Source of the DNA: Haloferula helveola
Lineage (GTDB): Bacteria; Verrucomicrobiota; Verrucomicrobiia; Verrucomicrobiales; Akkermansiaceae
Direction of reading: 5' to 3'
NCBI RefSeq assembly: GCF_037076345.1
Contig: NZ_AP024702.1
Span: 4,402,001 to 4,466,000, forward strand
Length of the DNA: 64,000 bases
Under the pieces are notes generated by a model. The model saw only the letters and a list, made by a program, of their open reading frames with translations. It was not told where the DNA came from and made no database searches. This document shows, one piece after another, positions 1-64,000 of this stretch; positions within the stretch are counted from its first letter, which is position 1, and each line of letters starts with the position of its first letter. A program made the position numbers and the translations under genes.

Positions 1-2
1 CC

Positions 3-416
3 GGGCTGTATGTGCTGGTTCCGACGATCAACACGCGCAACGGGCTCGATTGGTCGAAGTTCCGCGACGTGTACCGGGACAAGGTGCTGGCGAGGATCGA
101 GCAGCGGACCGGCATGAAGGATCTCAGGGATCACATTGTTGAGGAACGCATCATCGATCCCGACGACTGGCGCAATGGGATGGATGTCTTCATGGGGGCG
201 ACATTCAATCTCGCCCACACGCTCGACCAGATGCTCTACCTCCGCCCGCACAACCGGATGCAGGGGTATGAGAATCTCTATCTGGTTGGTGGCGGCACCC
301 ATCCGGGCAGCGGTCTCCCGACGATCTACGAGAGTGGTCGTATTTCCTCCAATCTGCTGTGCGACAGCCACGGCGTCGGTTACGAGCGCGTTGATCTGGC
401 GCCCTCGTTCCTGTGA
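3..416 (+). CDS. Phytoene desaturase-type FAD oxidoreductase, C-terminal part (5' end outside window)
   Basis: The reading frame is open from the first bases of the window and ends at TGA 414-416, so this is the last ~137 codons of a gene that starts upstream. The C-terminal stretch GGGTHPGSGLPTIYESGRIS (about nt 288-350) is the FAD-contacting signature of CrtI-type carotenoid desaturases, and the first residues GLYVLVP fit the strand before it. The family removes hydrogens from phytoene or related polyenes at the membrane. The next gene is an ABC1/UbiB-like protein on the same strand 47 nt downstream, so the two may be cotranscribed. CrtI, CrtN or a ketolase-like CrtO member cannot be told apart from this fragment. 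Confidence 0.85.
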   Translation, partial: GLYVLVPTINTRNGLDWSKFRDVYRDKVLARIEQRTGMKDLRDHIVEERIIDPDDWRNGMDVFMGATFNLAHTLDQMLYLRPHNRMQGYENLYLVGGGTHPGSGLPTIYESGRISSNLLCDSHGVGYERVDLAPSFL

Positions 417-463
417 CCCCGGCTTTCCGTTTGCGGAAGGGGAAACCGGCGGGATGATTCTCC

Positions 464-1660
464 GTGCGCGTCTGGCGATTCATCAGGCTATTCCGAATGA
501 TCTTCGGTCCGGCGGACCGGCTGGACACCGCCGAGATCGAGCGGATGGGGTTGCTGGCGGTAAAGATCGCGCAGATGTATGCGATCCGCGGCGACCTGCT
601 CGGCCCGGAGAAGGTCGAGAAGCTCGGCAAGCTTTTCGAGGAGGCCAGCCCGATGCCGGAGGGGCGCTTCCTAGAGGTGTTTGATGCCGAGGCTCCCGAT
701 GCACTGAAACGCGATCTCGAACATCTGGACGACGAGCCGTTGGCGGTCGCGTCACTCGGTCAGGTGCACCGCGGGCGGTTGAGCGACGGCACCGAGGTGG
801 TGGTGAAGGTCCTGCGGGCCGATCATGCCGCCGAGTTCCGTCGCGATGCCGCAGCGGTCCGCCTGATGGCGAAGACCTCGGTGTTCTTCTACCGCCCGCT
901 CGAGCGATTGGCCGATCCGGTCGGGACGCTCGACAACATCGTGTCGATGACCGAGACGGAAATGGATCTCACTGCCGAGATCCGTGGCACGGAGCGGCTG
1001 CGTGAATTGCGCGACCAGGGAGTCGCTCGGCTTCCCCATCTGTCGGATCTCCATTTTCCGAAGGTCTTCGAGGAATACACCACACCGGGGATCATGGTGT
1101 CGGAGTATCTCGAAGCACCGAGCGTCCGCCGATTGCTCGATGAGCGAGGGTTCTCCTACGAGGCATTGCTGAAGTTGTTCCGGATCCACGGATACTACCT
1201 GTTTCACCTTGGCGAGTTCCACGGCGACTTTCATCCGGGAAACATCCATTTCGCCGGCGGGAGTTTCTGGTTCATCGACAATGCCAACGTCGAGAAGGTG
1301 GACCGCGCCTTCTCGGGCGGCCTGCTGGCATTCATGGAAGATCTGGGGAAAGGCGACTACCGGAAGGCGGCCGAATCGATCGCGGCGCTGGCAATCGAGC
1401 CGCTGGAGGACCCGGCGGAGTTCGAGCGGAAGTTCGCGGAGCTCTATCGCGACTTCGGAGGTCGGCCGATCGGCGAGCAGAGCCTGACGCTCCAGATGAT
1501 GCGGACGATCCGGATGGCGGTCGAGTGCGGCATGGAGTTTCCGAAAGGCGCGTTTCCGGTGATCAAGAGCCTGATGTATCTCGACGGTATGGCACTGGCC
1601 TGTGCGCCCGAAAAGCAGCTGCTCGACGATGTGGCCAAGTTTGCCGGGGATTTCCGGTAG
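464..1660 (+). CDS. ABC1/UbiB-family atypical kinase-like protein with altered motifs
   Basis: A 398-aa protein starting at GTG 464, with the ABC1/UbiB fold in order: a KxGQ-type helix (K34-I-A-Q37 here), the A-rich loop equivalent VASLGQVH (95-102), a probable ATP-contacting lysine K115 in VVVKVL, the catalytic loop HGDFHPGN (253-260), and the metal-binding Asp D272 in FIDNAN. Family members are protein-kinase-like ATPases linked to ubiquinone or other isoprenoid lipid metabolism. Two signatures deviate: KxGQ reads KIAQ, and the DFG triplet reads DNA. Lys, His, the key Asp residues and Asn are kept, so ATP binding is plausible. Its position after a carotenoid desaturase suggests an isoprenoid-lipid role. 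No clear C-terminal membrane helix is evident. Confidence 0.85.
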   Translation: MRVWRFIRLFRMIFGPADRLDTAEIERMGLLAVKIAQMYAIRGDLLGPEKVEKLGKLFEEASPMPEGRFLEVFDAEAPDALKRDLEHLDDEPLAVASLGQVHRGRLSDGTEVVVKVLRADHAAEFRRDAAAVRLMAKTSVFFYRPLERLADPVGTLDNIVSMTETEMDLTAEIRGTERLRELRDQGVARLPHLSDLHFPKVFEEYTTPGIMVSEYLEAPSVRRLLDERGFSYEALLKLFRIHGYYLFHLGEFHGDFHPGNIHFAGGSFWFIDNANVEKVDRAFSGGLLAFMEDLGKGDYRKAAESIAALAIEPLEDPAEFERKFAELYRDFGGRPIGEQSLTLQMMRTIRMAVECGMEFPKGAFPVIKSLMYLDGMALACAPEKQLLDDVAKFAGDFR

Positions 1661-1676
1661 CGGTGGACAGGAGGAT

Positions 1677-1741
1677 GGACCGCAAGCTTCAGCTCGCTGC
1701 GGGGAATCTTTGGCTCCGGGGCGAGCTGAAGCTCGCGGTCC
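1677..1741. repeat. REP-like hairpin, 20-bp arms with 25-nt loop
   Basis: The arms 1677-1696 (GGACCGCAAGCTTCAGCTCG) and 1722-1741 (CGAGCTGAAGCTCGCGGTCC) are reverse complements at 19 of 20 positions, separated by 25 nt. It sits in the 166-nt gap between the UbiB-like gene and nrnA. There is no T-run after the second arm, so it is not a standard intrinsic terminator. Its size and perfection suggest a dispersed REP/MITE-like repeat. I saw no second copy in this window. Confidence 0.6.
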
Positions 1742-1826
1742 GTTGCGGGGCGGTCCCGGGCGTTTGTCCTTGCCCCGGAGGGCTTCATCGGGAGAATCCG
1801 CCGCCCCGCAGCCCGGGACCCCTACC

Positions 1827-2810
1827 ATGAGCGAACACTCCACCTTCGAAGAGATCGGCCAGTGGCTGGAGGAAGCCGAGTCCTTCGCATTGCTCAGCCA
1901 CGTGCGGCCAGACGGCGACGCGATCGGTTCCCAGATCGCGCTCGGGTTCGCGCTTGAGGCGATGGGGAAGAAAGTTCGCCTGATCAATGAGGACGGATTG
2001 CCCGACAATCTCGCCTTTATGGCCGGTTCGGACCGGATCGAGACTCCTCCGGACACACCTGTGGCAGTGGATGTGGTGATCGCGCTCGATACCGCCACCA
2101 AGCCACGGCTCGGTGATCGGACCCTGGCCTGCGTCGGGGGCTGCAAACGGTGGATCAATATCGACCACCACAAGTCGAATCCTTCCTACGGCGATCTCAA
2201 TCACATCGACGACTCGAGCCCCGCGACCGGTCAGATCCTCTACAATCTGATCACCGAACTCGGCCTGCCTCTGCCGGCGGAAAGCCGCGACGCGATCTAT
2301 GTTGCCGTTTCGACGGACACCGGTTCTTTCCAATACTCTGGAACGACCGCGGACACCTACGAGATGGCGGCGGACCTGACGCGTCGGGGTCTCGATGTCG
2401 GTGGCATCAATGCCCTGACCTACGATAATCATCCGATGCGCCGCGTCGAGCTGATGCGCTCGCTGCTGAACACCCTCGAGGTCGAGGGCGATGGCCGAAT
2501 CGCGCACTGGGAGCTGACGCGTGACACCGTTGAGCGTCTTCAGCTCAAGCCCGAGGACAGCGAGGGACTGATCGACATCATCCGTGCGATCCAAGGCGTG
2601 ATCGTGGCCTTGTTTTTCGAGGAACTCCCGGACGGCAAGATCCGGGTCTCGATGCGCTCCAAAGACCGGCGGGTCGACGCCTGCAAGGTGTGCATGCAGT
2701 TCGGCGGCGGTGGCCACGCCTTGGCGGCCGGCATCCGCATGGCCGGACCGATCGGCGACGCCCGCCGCAAGGTGCTCGATGCCGTCATTGCCGAGCTTCC
2801 CGATTCCTGA
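1827..2810 (+). CDS. nrnA: DHH/DHHA1 phosphoesterase, NrnA-type nanoRNase/pAp phosphatase
   Basis: A 327-aa protein. The frame stays open upstream, but ATG 1827 gives the expected N terminus and puts HVRPDGDAIGS (25-35, first metal-binding motif) in its usual place. The DHH motif is in NIDHHKSNP (about residue 112), and the DHHA1 substrate-binding signature GGGGHALAAG is near 293. The family cleaves 2-5-nt RNA oligomers and dephosphorylates pAp in the cytoplasm, using Mn ions. It is followed after 11 nt by truB and then ribF, the conserved neighbourhood in which nrnA is often found, which supports the call over other DHH enzymes. Confidence 0.9.
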   Translation: MSEHSTFEEIGQWLEEAESFALLSHVRPDGDAIGSQIALGFALEAMGKKVRLINEDGLPDNLAFMAGSDRIETPPDTPVAVDVVIALDTATKPRLGDRTLACVGGCKRWINIDHHKSNPSYGDLNHIDDSSPATGQILYNLITELGLPLPAESRDAIYVAVSTDTGSFQYSGTTADTYEMAADLTRRGLDVGGINALTYDNHPMRRVELMRSLLNTLEVEGDGRIAHWELTRDTVERLQLKPEDSEGLIDIIRAIQGVIVALFFEELPDGKIRVSMRSKDRRVDACKVCMQFGGGGHALAAGIRMAGPIGDARRKVLDAVIAELPDS

Positions 2811-2821
2811 TTTTCGATTTC

Positions 2822-3556
2822 ATGAGCCGACCCAATCCCGTTTCCGGAGTCCCTGCTGGCGTGCTGGTGGTGGACAAAGCGCCTGACATGACCTCTCACG
2901 ACGTGGTCGCGATCGCACGCCGTTCGCTCGGCACCAAGAAGATCGGCCACTGCGGCACGCTCGATCCGATGGCGACCGGCCTGCTGATGCTCGTGGTCGA
3001 GCGCGCGACCAAGATCCAGGACCTGCTGATGAGCGAGGACAAGGAGTATCAGGGCACGCTGACCCTTGGTGTCTCTACGACCACGCAGGACCGTCAGGGT
3101 GAGCCGGTTGAGGAGAAGGAAGTGCCCGCCTTTAGCACCGAGCAGATTGATGCGGCGTTCGGCGAGTTCACCGGCAACTTCGAGCAGATCCCGCCGATGG
3201 TGTCGGCGATCAAGAAAGACGGTGTGCCTCTCTACAAGCTTGCCCGGAAAGGGCAGGAGGTGAAGCGCGATCCCCGTCCGGTGTATGTGAACGAGTACGA
3301 AATCAGCCGCGTCGAATTGCCCGAGGTCGACTTCCGGGTCGAGTGCTCGAAGGGGTTCTACGTTCGCACGTATGCCCACGACATCGGCCAGTCACTCGGC
3401 TGTGGAGCGCACCTCAGTGCCTTGCGTCGCGTGCGTTCCGGCCGCTTCACCCTGGAGCGGGCGATCACGGTCGATACCCTCAAGACCGCTCCTCGCGAGG
3501 ATCTTTTCAAGAGCATCATCAGTCTCGCCGAGATTTCGCTGATGCGCGGAGCGTAG
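2822..3556 (+). CDS. truB: tRNA pseudouridine(55) synthase TruB
   Basis: A 244-aa protein from ATG 2822, 11 nt after nrnA. GHCGTLDPMATGLL holds the catalytic Asp (D48), preceded by the usual N-terminal strand GVLVVDKAPDMTSH. The C-terminal half contains RTYAHDIGQSLGCGAHLSALRR, the second TruB signature. The enzyme isomerises U55 in the T-psi-C loop of tRNAs. It is slightly short because no C-terminal PUA domain is visible, which is common in bacteria. The order nrnA-truB-...-ribF is a conserved housekeeping arrangement and implies cotranscription. Confidence 0.95.
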   Translation: MSRPNPVSGVPAGVLVVDKAPDMTSHDVVAIARRSLGTKKIGHCGTLDPMATGLLMLVVERATKIQDLLMSEDKEYQGTLTLGVSTTTQDRQGEPVEEKEVPAFSTEQIDAAFGEFTGNFEQIPPMVSAIKKDGVPLYKLARKGQEVKRDPRPVYVNEYEISRVELPEVDFRVECSKGFYVRTYAHDIGQSLGCGAHLSALRRVRSGRFTLERAITVDTLKTAPREDLFKSIISLAEISLMRGA

Positions 3557-3565
3557 GATTCCTCC

Positions 3566-4114
3566 ATGGAAGAGAACCCCTACCAGGCCCCGGCCGTTGC
3601 CGAGGTTGCGGCGACGGTGCAGAGCGACGCCGAGGCCATCCGCCTGGAGCACATCAAGCACGAGGCATCGCTCAAGAGCCTCGGGAGCCTGATGCTGCTC
3701 GGAGGGCTGCTGGTGGTGGTGTTCATGGTATTTCCGCTGTTCTTCGTCCAAGGTTCCCCAGGTGGGTTCGGCGGGTCGGAACTCATCATCATGGGGATCG
3801 TCGGAGTGCTGGCGGTTTTCCAGATCGTGGTCGGCTACTCGCTCGGGAAGCTCGCCTCATGGACGAGGATTCCCACCATCATCCTGTGCGCGCTTGCTCT
3901 GATCAACATACCGATCGGGACGCTGATCGGGGGATACGGACTCTATCTGATCCTCAGTGCGAAGGGGCAGACGATCTTTTCACCCGCCTACCGGGAGATC
4001 ATCAACAGCACGCCTCACGTGAAGTACCGGACACCGGTTTGGATGTGGATCGTGCTGCTGCTGGTGATCGTGCTGATCGTTGTCGGGCTGCTGGCGCCGC
4101 TCTTCTTCGCTTGA
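3566..4114 (+). CDS. Four-helix membrane protein with N-terminal NPYQAP motif, function unknown
   Basis: A 182-aa protein starting at ATG 3566, nine nt after truB. The N terminus MEENPYQAP carries the NPYxxP-type motif that recurs in small membrane proteins of Planctomycetes, Verrucomicrobia and Bacteroidetes. After a charged segment come four hydrophobic stretches: about residues 37-55, 71-92, 99-125 and 155-180. No catalytic motif is visible. It interrupts the truB-ribF pair and is probably in the same transcript. I do not recognise a family function. Confidence 0.75.
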   Translation: MEENPYQAPAVAEVAATVQSDAEAIRLEHIKHEASLKSLGSLMLLGGLLVVVFMVFPLFFVQGSPGGFGGSELIIMGIVGVLAVFQIVVGYSLGKLASWTRIPTIILCALALINIPIGTLIGGYGLYLILSAKGQTIFSPAYREIINSTPHVKYRTPVWMWIVLLLVIVLIVVGLLAPLFFA

Positions 4115-4164
4115 AGCCGGGTTTGCGGTGGCAAGAACGCCGCGGTCAAGACACGATTCCGCCG

Positions 4165-5097
4165 ATGCAGCGCCTCAGCTCGATTTCCGAACTCGCCGCG
4201 CTCGAGGCACCCGTGCACCTAGCCCTCGGGGTATTCGATGGCGTGCATCTGGGGCATCAGGCGGTGATTGCGAAGGCGGTCGCGGCGGCACGGGCGTCGG
4301 GAGGAACGGCGGGGGTGCTGACCTTCGATCCCTATCCGCTCCGGGTGCTTGCTCCGGAGAAGGCGCCCCAGCGGCTTCTCGCGTCACTGGACCACAAGGC
4401 GAGCATCCTCGAGCCGCTCGACGTCGACTTCCTCCTCGCTCTGCCGTTCGACCGGAGACAGGCCTCGGTCGAGGCTGAGGACTTCGTGAGCGCATTGGTC
4501 GGGGCTGGCGCCCGGACCATCTGTGCCGGCGAGGACTGGAGGTTCGGGCACAAGCGGAGCGGGGATAGCCGGTTGCTCGGCGAGCTGGCGGGGCGACTCG
4601 GATTCCGTTTCGAGGCGGTACCGCCGGTGATGATGGATGGCGAGCGGATCAGCAGCACCCGAATCCGGCAAGCGATCCGCGATGGCAATCTCGACGCCGC
4701 GGCCGGGATGCTTGGGCGCCCGTACACGGTGGCCGGCACGGTGATCGAAGGCCGCAAGCTGGGCCGTGAACTCGGCTTTCCGACGGCGAATCTGGAACGG
4801 GGCGAAGAACAATACCCGCCGGACGGGGTGTGGGCGGTGCGTGTGTCGATCGGAGGGCGCCAGCTTGATGGGGTCGCCAATCTCGGCATCCGTCCGACCA
4901 TCGACGGTGAGGATCGCCTGCTGGAGGTCCATTGTTTCGATGTCGACGCGGATTTCTACGGCCAGACGATGGAGGTCGAGTTCGTTCGCCGGATCCGGGG
5001 TCAGGAGAAATTCGGGTCGCTTGAGGAACTGAAGCAGCGGATCGGCGAAGACCGCGCGGAGGCCATGTATATACTGCGTGGTGCGGAGGGTGTCTGA
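4165..5097 (+). CDS. ribF: Bifunctional riboflavin kinase/FAD synthetase RibF
   Basis: A 310-aa protein. The frame runs open far upstream, but ATG 4165 gives the correct length and N terminus. The FAD-synthetase nucleotidyltransferase domain shows GVFDGVHLGH (22-31) and SSTRIRQAI before the domain boundary. The flavokinase domain shows GRELGFPTANL (about 202-212). The enzyme converts riboflavin to FMN and then FAD. It is the last gene of the nrnA-truB group; the next gene starts 70 nt later after a hairpin. Confidence 0.95.
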   Translation: MQRLSSISELAALEAPVHLALGVFDGVHLGHQAVIAKAVAAARASGGTAGVLTFDPYPLRVLAPEKAPQRLLASLDHKASILEPLDVDFLLALPFDRRQASVEAEDFVSALVGAGARTICAGEDWRFGHKRSGDSRLLGELAGRLGFRFEAVPPVMMDGERISSTRIRQAIRDGNLDAAAGMLGRPYTVAGTVIEGRKLGRELGFPTANLERGEEQYPPDGVWAVRVSIGGRQLDGVANLGIRPTIDGEDRLLEVHCFDVDADFYGQTMEVEFVRRIRGQEKFGSLEELKQRIGEDRAEAMYILRGAEGV

Positions 5098-5131
5098 AGG
5101 ACGCATTTTCCCGATTTTCCGCTTACTCTGG

Positions 5132-5157
5132 CGGGGGCTGGCCCCTATAAGCCCCCG
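5132..5157 (+). promoter_or_regulatory. Hairpin in the leader of the secretin gene
   Basis: CGGGGGCT (5132-5139) and AGCCCCCG (5150-5157) form a perfect 8-bp stem with a 10-nt loop, ending 10 nt before the secretin ATG at 5168. No T-run follows, so it is a weak terminator candidate. It could instead hide the ribosome-binding region of the secretin gene. Its role is inference. Confidence 0.35.
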
Positions 5158-5167
5158 GAAACCCCGC

Positions 5168-7657
5168 ATGCCTGCTTTTCGTTTTCCGGTTTCCCTGTCT
5201 GCCAGCCGTGCATCGCTCCTCGCGACGGCCATCGTTTGCATGGGTGGTGCTCTGTCTACCGTGCAGGCTCAAGGTCTGTCCGATCTCGCCCAAGCCGAGC
5301 TGAACCGGCGGGCCGCCAATGCCGCGGAAGCTCAGGAACTGCTGCTCAAGGGGGACGAAGCCTACGAAGCCGCCCGCTATGATGAAGCGGCCAAAGCCTA
5401 TCGGGGCGCGATTGATTTGTTGCCGGAGAATGCGCCGGCGGTAGCCGCCCAACGTCAGGCGGCGCTCCAACGCTACTCGCAGGCGTCGGTAGAGCGGGCT
5501 CGCGAGCTGCGTCGATTCGGAGACCTCGAGGGTGCGAATGCCGCCCTTGATGCCGTCCTTGACGACAATGTGGCGCCGAACGATTCCGCAGTTCTCGCGA
5601 TGCGCGAGCAGTTGCTCGACCCGATCCGCACGAATCCCGCAAGTTCGAAGGAGCATACGGCGAACATCGAGGAAGTCCGCCTGCTTCTCTACAAGGCGGA
5701 TGGCGCCTACGAACTGGGCAAGTTCGACGAAGCTCACGCGGTCTACGAAGACGTGCTGCAAGTGGATCCCTACAACACGGCGGCCCGACGTGGGATGGAG
5801 CGGGTCGCGGCGGCGCGTGGTGACTATTACCGGGCGGCCTACGACCACACCCGCGCTGAGATGCTTTCAATGGTCGACGCCGAGTGGGAGCTTCAGGTCC
5901 CGGCACCGGATGAGGTCCGGAGTGGCCCGATTTCGCAGGGCGGTGGCGCGGTGGTCGACTACATCGACAAGCTCGAGTCGATCGTGCTGCCGGTGGTCGC
6001 TCTGGAAGACGTCACGCTCGCCGAGGCGGTCGAGTTCGCACGTCAGCAGTCGATCGCTCTGGATACCTTCGAGCTCGATCCCGCCAAGCGCGGTATCAAC
6101 CTTGTGGTCGATGTCGGTGGCCCGGACTCGGACGTCGGCAAGACGATCCGGGGAATCACTTTCAGCCTCAACCTGCGCAACGTGAAGCTGGGTCAGCTTC
6201 TCGACTACATCGCGGAAGCGACGCGCACGGTCGTCAAGAAGCAGCCGTTCGCGGTGGTCTTCAAGCCCGCGGGTGCCGACTCGACCGACATGGTGGTCCG
6301 GACCTACCGCGTGCCGCCCGATTTCCTGACCTCGGGAGCCGTTGATGGCGACGACGCCATGGCGGTGAATGATCCTTTCGCACCCAAGCCCGAAGGTGGG
6401 CCGGGGCTTCTCGCCAAGCGCCTGACCGCGGAAGAGAAGCTCAAGAGCCGCGGTGTGCCGTTCCCGGAGGGAGCCTCGGCGACCTTCAATTCCGGCTCCA
6501 GCACGCTCCGGGTCCTCAACACGGCGACCAACCAATCGATGGTCGAGCAGATCGTCGAAGCGATTTCCAGTGACGAGCCGACCTCGGTGATCGTCGAGGT
6601 GAAGATCATCAAGACCCAGGAACGGACGCTGAAGGAAATCAGCTTTGACTGGGTGCTCGGAAACTTCGGCTTGGGAGGAAGCGGGGGAGTTCCCGGCACC
6701 GCTGCTGGCTACCTCGGTGGCGGCACCACCGGCAACGGTGCGCCGATTACCGATGTGAATGGTGGCACCGGTTCCCTTTTCAGCAACCCGGTGACCGCGG
6801 GTAACCGCAGCGGTTCGTATGCGATCACCGGCGACTCGATCGATGACGCGATCAACAACCGCAGCGGCGGCATCCGCGCCCGCGCTCCGGGAACACTTTG
6901 GGTCAACGGCTTCTTCAACGACGCCTACGTCTCGATGCTGATGCGCGGTCTCGACCAGAAGAAGGGATCCGATCTGGCTGCCGTGCCGTCGGTCACCACC
7001 CGTAGCGGCCAGCAGGCTTCCGTCCGCGTGACGCGGGAATTCATTTATCCCACCGAATACGAGCCGCCGGAACTTCCGAACCAGGTCGGCGGCGGCGGCT
7101 TCATCGACCTCAACACGGGAGAGGCCTTCCAAGAGGAAATCGGTCTGGTTCCGGTGACCCCGGCGACACCTACCGACTTCGAGATGCGAGAAGTCGGTGT
7201 GATTCTCGACGTGCTCCCGACTGCCAGCAAGGACAAGCGCTACGTCGACGTGAACCTCAAGCCGAGCGTGGTCGAGTTCGATGGCTTCATCAACTATGGC
7301 ACACCGATTCTTGCGGGGCAGACCTTCCAGCTCAATCCGTTCGGCGGTGGTCAGGGACTTGCGGGCTTGTTCACGCAGACACCGCAGGTGATCACACCGA
7401 ACGAGATCCTGATGCCGGTCTTCTCGAAGATGGGCACCGAGACCGCACTTACGGTCGCGGACGGAGCCACGATCGTCATCGGCGGGTTGCTGGAGGAAAG
7501 GAGCCAGACAGTGAATGACAAGACGCCGATCCTCGGGGACATCCCGGTTGTCGGGCGATTGTTCCAGTCGAATGCCTCGGCGCCCGTGAAAACCGCGATC
7601 ATCTTCCTCGTCAAAGTCCGTGTGGTCGATGCTGCCGGGCGCCCCTTCAATCCGTAA
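5168..7657 (+). CDS. Outer-membrane secretin with N-terminal TPR repeats (type II/IV-pilus class)
   Basis: An 829-aa exported protein. ATG 5168 is preferred over earlier in-frame starts because it begins a clean signal peptide (MPAFRFP...ATAIVCMGGALSTVQAQ). TPR-like repeats cover about residues 40-210 (for example GDEAYEAARYDEAAKAYRGA). A secretin N-domain spans about 270-370 (ALEDVTLAEAVEFARQ). The C-terminal secretin channel includes VIVEVKIIKTQE and ends with GLLEERSQTVNDKTPILGDIP near residue 772, then VVGRLFQ, the classic GspD/PilQ signature. The TPR-plus-secretin layout recalls the Akkermansia pilus-locus secretin. No gspE, pilMNO or pilin gene follows; only an AsmA-like protein and an ATPase do. 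Confidence 0.88.
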   Translation: MPAFRFPVSLSASRASLLATAIVCMGGALSTVQAQGLSDLAQAELNRRAANAAEAQELLLKGDEAYEAARYDEAAKAYRGAIDLLPENAPAVAAQRQAALQRYSQASVERARELRRFGDLEGANAALDAVLDDNVAPNDSAVLAMREQLLDPIRTNPASSKEHTANIEEVRLLLYKADGAYELGKFDEAHAVYEDVLQVDPYNTAARRGMERVAAARGDYYRAAYDHTRAEMLSMVDAEWELQVPAPDEVRSGPISQGGGAVVDYIDKLESIVLPVVALEDVTLAEAVEFARQQSIALDTFELDPAKRGINLVVDVGGPDSDVGKTIRGITFSLNLRNVKLGQLLDYIAEATRTVVKKQPFAVVFKPAGADSTDMVVRTYRVPPDFLTSGAVDGDDAMAVNDPFAPKPEGGPGLLAKRLTAEEKLKSRGVPFPEGASATFNSGSSTLRVLNTATNQSMVEQIVEAISSDEPTSVIVEVKIIKTQERTLKEISFDWVLGNFGLGGSGGVPGTAAGYLGGGTTGNGAPITDVNGGTGSLFSNPVTAGNRSGSYAITGDSIDDAINNRSGGIRARAPGTLWVNGFFNDAYVSMLMRGLDQKKGSDLAAVPSVTTRSGQQASVRVTREFIYPTEYEPPELPNQVGGGGFIDLNTGEAFQEEIGLVPVTPATPTDFEMREVGVILDVLPTASKDKRYVDVNLKPSVVEFDGFINYGTPILAGQTFQLNPFGGGQGLAGLFTQTPQVITPNEILMPVFSKMGTETALTVADGATIVIGGLLEERSQTVNDKTPILGDIPVVGRLFQSNASAPVKTAIIFLVKVRVVDAAGRPFNP

Positions 7658-7702
7658 GCGGGAGCGACCGTCTCCGAGAACCGCGTCGCAGATTTCCGAA
7701 CG

Positions 7703-9235
7703 ATGTCCGACACCGAACCGGATAACTACACCGTCGATGACATGATGCGCCGGCTCCGTTCCAGGAGCGAGGAGTCATCGGAAGGGGAGCCCCAGTTGGT
7801 CACGCGGGCCGATGGCAGCCAGGTGATCAAGGTCAAGCGTCGCAAGCGTCGCAGCCGCCAGCCTCACAAGGAAGCCGAGGCCAAGCGGCGTCGGCGCACC
7901 TTGGTGGTCGCTTCCTTGGTGACGGTCGCGGTGATGGTGATCGGACTTGGAGGCTTGGCGTGGGTGCTCTACCTCAACAGCGGAGGCTACCGCGATCAGG
8001 TCTCGGCGCGGGTGGCGGAGTGGACCGGGGCTGAGGTGGAGATCCGGTCGTTCCGTGCCACCCCGGTCAGTGCGGCGGCCGACTACATCGAGCTCAATTG
8101 GCCGGACACCTGGCCGGCGGCCAAGCTGCGGGTGCACCATCTGCATACGGATCTTATGCTATCCAGCCACGTGACCGATGTTTGGTCGGGTCAGCAACTC
8201 GGCGGCAGCAGTGGAGAGCTGACCCTTCGTGCGGCACCTCCCGGCAAGGTGGAGGTGCCGGCCAGCGGCACGCTGCCTTTCCGCATGCCTGTGAGTGTGG
8301 GTCAGCTGAATGTCCGGTTCGGCGACGGTGAGCGAGCCGCCTTCGCGGTCTACCGGGCCCAAGCGACGCTGGGTGTGGCGGATCCCGAGCATCCGGAGCC
8401 GAATATCATGCTTCAGGACGGCACCTGCCAGATCAAAGGGTGGGGGCGGTTCGACGTCAACTTCGCCTCGGTCAAACTCGGAAAGGGCGGTCCTACGCTC
8501 GGTTCGTTGCAGCTTTCGCCCGATTCGGAAGACTCAGCCGAGTTCCAGCTTTTCGGGGAGGGATTTCCTCCGATCCGGATTCACGGTGGGGAGTCGGAGT
8601 TCCGTCTCGCCATCCGCGAAATGCCTTCGCTGATTCTTTTCGGCCCCGGCTTGGGTGCTCTCATCGAGGGAACGTTCGAAACCCCGTCGGAAGACAGCAC
8701 GGGCCGTGCGTTCGTCGATGTGTCCGACATTTCCAAGTTGCGGATCGATGCTCCTCTGCGCAGCAGCAGGGCCTCGGTTCTGAAACTCTATCGCTTCAAG
8801 ATGTTCGACGTTTTGAGTCAGGCGCTGGACAGCCCCCGATTCACCCAGCCGAGCTTCGGAAACGAATCTTCTTTGCGCGTCACCCGTACGGCGGACGAGG
8901 TGGTGCTCAGCGACATCGATCTGGAAGCCGAGGGAATGCTTCGCCTGCGGGGCGAAATCCGGGAAGGTGCCGGAGGCAAGCTGGGCGGCGAGATCGAGAT
9001 CGGACTGGCAGAGTCATTCATCGCCGTCTCGACATCCCGTGCCTTGCCCCAGGTTTTCAATCGTCTCGAGGGCGGCTACCTGTGGGCGAAAGTCCAGCTC
9101 TCGGGGACGTGCAAGGCGCCCTCGGACAATCTCGAGGAACTCCTCAAGTCGGCTCTTGATTCGGTTCCCGCGACTTCGGGAGGGGACCGCGGCCTTGAGG
9201 ATGAATTCCGGGACCTGACGGCGCCGGAGAACTGA
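7703..9235 (+). CDS. AsmA-like single-span membrane protein, large periplasmic domain
   Basis: A 510-aa protein from ATG 7703. The N-terminal ~64 residues are cytoplasmic and very basic (KRRKRRSRQ, KEAEAKRRRR). One helix follows at about residues 67-90 (VVASLVTVAVMVIGLGGLAWVLYL), and then a long beta-rich region with AsmA/DUF748-like phrasing (VSARVAEWTGAEVEIRSF, VSDISKLRIDAPLRSSRASVLKLYRFKMFD, LRLRGEIREGAGGKLGG). AsmA-like proteins bridge inner and outer membranes or affect outer-membrane assembly. It lies 45 nt after the secretin on the same strand, so an accessory role in secretin assembly or export is inferred. Family membership is moderate confidence. Confidence 0.6.
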   Translation: MSDTEPDNYTVDDMMRRLRSRSEESSEGEPQLVTRADGSQVIKVKRRKRRSRQPHKEAEAKRRRRTLVVASLVTVAVMVIGLGGLAWVLYLNSGGYRDQVSARVAEWTGAEVEIRSFRATPVSAAADYIELNWPDTWPAAKLRVHHLHTDLMLSSHVTDVWSGQQLGGSSGELTLRAAPPGKVEVPASGTLPFRMPVSVGQLNVRFGDGERAAFAVYRAQATLGVADPEHPEPNIMLQDGTCQIKGWGRFDVNFASVKLGKGGPTLGSLQLSPDSEDSAEFQLFGEGFPPIRIHGGESEFRLAIREMPSLILFGPGLGALIEGTFETPSEDSTGRAFVDVSDISKLRIDAPLRSSRASVLKLYRFKMFDVLSQALDSPRFTQPSFGNESSLRVTRTADEVVLSDIDLEAEGMLRLRGEIREGAGGKLGGEIEIGLAESFIAVSTSRALPQVFNRLEGGYLWAKVQLSGTCKAPSDNLEELLKSALDSVPATSGGDRGLEDEFRDLTAPEN

Positions 9236-9304
9236 TCTCCGGCCCTTTCTTTGCTTGTGGAGACAGGCCTTGGCTTTCAAGTTGGGGAGGATTCCTCCAA
9301 GCGA

Positions 9305-10504
9305 ATGCAAGCGTCCTCCTTCCAACCCTACTTCGAGAATTTCGGCCAACCGGGAGCGCCTCACGCCGGCAGTATCAACGCCGCGGCGGGTGTCGCTCTC
9401 GACCGCGAGCTCCGGGCTCCCGTCGACGCTCCGGGAAGAGGGTTCCTGCTCCGTTCGCCCCGCGCGGGATACGGTAAAACCCACCTGCTTGAGAAGCTTC
9501 GGCAAGGCCTCTCGGGGACTCATGAGTTCCTTCCCTTGAGGCCTCTTGACGGCCGGCATGTGCATCCCGGCGCAGCCATCGAAGATGCCTTGAGACGTCT
9601 TACCCGCCAGCTTCCGGCTTCGGGTGGGCTGACCAGCCTCGATATCCACGCCCGCCACCTGTTCGCCCATGGCCTCCAGCCTCTGGTCGTGTCAGGGGAG
9701 GTCCCTTGCCAGGATCGTGAGGCGGCCGCGATGGCGTTGCGGAAGCGCCCGGTCGAGACCTTCGACTTCCATCACCCGCAGGCCGTGACCGCGCACTGGA
9801 CGCGTGAGAATTTCGAGGTGCTCGGACCCCGCCTTTCGCTGGAAATCAGCCGGTCGACCGGAGGATCGCTCAACCAGGTAGCCTTCTGGGTTGCCGCGTT
9901 GTTCCGCTTCGCAATTGCCTCGCCCGAGCATCCGGGACGCGCCGGAACCTTGCTCCAACACGCCGCGGACGGTGCCGACGCGGAACGTTTCGGAACTTTC
10001 CTGGCGCTGATCTCCCGGCTCAAGAGAGTGGTGCTCGTCGTCGACGATCTTGAAGGCGTGCATGGCGATCCCGGCGGAGCCCGCCGGGTCGCGGGATTCC
10101 TCGCCAGCGTCCGGCAGGATGCGCCGCGCATCGATATTGTCGTGTCGATCAATGACGACGTCTGGGAGAGCTCGTTCATGCCCGCCCTGAGCGGTGGTCT
10201 GCGCGACCGGCTATCGGAAGTTCCGATCCGCCTCGATGCGCTGGACGACGACAAGATTGTCTCGCTTCTGGCGTCGCGGGGTCACGGCTCCAACGCCCGT
10301 GAAATCATCAACCGGCTCGAACTGCGGCCTGAAGACCGGTATTCGCGGAGAGTGCTGCGGCTCGCGGAGGATCTCTTGAAGCGGGAACCCGAGTTGAATG
10401 TTTCGCCGGCGGAGGAATCGGAAGCCGAGGATGGGGACGAAGAACCGGCTCCATTCGAGAAGGTGGAAGACTCGCCGTTGGCGACGGTCGGCGAAGAGCG
10501 CTGA
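9305..10504 (+). CDS. P-loop ATPase of unknown role (AAA/STAND-like)
   Basis: A 399-aa protein. ATG 9305 (MQASSFQPYF) is chosen over an in-frame upstream start because the extra residues look non-coding. The Walker A region is SPRAGYGKTHLL (51-62), with Pro where the first Gly of GxxxxGKT is usual; GKTHLL resembles DnaA/AAA+ proteins. Walker B is VVLVVDDLE (about 242-250), followed by a possible sensor-1 strand IDIVVSINDD near 280. The C-terminal 40 residues are acidic and low complexity. It follows the AsmA-like gene by 69 nt. I do not recognise a named family; it may energise or regulate the secretin-associated system. Confidence 0.7.
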   Translation: MQASSFQPYFENFGQPGAPHAGSINAAAGVALDRELRAPVDAPGRGFLLRSPRAGYGKTHLLEKLRQGLSGTHEFLPLRPLDGRHVHPGAAIEDALRRLTRQLPASGGLTSLDIHARHLFAHGLQPLVVSGEVPCQDREAAAMALRKRPVETFDFHHPQAVTAHWTRENFEVLGPRLSLEISRSTGGSLNQVAFWVAALFRFAIASPEHPGRAGTLLQHAADGADAERFGTFLALISRLKRVVLVVDDLEGVHGDPGGARRVAGFLASVRQDAPRIDIVVSINDDVWESSFMPALSGGLRDRLSEVPIRLDALDDDKIVSLLASRGHGSNAREIINRLELRPEDRYSRRVLRLAEDLLKREPELNVSPAEESEAEDGDEEPAPFEKVEDSPLATVGEER

Positions 10505-10591
10505 AGCCTGTCAACCGGCCCATTTTTCCCTTGCCTAGGGTCGGGCCCTGACCTCATCTTCCGCCCGCCCCGCAAGGGGCGACCCAAATAA

Positions 10592-10666
10592 TCCGGTGTA
10601 GCTCAGCGGTAGAGCGGGTGGCTGTTAACCACTAGGTCGTTGGTTCGATCCCAACCGCCGGAGCCA
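10592..10666 (+). tRNA. tRNA-Asn (anticodon GTT), CCA encoded
   Basis: A complete cloverleaf. The acceptor stem is TCCGGTG (10592-10598) with CGCCGGA (10656-10662), including one G-U pair. The D arm is GCTC/GAGC (10601-10615). The anticodon stem is GGTGG/CCACT around loop CTGTTAA, with anticodon GTT at 10624-10626. The T arm is GTTGG/CCAAC with loop TTCGATC. The discriminator G at 10663 is followed by encoded CCA. A strong terminator begins five nt later, so it is probably a single-gene unit. Confidence 0.97.
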
Positions 10667-10670
10667 ATGG

Positions 10671-10710
10671 AAGGCGCTGACCCTCAACGGGTCGCGCCTT
10701 TCGCCTTTTT
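10671..10710 (+). terminator. Intrinsic terminator of tRNA-Asn
   Basis: AAGGCGCTGACCC (10671-10683) pairs with GGGTC-G-CGCCTT (10689-10700) around a TCAAC loop with one small bulge. TTCGCCTTTTTC follows. The stem is long and GC-rich with a downstream T-run, as expected for factor-independent termination. Confidence 0.85.
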
Positions 10711-10808
10711 CGGTCTCTGTGGCGGTGTCGGCACCTTGTGTGAGCCGTTGGTGATGAGGTTGCTTTCGAGGCTGTGCTCGTGCGGGTGGCTTTCCTAGCC
10801 TAGCGAAC

Positions 10809-11294
10809 ATGAAGGTGCGCGGAATCGGGGCGATGGTGGTGGTGCTGATGCTGGTATCCTGTGCCGGTTCGGCTTGGAGGGAGGAGAGGGAGGTTGCCCG
10901 GGGGGCGGGAGGCAGGACTTGGACGGACTTCGTGATCTCGAATCGCGACGGGATGCATCGCCACCTCACCTATGACGAGGAACTGCGGGATCTTGAGACG
11001 GCCTACACCCATGCGACGCCGGCCGAGAAGGACCACTTGTTCGCGATCTACTGCCAAGTGAAGAAGGATCAGGCTAGGGAGCTCCAGCGGCAGGAACGGT
11101 CCCGGGCATGGGCGGCCGCCGTCGCGAACTCCTCATCGGGCTCCTCACAGGGTTACACGAAGCCTTCGGGAGGTGGAACCAGCTCGTACGATGATGCGCT
11201 TGAGAGAAACAAGCGGATGTTCGACAACGACACCGCGAGGCGGCTGCAGTACAACCAGCCACAACTGAGGAGTAATCCGAACACGAGCTACTGA
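10809..11294 (+). CDS. Putative lipoprotein, function unknown
   Basis: A 161-aa protein with a short lipoprotein-type signal (MKVRGIGAMVVVLMLVSCAG, lipobox LVSC with Cys18). The mature part starts charged (WREEREVARGAGG), has a predicted helical middle (YDEELRDLETAYTHATPAEK), then a Ser/Gly-rich linker and an Asn/Gln-rich tail. No enzymatic motif is visible. It starts ~100 nt after the tRNA terminator and is followed 9 nt later by another unknown gene. Confidence 0.7.
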   Translation: MKVRGIGAMVVVLMLVSCAGSAWREEREVARGAGGRTWTDFVISNRDGMHRHLTYDEELRDLETAYTHATPAEKDHLFAIYCQVKKDQARELQRQERSRAWAAAVANSSSGSSQGYTKPSGGGTSSYDDALERNKRMFDNDTARRLQYNQPQLRSNPNTSY

Positions 11295-11303
11295 AGCGAT
11301 CGT

Positions 11304-11795
11304 ATGGCTGGTCGGGTAATGGTCGACTCGGAGGCGGATGAGGGTCATGTCCGAAGTTCCGGAGTGATCCGCTTCGAAGAAGGTCTGATTCGCTATGAAG
11401 GGCAAGCCGGCGACGGTTGGGAACTGGCCCTATCGGATGTGGTGGTAATCGGTGAGTGCACAAACCAGAACGGCCCGTTCGCGGATGATTGGTTCCTCTG
11501 TTTCGCAACTGGTCCCCGAGAATGGTATGAGGTTTCGGGCGACGCAGGCGGATATGGTGACTTCCTGCACGAGCTCGGCATCCGTTTGGGAGAAGCGCTT
11601 TCACCCGGACTCTTTTTCTCCACCGATTTCGCGAGCGTGATCCTCTGGCCTGGGGAATTGCGCGGGAGACCGATGTTTCGATATGCGAAGGTCACATCGT
11701 CGTCCTGGCTCATGCGGTTGCTGCGGATTCCCACCGTCGAGCAGCGGCTTTCCGGTGAAGTTTCGGCATTGTGCTCGGAGGATCGCGCCTCTTGA
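11304..11795 (+). CDS. Hypothetical soluble protein
   Basis: A 163-aa protein from ATG 11304 with no signal peptide or membrane helix. The sequence is rich in aromatic residues and beta-like (VIRFEEGLIRYEG, ELALSDVVVIGECTN, DDWFLCFATGPREWYEVSG). The middle reads like a PH- or PilZ-like small beta fold, but I cannot name a family. It is 9 nt downstream of the putative lipoprotein gene, so the two are likely cotranscribed. Confidence 0.6.
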   Translation: MAGRVMVDSEADEGHVRSSGVIRFEEGLIRYEGQAGDGWELALSDVVVIGECTNQNGPFADDWFLCFATGPREWYEVSGDAGGYGDFLHELGIRLGEALSPGLFFSTDFASVILWPGELRGRPMFRYAKVTSSSWLMRLLRIPTVEQRLSGEVSALCSEDRAS

Positions 11796-11936
11796 AATCC
11801 CGGGTCGAAGGGAGTCGGGCTGGGCAGGGATGGAAAGACGGTCGGGCTTGCCCACCTTGTCCGTGGAAAGGGGGGATTTTCCGAAATCCAACAACTGGTG
11901 GCTTGTGAATTGGCCGATGTTTGGGATGCTCCGCCC

Positions 11937-12116
11937 ATGAAGTCACCTTTGCTGTTCGGATTGCTTGCGGCTTTCGCCGCCCTTCTCCTGTCGAATTGCG
12001 GGTCCCGTGGCGGGCTGGCCGCCGAAGAAGAGGCGGTCGCGCCGGAGGCACACGAGATGAAGCAGTTCCGGCGTTCCGAGTACGAGCAGCGCGGGGAAAG
12101 CCTCGGTTGGAGGTGA
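11937..12116 (+). CDS. Small putative lipoprotein (59 aa)
   Basis: ATG 11937 opens a 59-residue frame with a clear lipoprotein signal (MKSPLLFGLLAAFAALLLSNCGS, lipobox LSNC with Cys21). A short acidic mature part rich in Glu follows (AEEEAVAPEAHEMKQ). Such very small lipoproteins are common and rarely characterised. The frame also opens upstream at 11898, but that extension would bury the signal. Its end is 46 nt from the convergent sulfatase stop. Confidence 0.55.
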   Translation: MKSPLLFGLLAAFAALLLSNCGSRGGLAAEEEAVAPEAHEMKQFRRSEYEQRGESLGWR

Positions 12117-12162
12117 GTCCACGGCCCTTCGCGGGTCATCGTCGGCTGCGCCAGAGCCGGCT

Positions 12163-13638
12163 TCAGCTCCCGGTATGGTCGGAGAACCGGTAAGGGTCGT
12201 CGTGATCCTTCATCTGCCGAAGCAGTAGTTCCTCGAGCTCTTTCCGCTTGGCTTCGAACTCCGGCTTGGCGGCTAGGTTGGTCTGCACTCCGTCCGGCTT
12301 GATCCCCGTGAGCTTCGAGACGGCGGAGTCATGGTGGGCGGGGAGCAGCTCAAGCGGGTTCGAGGCGAGATCGAAAAGCTGGGTATGAACGGTGCCGTTC
12401 TTCTCGTCCTCGTACTTCACCAGTTTCCAATCGCCGCTTCGTACGCTGCGGATTCCCGGTTTGGTTCCACCGCAGTAGACGCCGTAGAGGGTGTCTCGGA
12501 CCGTTTCCTTCTTGCCTTCAAGGATCGGGCGGAGGCTGGTGCCCTCATTGGTCGGAGGGGACTCGATGCCGGCGAAGTCGCAGCAGGTGGCGAGCAGGTC
12601 CATGAGGTAGGCGTTGCCGGGTGCCCGGTGTCCGGCCTTGATCCCGGGGCCCTTGACAATGAACGGGACGCGCCATGTGTGCTCGTAGAGGTTCTGCTTG
12701 CCCATCAGGCCATGCCGGCCGATTGCGATCCCGTGGTCGGAGGTGTAGATGACGATGGTGTTCTCCAGTTGGTCCATGGTTTCCAGTTTCGCGAGCACCT
12801 TGCCGACCTGGATGTCGATGTTCTCGCTGCAGGCGAACTCGCGGCCGATTTCGTTCCGCACCGTCGCCGGGTCCCGCTTGTCCCAAACCCCGGAAACGTT
12901 GACTTCGTCGCGGCAACCCATGTGGGTGCTGTCGAACGGGTGGCGCGGGAGATAGTTCGGTGGCAGCGGTGGTGACTTTGCCCCGAGTTTCGGCAGAACG
13001 GACCGGTCGGTGTGATTGCTCGCACCGTATTTCGCCAGCAGATCGTCCTTGCCGTTCCGGGTATCGTGCGGATGCGAAAAGCCGAAGTAGATCAGGAACG
13101 GGTCCGGGTCCTTTTCCACTTCCCGCTGTGCCAGATAATCGAGGACCTGCTGCGCATGCCATCCGCTGCCCAACGGGTCGGGGGCGTCCCGCTTGCTGGC
13201 GTCCCTGACGACCTGGAACTTCCGGTTGGCGGCCGCGAACGAGTTCCCGTTCTTGCAAGTACGCATGGTGTCGTAGCCGGCCCGGTTGAAGACCGCGGCG
13301 AGGCTGTTGTCTGCGAGGCTCGCCGCCAGCTTCGCTCCGGCTCCGTCGCGCTTCTTTCGCGGTAAATGCCAGACAGAGGCGCCGGACATGATCATGTGGC
13401 GTGACGGAGTGCACACGGCTCCCGACCACGAGCCCATGTGATAGGCGGCATCAAGGACCGTGCCCTCGGCGGCAAGGCGGTCGAGATTCGGGGTTTCGAG
13501 GGTCGACTTGGGGTCGTAAAAGCCGAAGTCCGACGTGGCCTGGTCGTCGGCAACGATGATCAGGAAGTTGGGTCGCTTTCCTGCTGCGGAGAGTGACAGG
13601 GGGGAAGCCAGTAGAATGGCGAGGGCGAGTGTTTTCAT
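12163..13638 (-). CDS. Exported sulfatase (formylglycine type)
   Basis: A 491-aa protein. Signal peptide MKTLALAILLASPLSLSAA precedes the N-terminal sulfatase strand NFLIIVADDQ with its metal-binding Asp pair (31-32). The formylglycine motif is CTPSR (C76-R80), and YTSDHGIAIGRHG supplies the other metal Asp/His. The C-terminal part has GDWKLVKYEDE and a LFDLASNPLE-type ending. Sulfatases of this family hydrolyse sulfate esters, mostly on polysaccharides in such bacteria, and need an external maturase to oxidise the Cys. The start codon overlaps the stop of the upstream hydrolase by four nt (ATGA). Confidence 0.93.
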   Translation of the reverse strand: MKTLALAILLASPLSLSAAGKRPNFLIIVADDQATSDFGFYDPKSTLETPNLDRLAAEGTVLDAAYHMGSWSGAVCTPSRHMIMSGASVWHLPRKKRDGAGAKLAASLADNSLAAVFNRAGYDTMRTCKNGNSFAAANRKFQVVRDASKRDAPDPLGSGWHAQQVLDYLAQREVEKDPDPFLIYFGFSHPHDTRNGKDDLLAKYGASNHTDRSVLPKLGAKSPPLPPNYLPRHPFDSTHMGCRDEVNVSGVWDKRDPATVRNEIGREFACSENIDIQVGKVLAKLETMDQLENTIVIYTSDHGIAIGRHGLMGKQNLYEHTWRVPFIVKGPGIKAGHRAPGNAYLMDLLATCCDFAGIESPPTNEGTSLRPILEGKKETVRDTLYGVYCGGTKPGIRSVRSGDWKLVKYEDEKNGTVHTQLFDLASNPLELLPAHHDSAVSKLTGIKPDGVQTNLAAKPEFEAKRKELEELLLRQMKDHDDPYRFSDHTGS

Positions 13639-14381
13639 GGTTCAAGGGTTTCGGGGACGCGGGGTTGGCGATTCAGTTCGGCATACAGACACTTCCAAGT
13701 CGGCCAATTATGATCGCCCGCCAGCCAAGCAGCCTCGCCACGGTTAAGGAACTCGCGTTGGAAGAGCTTGCTGGTGGCGGCGAGGCGGTCGGAGCGACCA
13801 CAGCCGAGCAGGAGGTCGGGACGGGAATGTCCGTTAAGCCATTGTTTCTGCAAACCGATCCACACTCTGCGACTGAACCCGTCGGGCTCAGGGCCTTTTG
13901 GCCTCCACGATTCGAGTCCGGAGCTTGCCCGGATGTCCTCAATGACTTCCTCATCCCCGAGAAAGGGAGAAAGCAGCACGAGCGACTTCGCCATTCCGGG
14001 ATGTTCGAGGTCGTAGAGCACGGCACCGAGCCCGCCCATCGAGATGCCGACGAGGGTGACATCTCGGATGCCCGCCTCACGCGCGGGCACAACGAGATCG
14101 CGATGGATACGCTCGGTCGCACTACGGTTCCGGTAGTAGCCGATGTGCAGGTCCGGGGCGACAATCGTCGCCGAGGGGTGCTTGCCCCGGACCAGTTCGA
14201 GGAATCCTTCGCGCCGGAACTCCGATGGGAGGCTGTGGCGGCCCGGGAGGAGGATCACGAGCTCATCGGCCTTGCCCTCGGGCTCATGCGTCTCGGTCGG
14301 CACGGGGACGGGTGCAGGCCGGGGCAGGAAGGTGCAGGCGGGGAGCAGAAGAAAGCCGAGCAGGGGAAGGAAGCGTCTCAT
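13635..14381 (-). CDS. Alpha/beta-hydrolase lipoprotein, putative esterase
   Basis: A 248-aa protein starting at ATG 14381; the longer open frame upstream lacks a signal. The start gives lipobox MRRFLPLLGFLLLPAC (Cys16) and then a proline-rich linker. The nucleophile elbow is GISMGG (VTLVGISMGGLGAVLYD), and a candidate catalytic His is in GDHNWPTW near the C terminus, so the usual Ser-Asp-His triad is possible. It lies between sulfatase genes and overlaps the downstream one by four nt, suggesting coordinated use on an acylated or acetylated sulfated glycan. The substrate is inference. Confidence 0.8.
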   Translation of the reverse strand: MRRFLPLLGFLLLPACTFLPRPAPVPVPTETHEPEGKADELVILLPGRHSLPSEFRREGFLELVRGKHPSATIVAPDLHIGYYRNRSATERIHRDLVVPAREAGIRDVTLVGISMGGLGAVLYDLEHPGMAKSLVLLSPFLGDEEVIEDIRASSGLESWRPKGPEPDGFSRRVWIGLQKQWLNGHSRPDLLLGCGRSDRLAATSKLFQREFLNRGEAAWLAGDHNWPTWKCLYAELNRQPRVPETLEP

Positions 14382-14427
14382 GCGGATCAGACTGTACCGG
14401 CTTCCCGAGTGCGCATGCGAAAGAGCT

Positions 14428-15795
14428 TCAGCCCTTGTAGTCCGGATTTGGCCGGGTCGGGACCGGTGCGTCGGTCTCCTTGCGCCACGCCTTGAGTTCG
14501 CCGAGCAGCTCTTCGGCTTTCTCAGGATCCGACTGCAAGCGATCCTGCTTTTCGGACGGGTCATCAGCCAGATTGAAGAGGCGCAGCGAACCGTCTTCGA
14601 AATACTCGATCAGTTTCCAGTCGCCCTTGCGGATCACGCTACATGGAGTGGTCCGGAAATGCTTCGACTGATCGCCGTGGACCGGGCCATACGCTTCGAG
14701 GTAGCCCGGGAAGTGCCAGAAAAGGTTCCGGGATCCGATGGCTCCTCCAGCCGCCAACGGGCCGAAGTCGACGCCGTCCAAAAGTTCGGGAAGTTCTCCG
14801 CCCGCTGCCTTCACGAGGGTGGGAAACAGATCGACCTGATGCACCGGAATGTCGCATCTGCTGCCAGCTTTGGTCTTGCCCGGCCAGCGGACGATGAACG
14901 GCTCGCGAATCCCGCCTTCAAGATACATGCCCTTGCTGCCGCTCAGAGGATCCGCGGTCGAGAAACCGGCGTGGGGGCCGTTGTCGGAGGTGAAGACCAC
15001 GATGGTGTCGTCTTCCAGTCCGAGCTCGGCGAGGGTGTCTAGGACGGTTCCGACCGCCCGATCCATCGCGTCGATCATTGCCGCGTATTTCGGGTTGTCG
15101 TGGTGGGTGCCCGCTGTCTTCGACTTGTAGCGGGCCGTCACTTCGGACTCGGCCTCGATCGGCGTGTGGACCGAGTAGAACGGGAAGTAGACGAAAAACG
15201 GATCGTCTTTCCGGGTGCGGATCCAATCCGACACGTCCTTCGCCAGCCGCGCGGGAAGGTGTTCCCCCTTTGGACCGTCCTTCAGCACGGGTGACTTGTA
15301 CGGCGAGAAGTAGCTCTTTGGGTGACCCCAATCGCAGGCGCCGATGTTGTGGTCGAAGCCGTAGGGTTTCGGGTCTTTGGACAGGTGCCACTTGCCGGCC
15401 ACGCAAGTCGCGTAGCCTGCCTTCTGCAGGGCTTGGGGCAGGGCGGGGAACTTCGGATCGAGGACGGTCCGGTTCTCGATCGGGATCAGCTTGCGGTCCT
15501 TCGACTTTCCGCGATCCGACTTGCCGACGGTGAAGACGCCGTGACGGGGAGTGTAGAGTCCGGTGATGAGGCAGGCTCGTGATGGCGCGCAGTTGGCCGC
15601 TCCCGCATACGCCTGGCTGAAGGTCATGCCCTCCTTCGCGAGGGCATCGATTCTGGGGGATTCGTAGTAGTCGGATCCCTGGCAGCCGAGGTCGGTCCAG
15701 CCGAGGTCGTCCGCGTAGAAGAGGATGATGTTGGGTTTCGCGAGGCAGGGCAGGACCAGTGCCGTCGCCAACAGGAGGTACTTCACCACGGTCAT
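14428..15795 (-). CDS. Exported sulfatase (formylglycine type)
   Basis: A 455-aa protein. ATG 15795 is chosen because it overlaps the upstream sulfatase stop (ATGA) and opens a signal peptide MTVVKYLLLATALVLPCLA; the longer frame upstream is a shadow of the neighbouring gene. Motifs: NIILFYADDLGW metal Asp pair (29-30), CAPSR (C69-R73), the GKWHL histidine signature, and VVFTSDNGPHAGF. The closing region GDWKLIEYFEDGSLRLFNLADDPSE is typical of polysaccharide sulfatases. Confidence 0.93.
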   Translation of the reverse strand: MTVVKYLLLATALVLPCLAKPNIILFYADDLGWTDLGCQGSDYYESPRIDALAKEGMTFSQAYAGAANCAPSRACLITGLYTPRHGVFTVGKSDRGKSKDRKLIPIENRTVLDPKFPALPQALQKAGYATCVAGKWHLSKDPKPYGFDHNIGACDWGHPKSYFSPYKSPVLKDGPKGEHLPARLAKDVSDWIRTRKDDPFFVYFPFYSVHTPIEAESEVTARYKSKTAGTHHDNPKYAAMIDAMDRAVGTVLDTLAELGLEDDTIVVFTSDNGPHAGFSTADPLSGSKGMYLEGGIREPFIVRWPGKTKAGSRCDIPVHQVDLFPTLVKAAGGELPELLDGVDFGPLAAGGAIGSRNLFWHFPGYLEAYGPVHGDQSKHFRTTPCSVIRKGDWKLIEYFEDGSLRLFNLADDPSEKQDRLQSDPEKAEELLGELKAWRKETDAPVPTRPNPDYKG

Positions 15796-17147
15796 GGCTT
15801 GGTCCAGACGGGGATGGCGTGCTCGGTGATCTCCTTGTCGAGCGCGCGCATGCGCTGCGTGAGGGACTCGACCACTTCGGGTTTCGATTTCGCCAGATTG
15901 GCGGATTCGGCCAGATCCGACGACAGGTCGTAGAGTTCGGGGGTTGCCTTCTTCTTCGAGTTCTTGAGCAAGAACTTCCAGTTGCCAGAGCGGATGCCCT
16001 CGAGTTCGCCCCTTGCGGTGTAGAAGACCATTTCCTTGCGCGGCGAGTCGGCCTTGCCGGTGAGGCTCCCGCGGATGTTGTGGCCATCGATCCGTTGTTC
16101 GGGGAGTTTCGCTCCGGCGAGATCGGCGATGGTGGGCAGGATGTCCATGGTCGAGGTGAAGGCGTCGCTCTCGGTCCCGGCCGGAACCCGACCCGGAGCC
16201 CAAACGACACACGGCACCCGCTGTCCGCCTTCGTAGGTTGTGCCCTTGCCGGCGCGGAGCGGCCCGGCGGATCCGCCGTGATGCTTGAACTGGAGCCAAG
16301 GACCGTTGTCGCTGGTATAGATCAGGTAGGTGTTCTTATCGAGGCCGAGCTCGCGGAGCTTGTCGGCGATCCGCCCGACCTGATCGTCGATATGTTCGAT
16401 CACGCAGGTGTAGGCGTTCTGCGGATCGGGATCGGCGACGTCGTCCGGGACGAAGAGCGGGATGTGGGGCATCGAGTGAGCGAGGTAGAGGAAGAAAGGT
16501 TGGTCCTTGTTCTCGCTGATGAACTCGATGGCGCGGTCGGTGTAGCGGCGGGTGATGGTGCGCTGGTCCGCCGGCGCCTCGATGATCTCGGTGCCTTCGA
16601 CCAGAGGAGCGTTCCACTTGGAAAACGACTCCGCCTGGGCCTTCCAGATCGGGTCGAGCGATCCCCGCCACTTGCTCTTGTTGTCGGGGTGGCTCATGTC
16701 GTTCGAGTAGGGGATGCCGTAGTAGGAATCGAATCCTTGGGTGGTGGGGAGCGTCTCGGCATGGTGACCGAGGTGCCACTTGCCGACGCAGGCGGTCTTG
16801 TAGCCGACGGTCTTCAGCACATCCGCGATCGTGGTTGTTTTCTCCGGATTGAGGCCGGTGGTGCTTTGCGGGAAAAGCACGTGGCGATGGAGCCCGACCC
16901 TCTTCGGATAGCAACCGGTCAGGAGCGCGGCTCTGGATGGCGTGCAAACGGATGACGCGACGTAGAAGCTCGTCATGCGACGGCCTTCCTTCGCGAGCCG
17001 GTCAATGTTCGGCGTCTTGATCTTCTCGGAGCCGAAGCAGCCCAAGTCTCCATAGCCCTGATCGTCGGTGAAGATGATGACGAAATTCGGCGGCGCTGCG
17101 GCGGCCGGCATGAGGATCAGGAGGAGGGAAAGGAGATATCGGTACAT
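15792..17147 (-). CDS. Exported arylsulfatase-like sulfatase, first gene of the cluster
   Basis: A 451-aa protein from ATG 17147, with a signal peptide MYRYLLSLLLILMPAAAA. Motifs in order: FVIIFTDDQGYGDLGC (Asp pair 28-29), the formylglycine core CTPSR (C68-R72), VGKWHLGHH, and YTSDNGPWLQFKHHGG. The C terminus has SGNWKFLLKNSKKKATPELYDL. This is the promoter-proximal gene of the 17.1-12.2 kb minus-strand group; the downstream sulfatase starts inside its stop codon. The substrate cannot be read from sequence alone. Confidence 0.93.
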   Translation of the reverse strand: MYRYLLSLLLILMPAAAAPPNFVIIFTDDQGYGDLGCFGSEKIKTPNIDRLAKEGRRMTSFYVASSVCTPSRAALLTGCYPKRVGLHRHVLFPQSTTGLNPEKTTTIADVLKTVGYKTACVGKWHLGHHAETLPTTQGFDSYYGIPYSNDMSHPDNKSKWRGSLDPIWKAQAESFSKWNAPLVEGTEIIEAPADQRTITRRYTDRAIEFISENKDQPFFLYLAHSMPHIPLFVPDDVADPDPQNAYTCVIEHIDDQVGRIADKLRELGLDKNTYLIYTSDNGPWLQFKHHGGSAGPLRAGKGTTYEGGQRVPCVVWAPGRVPAGTESDAFTSTMDILPTIADLAGAKLPEQRIDGHNIRGSLTGKADSPRKEMVFYTARGELEGIRSGNWKFLLKNSKKKATPELYDLSSDLAESANLAKSKPEVVESLTQRMRALDKEITEHAIPVWTKP

Positions 17148-17280
17148 GGGCCTACTAAAACGGTCTCCGACCACCGAATCTCGCGGATTTGTGAGTCTTC
17201 CGTCGCTTCGGAGGCGGGATTGGAAACGAAAGCCGATCTTCCCATTGATTGGAGGCGATCCTGCTCCATGCTCGACGCCC

Positions 17281-17586
17281 ATGCCTGAGACGATCGAAGC
17301 CGAGGTCATCGAGATCGACGGCAAGCCGCCGGAACCGGCTGCTGCTGCCGACGATTCGGCGAGCGGTGGTGCTTGGGGTGGATTCGGACGTTTCCGGACA
17401 CTGAAACTGGACCGGAGATGGTGGCCCGTGTGGGTGGTTCTAGGAATCGTGGTCGTTGGACTCGCGATCGTCTTCGGACTGTTGTTCGGATTGCTCTATC
17501 TCGGTTTCGCCTTGGTCCGTTCCGTGCTGCGGCTGTTGTTCGGGAGTGGCGGAGGCCCGGACGGAGGGAGTTTAAGCCGTGGCTGA
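17281..17586 (+). CDS. Small single-span membrane protein, function unknown
   Basis: ATG 17281 opens a 101-aa frame; an upstream in-frame extension overlaps the divergent sulfatase and is not favoured. The N-terminal half is acidic and Ala-rich (MPETIEAEVIEIDGKPPEPAAAADD). One long hydrophobic stretch follows (about residues 49-80, WPVWVVLGIVVVGLAIVFGLLFGLLYLGF), then a Gly-rich basic tail. No family is recognised. It ends at the edge of the DnaA-box-rich intergenic region. Confidence 0.55.
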   Translation: MPETIEAEVIEIDGKPPEPAAAADDSASGGAWGGFGRFRTLKLDRRWWPVWVVLGIVVVGLAIVFGLLFGLLYLGFALVRSVLRLLFGSGGGPDGGSLSRG

Positions 17587-17601
17587 CGGTTTTTACCCAA
17601 G

Positions 17602-17610
17602 TTATTCACA
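17602..17610 (+). promoter_or_regulatory. DnaA-box-like site 1 (TTATTCACA)
   Basis: An exact match to TTATNCACA within the 13-bp direct repeat AAGTTATTCACAA (17599-17611), which recurs perfectly at 17929-17941. A T-rich run GTTTTTACCC precedes it. Confidence 0.6.
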
Positions 17611-17652
17611 ATCCACGTGAGGGTCCGAGAGGTCGTGGGATTTGTGTGACGT

Positions 17653-17669
17653 ATTCGTTTCAAACGAAT
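17653..17669. repeat. 17-bp perfect palindrome in the DnaA-box region
   Basis: ATTCGTTT-C-AAACGAAT is perfectly symmetric about the central C. The same core, TTTCAAAC or its complement, recurs at 17775-17785 (CGTTTGAAACG, also symmetric) and as a half-conserved copy CATTTCAAACAAG near 17877-17889. Together they suggest binding sites for a dimeric protein other than DnaA. Confidence 0.6.
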
Positions 17670-17700
17670 TAGGTGCCTTCCTGCCCATCCGAACATGGGT

Positions 17701-17709
17701 TGTGAATAA
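17701..17709 (-). promoter_or_regulatory. DnaA-box-like site 2, reverse (TGTGAATAA)
   Basis: The reverse complement is TTATTCACA. It forms part of a 21-bp segment (17700-17720) whose reverse complement differs from 17921-17941 at only one position, so the two segments form a widely spaced inverted repeat with paired TCTTCCACA and TTATTCACA elements. Confidence 0.6.
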
Positions 17710-17774
17710 CCTGTGGAAGATCTGAGAAGGGCGGCGAGATCTGCATCGCCCCCATATTCTCCGGGTGTTCCAGC

Positions 17775-17785
17775 CGTTTGAAACG
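17775..17785. repeat. 11-bp palindrome CGTTTGAAACG
   Basis: CGTTT-G-AAACG is symmetric about the central G and shares its core with the 17-bp palindrome at 17653-17669. It is two bases from DnaA-box-like site 3. Confidence 0.5.
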
Positions 17786-17787
17786 AG

Positions 17788-17796
17788 TTATTCACT
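17788..17796 (+). promoter_or_regulatory. DnaA-box-like site 3 (TTATTCACT)
   Basis: One mismatch (final T) to the TTATNCACA consensus, in context GAGTTATTCACTA, which matches the wider RRGTTATTCACAA unit of the other sites. It would be a lower-affinity site if real. Confidence 0.45.
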
Positions 17797-17931
17797 ACGA
17801 ATAAGTCGGGCTGACTGTCCCTGCTCCAGCCAGCAGGCGAAGATGACTTTTTGAGATCCGCTCAAAGAAATTCACTCATTTCAAACAAGTGCTTCAGGGA
17901 TGGCGGGGTGTTGAGTCACTTCTTCCACAAG

Positions 17932-17940
17932 TTATTCACA
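17932..17940 (+). promoter_or_regulatory. DnaA-box-like site 4 (TTATTCACA)
   Basis: An exact consensus match in the 13-bp unit AAGTTATTCACAA, identical to site 1. It is preceded two bases earlier by TCTTCCACA (17921-17929), giving a double element that is mirrored at 17700-17720. Confidence 0.6.
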
Positions 17941-17980
17941 ACGATGCGCAGAATTCGCGCAGGCGCCGTGATGTCGACCG

Positions 17981-18589
17981 CTATTTGAGGAAGTTTTCCA
18001 GCAAACGGAGTCCTGCCTGCTGGCTCTTCTCCGGGTGGAACTGGGTGGCGAGGAGGTTGCCGCGACGGATCGCGCTGGCGAATCTCACGCCCTCGTATTC
18101 GGTCCACATCGCAACCAGCTCCGGGTCCTCCGGCTCCGGATAGTAGGAGTGGACGAAGTAGAAGTAGGGGGCTTCGCCCAGTCCGTCCCAGATCGGATCG
18201 TCCGGGTGGGTGGCGGTCGCCGCATTCCATCCCATGTGGGGAATCTTGCGCCCGTCATCCGGAAAGCGGACGACGTTGCCGTCGAAGATCGAGAGTCCGG
18301 TCGAACCCGGACTTTCCTCGCCTGCTTCGAAGAGAAGCTGATAGCCGACGCAAATCCCGAAAAACGGCCGGTCGGCCCGAACCCACTCGCGGATCGGCTC
18401 GGCGAGGCCGCGGCTTTCCAATTCTCGGATGCTGTCGCCAAAAGCGCCGACTCCGGGAAGGATCAGGTGGGTCAGGCCCTCGAAGCCCGATGGCTCTGCG
18501 ACGATGCGAGGTTCAATGCCGAGGCTCTGGACCGCGTTGGCGACGCTCCGGAGGTTGCCGGCGCCGTAGTCGATGATGCCTGCCTTCAT
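17981..18589 (-). CDS. hisH: Imidazole glycerol phosphate synthase subunit HisH
   Basis: A 202-aa glutamine amidotransferase from ATG 18589. The N terminus MKAGIIDYGAGNLRSV is the HisH signature. The nucleophile Cys is C80 in FGICVGYQLLF, where Leu-Gly-Met is more usual than the Val-Gly-Tyr seen here. The His-Glu pair of the triad is in ATQFHPEKSQ near the C terminus. HisH supplies ammonia to HisF in histidine synthesis. It follows hisB by 19 nt on the same strand; no other his gene is in the window. Confidence 0.95.
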   Translation of the reverse strand: MKAGIIDYGAGNLRSVANAVQSLGIEPRIVAEPSGFEGLTHLILPGVGAFGDSIRELESRGLAEPIREWVRADRPFFGICVGYQLLFEAGEESPGSTGLSIFDGNVVRFPDDGRKIPHMGWNAATATHPDDPIWDGLGEAPYFYFVHSYYPEPEDPELVAMWTEYEGVRFASAIRRGNLLATQFHPEKSQQAGLRLLENFLK

Positions 18590-18608
18590 GGGGAGGACCG
18601 GGGCTCGT

Positions 18609-19199
18609 TCAGAGCGCTTCCTTGGTGCTCGGGATGCCGGTGACCCTCGGGTCGTTCTCGCAGGCCTGCCGCAGCGCGCGGGCGAGCCCCTTGAAGATCG
18701 CTTCGGCGATGTGGTGGCCATCGCGGCCGTAGAGCAATTCGACGTGGATGTTGGCTCTCAGGTTCGACGCCAGGGCGCGACAGAACTCCTCGACCAAGGT
18801 GAACGGGAAGTTCGGTGCGGACGGAGTGTCCGATGGCGCCCGGAATTCGAGATGGGGGCGGTTGCTCAGGTCCACGACGACGCGTGCGAGCGTCTCGTCC
18901 ATGGGTAGGTAGCAGCAGCCGTAGCGACGGATGCCCTTCTTGTCGCCGAGCGCTTCGCGCATCGCTTCACCGATCACGATTCCGGTGTCCTCGACAGTGT
19001 GATGGAAATCGACTTCGAGATCTCCCTCGGCCTCGAGGTTCACATCAAAGAGCCCGTGGCGGGAGAAGAGCGTCAGCATGTGGTCGAAGAACCCGATCCC
19101 GGTCGAGATCTTCGATTCCCCGTTGCCATCGAGATCGATGGACAGCTCGATGCGTGTTTCCGCAGTGGATCGGCTGCGATTGGAAGTCCGGCTCTGCAT
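18609..19199 (-). CDS. hisB: Imidazoleglycerol-phosphate dehydratase HisB
   Basis: A 196-aa monofunctional dehydratase. Signatures are GIGFFDHMLTLFSRHGLFD, FHHTVEDTGIVIG with the metal-binding His/Glu set, and the second metal-binding motif GRDGHHIAEAIFKGLARALR. The length fits the single-domain enzyme without the N-terminal phosphatase of enterobacterial HisB. It is translated just before hisH. Confidence 0.96.
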   Translation of the reverse strand: MQSRTSNRSRSTAETRIELSIDLDGNGESKISTGIGFFDHMLTLFSRHGLFDVNLEAEGDLEVDFHHTVEDTGIVIGEAMREALGDKKGIRRYGCCYLPMDETLARVVVDLSNRPHLEFRAPSDTPSAPNFPFTLVEEFCRALASNLRANIHVELLYGRDGHHIAEAIFKGLARALRQACENDPRVTGIPSTKEAL

Positions 19200-19260
19200 G
19201 CGCGCCCATTGGCGGGCTGGGAGGCCCGTCTGTCAATTCGCGGCAGGAAAAAGACGCTTC

Positions 19261-20304
19261 TCAGTTCGAGGGCATTTTGGCCTCGAGTTTCTTGAGGTAG
19301 GGCTCGGGCAAGCGGGCGCTTCTGGCGTTCGAAACCGCCTTTCGGGCTTCGTCCATGGTCGGGCTGCCGCTGAGCGTCTCCCAGCTCTCGGCCCATACGT
19401 TGTCGCCGTCCGGCACTTGGGCGGTGTCGAGTCGCTCAAGCCGCTGGATCTCCTGGCGGAGGCGGGTCTGTGTGGCGTTGAGCGGTTCCTTGTGAAACGG
19501 GTCGAGGCTGAGCCACTTGATGCCGGCCTCCTTCTCCTGCGCCACCCGGCGCTCGTAGGCGGCGGAGGCCTCGTCGATCGCTTGCTGGCTTCGCGCGCGG
19601 TCCTTCTCAGGAATTCTCGCGATGCCGTCGGCCCGCTTCTTGAGGCGCTCGTCTAGGGTCGCGAGCTGGCTTTCAACCGATGTCTGCAGGGACTGCATCA
19701 GCTTGATCGCGAGCGGAATCGTATCGAGATAAGCGCGGCTCGTCGGGAAGCCGGATTGCAGTTCTTCCCACGCGCGCAGCGCTTGGGTTTTCTGTCCGAG
19801 TGAGGCGAGTTTTTCGACCTTCGAGGCGGCGATTTCCGCGTCGAGCGTGTAGGCCTTCTCGTCGCGCTCGTCGCCCGGGATCATCTTGTCCTCGAACTTC
19901 ACGCCGCCTTCCCGGATCACCTCGCGTTCCTCGTCGAGGGTCTTGAGCATTTCGGACGCCTTCTTGGCCATGGGTGACGAGCCGTATTCCCCGATGAAGC
20001 CTTCGACCGCTTCGATCCGCTTGTCGTAGTCTTCGAGCTCCAGCAGGTCCGGCGTCGGAACGAGGTCCTTGATTTTCTCGTAGGCGAGCTCGTCCTTCTT
20101 CTCCGCGATGACTTCCAGGACATCCGCCTTGGGGATCTTGCGCTGGTCACGGATCGTTTTGGTCACTTGGACCGCGACGAGGTACTCACCGCCCTCCTCG
20201 CTGATGACGAATCCTTCGAATTCCGTGCCATCCTTGAGCCGGATGGTGTCGGCGAGGCCGATGGAGAGGGCGAACGGGGCAATTGCGAGCAGGCTGGGCT
20301 TCAT
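19261..20304 (-). CDS. Exported PTPDL-motif protein, function unknown
   Basis: A 347-aa protein with a signal peptide (MKPSLLAIAPFALSIGLA). The early part resembles a small beta module (TIRLKDGTEFEGFVISEEGGEYLVAVQ) like SH3/LSm-type folds seen in envelope proteins. It is followed by KIKDLVPTPDLLELEDYDKRI, which carries the PTPDL motif I recall as naming a verrucomicrobial family. The rest is long charged helices, probably coiled coil. No catalytic residues stand out. It lies between hisB and the DUF255-type lipoprotein gene on the same strand. Confidence 0.7.
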   Translation of the reverse strand: MKPSLLAIAPFALSIGLADTIRLKDGTEFEGFVISEEGGEYLVAVQVTKTIRDQRKIPKADVLEVIAEKKDELAYEKIKDLVPTPDLLELEDYDKRIEAVEGFIGEYGSSPMAKKASEMLKTLDEEREVIREGGVKFEDKMIPGDERDEKAYTLDAEIAASKVEKLASLGQKTQALRAWEELQSGFPTSRAYLDTIPLAIKLMQSLQTSVESQLATLDERLKKRADGIARIPEKDRARSQQAIDEASAAYERRVAQEKEAGIKWLSLDPFHKEPLNATQTRLRQEIQRLERLDTAQVPDGDNVWAESWETLSGSPTMDEARKAVSNARSARLPEPYLKKLEAKMPSN

Positions 20305-20352
20305 GCGGGAAGCTTACCGGCGGCCGGGATCGGGCGGCGAGCGGAAATCGAT

Positions 20353-22494
20353 TCAGTCTTTCGTCGAGTCCAATGCCTTGATTTCCGCGACCGTCGTCAG
20401 TGTCGAGGCTTGACGGTCCGGTCCGATAATCTCGACCGTCCCGCCGGGCTGGCGGGCACTGCGTCGTTCGAACCGTTCCAGCGGCAATGCGGCGATCGCA
20501 TCGGCCATCGGAGCGGGGGCGTCCGGTCCGACCGCGATGCGGTGGCGCAGTTTGCCGTGTGCCAGCGCGTTGATGCTGTCGGTGTAGATTACGGGATTCT
20601 CGTCGATCGGCGGGATCGATTCCGTCCACGGATGCAGGGCCGGCGGGGTTTGAAAGCCCAGCGCGGCGAGTCTCGAGAGGTTGAGTCGCGTCAGTCCCGC
20701 CGTTGAGTCACCGAACACCATCGACCTGTCCTCGTAGTCGAGATTGATGACTTTGCTTCCCGGGCGCGCTTCGTCGAGTCGGTCGCCCCCGCTTACGAAA
20801 TTTTCGCCGAGCAGCGTGCAGAGGTCCTGCGCCCAGAGGTTCCACTCGTCCTCCAGGGTCACGGCGCCGAGATCCATCGCAGCTTGTGCGGCGATGGCGT
20901 AGGTGAGCGCGCGGCCGTCGCTCATCGGTTCCGGGTTGTCGCCCGGGCGTTCGTTCAGGAACCGGGCGTCGCCGAACGACTCGCGGCAGAGCTTGCCGAG
21001 CTTCTGTGCCTTCTCCTTCCACACGGGATCGCCGGTTGCGGTATGGAGCGCGGCGTAGGCGGAGACCATGCGGAAACTCGCGGTCGCGGAAGGGGTGCCA
21101 TCGGGGCGTGGCGAGGGGAATCTCTCTTCCCGGGCCTTCAGCAGCTTCTTCCTTCCCGACTCGGCAAGCGTGCGGACCTCGGCTTCCGTCAGGCCGGATT
21201 CGGTAGAGGCGTCTTCGAAGCTCTTGCGGAGAGCGAGGGAGTTCAACCGGAAGAAGCGTCGTTGGGGATCTGCTTCGGAAGGCAGGTTGCCGAGGCGGTC
21301 GAATTCGGAAAGGGTGTCCCACACCTTGTATTCCTCCGCGGTGAGAACGGCTTTCAGTTGTTCGATGGTCCACAGCCAATCGCCATCCGGGGTCGGTGAG
21401 GGCTGCGCCGCCATGGCGAAGAGGCCTTCCGAAGTCCGGAACTGGGATTCGGCGAAGGATGCCGCCTGCTTCGCACTGTCGAGGGTGTCCGGATTCGCCC
21501 CCTCCACATGCAACCGGCAGAAAATCCGGATCGCTCTCGCTTGGGTGGCGCAGTCGCGGATGAAGATCGGCAGATTCCACGATGAACCTCGCCGGGCGGT
21601 GTAGATGCCGCCATCGAGGGGATCGATGATGGCGCTGTGGAGGATGGCGTCGAGCAATCCGTCGCGAGTGCGCGTGCTCCGCTCCTTGAGGTCATCCGGC
21701 AGGTCGGGGTGGATGGATGCGACCGAGATCGCTTCCAGTACGCCGAGCGGGATCAGGCCGCCGGTGCCGGCCAAGGTCTGGACGTCCTCGTCGTAGAAAC
21801 TGGTCAGCCGCCGGATGGATGAACGGTAGAGGGTGTCGCGTTCGTCCGGGTCATCCACCGCCGGATCGACCGCGGGAATATTCGCCTTCCTGAGCGTGGT
21901 TTTGGCCGCGCTGTCTTCGAGGACATACTTGGGCGACTCTGCCCAAAGGCGGGCCAGCACCTCCACGGAGTTGTCGAAGAACTGCAGCAGCGCGGGATCG
22001 TTTTCGTAGCGGATCGGCAGCCAGCTGACTGGCGAGCCGTCGGGGGCGAGCAGCAACAGAAACGGAAAAGAAACCCCGGTTCGGGCCTCGGCGCTGAGGG
22101 CGGAGGCCATCAGCGCGGTCTCGCGGCAGATGTCGAGGTCGACGAGAACCGGGACGAAATCGTTGTTGAGGCGGCTGACGATGTCAGGATCTCCCTCGAG
22201 GGCGCTGAGGGTTTCGTATGAACCGGGGTAACGGGCGGAGCCGATGAGGGCGAAAATCAGTCGCTGGGAGTCCTCCGCCTTCTGGAGCAGATCCGGATTC
22301 CAGCGCTGCCAGTGGATCTTCGAATTGCCGGCGTGGTGAAGGAATGTCGAAGGAGCTTCCGCCACTTGGTTGGCCCGGAGTTCCGGCGCGATGATCGGTT
22401 CCCGGGAGGTCTCATCGTCGACGGGTGCCCGATCGCATCCGCCTATCAGGAAGCAGGCGGTAATAAGCGCAGGGAGGGTGGGGAGAGCTTTCAT
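20353..22494 (-). CDS. DUF255/YyaL-like lipoprotein lacking the thioredoxin cysteines
   Basis: A 713-aa protein with lipobox ITACFLIGGC (Cys20). The N-terminal third has the phrasing of the thioredoxin-like DUF255 domain (IHWQRWNPDLLQKAEDSQRL, then IFALIG, with FVPVLVDLD later). The CHWCH-type active site that normally follows reads SARYPGSYET, with no Cys. The remainder is helical, like the (alpha/alpha)6 barrel of YyaL/SSP411 proteins (GGIYTARRGSSWNLPIFIRD, TASFRMVSAYAALHTATGD). Redox activity is unlikely; a carbohydrate- or protein-binding role in the periplasm is possible. Family assignment is by pattern only. Confidence 0.75.
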   Translation of the reverse strand: MKALPTLPALITACFLIGGCDRAPVDDETSREPIIAPELRANQVAEAPSTFLHHAGNSKIHWQRWNPDLLQKAEDSQRLIFALIGSARYPGSYETLSALEGDPDIVSRLNNDFVPVLVDLDICRETALMASALSAEARTGVSFPFLLLLAPDGSPVSWLPIRYENDPALLQFFDNSVEVLARLWAESPKYVLEDSAAKTTLRKANIPAVDPAVDDPDERDTLYRSSIRRLTSFYDEDVQTLAGTGGLIPLGVLEAISVASIHPDLPDDLKERSTRTRDGLLDAILHSAIIDPLDGGIYTARRGSSWNLPIFIRDCATQARAIRIFCRLHVEGANPDTLDSAKQAASFAESQFRTSEGLFAMAAQPSPTPDGDWLWTIEQLKAVLTAEEYKVWDTLSEFDRLGNLPSEADPQRRFFRLNSLALRKSFEDASTESGLTEAEVRTLAESGRKKLLKAREERFPSPRPDGTPSATASFRMVSAYAALHTATGDPVWKEKAQKLGKLCRESFGDARFLNERPGDNPEPMSDGRALTYAIAAQAAMDLGAVTLEDEWNLWAQDLCTLLGENFVSGGDRLDEARPGSKVINLDYEDRSMVFGDSTAGLTRLNLSRLAALGFQTPPALHPWTESIPPIDENPVIYTDSINALAHGKLRHRIAVGPDAPAPMADAIAALPLERFERRSARQPGGTVEIIGPDRQASTLTTVAEIKALDSTKD

Positions 22495-22614
22495 CGATGG
22501 GTTGCGGCGGCCGGGGCGAGCATCCGGTCAACACTGACACACTGCAGAAAAGGCTTTCTCCCCTACAAGCCCAAGCTAGTCTCAGCAGCAATTTCCGATC
22601 CGTAGAAGAAGAGT

Positions 22615-23403
22615 GTGATCAGTATCGCGGTATCAAGTCAGAAGGGTGGAGTGGGGAAGACCACGGTTTCGATCAACCTCGCCCACGCCTTCGCAAGGGC
22701 CGGTTTCCGGACTCTTCTGGTGGATGCGGACCCGCAGGGTTCGGTGGGTCTCTCGCTGACTCGGCAGTCGCGGTTGCTTTCCGGGTTCTACGATTATCTC
22801 GCGGATCCGGGGATCCCGTTCGAGCGTCTGCTCGTGCCGACCCGGCTTGATACGTTTTCCCTCGTGGCGAGTGGCCAGGCGGGCGACTACGAGGTCGGTG
22901 GAGCGCCGACGGGAGCGAGCCTGTCGCGAGTGCGCAGTTTTCTCAGAACCGTCGAGGCACGCGATTTCGACATCTGCCTGATCGACACCCCTGCCGGACT
23001 CTTCGGCCTGACGGCGGATGTGATTTGTTCGAGCGATGCGGTGCTGGTGCCGCAGCAGGCCGAGCCTCTCGGCATCCGTTCCGTTCCCAAAATGCTGGAG
23101 GGGCTGAATCGCCTGCGTGTGATTCATCCGGGGTTGGCCGTCCTCGGGGTCGTGCTGACGATGGTCCAGCAGAACATGGAGGAAAGCCGCGAGTCGGTGA
23201 TCGCCTTGCGCAACCTTCTCCCGGAGGAGCTCTTGCTGCGAACGCTGGTTCCGCGCGACCCGCTGTTCGTGAAGGCCAGTGCGCGGGGCTTGCCGATCGG
23301 GGTGATGGAGGAAGGGACCGGCGCGCTTGCCGTCTTTGACTCCCTTCGGTCTGAAATCGAAGCCAAGCTGAACATCACCTCCAAAGCCGCCCAAGTCGGC
23401 TGA
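22615..23403 (+). CDS. Orphan ParA/MinD-family ATPase
   Basis: A 262-aa protein starting at GTG 22615 behind an AGAAGAAGAG purine run. The deviant Walker A is KGGVGKTT (10-17), the switch region is LLVDADPQGSVGL, and the Walker B-type strand is ICLIDTPAGL. The second half keeps the ParA fold (VLVPQQAEPLGIRSVPKMLEGL, LGVVLTMVQQN). ParA proteins bind DNA nonspecifically as ATP dimers and position chromosomes, plasmids or protein clusters. No parB or HTH gene is adjacent; a roadblock-like gene follows four nt later, so it may position a membrane or signalling complex instead. Confidence 0.9.
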   Translation: MISIAVSSQKGGVGKTTVSINLAHAFARAGFRTLLVDADPQGSVGLSLTRQSRLLSGFYDYLADPGIPFERLLVPTRLDTFSLVASGQAGDYEVGGAPTGASLSRVRSFLRTVEARDFDICLIDTPAGLFGLTADVICSSDAVLVPQQAEPLGIRSVPKMLEGLNRLRVIHPGLAVLGVVLTMVQQNMEESRESVIALRNLLPEELLLRTLVPRDPLFVKASARGLPIGVMEEGTGALAVFDSLRSEIEAKLNITSKAAQVG

Positions 23404-23407
23404 AGCC

Positions 23408-24037
23408 ATGGATCCCGTCGAGCCATGGATCGATGCCGATGCGGTCCGGCGGTTGGCCCGCCAGTTGGTTGTGCCGCCCCGTTCCGGTCCTTCGCGCGGC
23501 TCGGAAGACCCCGGATTCGGTCCCGGTTTCGAGGGTTTCATTCCGGGGGGGCAGCCGGCCTTGAAGTCGGTACCCGAGCCCTCGCCTGAGGAAGCTCCCG
23601 AGCCGAAGCCTTTCCTGTCGACCGAGCCTGTCGCCCGCGAAGCTCCCCCGGCTTTGCCCGAGGAGGCGCCGGAAGATGCGGTGCGAGGTCCATTGGTCGC
23701 CCGCATGGAGGGCTTCCGGGACTGGATGGTGAGGAATCTCGACGCGCGCGGCGCGTTCATTCTTGATCGAGAAGGAGAGCCCGTTCTGGACGATCCGGCT
23801 TACGCCAAGCTCCACTTTCTCGCTCGGAGTCTTGCCCAGGCGTATCGCCCGGTGAAGGGCGAGGTGGGGAATGTTCATGTCAAGGTCGGAGCGGAGGCCT
23901 ACCTCACCGTCGTCCCTGTCGATACCGCCTTCGGGCGTCTCGTGCTCGGCACGGTGCTTTCGAAGCCGCTCGATGCCGAATCGGCCGCGGTGGTTGCGGA
24001 GGCGCTGTCACGTGCATCGCGTCCCGAGCGCCGCTGA
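23408..24037 (+). CDS. Roadblock/LC7-like protein with proline-rich N-terminal linker
   Basis: A 209-aa protein. Residues 1-95 are Pro/Glu-rich and probably disordered. The C-terminal ~110 residues read like a Roadblock/LC7 domain (GAFILDREGEPVLDD, LHFLARSLAQAY, VHVKVGAEAYLTVVPV, GRLVLGTVLSKPLDAES). Roadblock proteins such as MglB regulate small GTPases; others pair with ParA-like proteins. It follows the ParA gene after four nt, so the two are almost surely translated together. It ends two nt before the convergent ABC transporter stop. The domain call is moderate confidence. Confidence 0.65.
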   Translation: MDPVEPWIDADAVRRLARQLVVPPRSGPSRGSEDPGFGPGFEGFIPGGQPALKSVPEPSPEEAPEPKPFLSTEPVAREAPPALPEEAPEDAVRGPLVARMEGFRDWMVRNLDARGAFILDREGEPVLDDPAYAKLHFLARSLAQAYRPVKGEVGNVHVKVGAEAYLTVVPVDTAFGRLVLGTVLSKPLDAESAAVVAEALSRASRPERR

Positions 24038-24039
24038 CC

Positions 24040-27000
24040 TCATTTGGTCCTGCGGTTCTGGACGATGAGGGTGATCGCGGTCAGCACACAGGCGACGAGA
24101 TTCGTGACGCCGAGCATCACCGCCGAAAGGTAAACGGTGGGGAGGTCCTGGTTGCCCCATGGTTTCTTGTCGGCGAGGAAGATCTCGGTGCGGCGCCCGA
24201 TCTCCTCGTTGCGGTAGTCCATGCGGAAGGTCTTGGCCTCCTCGACGAGCAGCTCGATCCGCTTGTTGACGAAGTAGTCGGAGAGCGGTTTCGCATCCGG
24301 TGAATCGGGCCGCACCTCCAGTGACTCGAGTTCGAGCATGGTCCCGCCTCGCGCGATCTGGGTCAGACGCTCCGCTGTGTCGGCCGCGGCCTTGTGGCTC
24401 GTGGAGTCCGCCCCGACCAAGAGCTGCAGCGCGCGCTTCATGATCTCGAACCGCTCGCTGCTTCCTTCCTCGAGCGGCGCTTCGCGGGTCTCGATCATTT
24501 CCTTGAAGGTGTCGACCCGGCGCTGGATGCGAATCCGTTCGAGATCGAACGGGTTGCGGGTTGCCTGCGTCACGACCATGCCTTCGTAAGCGAAGCGCAG
24601 CGGCATGTATTTGGCGGGGACCGGGATTCCGCCGCGTTCGCGCTCGATGCCGGCGTTCTCGAATAGGCCCCGGTTCATCTCCCGGAACGGAACGAGCGCG
24701 CCGGCCAGAAGCATCTGGGGAACGAGCAGCAGCGGAACCGCGGTCAGTGCCGCCCTTTCCGTTCTTACCAGGGCGGAGACAAGCAGGGCGAGCGAGGTGC
24801 CCGTGCATGCGGTGAGCGTCATCCACTGCCACTGGTCGATGAGGGTGCCGCGGATTTCCAGGATGTGGTGCCCGACGGCGGTGTAGATCAGGCACTGCAC
24901 GGCCGCAACTACGGCAAGTGCCGTAAATTTGGCGGTGACATACAGGATCGGGCTCGGCTTCGCGTTGCGTTCACGACGGAGGATCGGCCTGTCGCGGAGG
25001 ATCTCGGTCGCCGAGTTGGTCAGGCCGAGGAACATCGCGACCGTGGCCGAGAGGAACATGTAGGCCGGGATGTGGAGGGCGGTGGAGAACTTGTAGGCGC
25101 CTTCGGGTGAAGAGCGCAGGGTGATCGCGATAAGGGCAGCCAGCAGCGGTGCTTCGATGAGCGTTGCGTAGATGGTGCCGCGGTTCCGGAGCTTCGAAAG
25201 GAAGGAGCGGACGAACTGGGTCTGGAAGACGCGGATGGCCTCGCTGATCCTGCGCCGTCCGGTGTGGATCGCCGGGGTGGCGCCGGAGGTGAGCTCGGGG
25301 AGCGATCCGATACGCGAGGGTGGCGCCTGCACTCCAAGCGAGTGGATGAGCACCCGGCTTTCGTATCTTTCCTGCCAAAACGTCGGAGGGAACCGCCGCG
25401 CAGCGGTCGGGCTCTGGCCTCCGCCAATTTGGGCGAGCGGCGTTTCGAGGATGTCGAAAACGAAGTCGGCTCCGAGCGGCGCCTTGGCATCGACCGCGGG
25501 GTGGGGGATCGACAATTCGCCGCAGGCCTCGCGGAAGTATTCGATCATCCCGGACGGGGTGCCGAAGAATGCCAGTCTGCCGCCGTTGTCGAGCAGCAGC
25601 ACCTTGTCGCAAAGTCGCAGGACATTCGCGCCCGGGCGGTGCAGCGAGGCGATCACGATCTTGTCCCGGGCGAGCGAGCGAAGGGTCTCTGCGACGTGCT
25701 CGGAGTCCTTCGACGAGAGTCCGGAAATGGGTTCGTCGAAGAGGAACACTTCCGCGGCACTTCCGAGATCGAGGCCGAGGTTGAGACGGCTGCGTTCCCC
25801 GCCGCTGAGCGTCTTCTCGCCAGGGGCGCCGACGCGGCGTCGGGAAATTCCCTGCAGGCCGAGCTCCGCGAGAATGCCGTCGGCGCGACGGTCGATTTCC
25901 GATTTCGGGAGGGCGGCACGCCGGATCGCCGTGGCGTGCCGCAGGTGCTCGCGCACGCTGAGCTGGGGGTTCAGCGCTTCCTCCTGGGGCATGTTGGCGA
26001 CAAAGCGGACGAGGCTTTCGCGGTGTTCGTAGAGGGACGCTTCGTTCAGCCGGATGCGTCCCCGGCTCGGCTTGCGGTGCCCGGCGAGAATCGAAAGCAG
26101 CGTGCTCTTGCCGCAGCCGCTCGGTCCGATGATGCACATCATCTCGCCGCGGCGGACTTCGAAGCTGATGTTGTCCAGCGCGCGGGCTTCAGGGCCGAAG
26201 TCGTGGATCAGGTCCTCGACCCGGAGCATCTCGATCAGGTTCCTTTCCTCGTCGATGATGCCTTCGCTGAACCGGCATCGCAGCGCCTGCGTGCGCGAGA
26301 TCCGGATGACCGATCCTTCGCGGAGTTGCGCTGAAGCTCGGACCGGCGAGCCATCTGCCAGCACCGGACCTGCTGCCTCCCGGATGAAAACGTCGCCTGT
26401 CCTTTTCTCCGGATCGAAACGGACACGGAGGACTACCCGCGGCGCGAGACCCGGGCTGAGCAGGAGATCGCCGCGTTCGAGAACCGACGGATCGTTCGAA
26501 ATGCGGAAGTCCCGCTGGTCCGCGCTGAGGCGGAATCGTCCGCCGGCCTCCGCCGCGCGGCGCCGCAGGGCGTCGAGGGATGCGGAAAAGCCATTCTCGC
26601 CGCTGAGGCGATCGTGGTGATCGCAAATCACCGGAGCGCCCGGCTGCAAGGGACCGCGGCCGATCACCACGGTGGCGGTCGGCTTGAGAGCTTCGACCTC
26701 GGCATGGAGGCCGAAGCGGATCCGCACCGTGCTCTGGCGGCTTCGCGCCCGCTCGCTGGTCCAGCCGTCTTCGGTGCCGACGAGGAAGATGGTCGAGGGG
26801 TTGCCGGTCAGCGCGACGTTGAGGAAGAAAATCAGGTCCTCGCAAGTCAGGGTCCATCCGGGCACCACCAGTTGCTGCCGGGTCCGCATCCGCAGAAAGT
26901 TTCCTGGCTCCAGCGACCGACCGCGCACCCAAAGCGGAGCCTTACCGGTATTCCGGACGAGGACGAGGTCAGCGGCGCGGTAAACCCGGAATCCGTGCTC

Positions 27001-27546
27001 CGCGGCCTCGAGCGGCAAACGGACGTCGGCATTGTGGCGCCGGGAAAAGATCACGCGCTCGAAGCCCACGGGTGACTCGATCGGAAGCCCTCCCATTTCA
27101 TCGAGGATCTGCCGCGCATGCTCCGGGCGGCCGAGGCGCCGCATGAAGACCTCGAAGGCCGTGCGGCTCCGGTCGCTGCGCCCGACCGCGTCCACCAGCG
27201 TGTAGAGTTGCAGTCCGACCGCCATCTTCTCCGGGTCATCGAGGACCTCGCGCAACTCGGCCGCGGTGGTCGCCAGCGGTTTCGGATCGCGCACGGCCCG
27301 TTGCACCCGCCGGCCCAGCCAGCTGTGGTCGGCCTCGGGGAAGGCGTTGCGCAAAAGGTCGAGAATCAGGTCCGCCTCGCCGGGGGCCAGCCGCCCGTCG
27401 AGCGTCGCGAATCCTGCGAAGGCATCGACCATCATGCCGAGCACGCGCCCGCTCGTCGCGCCCCGTGCCCGGGGTGGCAGCCAATCCCGGCGTTGCCGCC
27501 GTTTCGGGCGGGACGTTTCGGGGTTCCGGGCGGGCGGTTCTGCCAT
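24040..27546 (-). CDS. ABCG-type ABC transporter with long N-terminal TerB/FHA-like region
   Basis: A 1,168-aa protein. ATG 27546 is preferred over an upstream TTG because GGGGAG lies 10 nt before it. The N-terminal ~435 residues include a TerB-like helical part (MMVDAFAGFATLDGRLAPGE) and beta-rich segments resembling FHA domains (APLWVRGRSLEPGNFLRMR). The ATPase domain has Walker A GPSGCGKST (474-482), signature LSGGERSRL and Walker B VFLFDEPISGLSS. The C-terminal ABC2 membrane part holds about six helices (SATVAMFLGLTN, LYVTAKFTALAVVAAVQCLI, LTAVPLLLVPQMLLAGALV). Half-transporters of this layout export lipids or unknown compounds and may dimerise. It is convergent with the ParA-roadblock pair. 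Confidence 0.88.
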   Translation of the reverse strand: MAEPPARNPETSRPKRRQRRDWLPPRARGATSGRVLGMMVDAFAGFATLDGRLAPGEADLILDLLRNAFPEADHSWLGRRVQRAVRDPKPLATTAAELREVLDDPEKMAVGLQLYTLVDAVGRSDRSRTAFEVFMRRLGRPEHARQILDEMGGLPIESPVGFERVIFSRRHNADVRLPLEAAEHGFRVYRAADLVLVRNTGKAPLWVRGRSLEPGNFLRMRTRQQLVVPGWTLTCEDLIFFLNVALTGNPSTIFLVGTEDGWTSERARSRQSTVRIRFGLHAEVEALKPTATVVIGRGPLQPGAPVICDHHDRLSGENGFSASLDALRRRAAEAGGRFRLSADQRDFRISNDPSVLERGDLLLSPGLAPRVVLRVRFDPEKRTGDVFIREAAGPVLADGSPVRASAQLREGSVIRISRTQALRCRFSEGIIDEERNLIEMLRVEDLIHDFGPEARALDNISFEVRRGEMMCIIGPSGCGKSTLLSILAGHRKPSRGRIRLNEASLYEHRESLVRFVANMPQEEALNPQLSVREHLRHATAIRRAALPKSEIDRRADGILAELGLQGISRRRVGAPGEKTLSGGERSRLNLGLDLGSAAEVFLFDEPISGLSSKDSEHVAETLRSLARDKIVIASLHRPGANVLRLCDKVLLLDNGGRLAFFGTPSGMIEYFREACGELSIPHPAVDAKAPLGADFVFDILETPLAQIGGGQSPTAARRFPPTFWQERYESRVLIHSLGVQAPPSRIGSLPELTSGATPAIHTGRRRISEAIRVFQTQFVRSFLSKLRNRGTIYATLIEAPLLAALIAITLRSSPEGAYKFSTALHIPAYMFLSATVAMFLGLTNSATEILRDRPILRRERNAKPSPILYVTAKFTALAVVAAVQCLIYTAVGHHILEIRGTLIDQWQWMTLTACTGTSLALLVSALVRTERAALTAVPLLLVPQMLLAGALVPFREMNRGLFENAGIERERGGIPVPAKYMPLRFAYEGMVVTQATRNPFDLERIRIQRRVDTFKEMIETREAPLEEGSSERFEIMKRALQLLVGADSTSHKAAADTAERLTQIARGGTMLELESLEVRPDSPDAKPLSDYFVNKRIELLVEEAKTFRMDYRNEEIGRRTEIFLADKKPWGNQDLPTVYLSAVMLGVTNLVACVLTAITLIVQNRRTK

Positions 27547-27640
27547 CGGGCGGATGCTCCCCGATGCGATTCTCGAGGGCAAGAACGGCCGGAAAAAATG
27601 GGGTTTCCTTTCCCCGGGCCGGGGCTAGGCTCCCCCGCCT

Positions 27641-27669
27641 TTGCCCCTTGGCGTGTTGCGTGCTAGAAT
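27641..27669 (+). promoter_or_regulatory. Candidate sigma70 promoter of ftsH
   Basis: TTGCCC (27641-27646), 17-nt spacer, TAGAAT (27664-27669), with the ftsH ATG 40 nt downstream. The -10 matches TATAAT at five of six positions; the -35 is weaker (four of six). Confidence 0.45.
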
Positions 27670-27708
27670 TCTGCCGCGACCCGAAACGGGGCGCCTGTCA
27701 CATCCATC

Positions 27709-30063
<2,355 letters not shown>

Positions 30064-30093
30064 CACTCGATCCAAACAACAAGTCTCTACCAG

Positions 30094-30125
30094 CGCGCCG
30101 GCATCTGCCGGCGCGTTTGGTTTTT
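30094..30125 (+). terminator. Intrinsic terminator of ftsH
   Basis: CGCGCCGGCA (30094-30103) and TGCCGGCGCG (30106-30115) form a perfect 10-bp stem with a 2-nt apparent loop (opening to a tetraloop), followed by TTTGGTTTTT. Confidence 0.85.
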
Positions 30126-30228
30126 CAGGGCCTCGGATGGTCGGCAGAAGTGCCGCGAGCATCTGCTTTGAGGGGTGATCCAACTTGGGGCTTGGTCGCG
30201 GAAGCGGTCGCAACCTAGGTTTGCTTCT

Positions 30229-31389
30229 ATGGCAGTAACCGAAGTCACAAGCACCAGCTGGTTCGGGCGGATCGGGGATTCGATCAAGGGCATCCTGTTC
30301 GGGATCGTGCTCATCATCGTCTCGTTGATCCTCATGGTGTGGAACGAGCGCAATGCGGTCCGTGACATCCAGGCTAACAATGAGATCGGTCGAGAGGTCA
30401 TCACGGTTCCAAACGCCGAAGTGAGTCCCGGGAACGAGGGAAAGCTGGTGCATCTCAACGGTCCGGCGATGACGGACGATGTGGTCGGCAACATGGACTT
30501 CGGGATCGAGGAAACCGCGGTGCGGCTCTCATGGGAGTCCGAGATCTACCAGTGGGTGGAGGAGAAGGACACCGAGACCAAGAAGAAGCTCGGTGGAGGC
30601 GAGGAGACGGTGACGACCTACAGCTACCGCAAAGAGTGGGTGGACGGGCCGGTCAATTCCTCCGGGTTCAAGGAGAAGGGTCACGACAACACCGGGAAGC
30701 AGAAGTTTCCGAGCGGTTCGTCGCAGGCCGAGAACGTGACGCTTGGAGCGTTCATGCTGCCTTCCGGCCTCATTTCCCAGATGGACTGGTCCGAACGCTA
30801 CACCCTCAGCGAGTTGCCCGACGATTTCGCGACGACGGGGAGCATCGAGGACGGCGTGTTCTACACGGGAGTCCCGTCGCAACCGAAAGTCGGGGATGAA
30901 CGCGTGACCTTCCGGATCACCCGACCGGATGATGTGAGCGTGATGGCCGTCCAGAAGGGTGACTCCTTTGACAAATACACCGCAAAGAACGGGAAGACCA
31001 AGTTTCTCCTCTATCCCGGGTTGCTCACGGCCGAGCAGGTGGTCGAAGGGGAAGAGGCGAAGGCGAAGATGCTTCGCTGGATCCTCCGGGGCGTGGGCGT
31101 GTTCGCGATGTTCATCGGCTTCACGATGCTGCTGAAGCCGCTCTCCGTGCTTGCCGATGTGATCCCGTTCGTCGGCTCGCTGGTAGGAGCCGCAGGTGCG
31201 GCGGTCTCGCTGTTGCTTTCGCTCGGGATCAGCTTCGTGGTGATCGCGATCAGCTGGATCGCGTTCCGTCCGATGATCGGAATCCCGCTGCTGGTCGTCG
31301 GGGTCGGCTGCTTCGTCCTGATCGTGAGGAAGCTGGCCAAGGGGCGAGAGGCGGCGGGAACGCCACCTCCGCCTCCGGGGATGGCCTGA
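30229..31389 (+). CDS. TMEM43/LUMA-family membrane protein
   Basis: A 386-aa protein from ATG 30229 (an earlier in-frame start would add 18 residues of no clear character). The first helix is at about residues 18-40 (GILFGIVLIIVSLILMVW), directly followed by NERNAVRD. The extracytoplasmic domain contains EIYQWVEEKD...TYSYRKEWVDGPVNSSGFKE, the hallmark of the TMEM43 family (formerly DUF1625). Three or four helices close the protein (about residues 284-375). In humans TMEM43 is an inner-nuclear-membrane and ER protein; the bacterial role is unknown. It converges exactly with the AIM24 gene: its TGA and the other gene's stop form TGATCA. Confidence 0.85.
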   Translation: MAVTEVTSTSWFGRIGDSIKGILFGIVLIIVSLILMVWNERNAVRDIQANNEIGREVITVPNAEVSPGNEGKLVHLNGPAMTDDVVGNMDFGIEETAVRLSWESEIYQWVEEKDTETKKKLGGGEETVTTYSYRKEWVDGPVNSSGFKEKGHDNTGKQKFPSGSSQAENVTLGAFMLPSGLISQMDWSERYTLSELPDDFATTGSIEDGVFYTGVPSQPKVGDERVTFRITRPDDVSVMAVQKGDSFDKYTAKNGKTKFLLYPGLLTAEQVVEGEEAKAKMLRWILRGVGVFAMFIGFTMLLKPLSVLADVIPFVGSLVGAAGAAVSLLLSLGISFVVIAISWIAFRPMIGIPLLVVGVGCFVLIVRKLAKGREAAGTPPPPPGMA

Positions 31390-32391
31390 TCAGTCGCCGT
31401 CGAGAAGATTTCCGAGTCCTCCGAGGACCGAGCCTTCGCCCTTGCCGCCGCTGCCGACGTTCTGCAGCACGCGGTCGGCGAGCCGGGAGAACGGCAGGCT
31501 CTGAAGCCATACCGTGCCGTGTCCGCGCAAGGTCGCGAGGAACAGGCCTTCGCCCCCGAAGAACATGCTCTTGAGGTTGCCGGCGCGCTGGATGTCGTAC
31601 TGGACGCCGTCGGTGAACGCGACCAGGCAGCCGGTATCGACCCGCAGTGTCTCGCCCTTGAGCTCCCGTTTGATGATGGTGCCGCCGGCGTGGATGAAGC
31701 ACATGCCGTCGCCGGTGAGGCGCTGCAGGATGAAGCCCTCGCCCCCGAAGAAGCCGGCGCCGAGCTTGCGGTTGAACGCGATGCTGACTTTGGTGCCGTA
31801 AGCCGCGCAAAGGAACGCGTCTTTCTGGCAGGTGACGCCACCGCCCATTGTGGCGAGGTTCATGGGAATGATCTTCCCGGGATAGGGTGCAGCGAACGCT
31901 GCCCGCCGCTTGCCTGAGGAGCCATGGTGCGTGAAGTGGGTCATGAAGATCGACTCGCCCGTGAGCGCGCGTTTTCCGACCGAGAGCAGCTTGCCCATCA
32001 TGCCTTGGTTGGGCTCCGAACCGTCGCCCATTTTCGCTTCGAAGGTGATGTCCTCCTCAAGATAGTTCATCGCACCGGCTTCCGCGATGACGGTCTCGCC
32101 GGGATCCAGCTCGACCTCGACGATCTGCATGTCGTCTCCGAACAATTCGTAGTCGACCTCATGGCTTCGCTGGCCTGGCGGCGGGGTGCCGGCGGGCATG
32201 GGTGGAGGATTGCTTGGCACGTCGGCGAAGATCTGCGGCAGCACCGTTCCGGCCGGCTGCCAGTTTGCCATACCGGTCTTCCAGACATTCGTCTGCGGAG
32301 TGATTTCACCGGAATTGACCAAGGGAAGAAGCTCCTCTTCCACGATCTGCTTGGTCTGGTTGCTTTTGTCGAGATAGTGCCAAACGTCCAT
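31390..32391 (-). CDS. GYF-2 domain fused to AIM24/TIGR00266-family protein
   Basis: A 333-aa protein; ATG 32391 starts [12 protein letters not shown] and is preferred over a longer frame whose first 50 residues look non-coding. Residues 1-55 match the bacterial GYF_2 domain ([23 protein letters not shown]... [12 protein letters not shown]), a likely peptide-binding module. A Pro-rich linker leads to the AIM24-type beta-helix/trimer domain (about 95-320; [37 protein letters not shown]). AIM24 relatives affect mitochondrial inner-membrane organisation; the bacterial function is unknown. A disordered Gly-rich tail follows. It is tail-to-tail with the TMEM43 gene. Confidence 0.85.
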
Positions 32392-32610
32392 GTCGCCGAG
32401 CTTCCTAGCACGGCCCGGGAGAGATGCGAACTTACAATCGGTTCCAGGTTTTCCAATGGCTTGAGGAAGTGGGCAAGGGAAGGGGAGGCTGTGATTTGCC
32501 CGAAGATTTGTGTGGAGCCTCCGTGCTGAAAATTGGCTCATATGGGCGCTTTTCGACCTGTTTCGTGACAGAAGAACCTCCTTTGGGGAGTTTAGACGGG
32601 GCTTCGTCCC

Positions 32611-34737
32611 ATGTCTGATTCGCTACCCAACCCAAGAATGATGCTGTCACCCCGTCCCACCGGCTGTGCTCTAAAAGTAGGCTCGAAGTCCGTCAAAGGA
32701 ACGATGGTGGGGTGGGCCTTGTTGGTGACCGCGTGCGCGCCTGTTGCTTTGGGCGACGAGGCTGTGGTGCTGGGCAACCGGTTCCTGTCACGGGAAGTCG
32801 TCGTTACGGATGGCACCCTCGGGACGAAGCTTCTCGGCAACCGAATCCTCGGAGTGGACACGAAGTCGGGAGGCGACGAGTTCGCAATCTCGCTCACGGA
32901 CGGAAGCGGGAAGGAGCGCCGATTGACGGCCGGTGATTTCGAGGTCGAATCGCTCGTTTCCTCGAAGGCGGAAGGTCGGAAAGAGGTGCTCGCAAAGCTC
33001 TCGGGTTCGGACTTGCCGGTGGATCTTCAGGTTCGCTACTGGCTGGAGGGAGAGAAGCCGTGGATGCGAAAGGAGATCTCCATCCATGCAAAGGAAGATG
33101 TCGTGGTTCGGGAAATCGCGGTCGAGGAGATCCGGTTGCCGGGTGCGTTCGAACCTTATCACGCGGATGAGTTTACGGCACGCGGCCCGTCGAAGTGGCG
33201 GCCTCCGCTCGGGCAGCCGGTCTATGCGGAGCCTTCGGCGACCTGGTGGGGTGTAGAGTTTCCGGCCGCGCGGAACACGTCTGAAGGGGCGGGTATCAAG
33301 TGCCGCTATCTCACGGATCGCCCGCTCGTTAAAGGCCAGGTTCTCAAATCCCATCCTGCCGTCTGGGGCGTGGCCGACCGGGCGGACTTTCTGAAGGATG
33401 CGTTTTTCGACTACATCGACGCGACCCGGGCACGTCCGCTTCGACTACAAACGCAGTACAATTCCTGGTTCGACTACAGCCGCGGCGTGGACGCGAAGAA
33501 GTTCGCTGCGAGTGTCGCCAAGGTCCACGAGGAGTTGGTGATCGACCGAGGCGTTCATCCGCTGAGGGCCTATGTGATCGATGATGGTTGGCAGGACACC
33601 GGTGCCGATTGGACGAAGTCGGGTGTGTGGCCGGTGAATGGGAAATTCGACAAGGACTTCGCCCGCTCGTTCGCTGCCACACGGGCCGCCGATTCCCGGT
33701 TGGGACTCTGGCTGAGCCCGGGCTGCCTCTTCGGTGCCCAAGGGGCGATCGGCAAGATGAGGGAGGCCGGTTGGGAGTCGCTGGATCCGTGGATGTCGAT
33801 GACCGGGGAAGACTATATGAAGGCTCTGGAAGAGCGGATGGTGGCTCTGGCCGGGGACGGGGTTTCCTACTTCAAACTCGATGGGGTGTTCGGCCACCTG
33901 AATCAACGGACCTTCAAGGTCGAAGGCTTCAAGGGGTCGGAACCTGAACTCAACGACAAGAAGCACGACGAAGCCAAGGAGCGCTACCTGAGTCTGGGGT
34001 CGGAACGGTTGATGGCCATCTTTGCCAAGATGGCGGAGGCGAATCCCGACGTTTACATCGTGATCTCCAACGGGGCCTTCCTCAGCTCGTGGTGGCTGCA
34101 GCACATCGATGCGGTGTGGATGATCAATGCCGGAGACGCGGCCGGGGGAGCCGATCGCACCGGCGAGCTCGTCTATCGTGATGCACGCTACTACCAGCTC
34201 GCGTCAGCCGAACGTGACAACACCCAGTTTCCCCTCCACTCGATCTTCAACCACGAGCCGAAGAAGACCTCCACCGGCGAGGAGCCCGATGTCTTCCGTC
34301 GCTATCTCTACATGAACCTTTCCCGGGGTACGGGATTCGTGGAGCTCTACCTGAAGACCTTCCAGCTGAGCGAAAGCGACTGGGAGGTGCTCGCCGAGGC
34401 GATGAAGTGGGTGGAAGAGGTGTTCCCGAATTTCGAACGTTCACGGATGCACGGAGGCGATCCGGCAAAGGGCGAGGCGTATGGCTACACCGGCTGGGTC
34501 GGCGAAAGCGGCTACCTATCGGTCCATAATCCGTCCGACAAGCCACAGACCTACAGCGTGGTGCTCGACCGTGGGTTCGGGTTGCCCGCGGGCACCAAGG
34601 ATTTCGGCTACCGCGTGACATCGCCGTTGGCGGGCGATACGGACGGCCTGCCCGAAGCGGTCCGATACGGCGACGCATTGAGCATCAAGCTCCCGGCCAA
34701 GGCGGTCCGGGTGATCGAGTTCACCGCCGCGAAGTAA
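32611..34737 (+). CDS. Exported clan GH-D glycosidase (GH36/alpha-galactosidase-like)
   Basis: A 708-aa frame from ATG 32611; ATG 32704 ([20 protein letters not shown]) would give a tidier signal peptide and could be the true start. After a beta-sandwich domain (~residues 50-270), the TIM barrel shows [28 protein letters not shown], and the nucleophile motif YFKLDGVF (D424 from 32611). [11 protein letters not shown] is a candidate for the acid/base strand. This pattern fits GH36-type alpha-galactosidases or relatives. Substrate specificity cannot be set. It stands alone, divergent from AIM24 and convergent with clpX (19-bp gap). Confidence 0.75.
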
Positions 34738-34756
34738 GTCTGTCGGGCCCGGGTCG

Positions 34757-36034
34757 TCAGGCGGCGTCCTTGTCGGTGCGGCGCTTGCGGATCACAGGTG
34801 GCCGTTCTCCGGTCACCACCGCACGGTTGATCGTCACAGATTCGACATCGTCGCGGGACGGCAGTTCGTACATCAGGTCGAGCATCAGGCGTTCGAAGAT
34901 CGAGCGCAGGGCACGGGCACCGGTTCCTCGGCGCACCGCTTCCTCGGCAAGGGCGCGGAGAGCGTCCTTCGTGACCTTGAGCTTCACGTCGAGCAGCGCG
35001 AGTTGCTTCGAGTACTGTTTGACCAAGGCGTTCTTCGGCTCGGTCAGAATCGTTACGAGTTCCTCCTCGGTCAGCTGGCGGAGCGACGAGATCACGGGAA
35101 GTCGTCCGATGAACTCCGGGATCAGGCCGAAGTGAAGGAGGTCCTCCGGTTGGACCTGATCGAGCGCGTCGGGGGACTCGCCGTCCTCCTTGCCCTGGAT
35201 CCCGTGGAAACCGAGAGCGCTGCGTCCGAGGCGTCGCTGGATGATGTCGGGCAAGCCGACAAACGCGCCACCGCAGACGAAGAGGATCTTCTCGGTGTTG
35301 ATCTGAATGTACTCTTGCTGCGGGTGCTTGCGGCCACCCTGGGGCGGCACGTTGCAGATCGTGCCCTCAAGAATCTTGAGAAGCGCCTGCTGGACCCCTT
35401 CGCCCGAGACGTCGCGGGTGATCGAAACGTTGTCCGTCTTGCGGCCGATCTTGTCGATCTCGTCGACGTAGATGATGCCCTGTTCGGCTCGCTCGACATC
35501 GAAGTCGGCCGCTTGGAGCAGACGCAGAATGATGTTCTCGACATCCTCGCCAACGTAGCCGGCTTCCGTAAGAGTCGTCGCATCGACGATGCAGAAGGGC
35601 ACGTCGAGCAAACGTGCGAGGGTGCGGGCCAAAAGGGTCTTGCCCGACCCGGTCGGTCCGAGGAGGAGGACGTTCGACTTCTCGATCTCGACATCGGCGA
35701 ATTCGCCTTCGTCCAGAGCGTCACCTTGCCGGAGCCGCTGGTAGTGGTTGTAGACAGCTACCGACAGAACCTTCTTGGCCTGTTCCTGACCGACCACGAA
35801 TTCGTCGAGGCGGCGCCGCAGTTCGGCGGGCGGCAGCAGGCGGCGGCTGGCCGGTCCAGGAGCATGCGACTTGGGCGGGCCTTCGCCGCCGGAGAGCTCC
35901 TTGTCGAGGATGTTGGAGCACACCTCGACGCACTCGTTGCAGATGTAGACGCCGGGCCCTGCGATGAGTTTTTTGACTTCCGAGTGACTCTTTCCGCAGA
36001 AGGAGCACATCGTGAGGTTGGATGCTCGTGCCAT
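34757..36034 (-). CDS. clpX: ATP-dependent protease ATPase subunit ClpX
   Basis: A 425-aa protein; ATG 36034 gives [15 protein letters not shown], placing the four zinc-finger Cys at 10, 13, 32 and 35. The AAA module carries Walker [15 protein letters not shown], Walker [13 protein letters not shown], and the sensor region near [12 protein letters not shown]. The ClpP-binding loop reads LGF (GRSALGFHG), equivalent to the IGF loop. ClpX unfolds tagged proteins and feeds ClpP. It follows clpP but is separated from it by a terminator-like hairpin, so it may have its own promoter. Confidence 0.97.
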
Positions 36035-36049
36035 CGATGATCGGGTTGG

Positions 36050-36090
36050 GAATAAGAAAGGGTGCCGGAGGCGTGACGCCCACGACACCC
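36050..36090 (-). terminator. Terminator-like hairpin between clpP and clpX
   Basis: On the minus strand, GGGTG-TCG-TGGGCGT pairs with ACGCC-TCC-GGCACCC with small internal loops, followed by TTTCTTATT. It lies directly after the clpP stop and before the clpX start, and would partly uncouple the two genes. Confidence 0.5.
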
Positions 36091-36112
36091 TGAAAGAATA
36101 GCGGAACTTTGG

Positions 36113-36814
36113 TCAGTCGTCGTTCTTTTTTCCGTCATCCGACTCCTCGACCGCGTCCTTGACGGCGTCGGGGAGCTCCTTGCGGCTCTCCAGGACCTTG
36201 TCGACCAAGCCGTAGGCCACGGCCTCCTCACCGGTCATGTAGTTGTCGCGGTCGGAGTCGCGCTCGACCTCCTCGACCGTGCGGCCGGAGTGGTGGGCGA
36301 GGATCCCGTTGAGGCGCTTCTTGAGGTTGAACATGAAGCCGATGGTCCGCTCGACGTCCGAGGCCGTACCTTGGGCACCACCGGAGACCTGGTGGATCAT
36401 CACGTGCGAGTTCGGCAGGCAGAAGCGCTTGCCCTTGGTTCCGGCGGTCAGAAGCACGGAGCCCATCGAGGCGGCGATCCCGATGCAGTAGGTATTCACG
36501 TCGCAGGTGACGAACTGCATCGTGTCATACATCGCAAGTCCGGCCGTTACCGAACCACCCGGCGAGTTGATGTAGATGTGGATGTCCTTCTTCGGATCCT
36601 GCATCTGCAGGAAAAGCAGCTGGGCGATCACCGAGTTGGCGACGAAGTCGTCGATCGGCGTGCCGATGAAGATGATCCGGTCCTTGAGCAGGCGCGAGTA
36701 GATGTCGAACGACCGCTCGCCGCGGCCGTCCTGCTCGATGACGACAGGAACGTAGTAGTTGTTCTTCGGGCCGGCTGCCTGGGGCAGGGAAGCGGGGAAA
36801 TCACTCATGGTCAT
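36113..36814 (-). CDS. clpP: ATP-dependent Clp protease proteolytic subunit ClpP
   Basis: A 233-aa protein. ATG 36814 overlaps the trigger-factor stop (ATGA), favouring it over ATG 36808. The catalytic triad is visible: S116 in GIAASMGS, H141 in [11 protein letters not shown]190 in DRDNYMT. The N-terminal part includes the [10 protein letters not shown] loop that contacts partner ATPases. The C-terminal 35 residues are acidic and rather long. ClpP forms the tetradecameric chamber used by ClpX, and by ClpC if present, as it is at 55.9 kb. Confidence 0.97.
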
Positions 36815-38145
36815 TCGGAAGTCTCCTCCGGCGCGGCGGAGGTTTCCTCGACGGTGGCGTGCTCCAGCACGAAGTCAATCGCCTTGCCCACCAGCATCGA
36901 GTTGCGGATGCCGGGGATGCGTCCCTCGCGCTGCAACTGCTTGATGAACTTCTTCGGGTTCTCCTGCCGCGACTGGGCGATCTGGGCGATGTGGCCGACG
37001 AGCTCCTGGTCGGTGACGCTGATGTTCTCGACCCGGGCGATCTCCTGGAGAATGAAGTTGGTCTTCAGGTTGGTGCGTGCCTGCATGCCGGCGGTCGCGA
37101 AGATCTCCTCCTGCTGGGCGGAGATGTCATCCTCGCTCATGCCCGACTGGACGCCGCGTTTGACGAGCGAGTCGGCCTGGCTCTGCGTTTCGTGACGGAG
37201 CAGTTCCTCGGGGAGTTCGAAGTCCACGAGGCCGTTGAAGTACTCGACGATCTGATTGACCTTCGAGTCATCGATCTTGCGCTTCTTTTCCGCCTCGAGT
37301 TGTTTGCCGAGAAGTTCGCGGAGTTCCGCCACGGTCTTGCCGCCGCCGATTTTCTCGACGAAGGCGTCGTCGACTTCCGGCAGTTCGACCTGCTTCAGTT
37401 CCTTCAGGGTGAGTTCCACCACCACATCCTTGCCACGCAGATCGGCAACGGGGAAATCGTCGGGAATGGTGACCGTCGCGGACTTCTCGTCTCCGGGATT
37501 CAGTCCGACCAGTTGGGCCGCAAAGCCCGGAAGGAAAGATTGCTCGTCGATCTTCAGCCAGAAGCCTTCGCGGCCCGACAGATGGCCAACGGGCTTGCCG
37601 ACCGCTTCCTCAAGTGGAGTGCCGTCGAGGGTAGTGGTGTAGTCGATCACCGCGAGATCACCCATTTCGGCGCCGCGGCCTTCGATGTCCGAGTAGTCGG
37701 CGAAGCGCTCGCGGAGGGACTCGAGGTTCTGGTCGACCTCCTCATCGGTGATCTCGGCCGAGGGAGCCGCGACCGTGACGCCCTTGTAGTCGGGCAGGGA
37801 AAAGTCGGGAGCGAGAGTCAGGAGCGACTCAAAGGTCACCGAGCCGTCGGAAGTCTCGCTGAATGACGACGGCTGGCCGAAGTTGAGCACCTTGAGTTGC
37901 TCCTTTTCGAGAGCCTCGTCGAAGGCCTTGCGGGCGAGGCGTTCCTCAAGTTCGCCAGAGATCTCCTGACCGAAACGCTTCTCAATGACCTTCCGGGGGG
38001 CCTTGCCGGGGCGGAAACCCTGGATCCGGGCCTGCGAGGCGTAGGCGGCGACGATCCGGTCGCGCTCGGATTTGACCGCGTCGGAGGGCACTTCCACTCG
38101 AAGCGTTGCGGTGCAGTTCGGCTGCTTTTCGACAGTGATGTTCAT
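36811..38145 (-). CDS. tig: Trigger factor, ribosome-associated chaperone and prolyl isomerase
   Basis: A 444-aa protein. The N-terminal ribosome-binding part includes the signature [18 protein letters not shown] PPIase FKBP-like domain spans about 155-240 ([20 protein letters not shown]). The C-terminal helical arms follow ([18 protein letters not shown]). It binds nascent chains at the tunnel exit. The tig-clpP-clpX order is the conserved arrangement, and the clpP start overlaps its stop. Confidence 0.96.
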
Positions 38146-38215
38146 GGGATGGAAAGGCGGGTCGGAGCGGGTTTTCCGGGTTGCGGGGAAGGGGTCCCCC
38201 GCGGCCGGGGGCGGG

Positions 38216-38245
38216 AACCTAAGGAGTCCGGGAGCGGCTTGTCAA
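38216..38245 (-). promoter_or_regulatory. Candidate sigma70 promoter of tig-clpP
   Basis: On the minus strand a perfect TTGACA (38245-38240), 18-nt spacer, TAGGTT (38221-38216), about 70 nt before the tig ATG. The -10 is weak, but the -35 is exact and well placed in the tig/bamA divergent gap. Confidence 0.5.
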
Positions 38246-38303
38246 AGCGAAGGTGCGGGTTCCGCGGGGTCTGCGGGACGGCCCGATGGCGTCCACATGG
38301 TCC

Positions 38304-38333
38304 TTGACGCATCGGGGGCGGGGCGGGTTTGAT
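38304..38333 (+). promoter_or_regulatory. Candidate sigma70 promoter of bamA
   Basis: TTGACG (38304-38309), 18-nt spacer, TTTGAT (38328-38333), ending 20 nt before the bamA ATG. If used, the leader would be very short. It faces the tig promoter in the same gap. Confidence 0.35.
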
Positions 38334-38353
38334 CCACGCCATCGCTGCGACAC

Positions 38354-40738
38354 ATGGATTTTTCATCGTCCTCTGGTATTAAGGGCATGCTCGAGAGGGC
38401 GTGCAAAGTGGTTCTGGCAACAGCATTTGTCCTCGGCATCGCGACGGCTCCGGCCTCGGCCCAGGACTTTGAGGGCAAGAACGTGACGGCTGTCGATTTC
38501 CGCTATCAGGGAGACCGCGCGGCGGTGGATGAGGCGCGCCTCCGCAACTACATCCAGTTGCGGGCCGGATCGACCTACATGACCGATACCGTGGACAGCG
38601 ACATCAAGTCGCTCTACGAGTCCGGTTTTGTCGATGACGTCCGCGTGCTGGCCGAGCCGGTCGGCAATGGCGTGCGGGTCGTTTACGAAGTGGTTCCCCG
38701 CAGCGAGATTGTCGGCGTCGGTTTCGTCGGCAACTCCGTATTCTCCGACACCAAGCTGGCGAAGGCCTCGGAACTCAAGGCAGGTGGGGCGCTGAGTGAT
38801 CAGATGATCCTCGATGCTCGCGACAACCTCGAGAACCACTACGAGGAAGCCGGTTACCCGGACGTGAGCATTTCTTACCGCGTCCAGCCGGCCGCGACCG
38901 GATCGGGCTCGGAGCTGATCTTCATCATCGATGAGGGACAGAAGAACGAGATCCGCGACATCCGGTTCGAAGGCAACAACACCTTCGATGACCGCACCCT
39001 CCGTCGCCAGATGAGCGTGAAGGAAAAGGGCCTGCTTTCCTTCTTCACCAAGGCCGGCCGCTTCGAGGTGGACCAGCTCGACGCCGACCTCGATGCGGTT
39101 CTCGATTACTACCGCTCGAAGGGCTACCTGCGTGCGAGCAGCCCGGGTGTCCGCCGCGAGCCGGTCGGAGACGGCCGGGTCGATCTTGTGATCCCGGTCA
39201 ACGAGGGTGAGAAGTACACGGTGAAGGGTGTCGGCTTCGGCAAGATGAGCGTTTTCAGCGAAGACGAACTCTATCCGGCGATGACCCTCCAGGGCGGCGA
39301 CGCCTACAACTCCAAGAAGATGCGGGCCGACATGACCACGATCCGCAGCTACTACGGATCGCGCGGCTACGCCGACGCCGAAGTGACGCCGGACATCCGT
39401 GATGCGGGACCGAACCAGGTGAACGTGATTTACCGGATCAGCGAGGGACGACGCTTCCGGGTCGGATCCGTGAACATCCAAGGCAACATCAAGACGCAGG
39501 ACCGGGTGATCCGCCGTGAGGTTCCGCTCAAGCCGGACGACTACTTCAACTCGGTGGAGCTCGACACGACCAAGTCACGTCTCGACGGTCTCCAGTATTT
39601 CTCCGACGTCCAGGTGAGTTCATCGCCGAGCGGCCGCGGGGGTGGCTATCGCGATGTCGACATCATGGTTGAGGAGCGCCGCACGGGATCGATCTCGGCG
39701 GGTATCGGCTTCAGCTCGATCGACAACATCGTGGGCTTCGTGAACCTCGAGCAATCCAACTTCGACATCATGAATCCGTGGTCCTTCACGGGCGGCGGTC
39801 AGCGGTTCGCGATGAACCTCCGCCTCGGTTCGGAGCGGACGGATTTCGGCATCTCGCTCACCGAGCCTTGGTTCCTCGGTCGCCAGCTCGCTCTTACCGG
39901 TGAGCTCTTCTACCGCGACTCCCAGTATTTCTCGGACTTCTACGAGCAGACGAATGCCGGTGCCGCGGTTTCGATCCGCAAGCCGCTCACCGAGCGCACC
40001 TACCTGCGCGCCGAGTACCGCATCGAGAATGTCGAAATCGACCTGGATCCCGGCGTTGCTGTCCTTTCGGCAGCTTCCGTCGGTCGAGGAGGTCCGCCGT
40101 CCCTGCTTCTTCCCGAAGCCGGTGACTACCTGCGCAGCGCCCTGAGCGCGAACTGGATTTACGATAGCCGTGACGCGCTGATCGAAACCCGCGAAGGCTC
40201 CAAGCTGGATGTCGGTGTCAGTGTTGCCGGCACCTTCCTTGGCGGCGACGTCGACACCTACGGCCTGACCATCCGCGGCCAACAGTATTGGAACCTGAAG
40301 TGGGACTCGATCCTGTCGCTGAACGGGGAACTGGCCTTCGTCGATGCGACCAGCGGCACGGTCCCGGTTTTCGACCGTCTGTATCTCGGTGGGGCTCGCA
40401 CGCTGCGCGGCTTCGAGTTCCGCGATGTCGGTCCTCGTGACCCGGTCACCGGCGAGGTGGTTGGCGGGCAATCGCTCGGATTCCTTTCCGTCGAATACAC
40501 CGTCCCGATCATCGACAACGTCCGCCTCGCTGCCTTCTACGATCTCGGTTTCGTGAACGGCTCGGCTTGGGATCCGGATCCGAGCGACCTATACCACGAC
40601 ATCGGTATCGGGGTGCGCCTGAAGCTGCCGGTCAGCCCGGTGCCGATCGCTTTGGACTACGCTTTCCCGATCGAGAGCCCGGATCCGATTGCCGACCAAG
40701 GAGGACGCTTCAACTTCTCGCTCAGTTACGAATACTGA
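38354..40738 (+). CDS. bamA: Outer-membrane assembly factor BamA (five POTRA domains plus barrel)
   Basis: A 794-aa protein with signal peptide ending ATAPASAQ. POTRA repeats cover about residues 40-390 (GNSVFSDTKLAKASELKAGG, FEGNNTFDDRTLRRQMSV, and VNIQGNIKTQDRVIRREVPL are typical strand-turn units). The C-terminal Omp85 barrel follows (SISAGIGFSSIDNIVGFVNLE, GSERTDFGISLTEPWF), ending with the aromatic terminal residues FNFSLSYEY. BamA inserts beta-barrel proteins into the outer membrane. Usual neighbours such as skp/ompH and lpxD are absent here. Confidence 0.96.
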   Translation: MDFSSSSGIKGMLERACKVVLATAFVLGIATAPASAQDFEGKNVTAVDFRYQGDRAAVDEARLRNYIQLRAGSTYMTDTVDSDIKSLYESGFVDDVRVLAEPVGNGVRVVYEVVPRSEIVGVGFVGNSVFSDTKLAKASELKAGGALSDQMILDARDNLENHYEEAGYPDVSISYRVQPAATGSGSELIFIIDEGQKNEIRDIRFEGNNTFDDRTLRRQMSVKEKGLLSFFTKAGRFEVDQLDADLDAVLDYYRSKGYLRASSPGVRREPVGDGRVDLVIPVNEGEKYTVKGVGFGKMSVFSEDELYPAMTLQGGDAYNSKKMRADMTTIRSYYGSRGYADAEVTPDIRDAGPNQVNVIYRISEGRRFRVGSVNIQGNIKTQDRVIRREVPLKPDDYFNSVELDTTKSRLDGLQYFSDVQVSSSPSGRGGGYRDVDIMVEERRTGSISAGIGFSSIDNIVGFVNLEQSNFDIMNPWSFTGGGQRFAMNLRLGSERTDFGISLTEPWFLGRQLALTGELFYRDSQYFSDFYEQTNAGAAVSIRKPLTERTYLRAEYRIENVEIDLDPGVAVLSAASVGRGGPPSLLLPEAGDYLRSALSANWIYDSRDALIETREGSKLDVGVSVAGTFLGGDVDTYGLTIRGQQYWNLKWDSILSLNGELAFVDATSGTVPVFDRLYLGGARTLRGFEFRDVGPRDPVTGEVVGGQSLGFLSVEYTVPIIDNVRLAAFYDLGFVNGSAWDPDPSDLYHDIGIGVRLKLPVSPVPIALDYAFPIESPDPIADQGGRFNFSLSYEY

Positions 40739-40758
40739 TCCGGAGCGGTTTTTCGAAG

Positions 40759-40788
40759 AGGGGGTGCGGGTGAACGTGCCCCCTTTTT
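40759..40788 (+). terminator. Likely terminator of bamA
   Basis: GGGGG (40760-40764) pairs with CCCCC (40779-40783), extendable by wobble pairs, followed by TTTTT (40784-40788). It sits in the short convergent gap to the ygfZ-like gene, whose stop codon starts at the last base. Confidence 0.6.
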
Positions 40789-41612
40789 CATGCCCAGCCG
40801 ACGAACCGGGCGGTCAGGCCGCCCGGAACTCCGAAAGCGTCGCGGTCGAACCCGGCTTTCCGAATCCAGCCGAGTGCTGCGACGGTGCCGTCTGAAGACG
40901 GGTGCGGAGCGACGCTTGTGATGGTCCCGATTTCGGTTTCGTCGAGGCTCAGCGCGGTCTCCGCAGGGACGCTTGCATCCAACCGGAGGCGGGCCAGTCG
41001 CCGATTCAGTTTACCGGCCGACTTTACCCGCGAAAGGACCTCCTGACCGATGTAGCAGCCTTTGGCGTAAGAAATCGCGGTCCGGTCCAAACCTGCCTCC
41101 GGAGGAAGCATTCCCTCGCTCAGCTCTTTTCCCCAAGCCGGGATTCCCGCTTCGACCCGCAGGTTTTCCACCACATCAGAGTCGATTTCCTGAACCGCCG
41201 GAGCCTCTCCGCCGTGCCACCATTGGTCGAGGCCGTCGCCGAAAACTCCGCGGCTCGCTCGGCGGAATGCCGCTCCGTCGATGACCGAGTCCGCATGGAT
41301 CCGGGTCCAGCTGCCGGTCAAATCGCTGACTTCCACATCATCGGCGATGAGGTAGCGCTCAAGTCGGTCCCGAAGGCCGGCAACCTGGTCGGGCTGACAC
41401 GTGATCCACAGCTCTTCGGGGTTTGGGCCGGCGAGCACATGGACCATGAATTGGAGGCGGCCCTTGGCGTCGGTGACACATGATGGCCGTGATTCGTCTC
41501 CCAAATCGGCGGTCGACTGGGTGAGCTGTCCGTTAAGATACCGAACCGCATCCGGCCCCCGGAAAGACAGAATACCCGGGGTCTCAGCAGACAGGGCTCG
41601 GACCTCGCTCAT
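40788..41612 (-). CDS. ygfZ: YgfZ/GcvT-like folate-binding protein for Fe-S cluster maintenance
   Basis: A 274-aa protein; ATG 41612 overlaps the upstream gene stop (ATGA). The YgfZ signature KGCYIGQEVLSRVKSAGK contains the conserved Cys (C186). The N terminus (SFRGPDAVRYLNGQLTQSTADL) and the truncated GcvT-like layout fit the family, which acts with tetrahydrofolate in assembling or repairing certain Fe-S enzymes. GcvT itself would be longer and lacks the KGCYxGQE motif. Confidence 0.9.
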   Translation of the reverse strand: MSEVRALSAETPGILSFRGPDAVRYLNGQLTQSTADLGDESRPSCVTDAKGRLQFMVHVLAGPNPEELWITCQPDQVAGLRDRLERYLIADDVEVSDLTGSWTRIHADSVIDGAAFRRASRGVFGDGLDQWWHGGEAPAVQEIDSDVVENLRVEAGIPAWGKELSEGMLPPEAGLDRTAISYAKGCYIGQEVLSRVKSAGKLNRRLARLRLDASVPAETALSLDETEIGTITSVAPHPSSDGTVAALGWIRKAGFDRDAFGVPGGLTARFVGWA

Positions 41613-42439
41613 GGCTTCAGGTAAGGGGCCATCAAGGCGGAGTAGTCGAGATTCGACATTCCCGCCTCGCACAAGGCCGCCATTCGGGCGCTGACGGCAT
41701 CGATGGCCGGTGTTTCGAGTCCCTCGGCCAACATTCGGACGTAGCGACTGTCCTTGAGCATGTTGTCGAGCGAGAAGTGGGTGGTAAAATCTCCGGTGGC
41801 CATCGTCGGCAGCTTCATGCCGGAAAGCACCGAGCCGCAGGCATTCGAGTTCACGGCCTTGGCGAAGGTCTCAGGCTTGATGCCCTGAGCCATCGCCGTG
41901 GCCATCGCCTCGGAAAGCGCCTGGACCGTGCAGGCCGAAATCAGGTTGGTGACCAGCTTGATGATCGTGGCCTGCCCCACGGTCCCGCAGGGTATGACCT
42001 CCCGTCCGGTCTCAAGCAGCAGGGGGGTGGCTTCATCGATCAACGACATCTCACCGCCTGCGTAGTAGACGAGTTTGCCATCGGCAGCCGCGTCCCGACT
42101 GCCCGTGAACGGCGCGTCGAGGAACCTCCATCCGCGGATTTCGGATTGCGACTCGAGCCAGCGGGTCGTTTCGAGATCGACGGTCGAGTGGTTGAGAAGG
42201 AGCGCACCGGCAGGAAGAGAGTCCTGTATCGCCTCAATAACCTGCCGCACCGCTCCCGAGTCCTTCAGGTAAAGCGCGGCGACTTCGGCCCCCTCGGCGG
42301 CCCCCGCCGCCTGATCGACTTCGCCATCCAGCCCTTTGGGCGTCCGGTTCCACAGCCGGACTTCGTGATCCGGATTGGACTGGAGCCGGGAAGCGGTGCG
42401 TGACCCGATGATTCCGAGACCGAAAACTCCGATCCTCAC
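41609..42439 (-). CDS. NAD(P)-dependent beta-hydroxyacid dehydrogenase family protein
   Basis: A 276-aa protein from GTG 42439. The N-terminal Rossmann motif is GVFGLGIIGSRTASRL, with the 6PGDH_N/HIBADH layout: NHSTVDLETTR, then DAPFTGSRDAAADGKL (the substrate-binding DxPxSG-type loop), and a catalytic Lys in TIIKLVTNLI. The family oxidises or reduces beta-hydroxy acids such as 3-hydroxyisobutyrate, tartronate semialdehyde or succinic semialdehyde. It overlaps the gene before it (GTGA) and the ygfZ gene after it (ATGA). Exact substrate unknown. Confidence 0.88.
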   Translation of the reverse strand: MRIGVFGLGIIGSRTASRLQSNPDHEVRLWNRTPKGLDGEVDQAAGAAEGAEVAALYLKDSGAVRQVIEAIQDSLPAGALLLNHSTVDLETTRWLESQSEIRGWRFLDAPFTGSRDAAADGKLVYYAGGEMSLIDEATPLLLETGREVIPCGTVGQATIIKLVTNLISACTVQALSEAMATAMAQGIKPETFAKAVNSNACGSVLSGMKLPTMATGDFTTHFSLDNMLKDSRYVRMLAEGLETPAIDAVSARMAALCEAGMSNLDYSALMAPYLKP

Positions 42440-43278
42440 GGACCCACCTCCCGCTTCAGCGCCAGATCCACCAGGTGCCCGGCCTGCTTGTGAATTTCGG
42501 AAATCTGCTCCTTCTTCGGAGCTTTGCCGTCTTCAAGGAGCATCTCCGAGCGCATTCCGGAGAGCACGTTGCGCATCTCGACGTAGTTCGGTCGCTCGGC
42601 GATCTGGGGCTCCAGCGAACCCACGATTGACGAGTAGTAGTCGGCGATATCCTCACGCATGATCTCCCGCGCCCGCTCGTCGCTGAACTGCTTCTCGACG
42701 GCCCCGGAGGCCACATGCAGAGCCCGGATCCAGCCGCCGAGGGAAATCAGGTGGGCCAAATCGGCATCGCGGAGCGTCACGAGTTCCAACTCGACATCCT
42801 TCTGGGTCTCCGAGAGCTCCTTCTTGAGTTGATCGACCTCACCCTTCCTGGCCGAGTCCAAGAGGCTTGCGGCGTGGCGATTCACCCGGTCTCCGGCCCC
42901 GAGGGCCTTGGCGTAGCGGGTCAGTTCGGACGCCAGATCCTCGACCTTCTTGAGCTCGCCGACCTGAACCACCAGAAACCCGTCGGCGATCAGGAAACCC
43001 AATTCGACCGCCAAATCCGCCCGGTTGAGCGGCATTTTCTCAGGTTTCGTTCGCGGGTGGTCAGCCAACGGCAGGGGAGCCAACGATTCCAGCGAGTCGA
43101 AGATCCGGGAAATCGAGGGAGCCGTAAATTCGTTGATCGCCAGCTCTTCCCGCACATGGGGGTCATCGAGGAGATCCGCAGGAATTTCGGGTTTGCCGGG
43201 AGGAGTCTCGTCCTGAGCTGCCACGGGAAGGCTGGCGGCGAGGGCGAGCATGGTCAGGATGGAGAAGGTGTGGGACAC
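42436..43278 (-). CDS. Exported protein of unknown function, helical
   Basis: A 280-aa protein. The frame opens far upstream, but GTG 43278 gives a good signal peptide (MSHTFSILTMLALAASLPVAAQ). The mature part begins DETPPGKPEIPADLLDDPHVREELAINEFTAP and is then predominantly helical, with heptad-like charged stretches (QLKKELSETQKDVELELVTLRD) suggesting coiled coil. No catalytic motif is seen. Its stop overlaps the dehydrogenase start (GTGA). I do not recognise a family. Confidence 0.7.
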   Translation of the reverse strand: MSHTFSILTMLALAASLPVAAQDETPPGKPEIPADLLDDPHVREELAINEFTAPSISRIFDSLESLAPLPLADHPRTKPEKMPLNRADLAVELGFLIADGFLVVQVGELKKVEDLASELTRYAKALGAGDRVNRHAASLLDSARKGEVDQLKKELSETQKDVELELVTLRDADLAHLISLGGWIRALHVASGAVEKQFSDERAREIMREDIADYYSSIVGSLEPQIAERPNYVEMRNVLSGMRSEMLLEDGKAPKKEQISEIHKQAGHLVDLALKREVGP

Positions 43279-43513
43279 GCCCAGAATCTTGCAGCAAGGC
43301 GGCGCCAAAGCAACGCGAATGAGCGCTACAGCCGTGCTCAAGGCTTGACTGGTGGCCCGATTCCTGCTGGCCTCCGGCCCCGGGTTGGCGTTGCGCCCGG
43401 CCGCGAGATTCCATCCCAGCGACCGCGCCCGTCCCGCATTTCTTGCGCCGGATGCGTCATTAGGGAAGTCCAGCGGTCGCATCGACCAGCCATCCTCCAC
43501 CCGAAACCTCGAT

Positions 43514-45022
43514 ATGGAACTTTGGTCCTCACCGCTCTGGTATGCATGCTATGTCCTCGTCCTTCTCGGGCTTTCGGGATACGGGATGCATCGGCTCGCA
43601 ATCGTCTACCTCTACCTGAAACACGCGAGGAAGCAGCCGCAGCCGACCAAGCGTTTCGAGGCGCCGCCGCTGGTGACCGTCCAGCTCCCCGTTTTCAATG
43701 AATTGCACGTCGTCGACCGTCTTCTCGATTCGGTTGCAAATCTCGACTACCCGCAGGACCAGCTGCAGATCCAGGTCCTCGACGATTCGACGGATGAGAC
43801 GACCGAAATCTGTCGGGCCGGCGTCGAGCGCCTCAAGGCCCGCGGATTCGATGCCGAACTGATCCACCGTACCGACCGCACCGGATTCAAGGCCGGCGCG
43901 CTCGAAAACGGCACCCGCTTCGCGAAAGGGGAGTATCTATTCATTCTCGACGCCGATTTCGTGCCGAATCCCGACGTCCTGCGGAAGACCATCGATTACT
44001 TCGCCGATGACCGCATCGGGATGATTCAGACTCGTTGGGGACACCTCAACCGGACCTTCAACCTGCTGACCCGCATCCAGGCGATGTTCCTCGACGGGCA
44101 CCTGGAACTGGAGCAAACGGCCCGCAATCGCAGCGGCCGCTTCTTCACCTTCAACGGGACCGCCGGAATCTGGCGCAAGTCGTGTATCGCCGATGCCGGC
44201 GGCTGGGAGCACGATACGCTGACCGAGGACATGGACCTGAGCTACCGCGCCCAACTCAAGGGCTGGCGGTTCATTTTCCTCAACCAAGTGGAAACCCCGG
44301 CCGAACTGCCGGTCGACATGGACGGCTTCAAGAGCCAGCAGCACCGCTGGACCAAGGGTTCGATCCAAGTCTGCAAGAAGGTCCTTCCTGCCATCTGGCG
44401 CAGCAAGGTGCCGTTTGTTGTGAAGATGGAGGCGACGGCCCACCTGACGTCGAACTTCGCCTACCTGATGTTGATCTGCCTGTGCTTCCTGATCTATCCG
44501 AACCAGCACGCGGCACCGGATTTCGGACCATTGACCTATTACATCGTCAATGTCCCGATCTTCTTCTTCGCGTCGGTTTCGGTCATCCTCTTCTACCTGA
44601 CGTCGCAAAAGGCGCTCCGCCCTGATAGCTGGTGGAAAGAGATTCCTTATCTGCCTCTGCTTCTCGCCCTCGGAATCGGGATGTCGATCAACAACGCCAA
44701 GGCGGTTCTCGAGGCCATCTTCAACCACCAGTCGGCCTTCGTGCGGACGCCGAAGTACGGCATCGACCAGAAGCGCAAGACCGATTGGAAGAAGAGCAGC
44801 TACAAGGCGATGAAGACGCTGACTCCGGTTGTCGAGTTGCTGTTCGGCTTCTTCTTCCTGTTTGTGGTGGTCGAGGCGGCCATCGACGGCCGCTGGTCCT
44901 CCGCGATTCTTCTGCTTCCCTTCCCGGTCGGATTCTTTTACACTTCCGTATCATCTTTGGCGCGTCTTCTGCCTTCGGGACGGCAAATGGACGTCCAGAC
45001 CGCCGAAGTGGACGAAAGCTGA
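43514..45022 (+). CDS. Processive family 2 glycosyltransferase, cellulose-synthase/CslA-like
   Basis: A 502-aa integral membrane protein from ATG 43514. An N-terminal helix is followed by the GT2 domain with DDS (D90-D91), DADF (D146, D148), the catalytic TED (237-239) and QQHRW (275-279). This is the D,D,D,QxxRW set of processive beta-glycan synthases; the length matches CslA-type mannan or glucan synthases. Four or five helices close the protein ([28 protein letters not shown]). The sugar is unknown. The L,D-transpeptidase gene starts 8 nt after its stop. Confidence 0.88.
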
Positions 45023-45030
45023 TTTCACCC

Positions 45031-45660
45031 ATGAAGCTCGCGATTCTTCGCCACCTCATCTCATCCCTCGTTCTTCTGGCGGCCGCTGTCGGCCTGAGCA
45101 GCTGCGGCGCCGGCAAGGATACCCGCAACAAGATGCTCGTCAGCGTTCGCGATCAGCAAATGCTGCTGGTTCGGGATGGCAAGCCGCTCAAGAGTTACAC
45201 GGTCTCGACCTCGAAATTCGGTCTCGGTTCGCAGAGTGGCAGCAACCGCACGCCTCTGGGCCGGATGGAAGTGGCCCGAAAGGTGGGGGACGGAGCTCCT
45301 AAAGGCATGGTTTTCAAGAGCCGTCGGGCGACCGGAGAGGTCCTGAAACCGAATGCGCCGGGCCGCGATCCGATCGTCAGCCGAATCCTCTGGCTGACCG
45401 GCAAGGAATCCCACAACCGCAATACCTTCGGCCGCTGCATTTACATCCACGGCACCCCCGAGGAGTGGCGCCTGGGCCGCCCGGCCTCCTACGGCTGCAT
45501 CCGGATGGGAATGCGCGACGTGATCGACCTCTACAATCGGGTCGGCGAGGGCGCCGAGGTCCGGGTGATCCGGGGTTCGTTGCTGACGACTCGGGAAGGC
45601 CGGGAATACGCCCAGAAGCATCAGGACGCCCGATTTCTCGGGATGGCCCAGAATCAGTGA
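45031..45660 (+). CDS. L,D-transpeptidase (YkuD-domain) lipoprotein
   Basis: A 209-aa protein from ATG 45031 with lipobox LAAAVGLSSC. The YkuD catalytic motif is HGTPEEWRLGRPASYGCIRM, with H140 and nucleophile C156 in the S-x-G-C core. The family cross-links peptidoglycan stem peptides or attaches proteins to the wall. It follows the glycan synthase gene by 8 nt, suggesting linked envelope biogenesis. Catalytic residues are all present. Confidence 0.9.
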   Translation: MKLAILRHLISSLVLLAAAVGLSSCGAGKDTRNKMLVSVRDQQMLLVRDGKPLKSYTVSTSKFGLGSQSGSNRTPLGRMEVARKVGDGAPKGMVFKSRRATGEVLKPNAPGRDPIVSRILWLTGKESHNRNTFGRCIYIHGTPEEWRLGRPASYGCIRMGMRDVIDLYNRVGEGAEVRVIRGSLLTTREGREYAQKHQDARFLGMAQNQ

Positions 45661-45679
45661 TTCCGGGCGTCAGACAAGC

Positions 45680-45707
45680 TTGACAACCCGGCCGGAATTC
45701 CTAAATT
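45680..45707 (+). promoter_or_regulatory. Promoter of rpsT
   Basis: Perfect TTGACA (45680-45685), 16-nt spacer, TAAATT (45702-45707), 50 nt before the rpsT ATG. The best sigma70-type match noticed in the window. Confidence 0.65.
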
Positions 45708-45756
45708 CCCGCCCCCGCGCCGGAAACGGTGCTCACGACCGATCTCTCTATTCCTC

Positions 45757-46020
45757 ATGGCCAACCACAAGTCAGCCCTCAAGCGCGTTCGTCAGACCAA
45801 GGTCCGCACCGAGCGCAACCGCCAGCGTAAGACCACCATCAAGACTCTTCGCAAGGAGACGCTTGCCGCCGTTGAGGCTGGTGACAAGAAGGCTGCGACC
45901 GAGTCGCTTTCCAAGTTCTCCTCGGCAGTCGACAAGGCCGCCAAGAAGGGCCTGATCCACAAGAACAAGGCCGCCAATCTCAAGAGCCGCACTGCCAAGG
46001 CGATCGCCGCTGTGGGTTAA
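45757..46020 (+). CDS. rpsT: 30S ribosomal protein S20
   Basis: An 87-aa, strongly basic protein. MANHKSALKRVRQTKVRTER at the N terminus and GLIHKNKAANLKSRTAKAI at the C terminus are the S20 signatures. S20 binds 16S rRNA early in 30S assembly. It has its own promoter and a strong terminator, so it is a single-gene unit. Confidence 0.98.
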   Translation: MANHKSALKRVRQTKVRTERNRQRKTTIKTLRKETLAAVEAGDKKAATESLSKFSSAVDKAAKKGLIHKNKAANLKSRTAKAIAAVG

Positions 46021-46051
46021 GCCATCTCGGGCTTTCCGAATCCCATTTTCC

Positions 46052-46086
46052 GAAGCGGCCCCGGTTTCCGGTGCCGCTTCTTTTTT
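46052..46086 (+). terminator. Intrinsic terminator of rpsT
   Basis: GAAGCGGCCCCGG (46052-46064) pairs with CCGGTGCCGCTTC (46068-46080) with one mismatch and a TTT loop, followed by TTTTTT. Confidence 0.9.
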
Positions 46087-46095
46087 GTTCACGCC

Positions 46096-46329
46096 ATGCC
46101 TGACTCCTCTCCCTCGACATCACGCCAGCAAAAGGCTGCCGAAATCGCCGCGAATCCCGGCGGCTACAAGGTTTGTGAAGGCTGTGACTCGATTGTCGGG
46201 CATCAGGTCGTGCTTTGCCCGAATTGCCACAGCTTCCGCTTCGATGCGGAGCCGGAACGGGTGGTCGAGCAAGCCAATGTGCTCGGCTCGCGTGAGCAGA
46301 CCTCCGTTACCAGCTCCGATCTGAGCTAG
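46096..46329 (+). CDS. Small zinc-ribbon protein, function unknown
   Basis: A 77-aa protein from ATG 46096. Two Cys pairs form a likely zinc ribbon: CEGC (27-30) and CPNC (41-44). The start is Ser/Gln-rich, and the C terminus is polar and probably disordered. No enzymatic domain. It lies between the rpsT terminator and the convergent pheT end (27-nt gap). Confidence 0.65.
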   Translation: MPDSSPSTSRQQKAAEIAANPGGYKVCEGCDSIVGHQVVLCPNCHSFRFDAEPERVVEQANVLGSREQTSVTSSDLS

Positions 46330-46356
46330 GGGGCTTTCTCCGCTTGACGATCGGGT

Positions 46357-48732
46357 TCAACGGAAGCGGACCGGCAGCGACTTCTCAAGCTGCTTGAGGA
46401 TCGCCTCGTGGGCCGCATCGACCTCCTGCGTCTTGAGCGTCCGGTCGCTGGCGCGGTAGAGCATCCGGTAGGCGATGGACTTGCGGTCGGCGGCAAGCTT
46501 CTCGCCGCTCGGATCCCGGAATACGTCGAAGCACTCGAAACCGACGAGAAGCGGCTCCTTGCTCTTGCCGAGGGTCTTCTCAATCTCGGCATTCGGGAGA
46601 TCGGCGGGAGCATCGATCGCGGCGTCGCGGCTTGAGCCCGGGAATTGGGGGAGTTCGGTGATATCGGTCGAGACCGCCGAAAGCTTGCGCAGCTTGGCCA
46701 AATCGAGATCGGCCACGAAGACCGGCGTCGCAGCGTCGATCGAACGTTGGCGCGAAGGCGACAGCATGGCGAACGAACCGATGTTCTGCCCTTCTGCCTG
46801 AATGTCGGCCCCAAGGACAAATCCCTCGCGCTCGCGAGGCGCGAACTGGAGTGTGCTGCCCGGAAGCAGGGCCTGAATCACCGCCTTGAGGTCGTAGAGG
46901 TCGGCGGCCTCGCCTTCGCCCGTCCATGCCGACGGCTGCCGTTCTCCGGAAACCAGGATGGCGAGGCTTTCCGCTTCGAGATCCGTGGCCTTTCCACCAC
47001 CCGCGTTGCGGAAGAAGCGACCCATCTCGAAGAGCCGTAGGCTCGGGCTGCCCTGACGGATGTTCCGTTCGGCCGATGCGATCAGGCCGGGAACGAGGCT
47101 GGGACGGAGAACCGCATGGTCCTCGCTGAGCGGCAGGCTGACCCGGATCGTGTCGCCCTCCCGGAGTGGTTTGATTGGCAACGCGTCCGAGACTTGCGAA
47201 TCCGAGATCAGCTTGATCGTCTGGCACTCGTTGAAACCAAGTCCGGCCAGACGGTGCCGGAGCCGCATGTCGGCGTCGTAGTCACTGTCCACCGGACTGG
47301 AGGGAACGAAGGTTCCGCGGAGGCGCGAGGGCACCGCATCGAGACCCCGCACGCGCACGATCTCTTCGACGAGGTCGATATGGCGCTGGAGGTCGGCACG
47401 GAACGACGGCACCGACCAGCGGCCGTCGTCACCTCGGGTCAGCCCGAGGCGGGTCAGGATCGTCGCGGCGTCATCATGGGAAATGCTCGAGCCGGTCAAC
47501 TGGTCGAGTCGGGCAAGGTCGAGCGCGACCGGCTGGGTGAGCTGGGGGGGGCTTCCCGCGACCATGGTTTCGGCCGCCGCGGAGCCGCCGGCGATCTCAA
47601 GGATCAGCTTAACGGCGAATGCGGATGCCGAAACGACCCCGGCCGGATCGACACCGCGTTCGAACCGGTAGGAGGAATCCGAAGACAAAGCGGTCCGGCG
47701 CGAGGTGCGCCGGATCCCCGGTGGGGTGAAGTAGGCGGACTCGAGGAGGACGTCGCTGGTGCTCTCAGTGACTCCGCTGTCATTGCCGCCCATCACACCA
47801 CCCAAGGCCAGGGCGGCCCCGGCATCATCCGAGATGACGCAGTCGTCCGGCTGCAAATCGTAGGACTCACCGTCAAGAGCGGCGAACGATTCGCTATCAT
47901 TGGCGAGGCGCACCACCAGATCGCCGGACACCTTGGAGGCATCGAACGCATGGAGTGGTTGCCCCGTTTCGTGGAGGACGAAATTGGTGATATCGACGAC
48001 GTTGTTGATCGGACGCAGCCCAATCGATTCGAGCCGCTCTTTCAGCCATGCGGGGCTCTCCGCTACCGTGACTCCGGAAATCCGGACGGCCGTGTAGTAG
48101 GGGCAGGCGTCCTCCGCCTCGATCCGGACTCCGCTGCTGGTGGTCGCTTTCCGCTCCGGGACTTCAAGTTCCTTGAGCGGGACTTCGAGCAGCGTGGCCA
48201 TCTCGCGGGCCATCCCGTAGTGGCTGAGCAGGTCGGGGCGGTTTGGTGTGACTTCGACCTCAAGAAGCACATCGCGATCGAAAAGCTCCCGCACCGGCCG
48301 CCCGATCTCGGCCTCTTCGGACAGAATCATCAACCCGTCCTCGACATCGGTGAGACCGATCTCGGATGCGGCCGCGAGCATTCCCTTGGACTCCACGCCC
48401 CGCATCTTCGTTTCGCCGATGACAAAACCGCCCAAGTCGGTTCCCGGCAGACAGCAGGGTACCTTGTCGCCGACCTTGTAGTTCTTCGCGCCGCAGACGA
48501 TCTGCCGCAGTTCACCTTCGCCGGCATCGACCTGGGTGACCTTCAGTTTGTCGGCATTCGGGTGCTGGACCGCTTCCTTGATCTGGGCGACGACGATCTT
48601 GTCCGACGGCACCCCGGTGACGCGGATGTCCTCCACCTCCACCCCTGCGAAGGTCAGGAGTTGATCGAGTTCCTCGGGCGTCTTGCCCTTGAGGTCGACG
48701 TGCGTGGCGAGCCAATTGAGTGAAACGTTCAT
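46357..48732 (-). CDS. pheT: Phenylalanyl-tRNA synthetase beta subunit
   Basis: A 791-aa protein. It opens MNVSLNWLATHVDL, followed by the tRNA-binding EMAP-like domain (about 40-150; HPNADKLKVTQVDAGEGELRQIVCGA), the B3/4 editing domain, B5, the core synthetase-like domain (YRFERGVDP) and the C-terminal anticodon-binding FDX-ACB domain ending DAAHEAILKQLEKSLPVRFR. With PheS it forms the (alpha-beta)2 enzyme. It is 24 nt downstream of pheS. Confidence 0.97.
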   Translation of the reverse strand: MNVSLNWLATHVDLKGKTPEELDQLLTFAGVEVEDIRVTGVPSDKIVVAQIKEAVQHPNADKLKVTQVDAGEGELRQIVCGAKNYKVGDKVPCCLPGTDLGGFVIGETKMRGVESKGMLAAASEIGLTDVEDGLMILSEEAEIGRPVRELFDRDVLLEVEVTPNRPDLLSHYGMAREMATLLEVPLKELEVPERKATTSSGVRIEAEDACPYYTAVRISGVTVAESPAWLKERLESIGLRPINNVVDITNFVLHETGQPLHAFDASKVSGDLVVRLANDSESFAALDGESYDLQPDDCVISDDAGAALALGGVMGGNDSGVTESTSDVLLESAYFTPPGIRRTSRRTALSSDSSYRFERGVDPAGVVSASAFAVKLILEIAGGSAAAETMVAGSPPQLTQPVALDLARLDQLTGSSISHDDAATILTRLGLTRGDDGRWSVPSFRADLQRHIDLVEEIVRVRGLDAVPSRLRGTFVPSSPVDSDYDADMRLRHRLAGLGFNECQTIKLISDSQVSDALPIKPLREGDTIRVSLPLSEDHAVLRPSLVPGLIASAERNIRQGSPSLRLFEMGRFFRNAGGGKATDLEAESLAILVSGERQPSAWTGEGEAADLYDLKAVIQALLPGSTLQFAPREREGFVLGADIQAEGQNIGSFAMLSPSRQRSIDAATPVFVADLDLAKLRKLSAVSTDITELPQFPGSSRDAAIDAPADLPNAEIEKTLGKSKEPLLVGFECFDVFRDPSGEKLAADRKSIAYRMLYRASDRTLKTQEVDAAHEAILKQLEKSLPVRFR

Positions 48733-48756
48733 GACGTTGGAGAGTCCGTTGGGGGA

Positions 48757-49773
48757 TCAGGCGAACTGCTTGAGGAAACGGGTGTCGTTTTCGATGAGGA
48801 GGCGGATGTCCTTGATGCCCCAGCGGATCATCGCGAGGCGGTCGAGGCCCATTCCGAAGGCGAAGCCGGTGACTTTCTCAGGCGAGTAGGCGTCGTCGTT
48901 GCGGGATGCTCCGATGGCATCGAAAACAGCCGGGTCAACCATGCCGCAACCGGCGACCTCAATCCACTTCGGGGCCTGGCCCTTGGCGTGGAGTTTGACG
49001 TCGATTTCGAAGCTGGGTTCGGTGAACGGGAAGAAGTGAGGCCGGAAACGGACCTCGGTCGCGGAGCCGAAAAGCTCGTGGAAGAAATACTCGAGCGTCC
49101 CCTTGAGATCGCCGAGCGACACATCGGTATCGACGTAGAGTCCCTCGAGTTGGTTGAAGACCGACAGGTGGGTCGCGTCGATCTCGTCCCTGCGATAGGC
49201 GGAGCCCGGGGCGATGATGCGGATGGGTGGCGCTTCGGCCTCCATCGTCCGCACCTGGACGCTGGAGGTGTGCGTGCGCAACAATTTGCCCGAGTCGAAG
49301 TAGAAGGTGTCTTTCTCGTTCCGGGCCGGGTGATCGGCAGGCGTGTTGAGGGCGTCGAAACAGTGAAACTCGTCCTCGATCTCGGGGCCATCGGCGAGGG
49401 CGAAGCCCATCCTCCGGAGAATGCCGACCGCCTCGTCCCGGATCAGGGTGAGCGGATGGAGTGACCCGGTGTGCAGGGAGCGGGCAGGAAGCGTCAGATC
49501 GATGCCGGCCAGAGCCTTGGCGTCGGCCTCGGACTGGAGCGCCTCCTTCTTGCCTTCAAGCGCGCCCGTGATCGCCTGCCGGGCGGCATTCAACAGCTGG
49601 CCCACCTCGGCTTTCTCCTCTTTCGGCACGTCGCGCATCCCTGCGGAAAGCTTGGTCAGGCTTCCCTGTTTGCCGAGAATGCCCACGCGGGCGTCCTCCA
49701 GGCTGCGGATGTCCGCGACGGCTTCGATGCGGGCGAGAGCCTCGGTCTGGGTGGCTTCGATCTGGTCCTTCAT
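48757..49773 (-). CDS. pheS: Phenylalanyl-tRNA synthetase alpha subunit
   Basis: A 338-aa protein; ATG 49773 gives the usual start MKDQIEATQTEALARIE, whereas a longer frame upstream overlaps a terminator. Class II motif 2 is visible (TMEAEAPPIRIIAPGSAYRRDEIDATHL) and motif 3 near GFAFGMGLDRLAMI. The N-terminal ~90 residues form the tRNA-contacting coiled coil. It is separated from rplT by a strong terminator. Confidence 0.97.
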   Translation of the reverse strand: MKDQIEATQTEALARIEAVADIRSLEDARVGILGKQGSLTKLSAGMRDVPKEEKAEVGQLLNAARQAITGALEGKKEALQSEADAKALAGIDLTLPARSLHTGSLHPLTLIRDEAVGILRRMGFALADGPEIEDEFHCFDALNTPADHPARNEKDTFYFDSGKLLRTHTSSVQVRTMEAEAPPIRIIAPGSAYRRDEIDATHLSVFNQLEGLYVDTDVSLGDLKGTLEYFFHELFGSATEVRFRPHFFPFTEPSFEIDVKLHAKGQAPKWIEVAGCGMVDPAVFDAIGASRNDDAYSPEKVTGFAFGMGLDRLAMIRWGIKDIRLLIENDTRFLKQFA

Positions 49774-49849
49774 GGGCGGCGGGGCGGGAATAGCGGGTGG
49801 GTGGCCTGCGGTCAATGGGGCGGGAGGCCGAAGTTGGTTGGATGGTACG

Positions 49850-49884
49850 AAAAACGCCGCCGGGCGCGGAGGCCGGGCGGCGTT
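49850..49884 (-). terminator. Intrinsic terminator after rplT
   Basis: On the minus strand AACGCCGCC(CGG) pairs with (CCGG)CGGCGTT around GCCTCCGCGC, followed by TTTTT. It would stop transcription from rpmI-rplT, so pheST depends on read-through or a separate promoter. Confidence 0.8.
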
Positions 49885-49909
49885 CGGGAGAAGCTTGCTG
49901 GAAGGCGCC

Positions 49910-50290
49910 TCAGGCAGCGGCTTCGCTCTTCTTCTTTTCGAGACCGGCCTTCGCTTGCTCGATGATGGCCGAAAAGGCTTCGGCATCATGCACGGCAAGG
50001 TCGGCGAGGATCTTGCGGTCGGCTTCGATGCCGGCTGCATTGAGTCCCTCGATGAAGCGGGAGTAGGTCAGGCCTTCGTTCCGGGTCGCGGCGCTGATGC
50101 GCTGGATCCAGAGACGGCGGAACTGTCCCTTCCGCTTCTTGCGGTCACGGTATTCATAGGTGTGGGCCTTGCGGACCGCATCCTTGGCGTAGCGGTAGAG
50201 CTTCGAGCGGAATCCGCGGAAGCCCTTCGCACGCAACAGGACGCGCTTGCGTCGGGCGCGGGAGGCCGGGCTGTTGGTTGCGCGTGGCAT
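49910..50290 (-). CDS. rplT: 50S ribosomal protein L20
   Basis: A 126-aa basic protein. [20 protein letters not shown], then [19 protein letters not shown] and [20 protein letters not shown], are L20 signatures. L20 is an early 50S assembly protein and a known autoregulator in other bacteria. It has a short acidic and Lys-rich C-terminal extension. It is downstream of rpmI with an unusually long 144-nt gap. Confidence 0.98.
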
Positions 50291-50434
50291 GTTTCGGTTT
50301 CGGGTCGGACGAGCCGTTGGTTATATCTTCCTCCCGCAGTCTCGCCAGTCCGTTCGTACCCTTGCGGGTCAGGCTGCGATGGAGGCCGTCCGAGACGCGG
50401 ACGGGGGCGTGGTTGTGTCGCTGCGAATCGAGGT

Positions 50435-50644
50435 TCAGGCGAAGGGAAGGTTTTCCTTCACGTTCTTGATGTCGGCGTCGGAAACGAGCGTCACCTTTCC
50501 GAGGTTACGCTTGCGCTTGCGGTTCTTGTTTTGAAGCAAGTGCCGCTTGCCCTGTTTCCGGCGCAGGACCTTCCCGGTGCCAGTCACCTTGAAGCGCTTG
50601 GCGACAGCCTTACGGGTCTTTGCTTTTCCTGCGGTTCGAGCCAT
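50435..50644 (-). CDS. rpmI: 50S ribosomal protein L35
   Basis: A 69-aa protein. MARTAGKAKTRKAVAKRFKV and GKVLRRKQGKRHLLQNKNRK are the L35 signature. It is normally found as infC-rpmI-rplT; here infC is not upstream, and thiD takes that place. Confidence 0.97.
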   Translation of the reverse strand: MARTAGKAKTRKAVAKRFKVTGTGKVLRRKQGKRHLLQNKNRKRKRNLGKVTLVSDADIKNVKENLPFA

Positions 50645-50753
50645 GGGGCGGCGAAACTAGGAGCTGGCCCGGGGTTGGCAAGGCAAAAGTAGGGGATTCT
50701 GACAGGCAATTTGGCCGGCAAAATCGGCCGGATCCGACAGATTTCGGGCAGCT

Positions 50754-51551
50754 TCAGGCTTTGGGGAAGGTCGTGCCTTGGTTGAGCATGGCGATTTGCC
50801 CGAATTCCAAGGCTTCCGAGAGGGTTTGGTCGAGAAAGCGCTTGGCTCGCGCGACGGCCTCAGCGGCATCCATTCCTTGGGCAAAACCCGCGGTCACGGC
50901 CGCAGACAGCGTGCAACCGGTGCCGTGGCCGGCCGCTGTCTCGAGACGCGGGCTCCGGAACCAACTTCCTGAGCCCTGCGCCAGAAGGAAATCGGCACAT
51001 TCGGTACCGGGCAGGTGGCCGCCTTTCAGCAGGACGTCCGTGCCGAAAGTCTCGGAAAGCATCCGGGCTCCCCGTTCGATGTCTTCCTCGCTTTGTAAGG
51101 ACTCACGGCACAACACCGAAGCCTCATCGAGGTTTGGAGTGATGAGGGACGCCCGGGGCAGCAGGCGGTCGCGGTAAGCGGCGATCGCGTCTTTCTCAAG
51201 CAGTGGATCCCCGGTCGACGCGATCATCACCGGGTCGACCACCAAGGGAATATCCGGATACCGGGCAAGGATCTCGCTTACCGCCACGACATGGGGCTTG
51301 GAGAAGAGCATCCCGGTCTTGATGGCGGCTACCGGATAGCGATCAAGCAACAGAAGGATCTGATCCTGGAGAACCGCCGGCGGCACGGGGTGGATGGATC
51401 GCACCTGATGGGGGGTTTCCGCTACCACGCAGGTGACGGCGGTGAGGCCGAATACCCCGAAGTGCTGGAAAGTTTTGAGATCGGCCTGCAGACCTGCACC
51501 CGCCGAGCTGTCGGAGCCGGCGATGGTCAGGGCGATCGGGCATGAGGCCAT
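50754..51551 (-). CDS. thiD: Hydroxymethylpyrimidine/phosphomethylpyrimidine kinase
   Basis: A 265-aa ribokinase-like enzyme. ATG 51551 gives MASCPIALTIAGSDSSAGAGLQADLKT, the family start. The catalytic region near the C terminus is GHGTGCTLSAAVTAGF, with the anion-hole glycines and the Cys-variant position. ThiD phosphorylates HMP and HMP-P for thiamine synthesis. No other thiamine gene is in the window, and no TPP riboswitch pattern was seen in the short divergent gap to apaG. Confidence 0.92.
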   Translation of the reverse strand: MASCPIALTIAGSDSSAGAGLQADLKTFQHFGVFGLTAVTCVVAETPHQVRSIHPVPPAVLQDQILLLLDRYPVAAIKTGMLFSKPHVVAVSEILARYPDIPLVVDPVMIASTGDPLLEKDAIAAYRDRLLPRASLITPNLDEASVLCRESLQSEEDIERGARMLSETFGTDVLLKGGHLPGTECADFLLAQGSGSWFRSPRLETAAGHGTGCTLSAAVTAGFAQGMDAAEAVARAKRFLDQTLSEALEFGQIAMLNQGTTFPKA

Positions 51552-51637
51552 GGAGCAACGATACCCGCGTTGGTCTCCGGAGAAACCGCGAATTTCGGAT
51601 TTGGCATTCCGGCCGGTGAAACCTGAAATGCCCGCCA

Positions 51638-52009
51638 ATGCGGGAACTCAAGGAACTGAGGGTGAGTGTCGACGACGTGATCTACATGCCGACTCTCGAT
51701 GCGCCCGCGGACAAGCCGCATCCGTTTGTCTATTTCATCTCGATCCACAACGAGTCGGACGAGCGGGTAACGATTGAGGGGCGCAAGTGGGTGGTGCAGG
51801 AGGGTGAAGAAATGGCGGTCGTCGAGGGCGACGGTGTGGTGGGGCAAACGCCCTCTCTCTCGCCGGGTGAACATTTCTCCTACAACAGCTACCATGTGAC
51901 GGGTGTGAACGCCGTCGTCGAGGGAGCGTTTTTTGGCAGGACGGAAAGCGGGGAGTGGGTCTTCACCCGGATCCCGGAGTTCCGGCTCGAGGTGCCGGGC
52001 TGGGCCTGA
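51638..52009 (+). CDS. apaG: ApaG-domain protein
   Basis: A 123-aa protein consisting only of the ApaG/DUF525 fibronectin-III-like domain. Signatures are YFISIHNESDERVTIEGRKW and VEGDGVVGQTPSLSPGEHFSYNSYHV, with the conserved GxGVVG and PxLxPG phrases. In enterobacteria apaG lies near apaH; its exact role is unclear. It is divergent from thiD and ends 4 nt before the convergent cyclo-ligase gene. Confidence 0.93.
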   Translation: MRELKELRVSVDDVIYMPTLDAPADKPHPFVYFISIHNESDERVTIEGRKWVVQEGEEMAVVEGDGVVGQTPSLSPGEHFSYNSYHVTGVNAVVEGAFFGRTESGEWVFTRIPEFRLEVPGWA

Positions 52010-52013
52010 TCCC

Positions 52014-52589
52014 TCAGCGGATTGGGGTGAATCCGCGCGGCCTGAGCGCGTGGGTCATCGGTAGGTCGTGGTCCTCGCAGGGCAGTGCCTCCACGAACTG
52101 CTCCTCGAAGCCGGTTCCGATGAGCCACGCGTCCGGGCGGGCGCCCGCTAAAGCACGATCATAGTAGCCTTTCCCTCGTCCGAGTCGCGAGCCGTCTCGT
52201 CCGAATCCAAGCCCCGGGCAGAGAATCCAATCGAACTCGCCAACCGGGACTTCCTCCGATTCCTGACATGGCTCGGGAATTCCGTAGGCTCCCGGTTCAA
52301 GCTGGCAGGCATCGTCCACCCGGTAGAACCGCAGGCAGTCGCCGTCGACCCGCGGGAAGTGCCAGAGGTGGACCGCTGCGGCGGAGAGGCAGGGCGTCAG
52401 CTCCGGTTCTCCCGGCAACGCGGCGAAGGTGGCGATCTTCAGAGGTGCGGACGCGGCGAGCGCCGCCTCAAGATGGGTCCGGATCGCCAAGGATTGATCC
52501 GAGGGTCCGACGACGGCACGCAAGCGTTCGCGAAGCCACCGGCGCCACGTGGATTTGTCGTCGTCCGATGAGGGAGTTGCCGCTTGCAT
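52014..52589 (-). CDS. 5-formyltetrahydrofolate cyclo-ligase family protein
   Basis: A 191-aa protein. ATG 52589 is preferred; upstream frame extension overlaps the divergent gene. The family signature ILCPGLGFGRDGSRLGRGKGYYDR is complete and binds ATP phosphates. The enzyme converts 5-formyl-THF to 5,10-methenyl-THF. It is slightly short at the N terminus (SDDDKSTWRRWLRERLRAV). It may serve the folate-dependent YgfZ system indirectly, though it is not in the same operon. Confidence 0.92.
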   Translation of the reverse strand: MQAATPSSDDDKSTWRRWLRERLRAVVGPSDQSLAIRTHLEAALAASAPLKIATFAALPGEPELTPCLSAAAVHLWHFPRVDGDCLRFYRVDDACQLEPGAYGIPEPCQESEEVPVGEFDWILCPGLGFGRDGSRLGRGKGYYDRALAGARPDAWLIGTGFEEQFVEALPCEDHDLPMTHALRPRGFTPIR

Positions 52590-52620
52590 TCCGGGAAGTG
52601 AGGGGGGAACGATAGAAATC

Positions 52621-53214
52621 GTGATCCGGTTCGGGCAAGTGGTGATTCTTTCGTTGGCGATCTCTTTGCCGGCGCTTCGGGCTGACGAGAAGCCGGCCTT
52701 CCAATGGCAGCCACCGAAAGTCGGTGCGGGACTGTTCACCGACGAGCTCGGAATGCTGGATCGCGAGAGGGAGGAGTACGCGACGAATCTCGCGACGTAT
52801 GCGATCAACCGCGTTGCCGACGCCAAGGCCTCGGTGGCCTCCCTCGCGGAGGCGAGACGGCTGCTTGCGGTTTCTCTCCACCTGTCGCCGAGGAACAAGA
52901 AGGCGTTGGTCGCCAACTACCAGCTGTCGCGCGGCATGGTGCCGGAGAAGGTGGAAAGCGACTACAGCGCGGAAGTGCTGGCCCGGTTGCTCTACACCCG
53001 CGCACAAATGCTTCGCCAGCAAGGGGGCGCGGACGACCAATTGCTGGCCAGAATGTTCGTTGAGCTCGCCGCCGAGTTCGACCCGAGGAACGAGGACGTG
53101 GTCTATGCCAGCGAGATCCAGCGTCTGGATCACGGACGCATCGACTGGAACGACGTGACGGATGTGAAACCCGCTCCCGAACCCGTCGAAACGCCCGATC
53201 CGGAGCTGCCCTGA
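52621..53214 (+). CDS. Exported TPR-like protein, function unknown
   Basis: A 197-aa protein. GTG 52621 gives a signal peptide (MIRFGQVVILSLAISLPALRA) and is preferred over an in-frame ATG 72 nt upstream that overlaps the divergent gene. The mature part is helical with repeat-like pairs (SVASLAEARRLLAVSLHLSPRNKKAL, FVELAAEFDPRNEDVVYA), suggesting TPR-like folding. The C terminus is Pro/Glu-rich. No family recognised. It is 60 nt before the aminotransferase gene. Confidence 0.65.
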   Translation: MIRFGQVVILSLAISLPALRADEKPAFQWQPPKVGAGLFTDELGMLDREREEYATNLATYAINRVADAKASVASLAEARRLLAVSLHLSPRNKKALVANYQLSRGMVPEKVESDYSAEVLARLLYTRAQMLRQQGGADDQLLARMFVELAAEFDPRNEDVVYASEIQRLDHGRIDWNDVTDVKPAPEPVETPDPELP

Positions 53215-53274
53215 TTCGGGCACAGCGGACACTTGCCAGCCGTCGGCCGGGCCGTAGTCTGCGGCCGGACATTC

Positions 53275-54144
53275 ATGAAAATCTGGCTCGATGGTGAACT
53301 GGTCGATGAAACGCAGGCGAAGATCTCCGTTTTCGACCACGGACTGCTCTACGGCGACGGCGTCTTTGAAGGCCTTCGCTTCTACAATCGCCGCGTCTTC
53401 CGCTTGGAAGAGCACATCGACCGTCTGTTCGCTTCAGCCAAGGCAATCCTGCTGAAAATGTCGTGGAGCCGTGAGGATGTTTGCCGTCATGTCCTTGAAA
53501 CCATCCGTGCCAACGATCTCGACGACGGCTACGTCCGCTTGGTGGTGACCCGGGGAACCGGCGGGCTCGGGCTCAATCCGCATCTTTGCGAGAAGCCGAG
53601 CATGTTCATCATCGCATCGACGATCACGCTCTATCCTGAAGAGTGTTACCGCGAGGGCATGGCGGTCGCGACCTGCGCCACGCGGCGTCCGGCTCCGGGT
53701 GCGTTGATGCCTCAGGTGAAGTCGCTGAATTACCTCAACAACGTGATGGCCAAGGTCGAAGCGATCCAGGCCGGTGCGATGGAGGGGGTGATGCTCAACG
53801 AGCAGGGTTACGTCGCCGAGTGCACCGGCGACAACCTGTTCCTGATCCGCGACGGAGTGCTTTGCACGCCGCCGGTATCGGACGGCGCGCTCGACGGTAT
53901 CACGCGACGCGTGATTCTCGAGTTGGCGGACCAGCTCGATGTGCCGGTTCGTGAGGCGTCGTTGACCCGCTACGATATCTTCACGGCCGACGAATGTTTC
54001 CTGACCGGATCGGCTGCCGAAGTGATTCCGGTAGCCTCTTTGGACGGTCGCGAAATCGGGAATGCCTGCCCCGGGCCGTTCAGTGAGCGATTCCTCGCGG
54101 CATTCCGCGAGCTGACCCAGACCAGCGGCACCCCGATTGACTGA
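53275..54144 (+). CDS. ilvE: Class IV aminotransferase, probable branched-chain amino acid aminotransferase
   Basis: A 289-aa PLP enzyme from ATG 53275. The PLP lysine is K149 in VKSLNYLNNVMAK. Other signatures are the N-terminal YGDGVFEGLRFYNRRVFRLEEHIDRL and the EaxxGDNLF-type loop (VAECTGDNLFLIRDG). The family transfers the amino group between Leu/Ile/Val and 2-oxoglutarate. D-amino acid transaminase or aminodeoxychorismate lyase are alternatives, but the GVFEGLRFY start favours IlvE. Confidence 0.88.
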   Translation: MKIWLDGELVDETQAKISVFDHGLLYGDGVFEGLRFYNRRVFRLEEHIDRLFASAKAILLKMSWSREDVCRHVLETIRANDLDDGYVRLVVTRGTGGLGLNPHLCEKPSMFIIASTITLYPEECYREGMAVATCATRRPAPGALMPQVKSLNYLNNVMAKVEAIQAGAMEGVMLNEQGYVAECTGDNLFLIRDGVLCTPPVSDGALDGITRRVILELADQLDVPVREASLTRYDIFTADECFLTGSAAEVIPVASLDGREIGNACPGPFSERFLAAFRELTQTSGTPID

Positions 54145-54151
54145 CTTTTTC

Positions 54152-54193
54152 AGGGTGCGGGAATGGTTTTCGTTTCGCATTCCCGCCGACCCT
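54152..54193. promoter_or_regulatory. Hairpin/inverted repeat upstream of mcsA-mcsB-clpC
   Basis: A perfect 8-bp stem CGGGAATG (54158-54165) with CATTCCCG (54178-54185) and 12-nt loop, extended by AGGGT (54152-54156) with ACCCT (54189-54193). It fills most of the 68-nt gap before mcsA. There is no T-run, so it is not a clear ilvE terminator. It could be an operator or leader structure for the proteolysis operon. It matches neither the CtsR heptad repeat nor the CIRCE element as I know them. Confidence 0.45.
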
Positions 54194-54212
54194 CCTTAGC
54201 TTGGGGGTGTTC

Positions 54213-54731
54213 ATGGATTGCGACAAATGCGGCAAGCCGGCGAAGGTGCACTTGACCCAATTGGTGGGTGGTCAGGTGAAGAAAGTCGCGCTTTGCAATG
54301 AATGTGCGGCGCAGAGCGGTGTGACGGATCCCACCGGCTTCGCTTTGGCCGACATGCTCCTCGGGGACGGAACCGTCGGAAAGACGCCGTCAGTCCTGCC
54401 TCCGAAGCCATCGGTTTCGAAGGGGCGGAGCTGCCCGGAGTGCGGATTCACGCTCGAGGATTTGAAGCGAATTCGACGTTTCGGGTGTGGCAACTGCTAC
54501 GTCGCTTTCCGTGACGAGGTGAACGACATGATCCGCGGCATGCACAAGGGGGCGACCCACTGCGGCAAGGTCCCCGACGGACTGATGGAGATGCGTCAGC
54601 GGAAACTCCGGCTGACGGAACTGAGGGAGCGGCTCGATCACGCGATTTCTGCGGAGAATTACGAAGAGGCGGCCGGCTTGCGGGACGAGATCCGGCAAAT
54701 CGAAGTCGCCTTGGAGGAGACCGAGCCATGA
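54213..54731 (+). CDS. mcsA: McsA-type activator of protein arginine kinase
   Basis: A 172-aa protein; ATG 54213 lies behind GGGGGTG, and the upstream TTG/GTG alternatives add only four residues. Two zinc-binding pairs are visible in the first 45 residues (CDKC, CNEC) and two more further on (CPECG, CGNC). The C-terminal UVR motif (LDHAISAENYEEAAGLRDEIRQIE) mediates partner contact. In Firmicutes McsA activates McsB and modulates CtsR/ClpC. It overlaps mcsB by four nt (ATGA). Confidence 0.93.
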   Translation: MDCDKCGKPAKVHLTQLVGGQVKKVALCNECAAQSGVTDPTGFALADMLLGDGTVGKTPSVLPPKPSVSKGRSCPECGFTLEDLKRIRRFGCGNCYVAFRDEVNDMIRGMHKGATHCGKVPDGLMEMRQRKLRLTELRERLDHAISAENYEEAAGLRDEIRQIEVALEETEP

Positions 54732-55855
54732 TGCGTTTCGCGACATTGATGAAGCACCCTGCCGATTGGATGACGGGCAAGGGGGCCGACAATGCGGTCG
54801 TGCTGACTTCACGGATCCGACTCGCCCGCAATCTGGCAAACGTTCCGTTTCCCGGTTGGGCCAAGAAAGGGCAGCGGCAGGAGGTGCTTGAGGAATTGCT
54901 TCCATGCGTCGAGGCCCTCGATTGCATGAAGGACGGGTTCTCGAAGCCGCTGGAGTCGCTGAGCTCGGTTCAGAAGCAGGTGATGGTCGAGCGCCACCTG
55001 ATCAGCCGTGAACACGCCGCACGCGGCGAAGGCAGCGCGGTGGTTATCGAGCGTCGGCAATCGATCTCGGTGATGATCAACGAGGAGGACCACCTGCGGA
55101 TGCAATCGATCCGTCCGGGACTCGACCTCACGGCGGCCTACGAAACCCTGAGCGAATTCGACGACGAAGTCGCCGGTGCGGTTGAGTATGCCTTTGATCC
55201 CGCTCTAGGTTACCTGACAACCTGTCCGACCAATCTGGGCACCGGAATGCGAGCGTCCTCCATGTTGCATCTGCCGGCGTTGGTGATCAGCGATCAGATC
55301 GGTCAGGTGCTCCAGGCGGTGAACAAGATCGGTCTCGCCGTGCGCGGGATTTTCGGTGAGGGGACCGAATCGCTCGGGAACCTGTTCCAGATTTCCAACC
55401 AGTCGACTCTGGGCGAAAGCGAAGCGACGATTCTGCGCCGTCTCGAGCGGGTGATCGCGCAGGTCGCCAAGCACGAGCGGAATGCCCGTGAAAAACTGCT
55501 CGAAGATGACCCCGACATGGTTTGCGACAAGATCGGCCGGGGTTATGGTGTGCTGAAACACGCATGGATCATCGATTCGAAGGAAGCGCTGAACCACCTG
55601 TCGCTGCTCCGGCTCGGCGGAGACCTCGGGTTTTTGCCCGGGGAAACGGTGGCGTTGTGCGACGAATTGCTGATGGAGATCCAGCCGGCGCACCTTCAGG
55701 TCCACAACGGCAGCAAGCTTTCCCCCGAAGAACGCGACGCAATCCGGGCGGAAATCATCCGCTCCCGGTTGCAAACCCTCCAACCCCCTGATATTCGTTT
55801 CATCAAGAAAACCGGAGGAGAAGACGACACCTCCCCAGACCTCGGCATCGCATGA
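54728..55855 (+). CDS. mcsB: Protein arginine kinase McsB
   Basis: A 375-aa member of the phosphagen/guanidino kinase family. [21 protein letters not shown] (N-terminal) and [20 protein letters not shown] (central catalytic loop) are hallmark McsB segments. In Firmicutes McsB phosphorylates arginines on unfolded or regulatory proteins, tagging them for ClpCP. It is translationally coupled on both sides: mcsA stop/mcsB start and mcsB stop/clpC start are each ATGA. No ctsR gene is present in front. Confidence 0.95.
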
Positions 55856-58371
55856 ATAACTTCACCCCAAGAGCGCAGCAAGTCCTCGCCCTCGCCCGCA
55901 AGGAAGCGGACCGGTTCAACCACAGCTACGTCGGCACCGAGCACCTCCTGCTCGGGCTTATCAAGTTGGGCCAAGGGGTCGCGGTCAATGTGCTCGAACG
56001 GATGGGACTCGACCTCGAGACCGTGCGCATGGAGGTCGAAAAGGAAGTGGGCACCGGGAATGGCCAGAAGGTCTCCGGCAGCATCCCTTACACTCCCCGG
56101 GTGAAGAAGGTTCTGGCGCTGGCCAACAAGGAGGCGAAGGCGCTCAACCACAGCTACGTCGGCACCGAGCACATCCTGCTCGGCCTGCTTCGCGAGGGTG
56201 AGGGCGTGGCCGCTCGCGTGCTGCGCCGCATGGAGGTCGATATCCAGCGCACCCGCAACGAGATCCTCGCGGAGATCGATCCGAACTTCAATCCGGACGG
56301 AGAGGATGAGGACGACGACGATTTGGATGTGTTCGAGGACGAGGGTCCCGAAGCCGAAGGTGGTGGTGGCGAGGGCAAGACCAAGACCCCCGCGCTGCGT
56401 GCTTTCGGTCGCGATCTGACGAAGCTCGCCACCGATGGCGAACTGGATCCGGTGATCGGCCGAGAAGGTGAGATCGAACGTGTGATCCAGATCCTTTGCC
56501 GCCGGACGAAGAACAACCCGGTGCTGATCGGCGAGGCCGGTGTCGGCAAGACCGCGATCGTCGAAGGTCTTGCCCAGGAGATCGCCAATGGCAACGTGCC
56601 CGAGATTCTCCGTGAGAAGCGGGTCATCACCCTCGACCTCGCACTGATGGTCGCCGGAACCAAATACCGCGGTCAGTTCGAGGAACGCATCAAGGCGGTG
56701 ATGGATGAGATCAAGAAGGTGAAGAACGTCATCCTCTTCATCGACGAGCTGCACACCATCGTTGGTGCGGGATCGGCCGAAGGCGCGATGGACGCTTCCA
56801 ACATCATCAAGCCCGCCCTTTCGCGTTCGGAGCTTCAGGTCGTCGGCGCGACGACTCTCAACGAGTATCGCAAGTACATCGAGAAGGACGCCGCCCTCGA
56901 GCGCCGCTTCCAGCAGGTCAAGGTCGAGGAACCTTCGATCGACGATGCGATCGAGATCATGAAGGGGCTCCAGGAGAAGTACGAGACCCACCACAAGGCG
57001 AAGTATTCGCCCGAGGCCATCGAAGCCTCGGTGCGTCTTACCGCGCGCTACCTGACCGGACGGTATCTGCCGGACAAGGCGATCGATGTTCTCGACGAAG
57101 CCGGCGCGCGTGCCCGGATCGGACAGATGACCCGGCCGCCGTCGATCAAGGAGTTCGAGGAGACGATCGAGCAGATCAACCGCGACAAGATCGCCGCGAT
57201 CGGCGAACAGGATTTCGAAAAGGCTGCGGCGCTTCGGGATCAGGAAAAGAACGCGAAGAAGGAACTCGAGCAGATCATCAACGATTGGCGATCAACCTCC
57301 GAGGAGACGGTGGTCGATGTCGGTGAGGACGAAATCATGGCCGTCGTTTCAAAGTGGACCGGCGTTCCGCTCCAGCGGATGGAGCAGAAGGAAGCCGCCA
57401 AGCTTCTGAAGATGGAGGAAGACCTGCGCGGACGTGTGATCGGGCAGGATGAGGCGGTGATCGCCATCTCCAAGGCACTGCGTCGTTCTCGTGCGGATCT
57501 CAAGGATCCTCGCCGTCCGATCGGTTCGTTCCTGTTCCTCGGCCCGACCGGTGTCGGCAAGACTTACCTCGCGCGCAATCTTGCCGAGTTCATGTTCGGC
57601 GATCCGGATTCCCTGATCCAGATCGACATGTCCGAATACATGGAGAAGTTCACGTCGAGTCGCCTGATCGGCTCGCCTCCCGGCTATGTCGGTTATGAGG
57701 AGGGCGGTCAGCTCTCCGAGGCCGTCCGCCGCCGCCCGTACTCCGTCGTGCTGTTCGACGAAATCGAGAAGGCCCATCCGGATGTGATGAACCTGCTCTT
57801 GCAGATTCTCGAAGAAGGGATGGTGACCGATTCACTCGGACGGAAGATCGATTTCCGCAACACGATCATCATCATGACCTCGAACGTCGGAGCCTCGACC
57901 GTGAAGCGTCAGACGGCGCTCGGTTTCGGTGCGATGGCCGAGGACGAGGCGGACTTCGAGGGGATGAAGGAAAAGATTCTCGAAGAGTCGAAGAAACACT
58001 ACCGGCCCGAGTTCCTGAACCGGCTTGATGAGTTGGTCGTCTTCCACATGCTTGAGAAGAAGGACCTCGACAAGATCGTCGACCTCGAGGTGACGAAACT
58101 CTCGGCACGCCTGCTCGAGAAGGAGATCACGATGGTGCTCGACTCCACCGCCCGCGATCTGCTGGTCACCAAGGGTTACGATCCGAGCTACGGCGCCCGT
58201 CCGATGCGTCGTGCAGTCGAGAAGTATCTTGAGGATCCACTTGCCGAGGCTCTCCTTCGCGGGGATGTCAAAGCGGGCGACTCGATCCGCGTGCTATGCC
58301 CCGAGGGTAGCGAGAAGCTGATCTTCGAACCGGTCGAGACCAAAGCCGAACCCGACGAGGCGGGGGTTTAG
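55852..58371 (+). CDS. clpC: ClpC-type AAA+ unfoldase
   Basis: An 839-aa protein. Two Clp_N repeats cover about residues 1-150 ([38 protein letters not shown]). AAA1 has Walker A GEAGVGKT (227-234). A UVR motif in the middle ([22 protein letters not shown]) is the McsB/McsA docking-type element that marks ClpC rather than ClpB. AAA2 has Walker A GPTGVGKT (564-571). The ClpP loop reads LGF (TALGFGA, about residue 690), so it should dock onto the ClpP encoded at 36 kb. It ends 32 nt before the convergent sulfatase. Confidence 0.97.
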
Positions 58372-58403
58372 GATCGCACGGCAACCGACCTCGCCCAGGC
58401 TGC

Positions 58404-59831
58404 TCAGTGGTCCGTGCGGATTGGACCCGGTCGATTGATTCGTTCGGCCCCCTTGTCGGCTCCCGGCAGGTCACCGCGACGGATCTTGGCCTGCTGATCG
58501 GATTGGTGAAGCGGTTGTCGGTCGGGCGTTGGGTTTGCTGGCACGCTGTCGCCGGTTTCTTCGATCCACTGTTCAACGAGCAATCTCATCCGCCGCAGGG
58601 TGTCGGAGTGATTCGTTTCGCCCGCTAGGTTGACCATTTGGAAGGGGTCGGCCTCGACATCGAAAAGTAACTCGGGAGGTTGAGGGGTGACGGTGAGCAG
58701 GGCTTGGCCCGGACTCAGTTCGCCCTGTGCCGCAAGCTCCCAAAGTTCGCGGACGGCGCCGAACCTGAATGAAGCGCTCTCACCGCTTACGTTGTGGCGC
58801 GCGGGCCACCAGTTGCGGATGTAGAGCCACTTTCCGGAGCGGACGGCTCGTTCGTGCAGTTGAAAAACATGCCAGTTTCGTTCGGCGAAAGCGACGTCCC
58901 GATGGCTGTAGGTCGGGTCGGAGAGCGTCGTGCGAAAGCTCGCGCCCTGCACGGTTTCGGGAATGGGGATGTCGGCGAGGTCAAGTATCGTTGCTGAGAA
59001 GTCGATTGATGAGACGAGCGACTTCGTCCGCCCGGTAGCGACCCTTGGACCGACGACAAGAAGGGGCGTTCGGATGCCGCTGTCGTACAGGTAGGTCTTG
59101 CATCTCGGGAACGGCCTGCCGTTGTCGGAGCAATAGATGAAATAGGTGCTGTCCAGGATTCCCTGACGCTCGAGCTCATCGATGATTCTTCCGGCGTAGG
59201 TATCCGTACGGCTGACCTCATGGTAGTAGTTCGCGAGTTCTCTGCGGGTGAGCGGTCCGTCGGCGAGCATGGGTGGAACCGGCACGTCGGCGGGGTCGTA
59301 GATCGGTGCCTGAGCGTTCTGCTGAAACGGGTGATGGGCATCGTGGGATGCGAACCAGAAGAAGAACGGCTGGTCCTTCGGACGCTCGCGGAGATGCCGG
59401 ATCCAGTTCTCGGACCCGGATGGACCGCTGTCCGATGCCATGGCGAAGCCGAGTTGGTCCGGCTTCGCCATGTGGTTCTTTCCCGACAGGAGCGTGTGGT
59501 ATCCTGCCTCGCGAAGCTCCTGGACAAACGTCCGCTGCCCGGAGGGTAAGGGGAGGTGCAGCTCCGGAGCCCCGGTGTTGTGAGGATAGCGTCCGGTGAT
59601 GATGGAGCACCGGCTGGGCGAGCACGAGGAGATCGTCAGGTAGGCATTGTCGAAAACGAGCCCTTTTCGGGCGATCCGATCGAGGTTCGGGGTGTGGACC
59701 TTCCGGTTCCCGTAGATGCCGAGATCCGCCGGGCTGATGTCGTCAGTGATGAAGAAAACAAAGTTCGGTGCGGCGGCGAAGGCCGATCCGGTGCCCAACA
59801 GGGCCATGACGAGAGTGAGAGGTTTCATCAT
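58404..59831 (-). CDS. Exported sulfatase (formylglycine type)
   Basis: A 475-aa protein from ATG 59831 (MMKPLTLVMALLGTGSAFA, signal peptide; the second ATG at 59828 is also possible). Motifs: FVFFITDDISPADLG (Asp pair 30-31), CSPSR (C70-R74), LSGKNHMAKPDQLGF, and YCSDNGRPFPRCKTYLYDSG. The C terminus carries a long polar tail (PTPDRQPLHQSDQQAK) not typical of the family. It is the last gene in the minus-strand cluster after the GH127-type enzyme. Confidence 0.92.
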   Translation of the reverse strand: MMKPLTLVMALLGTGSAFAAAPNFVFFITDDISPADLGIYGNRKVHTPNLDRIARKGLVFDNAYLTISSCSPSRCSIITGRYPHNTGAPELHLPLPSGQRTFVQELREAGYHTLLSGKNHMAKPDQLGFAMASDSGPSGSENWIRHLRERPKDQPFFFWFASHDAHHPFQQNAQAPIYDPADVPVPPMLADGPLTRRELANYYHEVSRTDTYAGRIIDELERQGILDSTYFIYCSDNGRPFPRCKTYLYDSGIRTPLLVVGPRVATGRTKSLVSSIDFSATILDLADIPIPETVQGASFRTTLSDPTYSHRDVAFAERNWHVFQLHERAVRSGKWLYIRNWWPARHNVSGESASFRFGAVRELWELAAQGELSPGQALLTVTPQPPELLFDVEADPFQMVNLAGETNHSDTLRRMRLLVEQWIEETGDSVPANPTPDRQPLHQSDQQAKIRRGDLPGADKGAERINRPGPIRTDH

Positions 59832-59839
59832 CGGGCCGG

Positions 59840-61909
59840 CTAGCGTCGTTTCGGTCCTACCCAAGGGAACTCCGTGATGCGTAGCGTGGTGGCTCCGTAG
59901 GGGATCAAGGTGATCGGTTCGGGCTCCGCTCCCTCGGGCAGCTCCGCGGGGCTTTGCGGAGGCCGTGCCGCCGAGTGGCGGGCCATCGTCCAGTAGGGAA
60001 GTCGAATTCCGTTGGTCTTCAACTTCAACGGTGCGGTTTCGGAAGTCCATGGATTCGAAGCGACGGAATCCGCGAACTCGAAGCGGATGTGCCGAGCGGG
60101 TTGGCGGATGACTGAGGCATGGAGTGCATAGTTCCATGGGCTGTCAGGCCGAAACTCGAGGTAACCGCGATGAGGGGCGGAGTCGGGGACATTTACCGGC
60201 GCGGTTTGTACGACATCCTTCTTACTCGATTTAACATCGAGGGCGAAAACCAGAGGTCCTCGCTCGACTGTTCTCGAGTTGGCGAACCAACGGGTGATGC
60301 GCACCGGCATGCGGAGGCGCAACCGGATCTCGTCGCCATCCTTCCACTTCCGCTTGAGCGGGTGCATGGTTCCCGGCTTCGGAGCTGCGAGCGTATCCCC
60401 GTTGACCGTCAGTTCGGCGGTCGGAGCCCAGGCTGGGATCCGGAGGTGCAGTGGAAAATCGACGGGAGCAGGGGTATGAACCGTCATCACTACCGTTTCC
60501 CGGAACGGGTAGTCACCTGACTGGGTGATCTTGATTTCCTTCCCGTCGGCTACCTTTGCGGTGACCGAGGACGGAGCGTAGGCGACAGCCGCGATACCCC
60601 GGTCCTGTGATGCCATCCAGAGGTGCTGCGTGAACTTCGGCCAACCCTGATGCAGGTTGCAGGTGCAGCAGGGGTAGCCCTGAAGAAGTCCGTAAACGAG
60701 GCGGTCTCCGCCGTCGTTGAAAAAGTCACGATCTCCGTGGTCGACCAGCACCTGGTTGGTTTGCTGGAAATACTGACGGGAGCGATGGTCGTCGGTGCAT
60801 TGGGTGGGCAGTGCGTTGAACGCGATCCGCTCGAGACGGTCTCCATGAAGCGGGTTCCCGGTGATCTCGAACATTTTCTCAAGCGAGAACATCATCTCGA
60901 CTGCGGAGCAAAGTTCCGAGCCGCGGTCCGGAGCGTCGCCGTGCATTCCCTCGTCCCCTCCGTAGAGACCGTTCGGCTGACCGTGAAAGGTTCGAATGTC
61001 GGAGAACGCGTTCTCGGTGGCTTTCAGATGGAGAGGATCCTTGTCCTGCTGCCAACGGATCGTGGGCGTCTTCATCATCTGGGCGAGATTGACGCAGTGC
61101 AGGGCAGGTCGGTCCTGGTCGGCTCGGATCTGGATATGGTTCTGAGGCCCCGGAGAGAACCATTCGGTGACGGGAACGGTCTGTTCGTGAATCAGGTGTC
61201 CCAGTTCGAGCAGGAAGGCATCGCCGGTGACGTTGTAGAGCCACAGAACCACCATCAGGTTCTCACCTCCTCTTTGGGCGGCCCACCAGGATCCGCTCTT
61301 CGGATTGCCAGGGTCGTGGAGTGGAGCCTCCGGTAGTGTCCTCAGTTGGTAACGGAAATAGCGCCGCATGCAATCGATCACCCGTGAATCCCCGGTGGCC
61401 AAGTAGTGTTGCTGCAAGATCTTCAGCATCACCATTCGGGGCCACCAGTCATCCGGCTCCAGGATTTGAGCTCCGGACGGGGGTGGCCCGCTGCGCTCGT
61501 TGTTGGAGAGTTCGGTGGGACCGATGTATCCGTCCTCGCGCTGGTTCGCCAAAGTCCATTCGATCCATCTCTGGGCTTTCGCTTGGAGCGCTTCGTCATT
61601 CAGAAGTCGGGCCAGAGGGTAGAGTCCGTCGATCCAGTAGGGGCCACGCTCCCATGTATCACCGTCACCCCCAAGCCAGGCATTCCGGTCCCCGCAGACT
61701 TCCGGATACCATTCGTCGAGGTGGCCGGTCATTCCGTTCGCCATTCGCTCGAGTTCGTCCTTGAGCCATCCGTGCGGTTGGATCGAGCCCAGCGGGAGCT
61801 CGGAGAACGGCTTGTCTGCAAGCGGTTCCCGATTGAAAAGTGGGCCAACGGGCTTGGCCGTGCCGAGTATCGGAAGAAGGGCGATGAACGGAGCAAGGTA
61901 GGCTTTCAT
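59840..61909 (-). CDS. GH127/DUF1680-type glycoside hydrolase, beta-L-arabinofuranosidase-like
   Basis: A 689-aa exported protein with a signal-like start MKAYLAPFIALLPILGTAKP. An (alpha/alpha)6 barrel fits ERGPYWIDGLYPLARLLND and the repeated helical pairs. The zinc site of GH127 is recognisable: E320 in GGDEGMHGD, C334 in SELCSAVE, and the Cys pair C414-C415 in YPCCTCNLHQGW; one of these Cys acts as nucleophile in the family. A C-terminal beta domain follows (LHLRIPAWAPTAELTVNG). It starts inside the upstream sulfatase stop (ATGA). Related families such as GH146 cannot be excluded. Confidence 0.85.
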   Translation of the reverse strand: MKAYLAPFIALLPILGTAKPVGPLFNREPLADKPFSELPLGSIQPHGWLKDELERMANGMTGHLDEWYPEVCGDRNAWLGGDGDTWERGPYWIDGLYPLARLLNDEALQAKAQRWIEWTLANQREDGYIGPTELSNNERSGPPPSGAQILEPDDWWPRMVMLKILQQHYLATGDSRVIDCMRRYFRYQLRTLPEAPLHDPGNPKSGSWWAAQRGGENLMVVLWLYNVTGDAFLLELGHLIHEQTVPVTEWFSPGPQNHIQIRADQDRPALHCVNLAQMMKTPTIRWQQDKDPLHLKATENAFSDIRTFHGQPNGLYGGDEGMHGDAPDRGSELCSAVEMMFSLEKMFEITGNPLHGDRLERIAFNALPTQCTDDHRSRQYFQQTNQVLVDHGDRDFFNDGGDRLVYGLLQGYPCCTCNLHQGWPKFTQHLWMASQDRGIAAVAYAPSSVTAKVADGKEIKITQSGDYPFRETVVMTVHTPAPVDFPLHLRIPAWAPTAELTVNGDTLAAPKPGTMHPLKRKWKDGDEIRLRLRMPVRITRWFANSRTVERGPLVFALDVKSSKKDVVQTAPVNVPDSAPHRGYLEFRPDSPWNYALHASVIRQPARHIRFEFADSVASNPWTSETAPLKLKTNGIRLPYWTMARHSAARPPQSPAELPEGAEPEPITLIPYGATTLRITEFPWVGPKRR

Positions 61910-63345
61910 GGGCTTGGGGGTTCTTCAGGCAACTTCCAGTCAATGGGTGGCCACGAGCCGGTTCTCGTGGCGGAGGATTCGACCGGCGGTCCCGAGAGAC
62001 GGGTGAATCGGGCGAGGCGGCTTCCGAGTCGGGTGAAGATCTGTGGATGCAGGTCCGCAACGTTATGGGATTCCTCAGGGTCGGATTCCACGTCGAAGAG
62101 CTGGTCTCCCCGTCGCTTCCATTCGCCCGAGATCACGGTGTCTTTGCCAAGGAGAATCTCACGCTTCGGCAGCGCCCCGCGGCCCGTCAAAGCAGGCAGG
62201 AGGTCCGTTCCATCAAGCCCTTCAGGAGCTGTGCTTCCGGTGGCCGTGGCGAATGTGGGGAAAAGGTCGAGATAGCATACCGGGCCGCCAAAGCGGCTCC
62301 CTTTATCGAACTTGCCGGGCCATCTTGCCAGGGCAACCACCCGCACACCGCCCTCCCAAGTCGTGAATTTGTTTCCGCGGAGAGGCTGGTTGCTGCCGCC
62401 GTGCTTCGGGTCGGCGCCGTTGTCGCTATGGAAAACGACAAGGGTGTTGTCGGCGATGTTCCGGCGGTCCAAGGCGTCGAGGATTCGTCCGATGTTCTCG
62501 TCCATCGACCGGGTCATCGCGGCGAAGGTCTGGCGCTTCGTGTTGCCCTTGCCCTCCTCGCCGTAATCCGGTGCGGATTCCCGCTTCGCGATTCCCTTGT
62601 CGGTATTCGGACATCGCGGACCTGCGGAATCGAAACCGACTGCGTCGAGATCATCACGCTTCGCCTGCAACGGGGAATGGGGGGCGTTGAATGCGACGAG
62701 CAGATGGAACGGGGTTGGGCGATTGGTTACGAACTCGACTGCCGCGTCGCCAAGAAGGTCGGTTGAGTATCCATCCTGGCGGAGGCTTTCATGATTCCTG
62801 TGCCAGTCCAGTTCCCCATGGCGCTCGTGGCTGAAGTAATCGATGGCACCGTTGTAGTGCCCGAGGAACTCGGTGAAGCCGTGCTCGAGCGGGTGGAACC
62901 TGGTGGAGGCGAGCCCCAGATGCCATTTTCCGATCAGACCCCGATGACGATAGCCATGCTCTCCCAGCCACTCCGCAATCGTGAGTTCGTCTCCGGGCAA
63001 GCCGTGGCGTGATTGCGGGTTGCAAACGCCATTCCAAATGCCGAAGCGGAAAGGGTAGCGTCCGGTCAGGCATCCAGCACGGGTGGGGGAGCAGATCGGC
63101 GACACGTAGAACCGGTTGAAGACGACGGACTGCTTCGAAAGCCGGTCGATGTTCGGGGTCGGAATCTCGCTTCCGTGGAAGCCGACGTCATTCCAGCCGA
63201 GATCGTCAGCAATGATGTGAAGGATCGAGGGAGGCTCGGCGGATGCGGTGGTCGACACCGCGGCAAATGCCAAAGCAATGTGACGCACGCTTCTTCTCCA
63301 GCGGTGGGAGGAGGGAATCCGGGAAATCGTTTTCAAGCCGGACAT
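61906..63345 (-). CDS. Exported sulfatase (formylglycine type)
   Basis: A 479-aa protein. ATG 63345 overlaps the upstream sulfatase stop by one base (TGATG). The basic start and hydrophobic stretch (SVRHIALAFAAVSTTASAEPPS) form a signal peptide. Motifs: ILHIIADDLGWNDVGFHG (Asp pair 47-48), CSPTR (C85-R89), LIGKWHLGLAST, and VFHSDNGADPKHGG. Coupled to the GH127-type gene downstream. Confidence 0.93.
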   Translation of the reverse strand: MSGLKTISRIPSSHRWRRSVRHIALAFAAVSTTASAEPPSILHIIADDLGWNDVGFHGSEIPTPNIDRLSKQSVVFNRFYVSPICSPTRAGCLTGRYPFRFGIWNGVCNPQSRHGLPGDELTIAEWLGEHGYRHRGLIGKWHLGLASTRFHPLEHGFTEFLGHYNGAIDYFSHERHGELDWHRNHESLRQDGYSTDLLGDAAVEFVTNRPTPFHLLVAFNAPHSPLQAKRDDLDAVGFDSAGPRCPNTDKGIAKRESAPDYGEEGKGNTKRQTFAAMTRSMDENIGRILDALDRRNIADNTLVVFHSDNGADPKHGGSNQPLRGNKFTTWEGGVRVVALARWPGKFDKGSRFGGPVCYLDLFPTFATATGSTAPEGLDGTDLLPALTGRGALPKREILLGKDTVISGEWKRRGDQLFDVESDPEESHNVADLHPQIFTRLGSRLARFTRLSGPPVESSATRTGSWPPIDWKLPEEPPSP

Positions 63346-64000
63346 CAAGGCTTTCGGTGTTTCGCCAGACTCTTGGCGACCTCGGGCCACGGCCGGACTC
63401 CGACACGATCGGCCCATGCTTGCCACTTGCTCTCCAGTTCCAGTCGCTGGTCTTTGGCCATTTCGGACAGATCATGGAGTTCCGATGGATCTTCGGACAG
63501 GTCATGGAGTTGCCAGTCCTCCTCGCGGCTTGCCACCAGCTTCCATTTGCCATCTTGGATCGCCCGGTTGCCTTCGTGTTCCCAGAAGAGGGTGCGTGAT
63601 CCGATGCCGTCACCGCGAAGGACCGGAACAAGCGACTCGCCTTCGGTGTCCGGTGCGCTTGCTCCCGCAACTTCGACAAAGGTGGGTAGGAGGTCGATGA
63701 TATGGGCGACCTGGTGGCTGACCGTGTTCGCAGCCGGCCGCGCCGATACCTTCTCTCCCGCCCAGAAAATCGCCGGACTGGCGGTGCCGCCACGAAACAC
63801 TTCACGCTTGTAGCGCCGGTAGGGAGTATTCGCCACGTTAGCCCATCCCTGGCCCAGCGATGACGTCCAGCCGCCTTTCCTACCCCAATCCTCGTAGTTG
63901 CCCGGGTTGACCTTGTGGCCGCCGATTCCGAACATCCCGGTTTCCTTGGTAGAGCCGTTGTCGGAGATGAAAACGACGAGGGTGTTGTCAAGCGCGCCCT
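63345..64000 (-). CDS. Arylsulfatase-like sulfatase, C-terminal part (5' end outside window)
   Basis: The frame is open to the window edge and ends with TGA 63347-63345. The visible ~218 residues begin GALDNTLVVFISDNGSTKETG, a sulfatase metal-binding strand. TASPAIFWAGEKV, HIIDLLPTFVEVAGAS and QDGKWKLVASREEDWQLHDL follow, as in other sulfatases. The catalytic Cys and start lie beyond the window. It is the most upstream member visible in this cluster. Confidence 0.9.
   Translation of the reverse strand, partial: GALDNTLVVFISDNGSTKETGMFGIGGHKVNPGNYEDWGRKGGWTSSLGQGWANVANTPYRRYKREVFRGGTASPAIFWAGEKVSARPAANTVSHQVAHIIDLLPTFVEVAGASAPDTEGESLVPVLRGDGIGSRTLFWEHEGNRAIQDGKWKLVASREEDWQLHDLSEDPSELHDLSEMAKDQRLELESKWQAWADRVGVRPWPEVAKSLAKHRKP

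Follow-up and report, generated by a model that had tools for sequence, protein, structure and literature searches.

The mcsA-mcsB-clpC gene cluster described here lies in a 64,000-nucleotide stretch of the Haloferula helveola genome (the window) and raises the question of what these genes do, and what controls them, in a bacterium outside the Firmicutes. In the Firmicutes, ctsR is located 5' of mcsA, and B. subtilis possesses this gene. An initial annotation of the window proposed that the cluster is a complete operon that does without ctsR and that its occurrence in this setting is unusual. The features on which our analysis rests are as follows.

53275..54144, + strand: ilvE-type branched-chain aminotransferase gene, directly 5' of the operon
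54157..54186, + strand: perfect 9-bp inverted repeat GCGGGAATG-N12-CATTCCCGC, between ilvE and mcsA
54173..54202, + strand: candidate promoter TTTCGCA-N17-TAGCTT, 5' of mcsA
54213..54731, + strand: mcsA, predicted McsB activator with four CxxC pairs and a C-terminal UVR motif
54728..55855, + strand: mcsB, predicted protein arginine kinase, catalytic set intact
55852..58371, + strand: clpC, unfoldase of the Hsp100 class with a pair of Clp_N stretches, an M-domain UVR motif and an LGF loop for ClpP
36185..36724, - strand: clpP, the likely peptidase partner, within the window

The completeness of the operon is borne out by three whole genes with family matches and similarity to Bacillus/Geobacillus proteins of known structure, and the four-base ATGA overlaps described earlier for the mcsA/mcsB and mcsB/clpC junctions can be read directly from the sequence. 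The start of mcsA is the ATG at 54213, with an in-frame alternative TTG at 54201, and clpC ends in a TAG stop codon. McsA matches the UVR family, scores 121 bits with NF053706 (below the cut-off of 210) and has as its nearest solved structure 8wtb_B (E 1.7e-24), the McsA of a solved complex; all 4 of its CxxC pairs, whose cysteines we take from family knowledge to be zinc ligands, and the C-terminal UVR motif were found. ClpC (domains Clp_N twice, AAA, UVR and ClpB_D2-small; nearest solved structure 3j3t, E 6.1e-295) consists of two AAA modules with a UVR-type M-domain and a ClpP-binding loop, in agreement with the earlier report of a UVR motif and an LGF tripeptide. It also keeps the pArg-pocket glutamates E30 and E106, the counterparts of E32 and E106, which have been described as the pArg determinants of ClpC (PMC12583610).

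McsB belongs to the ATP-gua_Ptrans family (PF00217, the guanidino kinase domain) and scores above the cut-off of the protein arginine kinase model NF002194 (399.4 bits versus 385) and below that of the other McsB model, NF053707 (373.6 bits versus 500). Its nearest solved structure is 6fh1 (E 3.7e-87), and residues 12-349 of its 375 align with solved McsB. The catalytic set R29, R31, H90, E119, E120, D121, R124, C166, R175, R206 and E211, which includes the ATP-binding arginines, the NEED loop, the cysteine and the second acidic residue of guanidino kinases, is present; these eleven inspected positions are all the same as in B. subtilis McsB and are invariant in 111 of 111 close McsB sequences, a set that counts in the window protein and its own copy (L001). 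By alignment, then, the McsB of the window has retained its catalytic residues as first proposed and has none of the losses that would speak against that proposal. The allosteric pArg receptor in the C-terminal part is likewise intact, with S284, R336, D337 and R340 corresponding to S285, R337, D338 and R341 of the B. subtilis protein. A guanidino kinase domain could also serve a phosphagen kinase that acts on free arginine rather than on proteins, a reading that we consider extremely improbable here because there is no match to the phosphagen-kinase N-terminal domain, the C-terminal pArg-receptor residues of McsB are present, and McsA and ClpC are encoded alongside the kinase. Replacement of arginine by lysine at R29, R31, R34, R125, R176, R207 or R337 is reported to abolish the activity of B. 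subtilis McsB (PMC7235348). The equivalents in the window protein (R29, R31, R34, R124, R175, R206 and R336) are all arginine.

One difference from B. subtilis McsB concerns the Arg190/Arg194 pair, which locks the closed octamer of that enzyme and is replaced by D189 and Q193 in the window protein; among the 111 close McsB sequences, a single one has an equivalent of Arg194. Thermotolerance in B. subtilis is reported to need R194, as judged from R194K (PMC8370763). Position 190 is Gln even in McsB of G. stearothermophilus (with Arg at 194), so we have not counted the clamp arginines as defining McsB. Their absence suggests that activation here probably proceeds through dimers or open oligomers together with McsA.

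We put at roughly 0.8 the probability that the operon, whose gene content, gene order, key residues and conservation across the phylum are directly observed, encodes a working phosphoarginine quality-control system, with its activity, substrates and flow of marks predicted from sequence. In such a system McsA, with its CxxC zinc fingers and UVR motif, would activate McsB, which would phosphorylate arginines on unfolded or client proteins; the ClpC N-terminal domain, with two pArg pockets, would take the marked proteins and hand them to ClpP; and a YwlE-like low-molecular-weight phosphatase would strip unused marks. The genome search for YwlE that had been suggested at the outset yielded one YwlE-like candidate, encoded elsewhere in the genome just 5' of an rpiB-glyA frame, whose sequence CTGNTCRS places Thr at the fifth position of the LMW-PTP C-x4-x-R loop. 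Thr at that position is reported to select pArg (PMC8001253). The specificity of the candidate is nonetheless not certain, because the genome encodes 3 low-molecular-weight phosphatases, just 1 of them with the Thr signature, and because relatives on the same phosphatase branch have Ile, Val or Ser at this site in 22 of 54 readable loops (58 loci, 4 of them unreadable). For the latter reason Thr was rejected as a phylum-wide mark of YwlE, and membership of the branch was therefore counted by E-value with the protein of the window's genome.

The same three proteins in the same order are found in the ctsR-mcsA-mcsB-clpC operon of B. subtilis and other Firmicutes, the inspected catalytic, CxxC and pArg-pocket residues are the same, and ClpP and a YwlE-type phosphatase are likewise present in the genome. 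The two arrangements differ in what precedes mcsA, for in the window the ilvE-type gene occupies the place of ctsR, which confirms that CtsR is missing from the locus. A search of the whole genome with the PF05848 profile gave 0 matches, although the same search found only Lactococcus lactis among 14 controls and was silent in B. subtilis, so its sensitivity is imperfect. Within that sensitivity, neither the locus nor the genome has the ctsR-first arrangement of a CtsR-controlled class III heat-shock operon. HrcA was also searched for in the genome and not found, and a search for CIRCE gave no good site; control of the operon is thus predicted to run probably through neither CtsR nor HrcA. Control by RpoH is unsupported, as the best of four sigma-family matches in the genome scored 185 bits, below the cut-off of 323. 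The inverted repeat between ilvE and mcsA is not conserved in the nearest relatives, which together with the failure to find HrcA led us to reject a CIRCE-like reading of it. A consensus sigma-70 promoter scan found none, and a shorter form of the candidate promoter pattern occurs equally far from the start codon at 7 of 114 loci (its own among them), which is weak evidence.

The supposed rarity of the operon is the part of the initial interpretation that did not stand; the intact McsA-McsB-ClpC set, ClpP, a YwlE-like phosphatase and the failure to find CtsR all did. Across the Verrucomicrobiota, McsB turned up in 277 of the 288 genomes sampled (damaged copies counted in) and the CtsR model matched weakly in just one, so an operon without CtsR is normal for this phylum, and the operon of the window is an ordinary member, probably active. 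The placement outside the Firmicutes also holds, with 79 of 80 named relatives bearing the names of Verrucomicrobiota and one titled Bacteroidetes. A full phosphoarginine toolkit is, on these counts, ordinary equipment in one phylum beyond the Firmicutes, and since the phylum is apparently free of CtsR, the work of McsAB-ClpC there cannot be CtsR control.

Chlamydia belongs to a related superphylum. McsA, McsB and ClpC have already been described outside the Firmicutes in Chlamydia trachomatis, whose ClpC together with its ClpP is reported to degrade arginine-phosphorylated casein, but there the mcsAB operon is separate from clpC, while in the window all three genes overlap (PMC10128030, PMC11708050). 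For the verrucomicrobium Methylacidiphilum, mcsB (Minf_0242) and a clp unfoldase gene with the neighbouring locus number (Minf_0241, named clpA by the authors) are in print, with transcripts, the level at which the response was reported, up 3.21-fold and 2.26-fold, respectively, on formic acid (PMC8024496). Recent import of the operon from the Firmicutes with subsequent loss of ctsR would account for genes and an order the same as in Bacillus, and horizontal gain has been raised for the mcsAB of Chlamydia itself (PMC10128030). Such an origin appears very improbable given the 277 McsB-bearing genomes across the phylum, the recurrence of ilvE upstream of mcsA at 69 of 90 loci (counting that of the window) and a tree in which the window ClpC clusters with its own family. 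Recent horizontal gain is therefore unlikely, and gain before the phylum diversified is possible.

Catalytic residues have been lost in 38 of 101 inspected McsB proteins of the phylum, which are not a random sample; four (those of G171, G183, G084 and G233) were read in part, and locus L061 (G203), with no McsB match by script, was dropped before counting. Damaged lineages mostly keep an open McsB frame beside a CxxC-bearing McsA and often clpC (mcsA adjoins in 33 of the 38, clpC in 19), so that natural, apparently kinase-dead McsBs stand beside intact McsA and ClpC. These relatives make testable the debated question of how much of the work of McsB is done as kinase and how much as adaptor. 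They also lend weight to the alternative that McsB in the window acts with McsA mainly as an adaptor or scaffold for ClpC and that phosphorylation is secondary, for kinase function looks dispensable in relatives, and the kinase-dead C167S of B. subtilis is reported to allow slightly faster turnover of MgsR than the deletion does, with a half-life of 12.3 min compared with 17.7 min (PMC7235348). We regard this as unlikely for the window, where the invariant catalytic residues, shared with close relatives that also keep the YwlE-type phosphatase, argue that the chemistry of McsB is under selection.

With a cut-off of 1e-12, a YwlE-branch phosphatase occurs in 55 of 63 genomes with intact McsB and in 0 of the 38 with damaged McsB; this cut-off was set after the values had been seen and is near paralogue scores (an Ile-type match at 4.1e-12 in G096, a second match at 1.2e-12 in G254), and the counts become 55/63 versus 1/38 at 1e-11 and 54/63 versus 0/38 at 1e-14. 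"Intact" here refers to ten catalytic positions, with H90 excluded because it varied among otherwise intact kinases. Arg336 of the pArg receptor is changed in 8 of the 63 (G231, G272, G126, G061, G016, G182, G110 and G086), some of which may be weak kinases, since the B. subtilis equivalent R337 is reported to be essential in vitro (PMC7235348). In 16 inspected loci mcsA was not found just 5' of an intact mcsB, nor by a CxxC search. The catalytic losses, the retention of mcsA and clpC and the absent YwlE-branch phosphatase suggest that damaged McsBs are pseudokinases serving as phosphorylation-free adaptors of ClpC. We lean slightly toward the view that McsB became a pseudokinase repeatedly in the phylum, retaining a role in a McsA-McsB adaptor, and that the window preserves the ancestral catalytic state. 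Some of the losses are the same C-to-S or R-to-K changes that are reported to inactivate McsB of B. subtilis. In six of the sampled families, some lineages have an intact McsB and others have lost its catalytic residues. Apparently kinase-dead McsBs occur also within a genus that we infer to be Akkermansia.

The source genome is a single contig of 5,677,198 bases, with the window at 4402001-4466000, and three genes of the window that lie on the + strand, with ATGA overlaps joining mcsA to mcsB and mcsB to clpC, form the operon that the initial annotation had claimed as a complete McsA-McsB-ClpC set outside Firmicutes. The genes concerned are the following:

53275-54144, upstream of mcsA: ilvE-type aminotransferase (Pfam and NCBIfam)
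54213-54731, + strand: mcsA, McsA-like by Pfam and NCBIfam, with the McsA model below its cut-off
54728-55855, + strand: mcsB, protein arginine kinase by Pfam and NCBIfam (NF002194 above cut-off, NF053707 below)
55852-58371, + strand: clpC, Clp-type unfoldase by Pfam and NCBIfam
36185-36724, - strand: clpP, within the window

The nearest solved structures are 6fh1 (E 3.7e-87), followed by 8wtb, for McsB, 8wtb_B (E 1.7e-24) for McsA and 3j3t (E 6.1e-295) for ClpC, all of them likenesses far beyond chance. The operon is real, as annotated, and ordinary for its phylum. McsB, with damaged copies counted, is present in 277 of the 288 genomes and 145 of the 151 genera of the phylum sample, and within the stretches covered, mcsA, mcsB and clpC occur together in 57 of 80 named loci (mcsA was undetected in 10, clpC in 14 and both in one, some of these at contig ends). 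McsAB and ClpC are already in print for Chlamydia (PMC10128030, PMC11708050 and PMC5177608), as is mcsB of Methylacidiphilum (PMC8024496). Among the relatives' loci, mcsA was undetected just upstream of an intact-looking mcsB with clpC in L012, L017, L021, L023, L025-L029 and L080, and also in L092, L106, L111, L121, L123 and L130; L123, which is titled Bacteroidetes, encodes McsB (51%) and ClpC (71%) near those of the window and is probably a mislabelled metagenome assembly. On the 3' side of clpC, three frames on the - strand (58404-60137, 61906-63426 and 63345-63998) were named sulfatase-like by eye.

The window's McsB was aligned with the Bacillus subtilis and Geobacillus stearothermophilus proteins and with relatives, B. 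subtilis numbering being anchored on R337/D338, after which R190, R194, S285, R341 and C167 matched the letters in the papers. Eleven positions that we take to be catalytic by analogy with arginine kinase (R29, R31, H90, E119, E120, D121, R124, C166, R175, R206 and E211) show the same residue in the window protein, in the B. subtilis enzyme and throughout the 111 close sequences, among which the window itself and L001, its own copy, are counted; the catalytic segments are thus intact, as first annotated, and the loss of residues that would have spoken against the annotation is not seen. Arginine also stands at the equivalents of all seven arginines described as essential in B. subtilis McsB (R29, R31, R34, R125, R176, R207 and R337; PMC7235348). 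The phosphoarginine (pArg) receptor residues of McsB, the four CxxC pairs of McsA and the two ClpC glutamates, E30 and E106, to which PMC12583610 assigns a pArg-pocket role, are likewise kept. The genome search for YwlE that the initial annotation had proposed yields a candidate eraser among three LMW-phosphatase genes: its loop reads CTGNTCRS and the gene stands before an rpiB-glyA reading frame, a neighbourhood that B. subtilis ywlE shares. The other two read CMGNICRS and CTGNSCRS; Thr at the discriminating loop position is reported to favour phosphoarginine, and Ile phosphotyrosine (PMC8001253). RpiB and serine hydroxymethyltransferase form one reading frame in the window genome with the phosphatase separate beside it; a phosphatase of the same YwlE branch is fused to both in L219 (1459-3459) and to serine hydroxymethyltransferase alone in L220 (1465-3285), and L032 (1994-3427) was grouped with these two fusion loci.

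Two features of the Bacillus system appear to be missing. In B. subtilis, phosphorylated Arg194, perhaps aided by Arg190, locks McsB as a closed octamer of four dimers, and cells carrying R194K are sensitive to heat (both PMC8370763), whereas the window's McsB has Asp189 and Gln193 at these places; G. stearothermophilus differs again, with Gln at position 190 but Arg kept at 194. In the set of 111 close sequences, 62 have Glu and 47 have Asp at position 190; at position 194 there are 73 with Gln, 28 with Pro, 7 with Lys and 1 with Arg, and the equivalents of R337, D338 and R341 never vary. Farther relatives are looser (Arg at 194 in genome G086, at 190 in G110). We infer that the pArg194 octamer is probably not used by this branch of McsB. 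As to regulators, no ctsR was found, as had been noted: ilvE stands upstream, and PF05848 has no match in the window genome and one among the 288 phylum genomes, in G049 (E 3.3e-4), where the score including neighbours, 23.2 bits, compares with a cut-off of 23.1. Because the search controls rang only for Lactococcus lactis and missed B. subtilis, the absence of CtsR is likely rather than proven. HrcA was not found in the window genome (7 of 14 controls ring, B. subtilis included), the CIRCE scan gave one site with 3 mismatches, 0.9 Mb away, and nothing exceeded the RpoH cut-off, which only 2 of 14 controls passed. The operon would most likely work as it does in Bacillus, without CtsR and without the octamer lock.

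The value of the window's operon lies in its contrast with relatives whose McsB is apparently kinase-dead. McsB residues were inspected in a non-random sample of 101 genomes, consisting of the window genome, its 29 next best, 12 of a genus of the same family that is presumably Akkermansia (g2), 30 genomes picked for their weak match, of which 29 were usable, and 30 with middle scores, which include genomes picked as initial misfits to the phosphatase trend. With "intact" meaning that ten catalytic positions are kept (H90 excluded), 63 are intact and 38 damaged, the latter by 1 to 9 changes; the equivalent of R337 is changed in 8 of the 63. The damaged genes are located in L035-L064, L188-L207 and L232-L261, for example:

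L191, 3986-5110, plus strand: damaged McsB
L188, 5854-6978, minus strand: damaged McsB

All ten damaged proteins scanned score above the PF00217 cut-off and below those of the McsB models, and six sampled families (f1, f16, f21, f30, f33 and f34, the damaged rows of f33 being partly read) hold both intact and damaged members. The catalytic Cys has become Ser in 10 of the 38 (G224, G249, G055, G173, G117, G235, G193, G076, G192 and G183), the sole change in G117, the weakest case; the same change is reported to inactivate the B. subtilis kinase (C167S), and each of the three changes combined in G096 (R124K, R175K and R206K) abolishes its activity in vitro (PMC7235348). A YwlE-branch phosphatase, called with the protein of the window genome as query at a cut-off, set afterwards, of E <= 1e-12, is found in 55 of 63 intact genomes vs 0 of 38 damaged (1 of 38 at 1e-11), a split for which Fisher's p ignores kinship and is not quotable as significance. 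Four of the eight intact genomes lacking a match (G248, G275, G202, G129, G285, G272, G233 and G101) are <90% complete. Within g2 the split is 11/12 intact vs 0/10 damaged, and nine of these ten have one LMW phosphatase match, of the Ile type CLGNICRS (G193 has none). The link is not absolute, since 4 of 11 genomes without McsB (G132, G142, G162 and G264) keep a match.

Damaged McsB may simply be decaying, with the process under way. The dN/dS of damaged pairs is 0.14 to 0.60 in five of six, rough values because synonymous sites are near saturation (the sixth pair is saturated), and that of six intact pairs is 0.01 to 0.07; selection on damaged McsB thus looks relaxed, not lost. Of 20 longer damaged loci, 19 have a McsB frame of 352-389 residues (the G084 frame is truncated to 183), 19 encode McsA, in 18 cases with the full set of eight CxxC cysteines, and 16 have ClpC downstream. 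In the short stretches beside all 38, mcsA occurs in 33 and clpC in 19, and since clpC was not found adjacent to half of the damaged mcsB genes, McsB may instead have taken on a new function unconnected with ClpC; the intact members of these families also include several in which clpC is not adjacent. In g2, ClpC Thr29, beside the pArg glutamate, is changed in 9/10 damaged and 0/12 intact members, with E30 and E106 kept. On a ClpC tree restricted to loci with adjacent clpC (69 rows, 17 damaged, one short row omitted), explaining the intact/damaged label takes 6 changes, no fewer than 5 of which are forced by well supported branches, and several damaged rows are long branches. The most likely reading, against which ongoing decay and a role apart from ClpC both speak, is that the damaged relatives would retain McsA-McsB as a ClpC adaptor that works without phosphorylation; for B. 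subtilis McsB, results with the C167S mutant have led to the proposal of an adaptor function independent of kinase activity (PMC7235348). No report of McsB pseudokinases surfaced in a search of the open-licence literature, and the passages on McsB in PMC12599244, PMC12189002 and PMC5177608 do not describe any.

Upstream of the operon, ilvE directly precedes mcsA (<=600 bases, same strand, gaps of -1 to 508 bases) in 69 of 90 loci, own included, counted among loci with mcsA and an upstream stretch of >=300 bases; none of the 12 g2 loci with intact McsB shows this order, which is therefore not universal. In 7 of 114 scanned loci, own included, an element, TTTCG(C/A)A-N17-TA(G/A)C, stops 11-12 bases short of the start codon, and together with the ilvE context offers candidate regulatory leads, not proof. 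In L176-L187, intact-McsB loci presumably from Akkermansia, mcsA is preceded by a direct repeat, CATGACA-ATC-CATGACAC, that is a possible operator; the L186 copy differs by one base.
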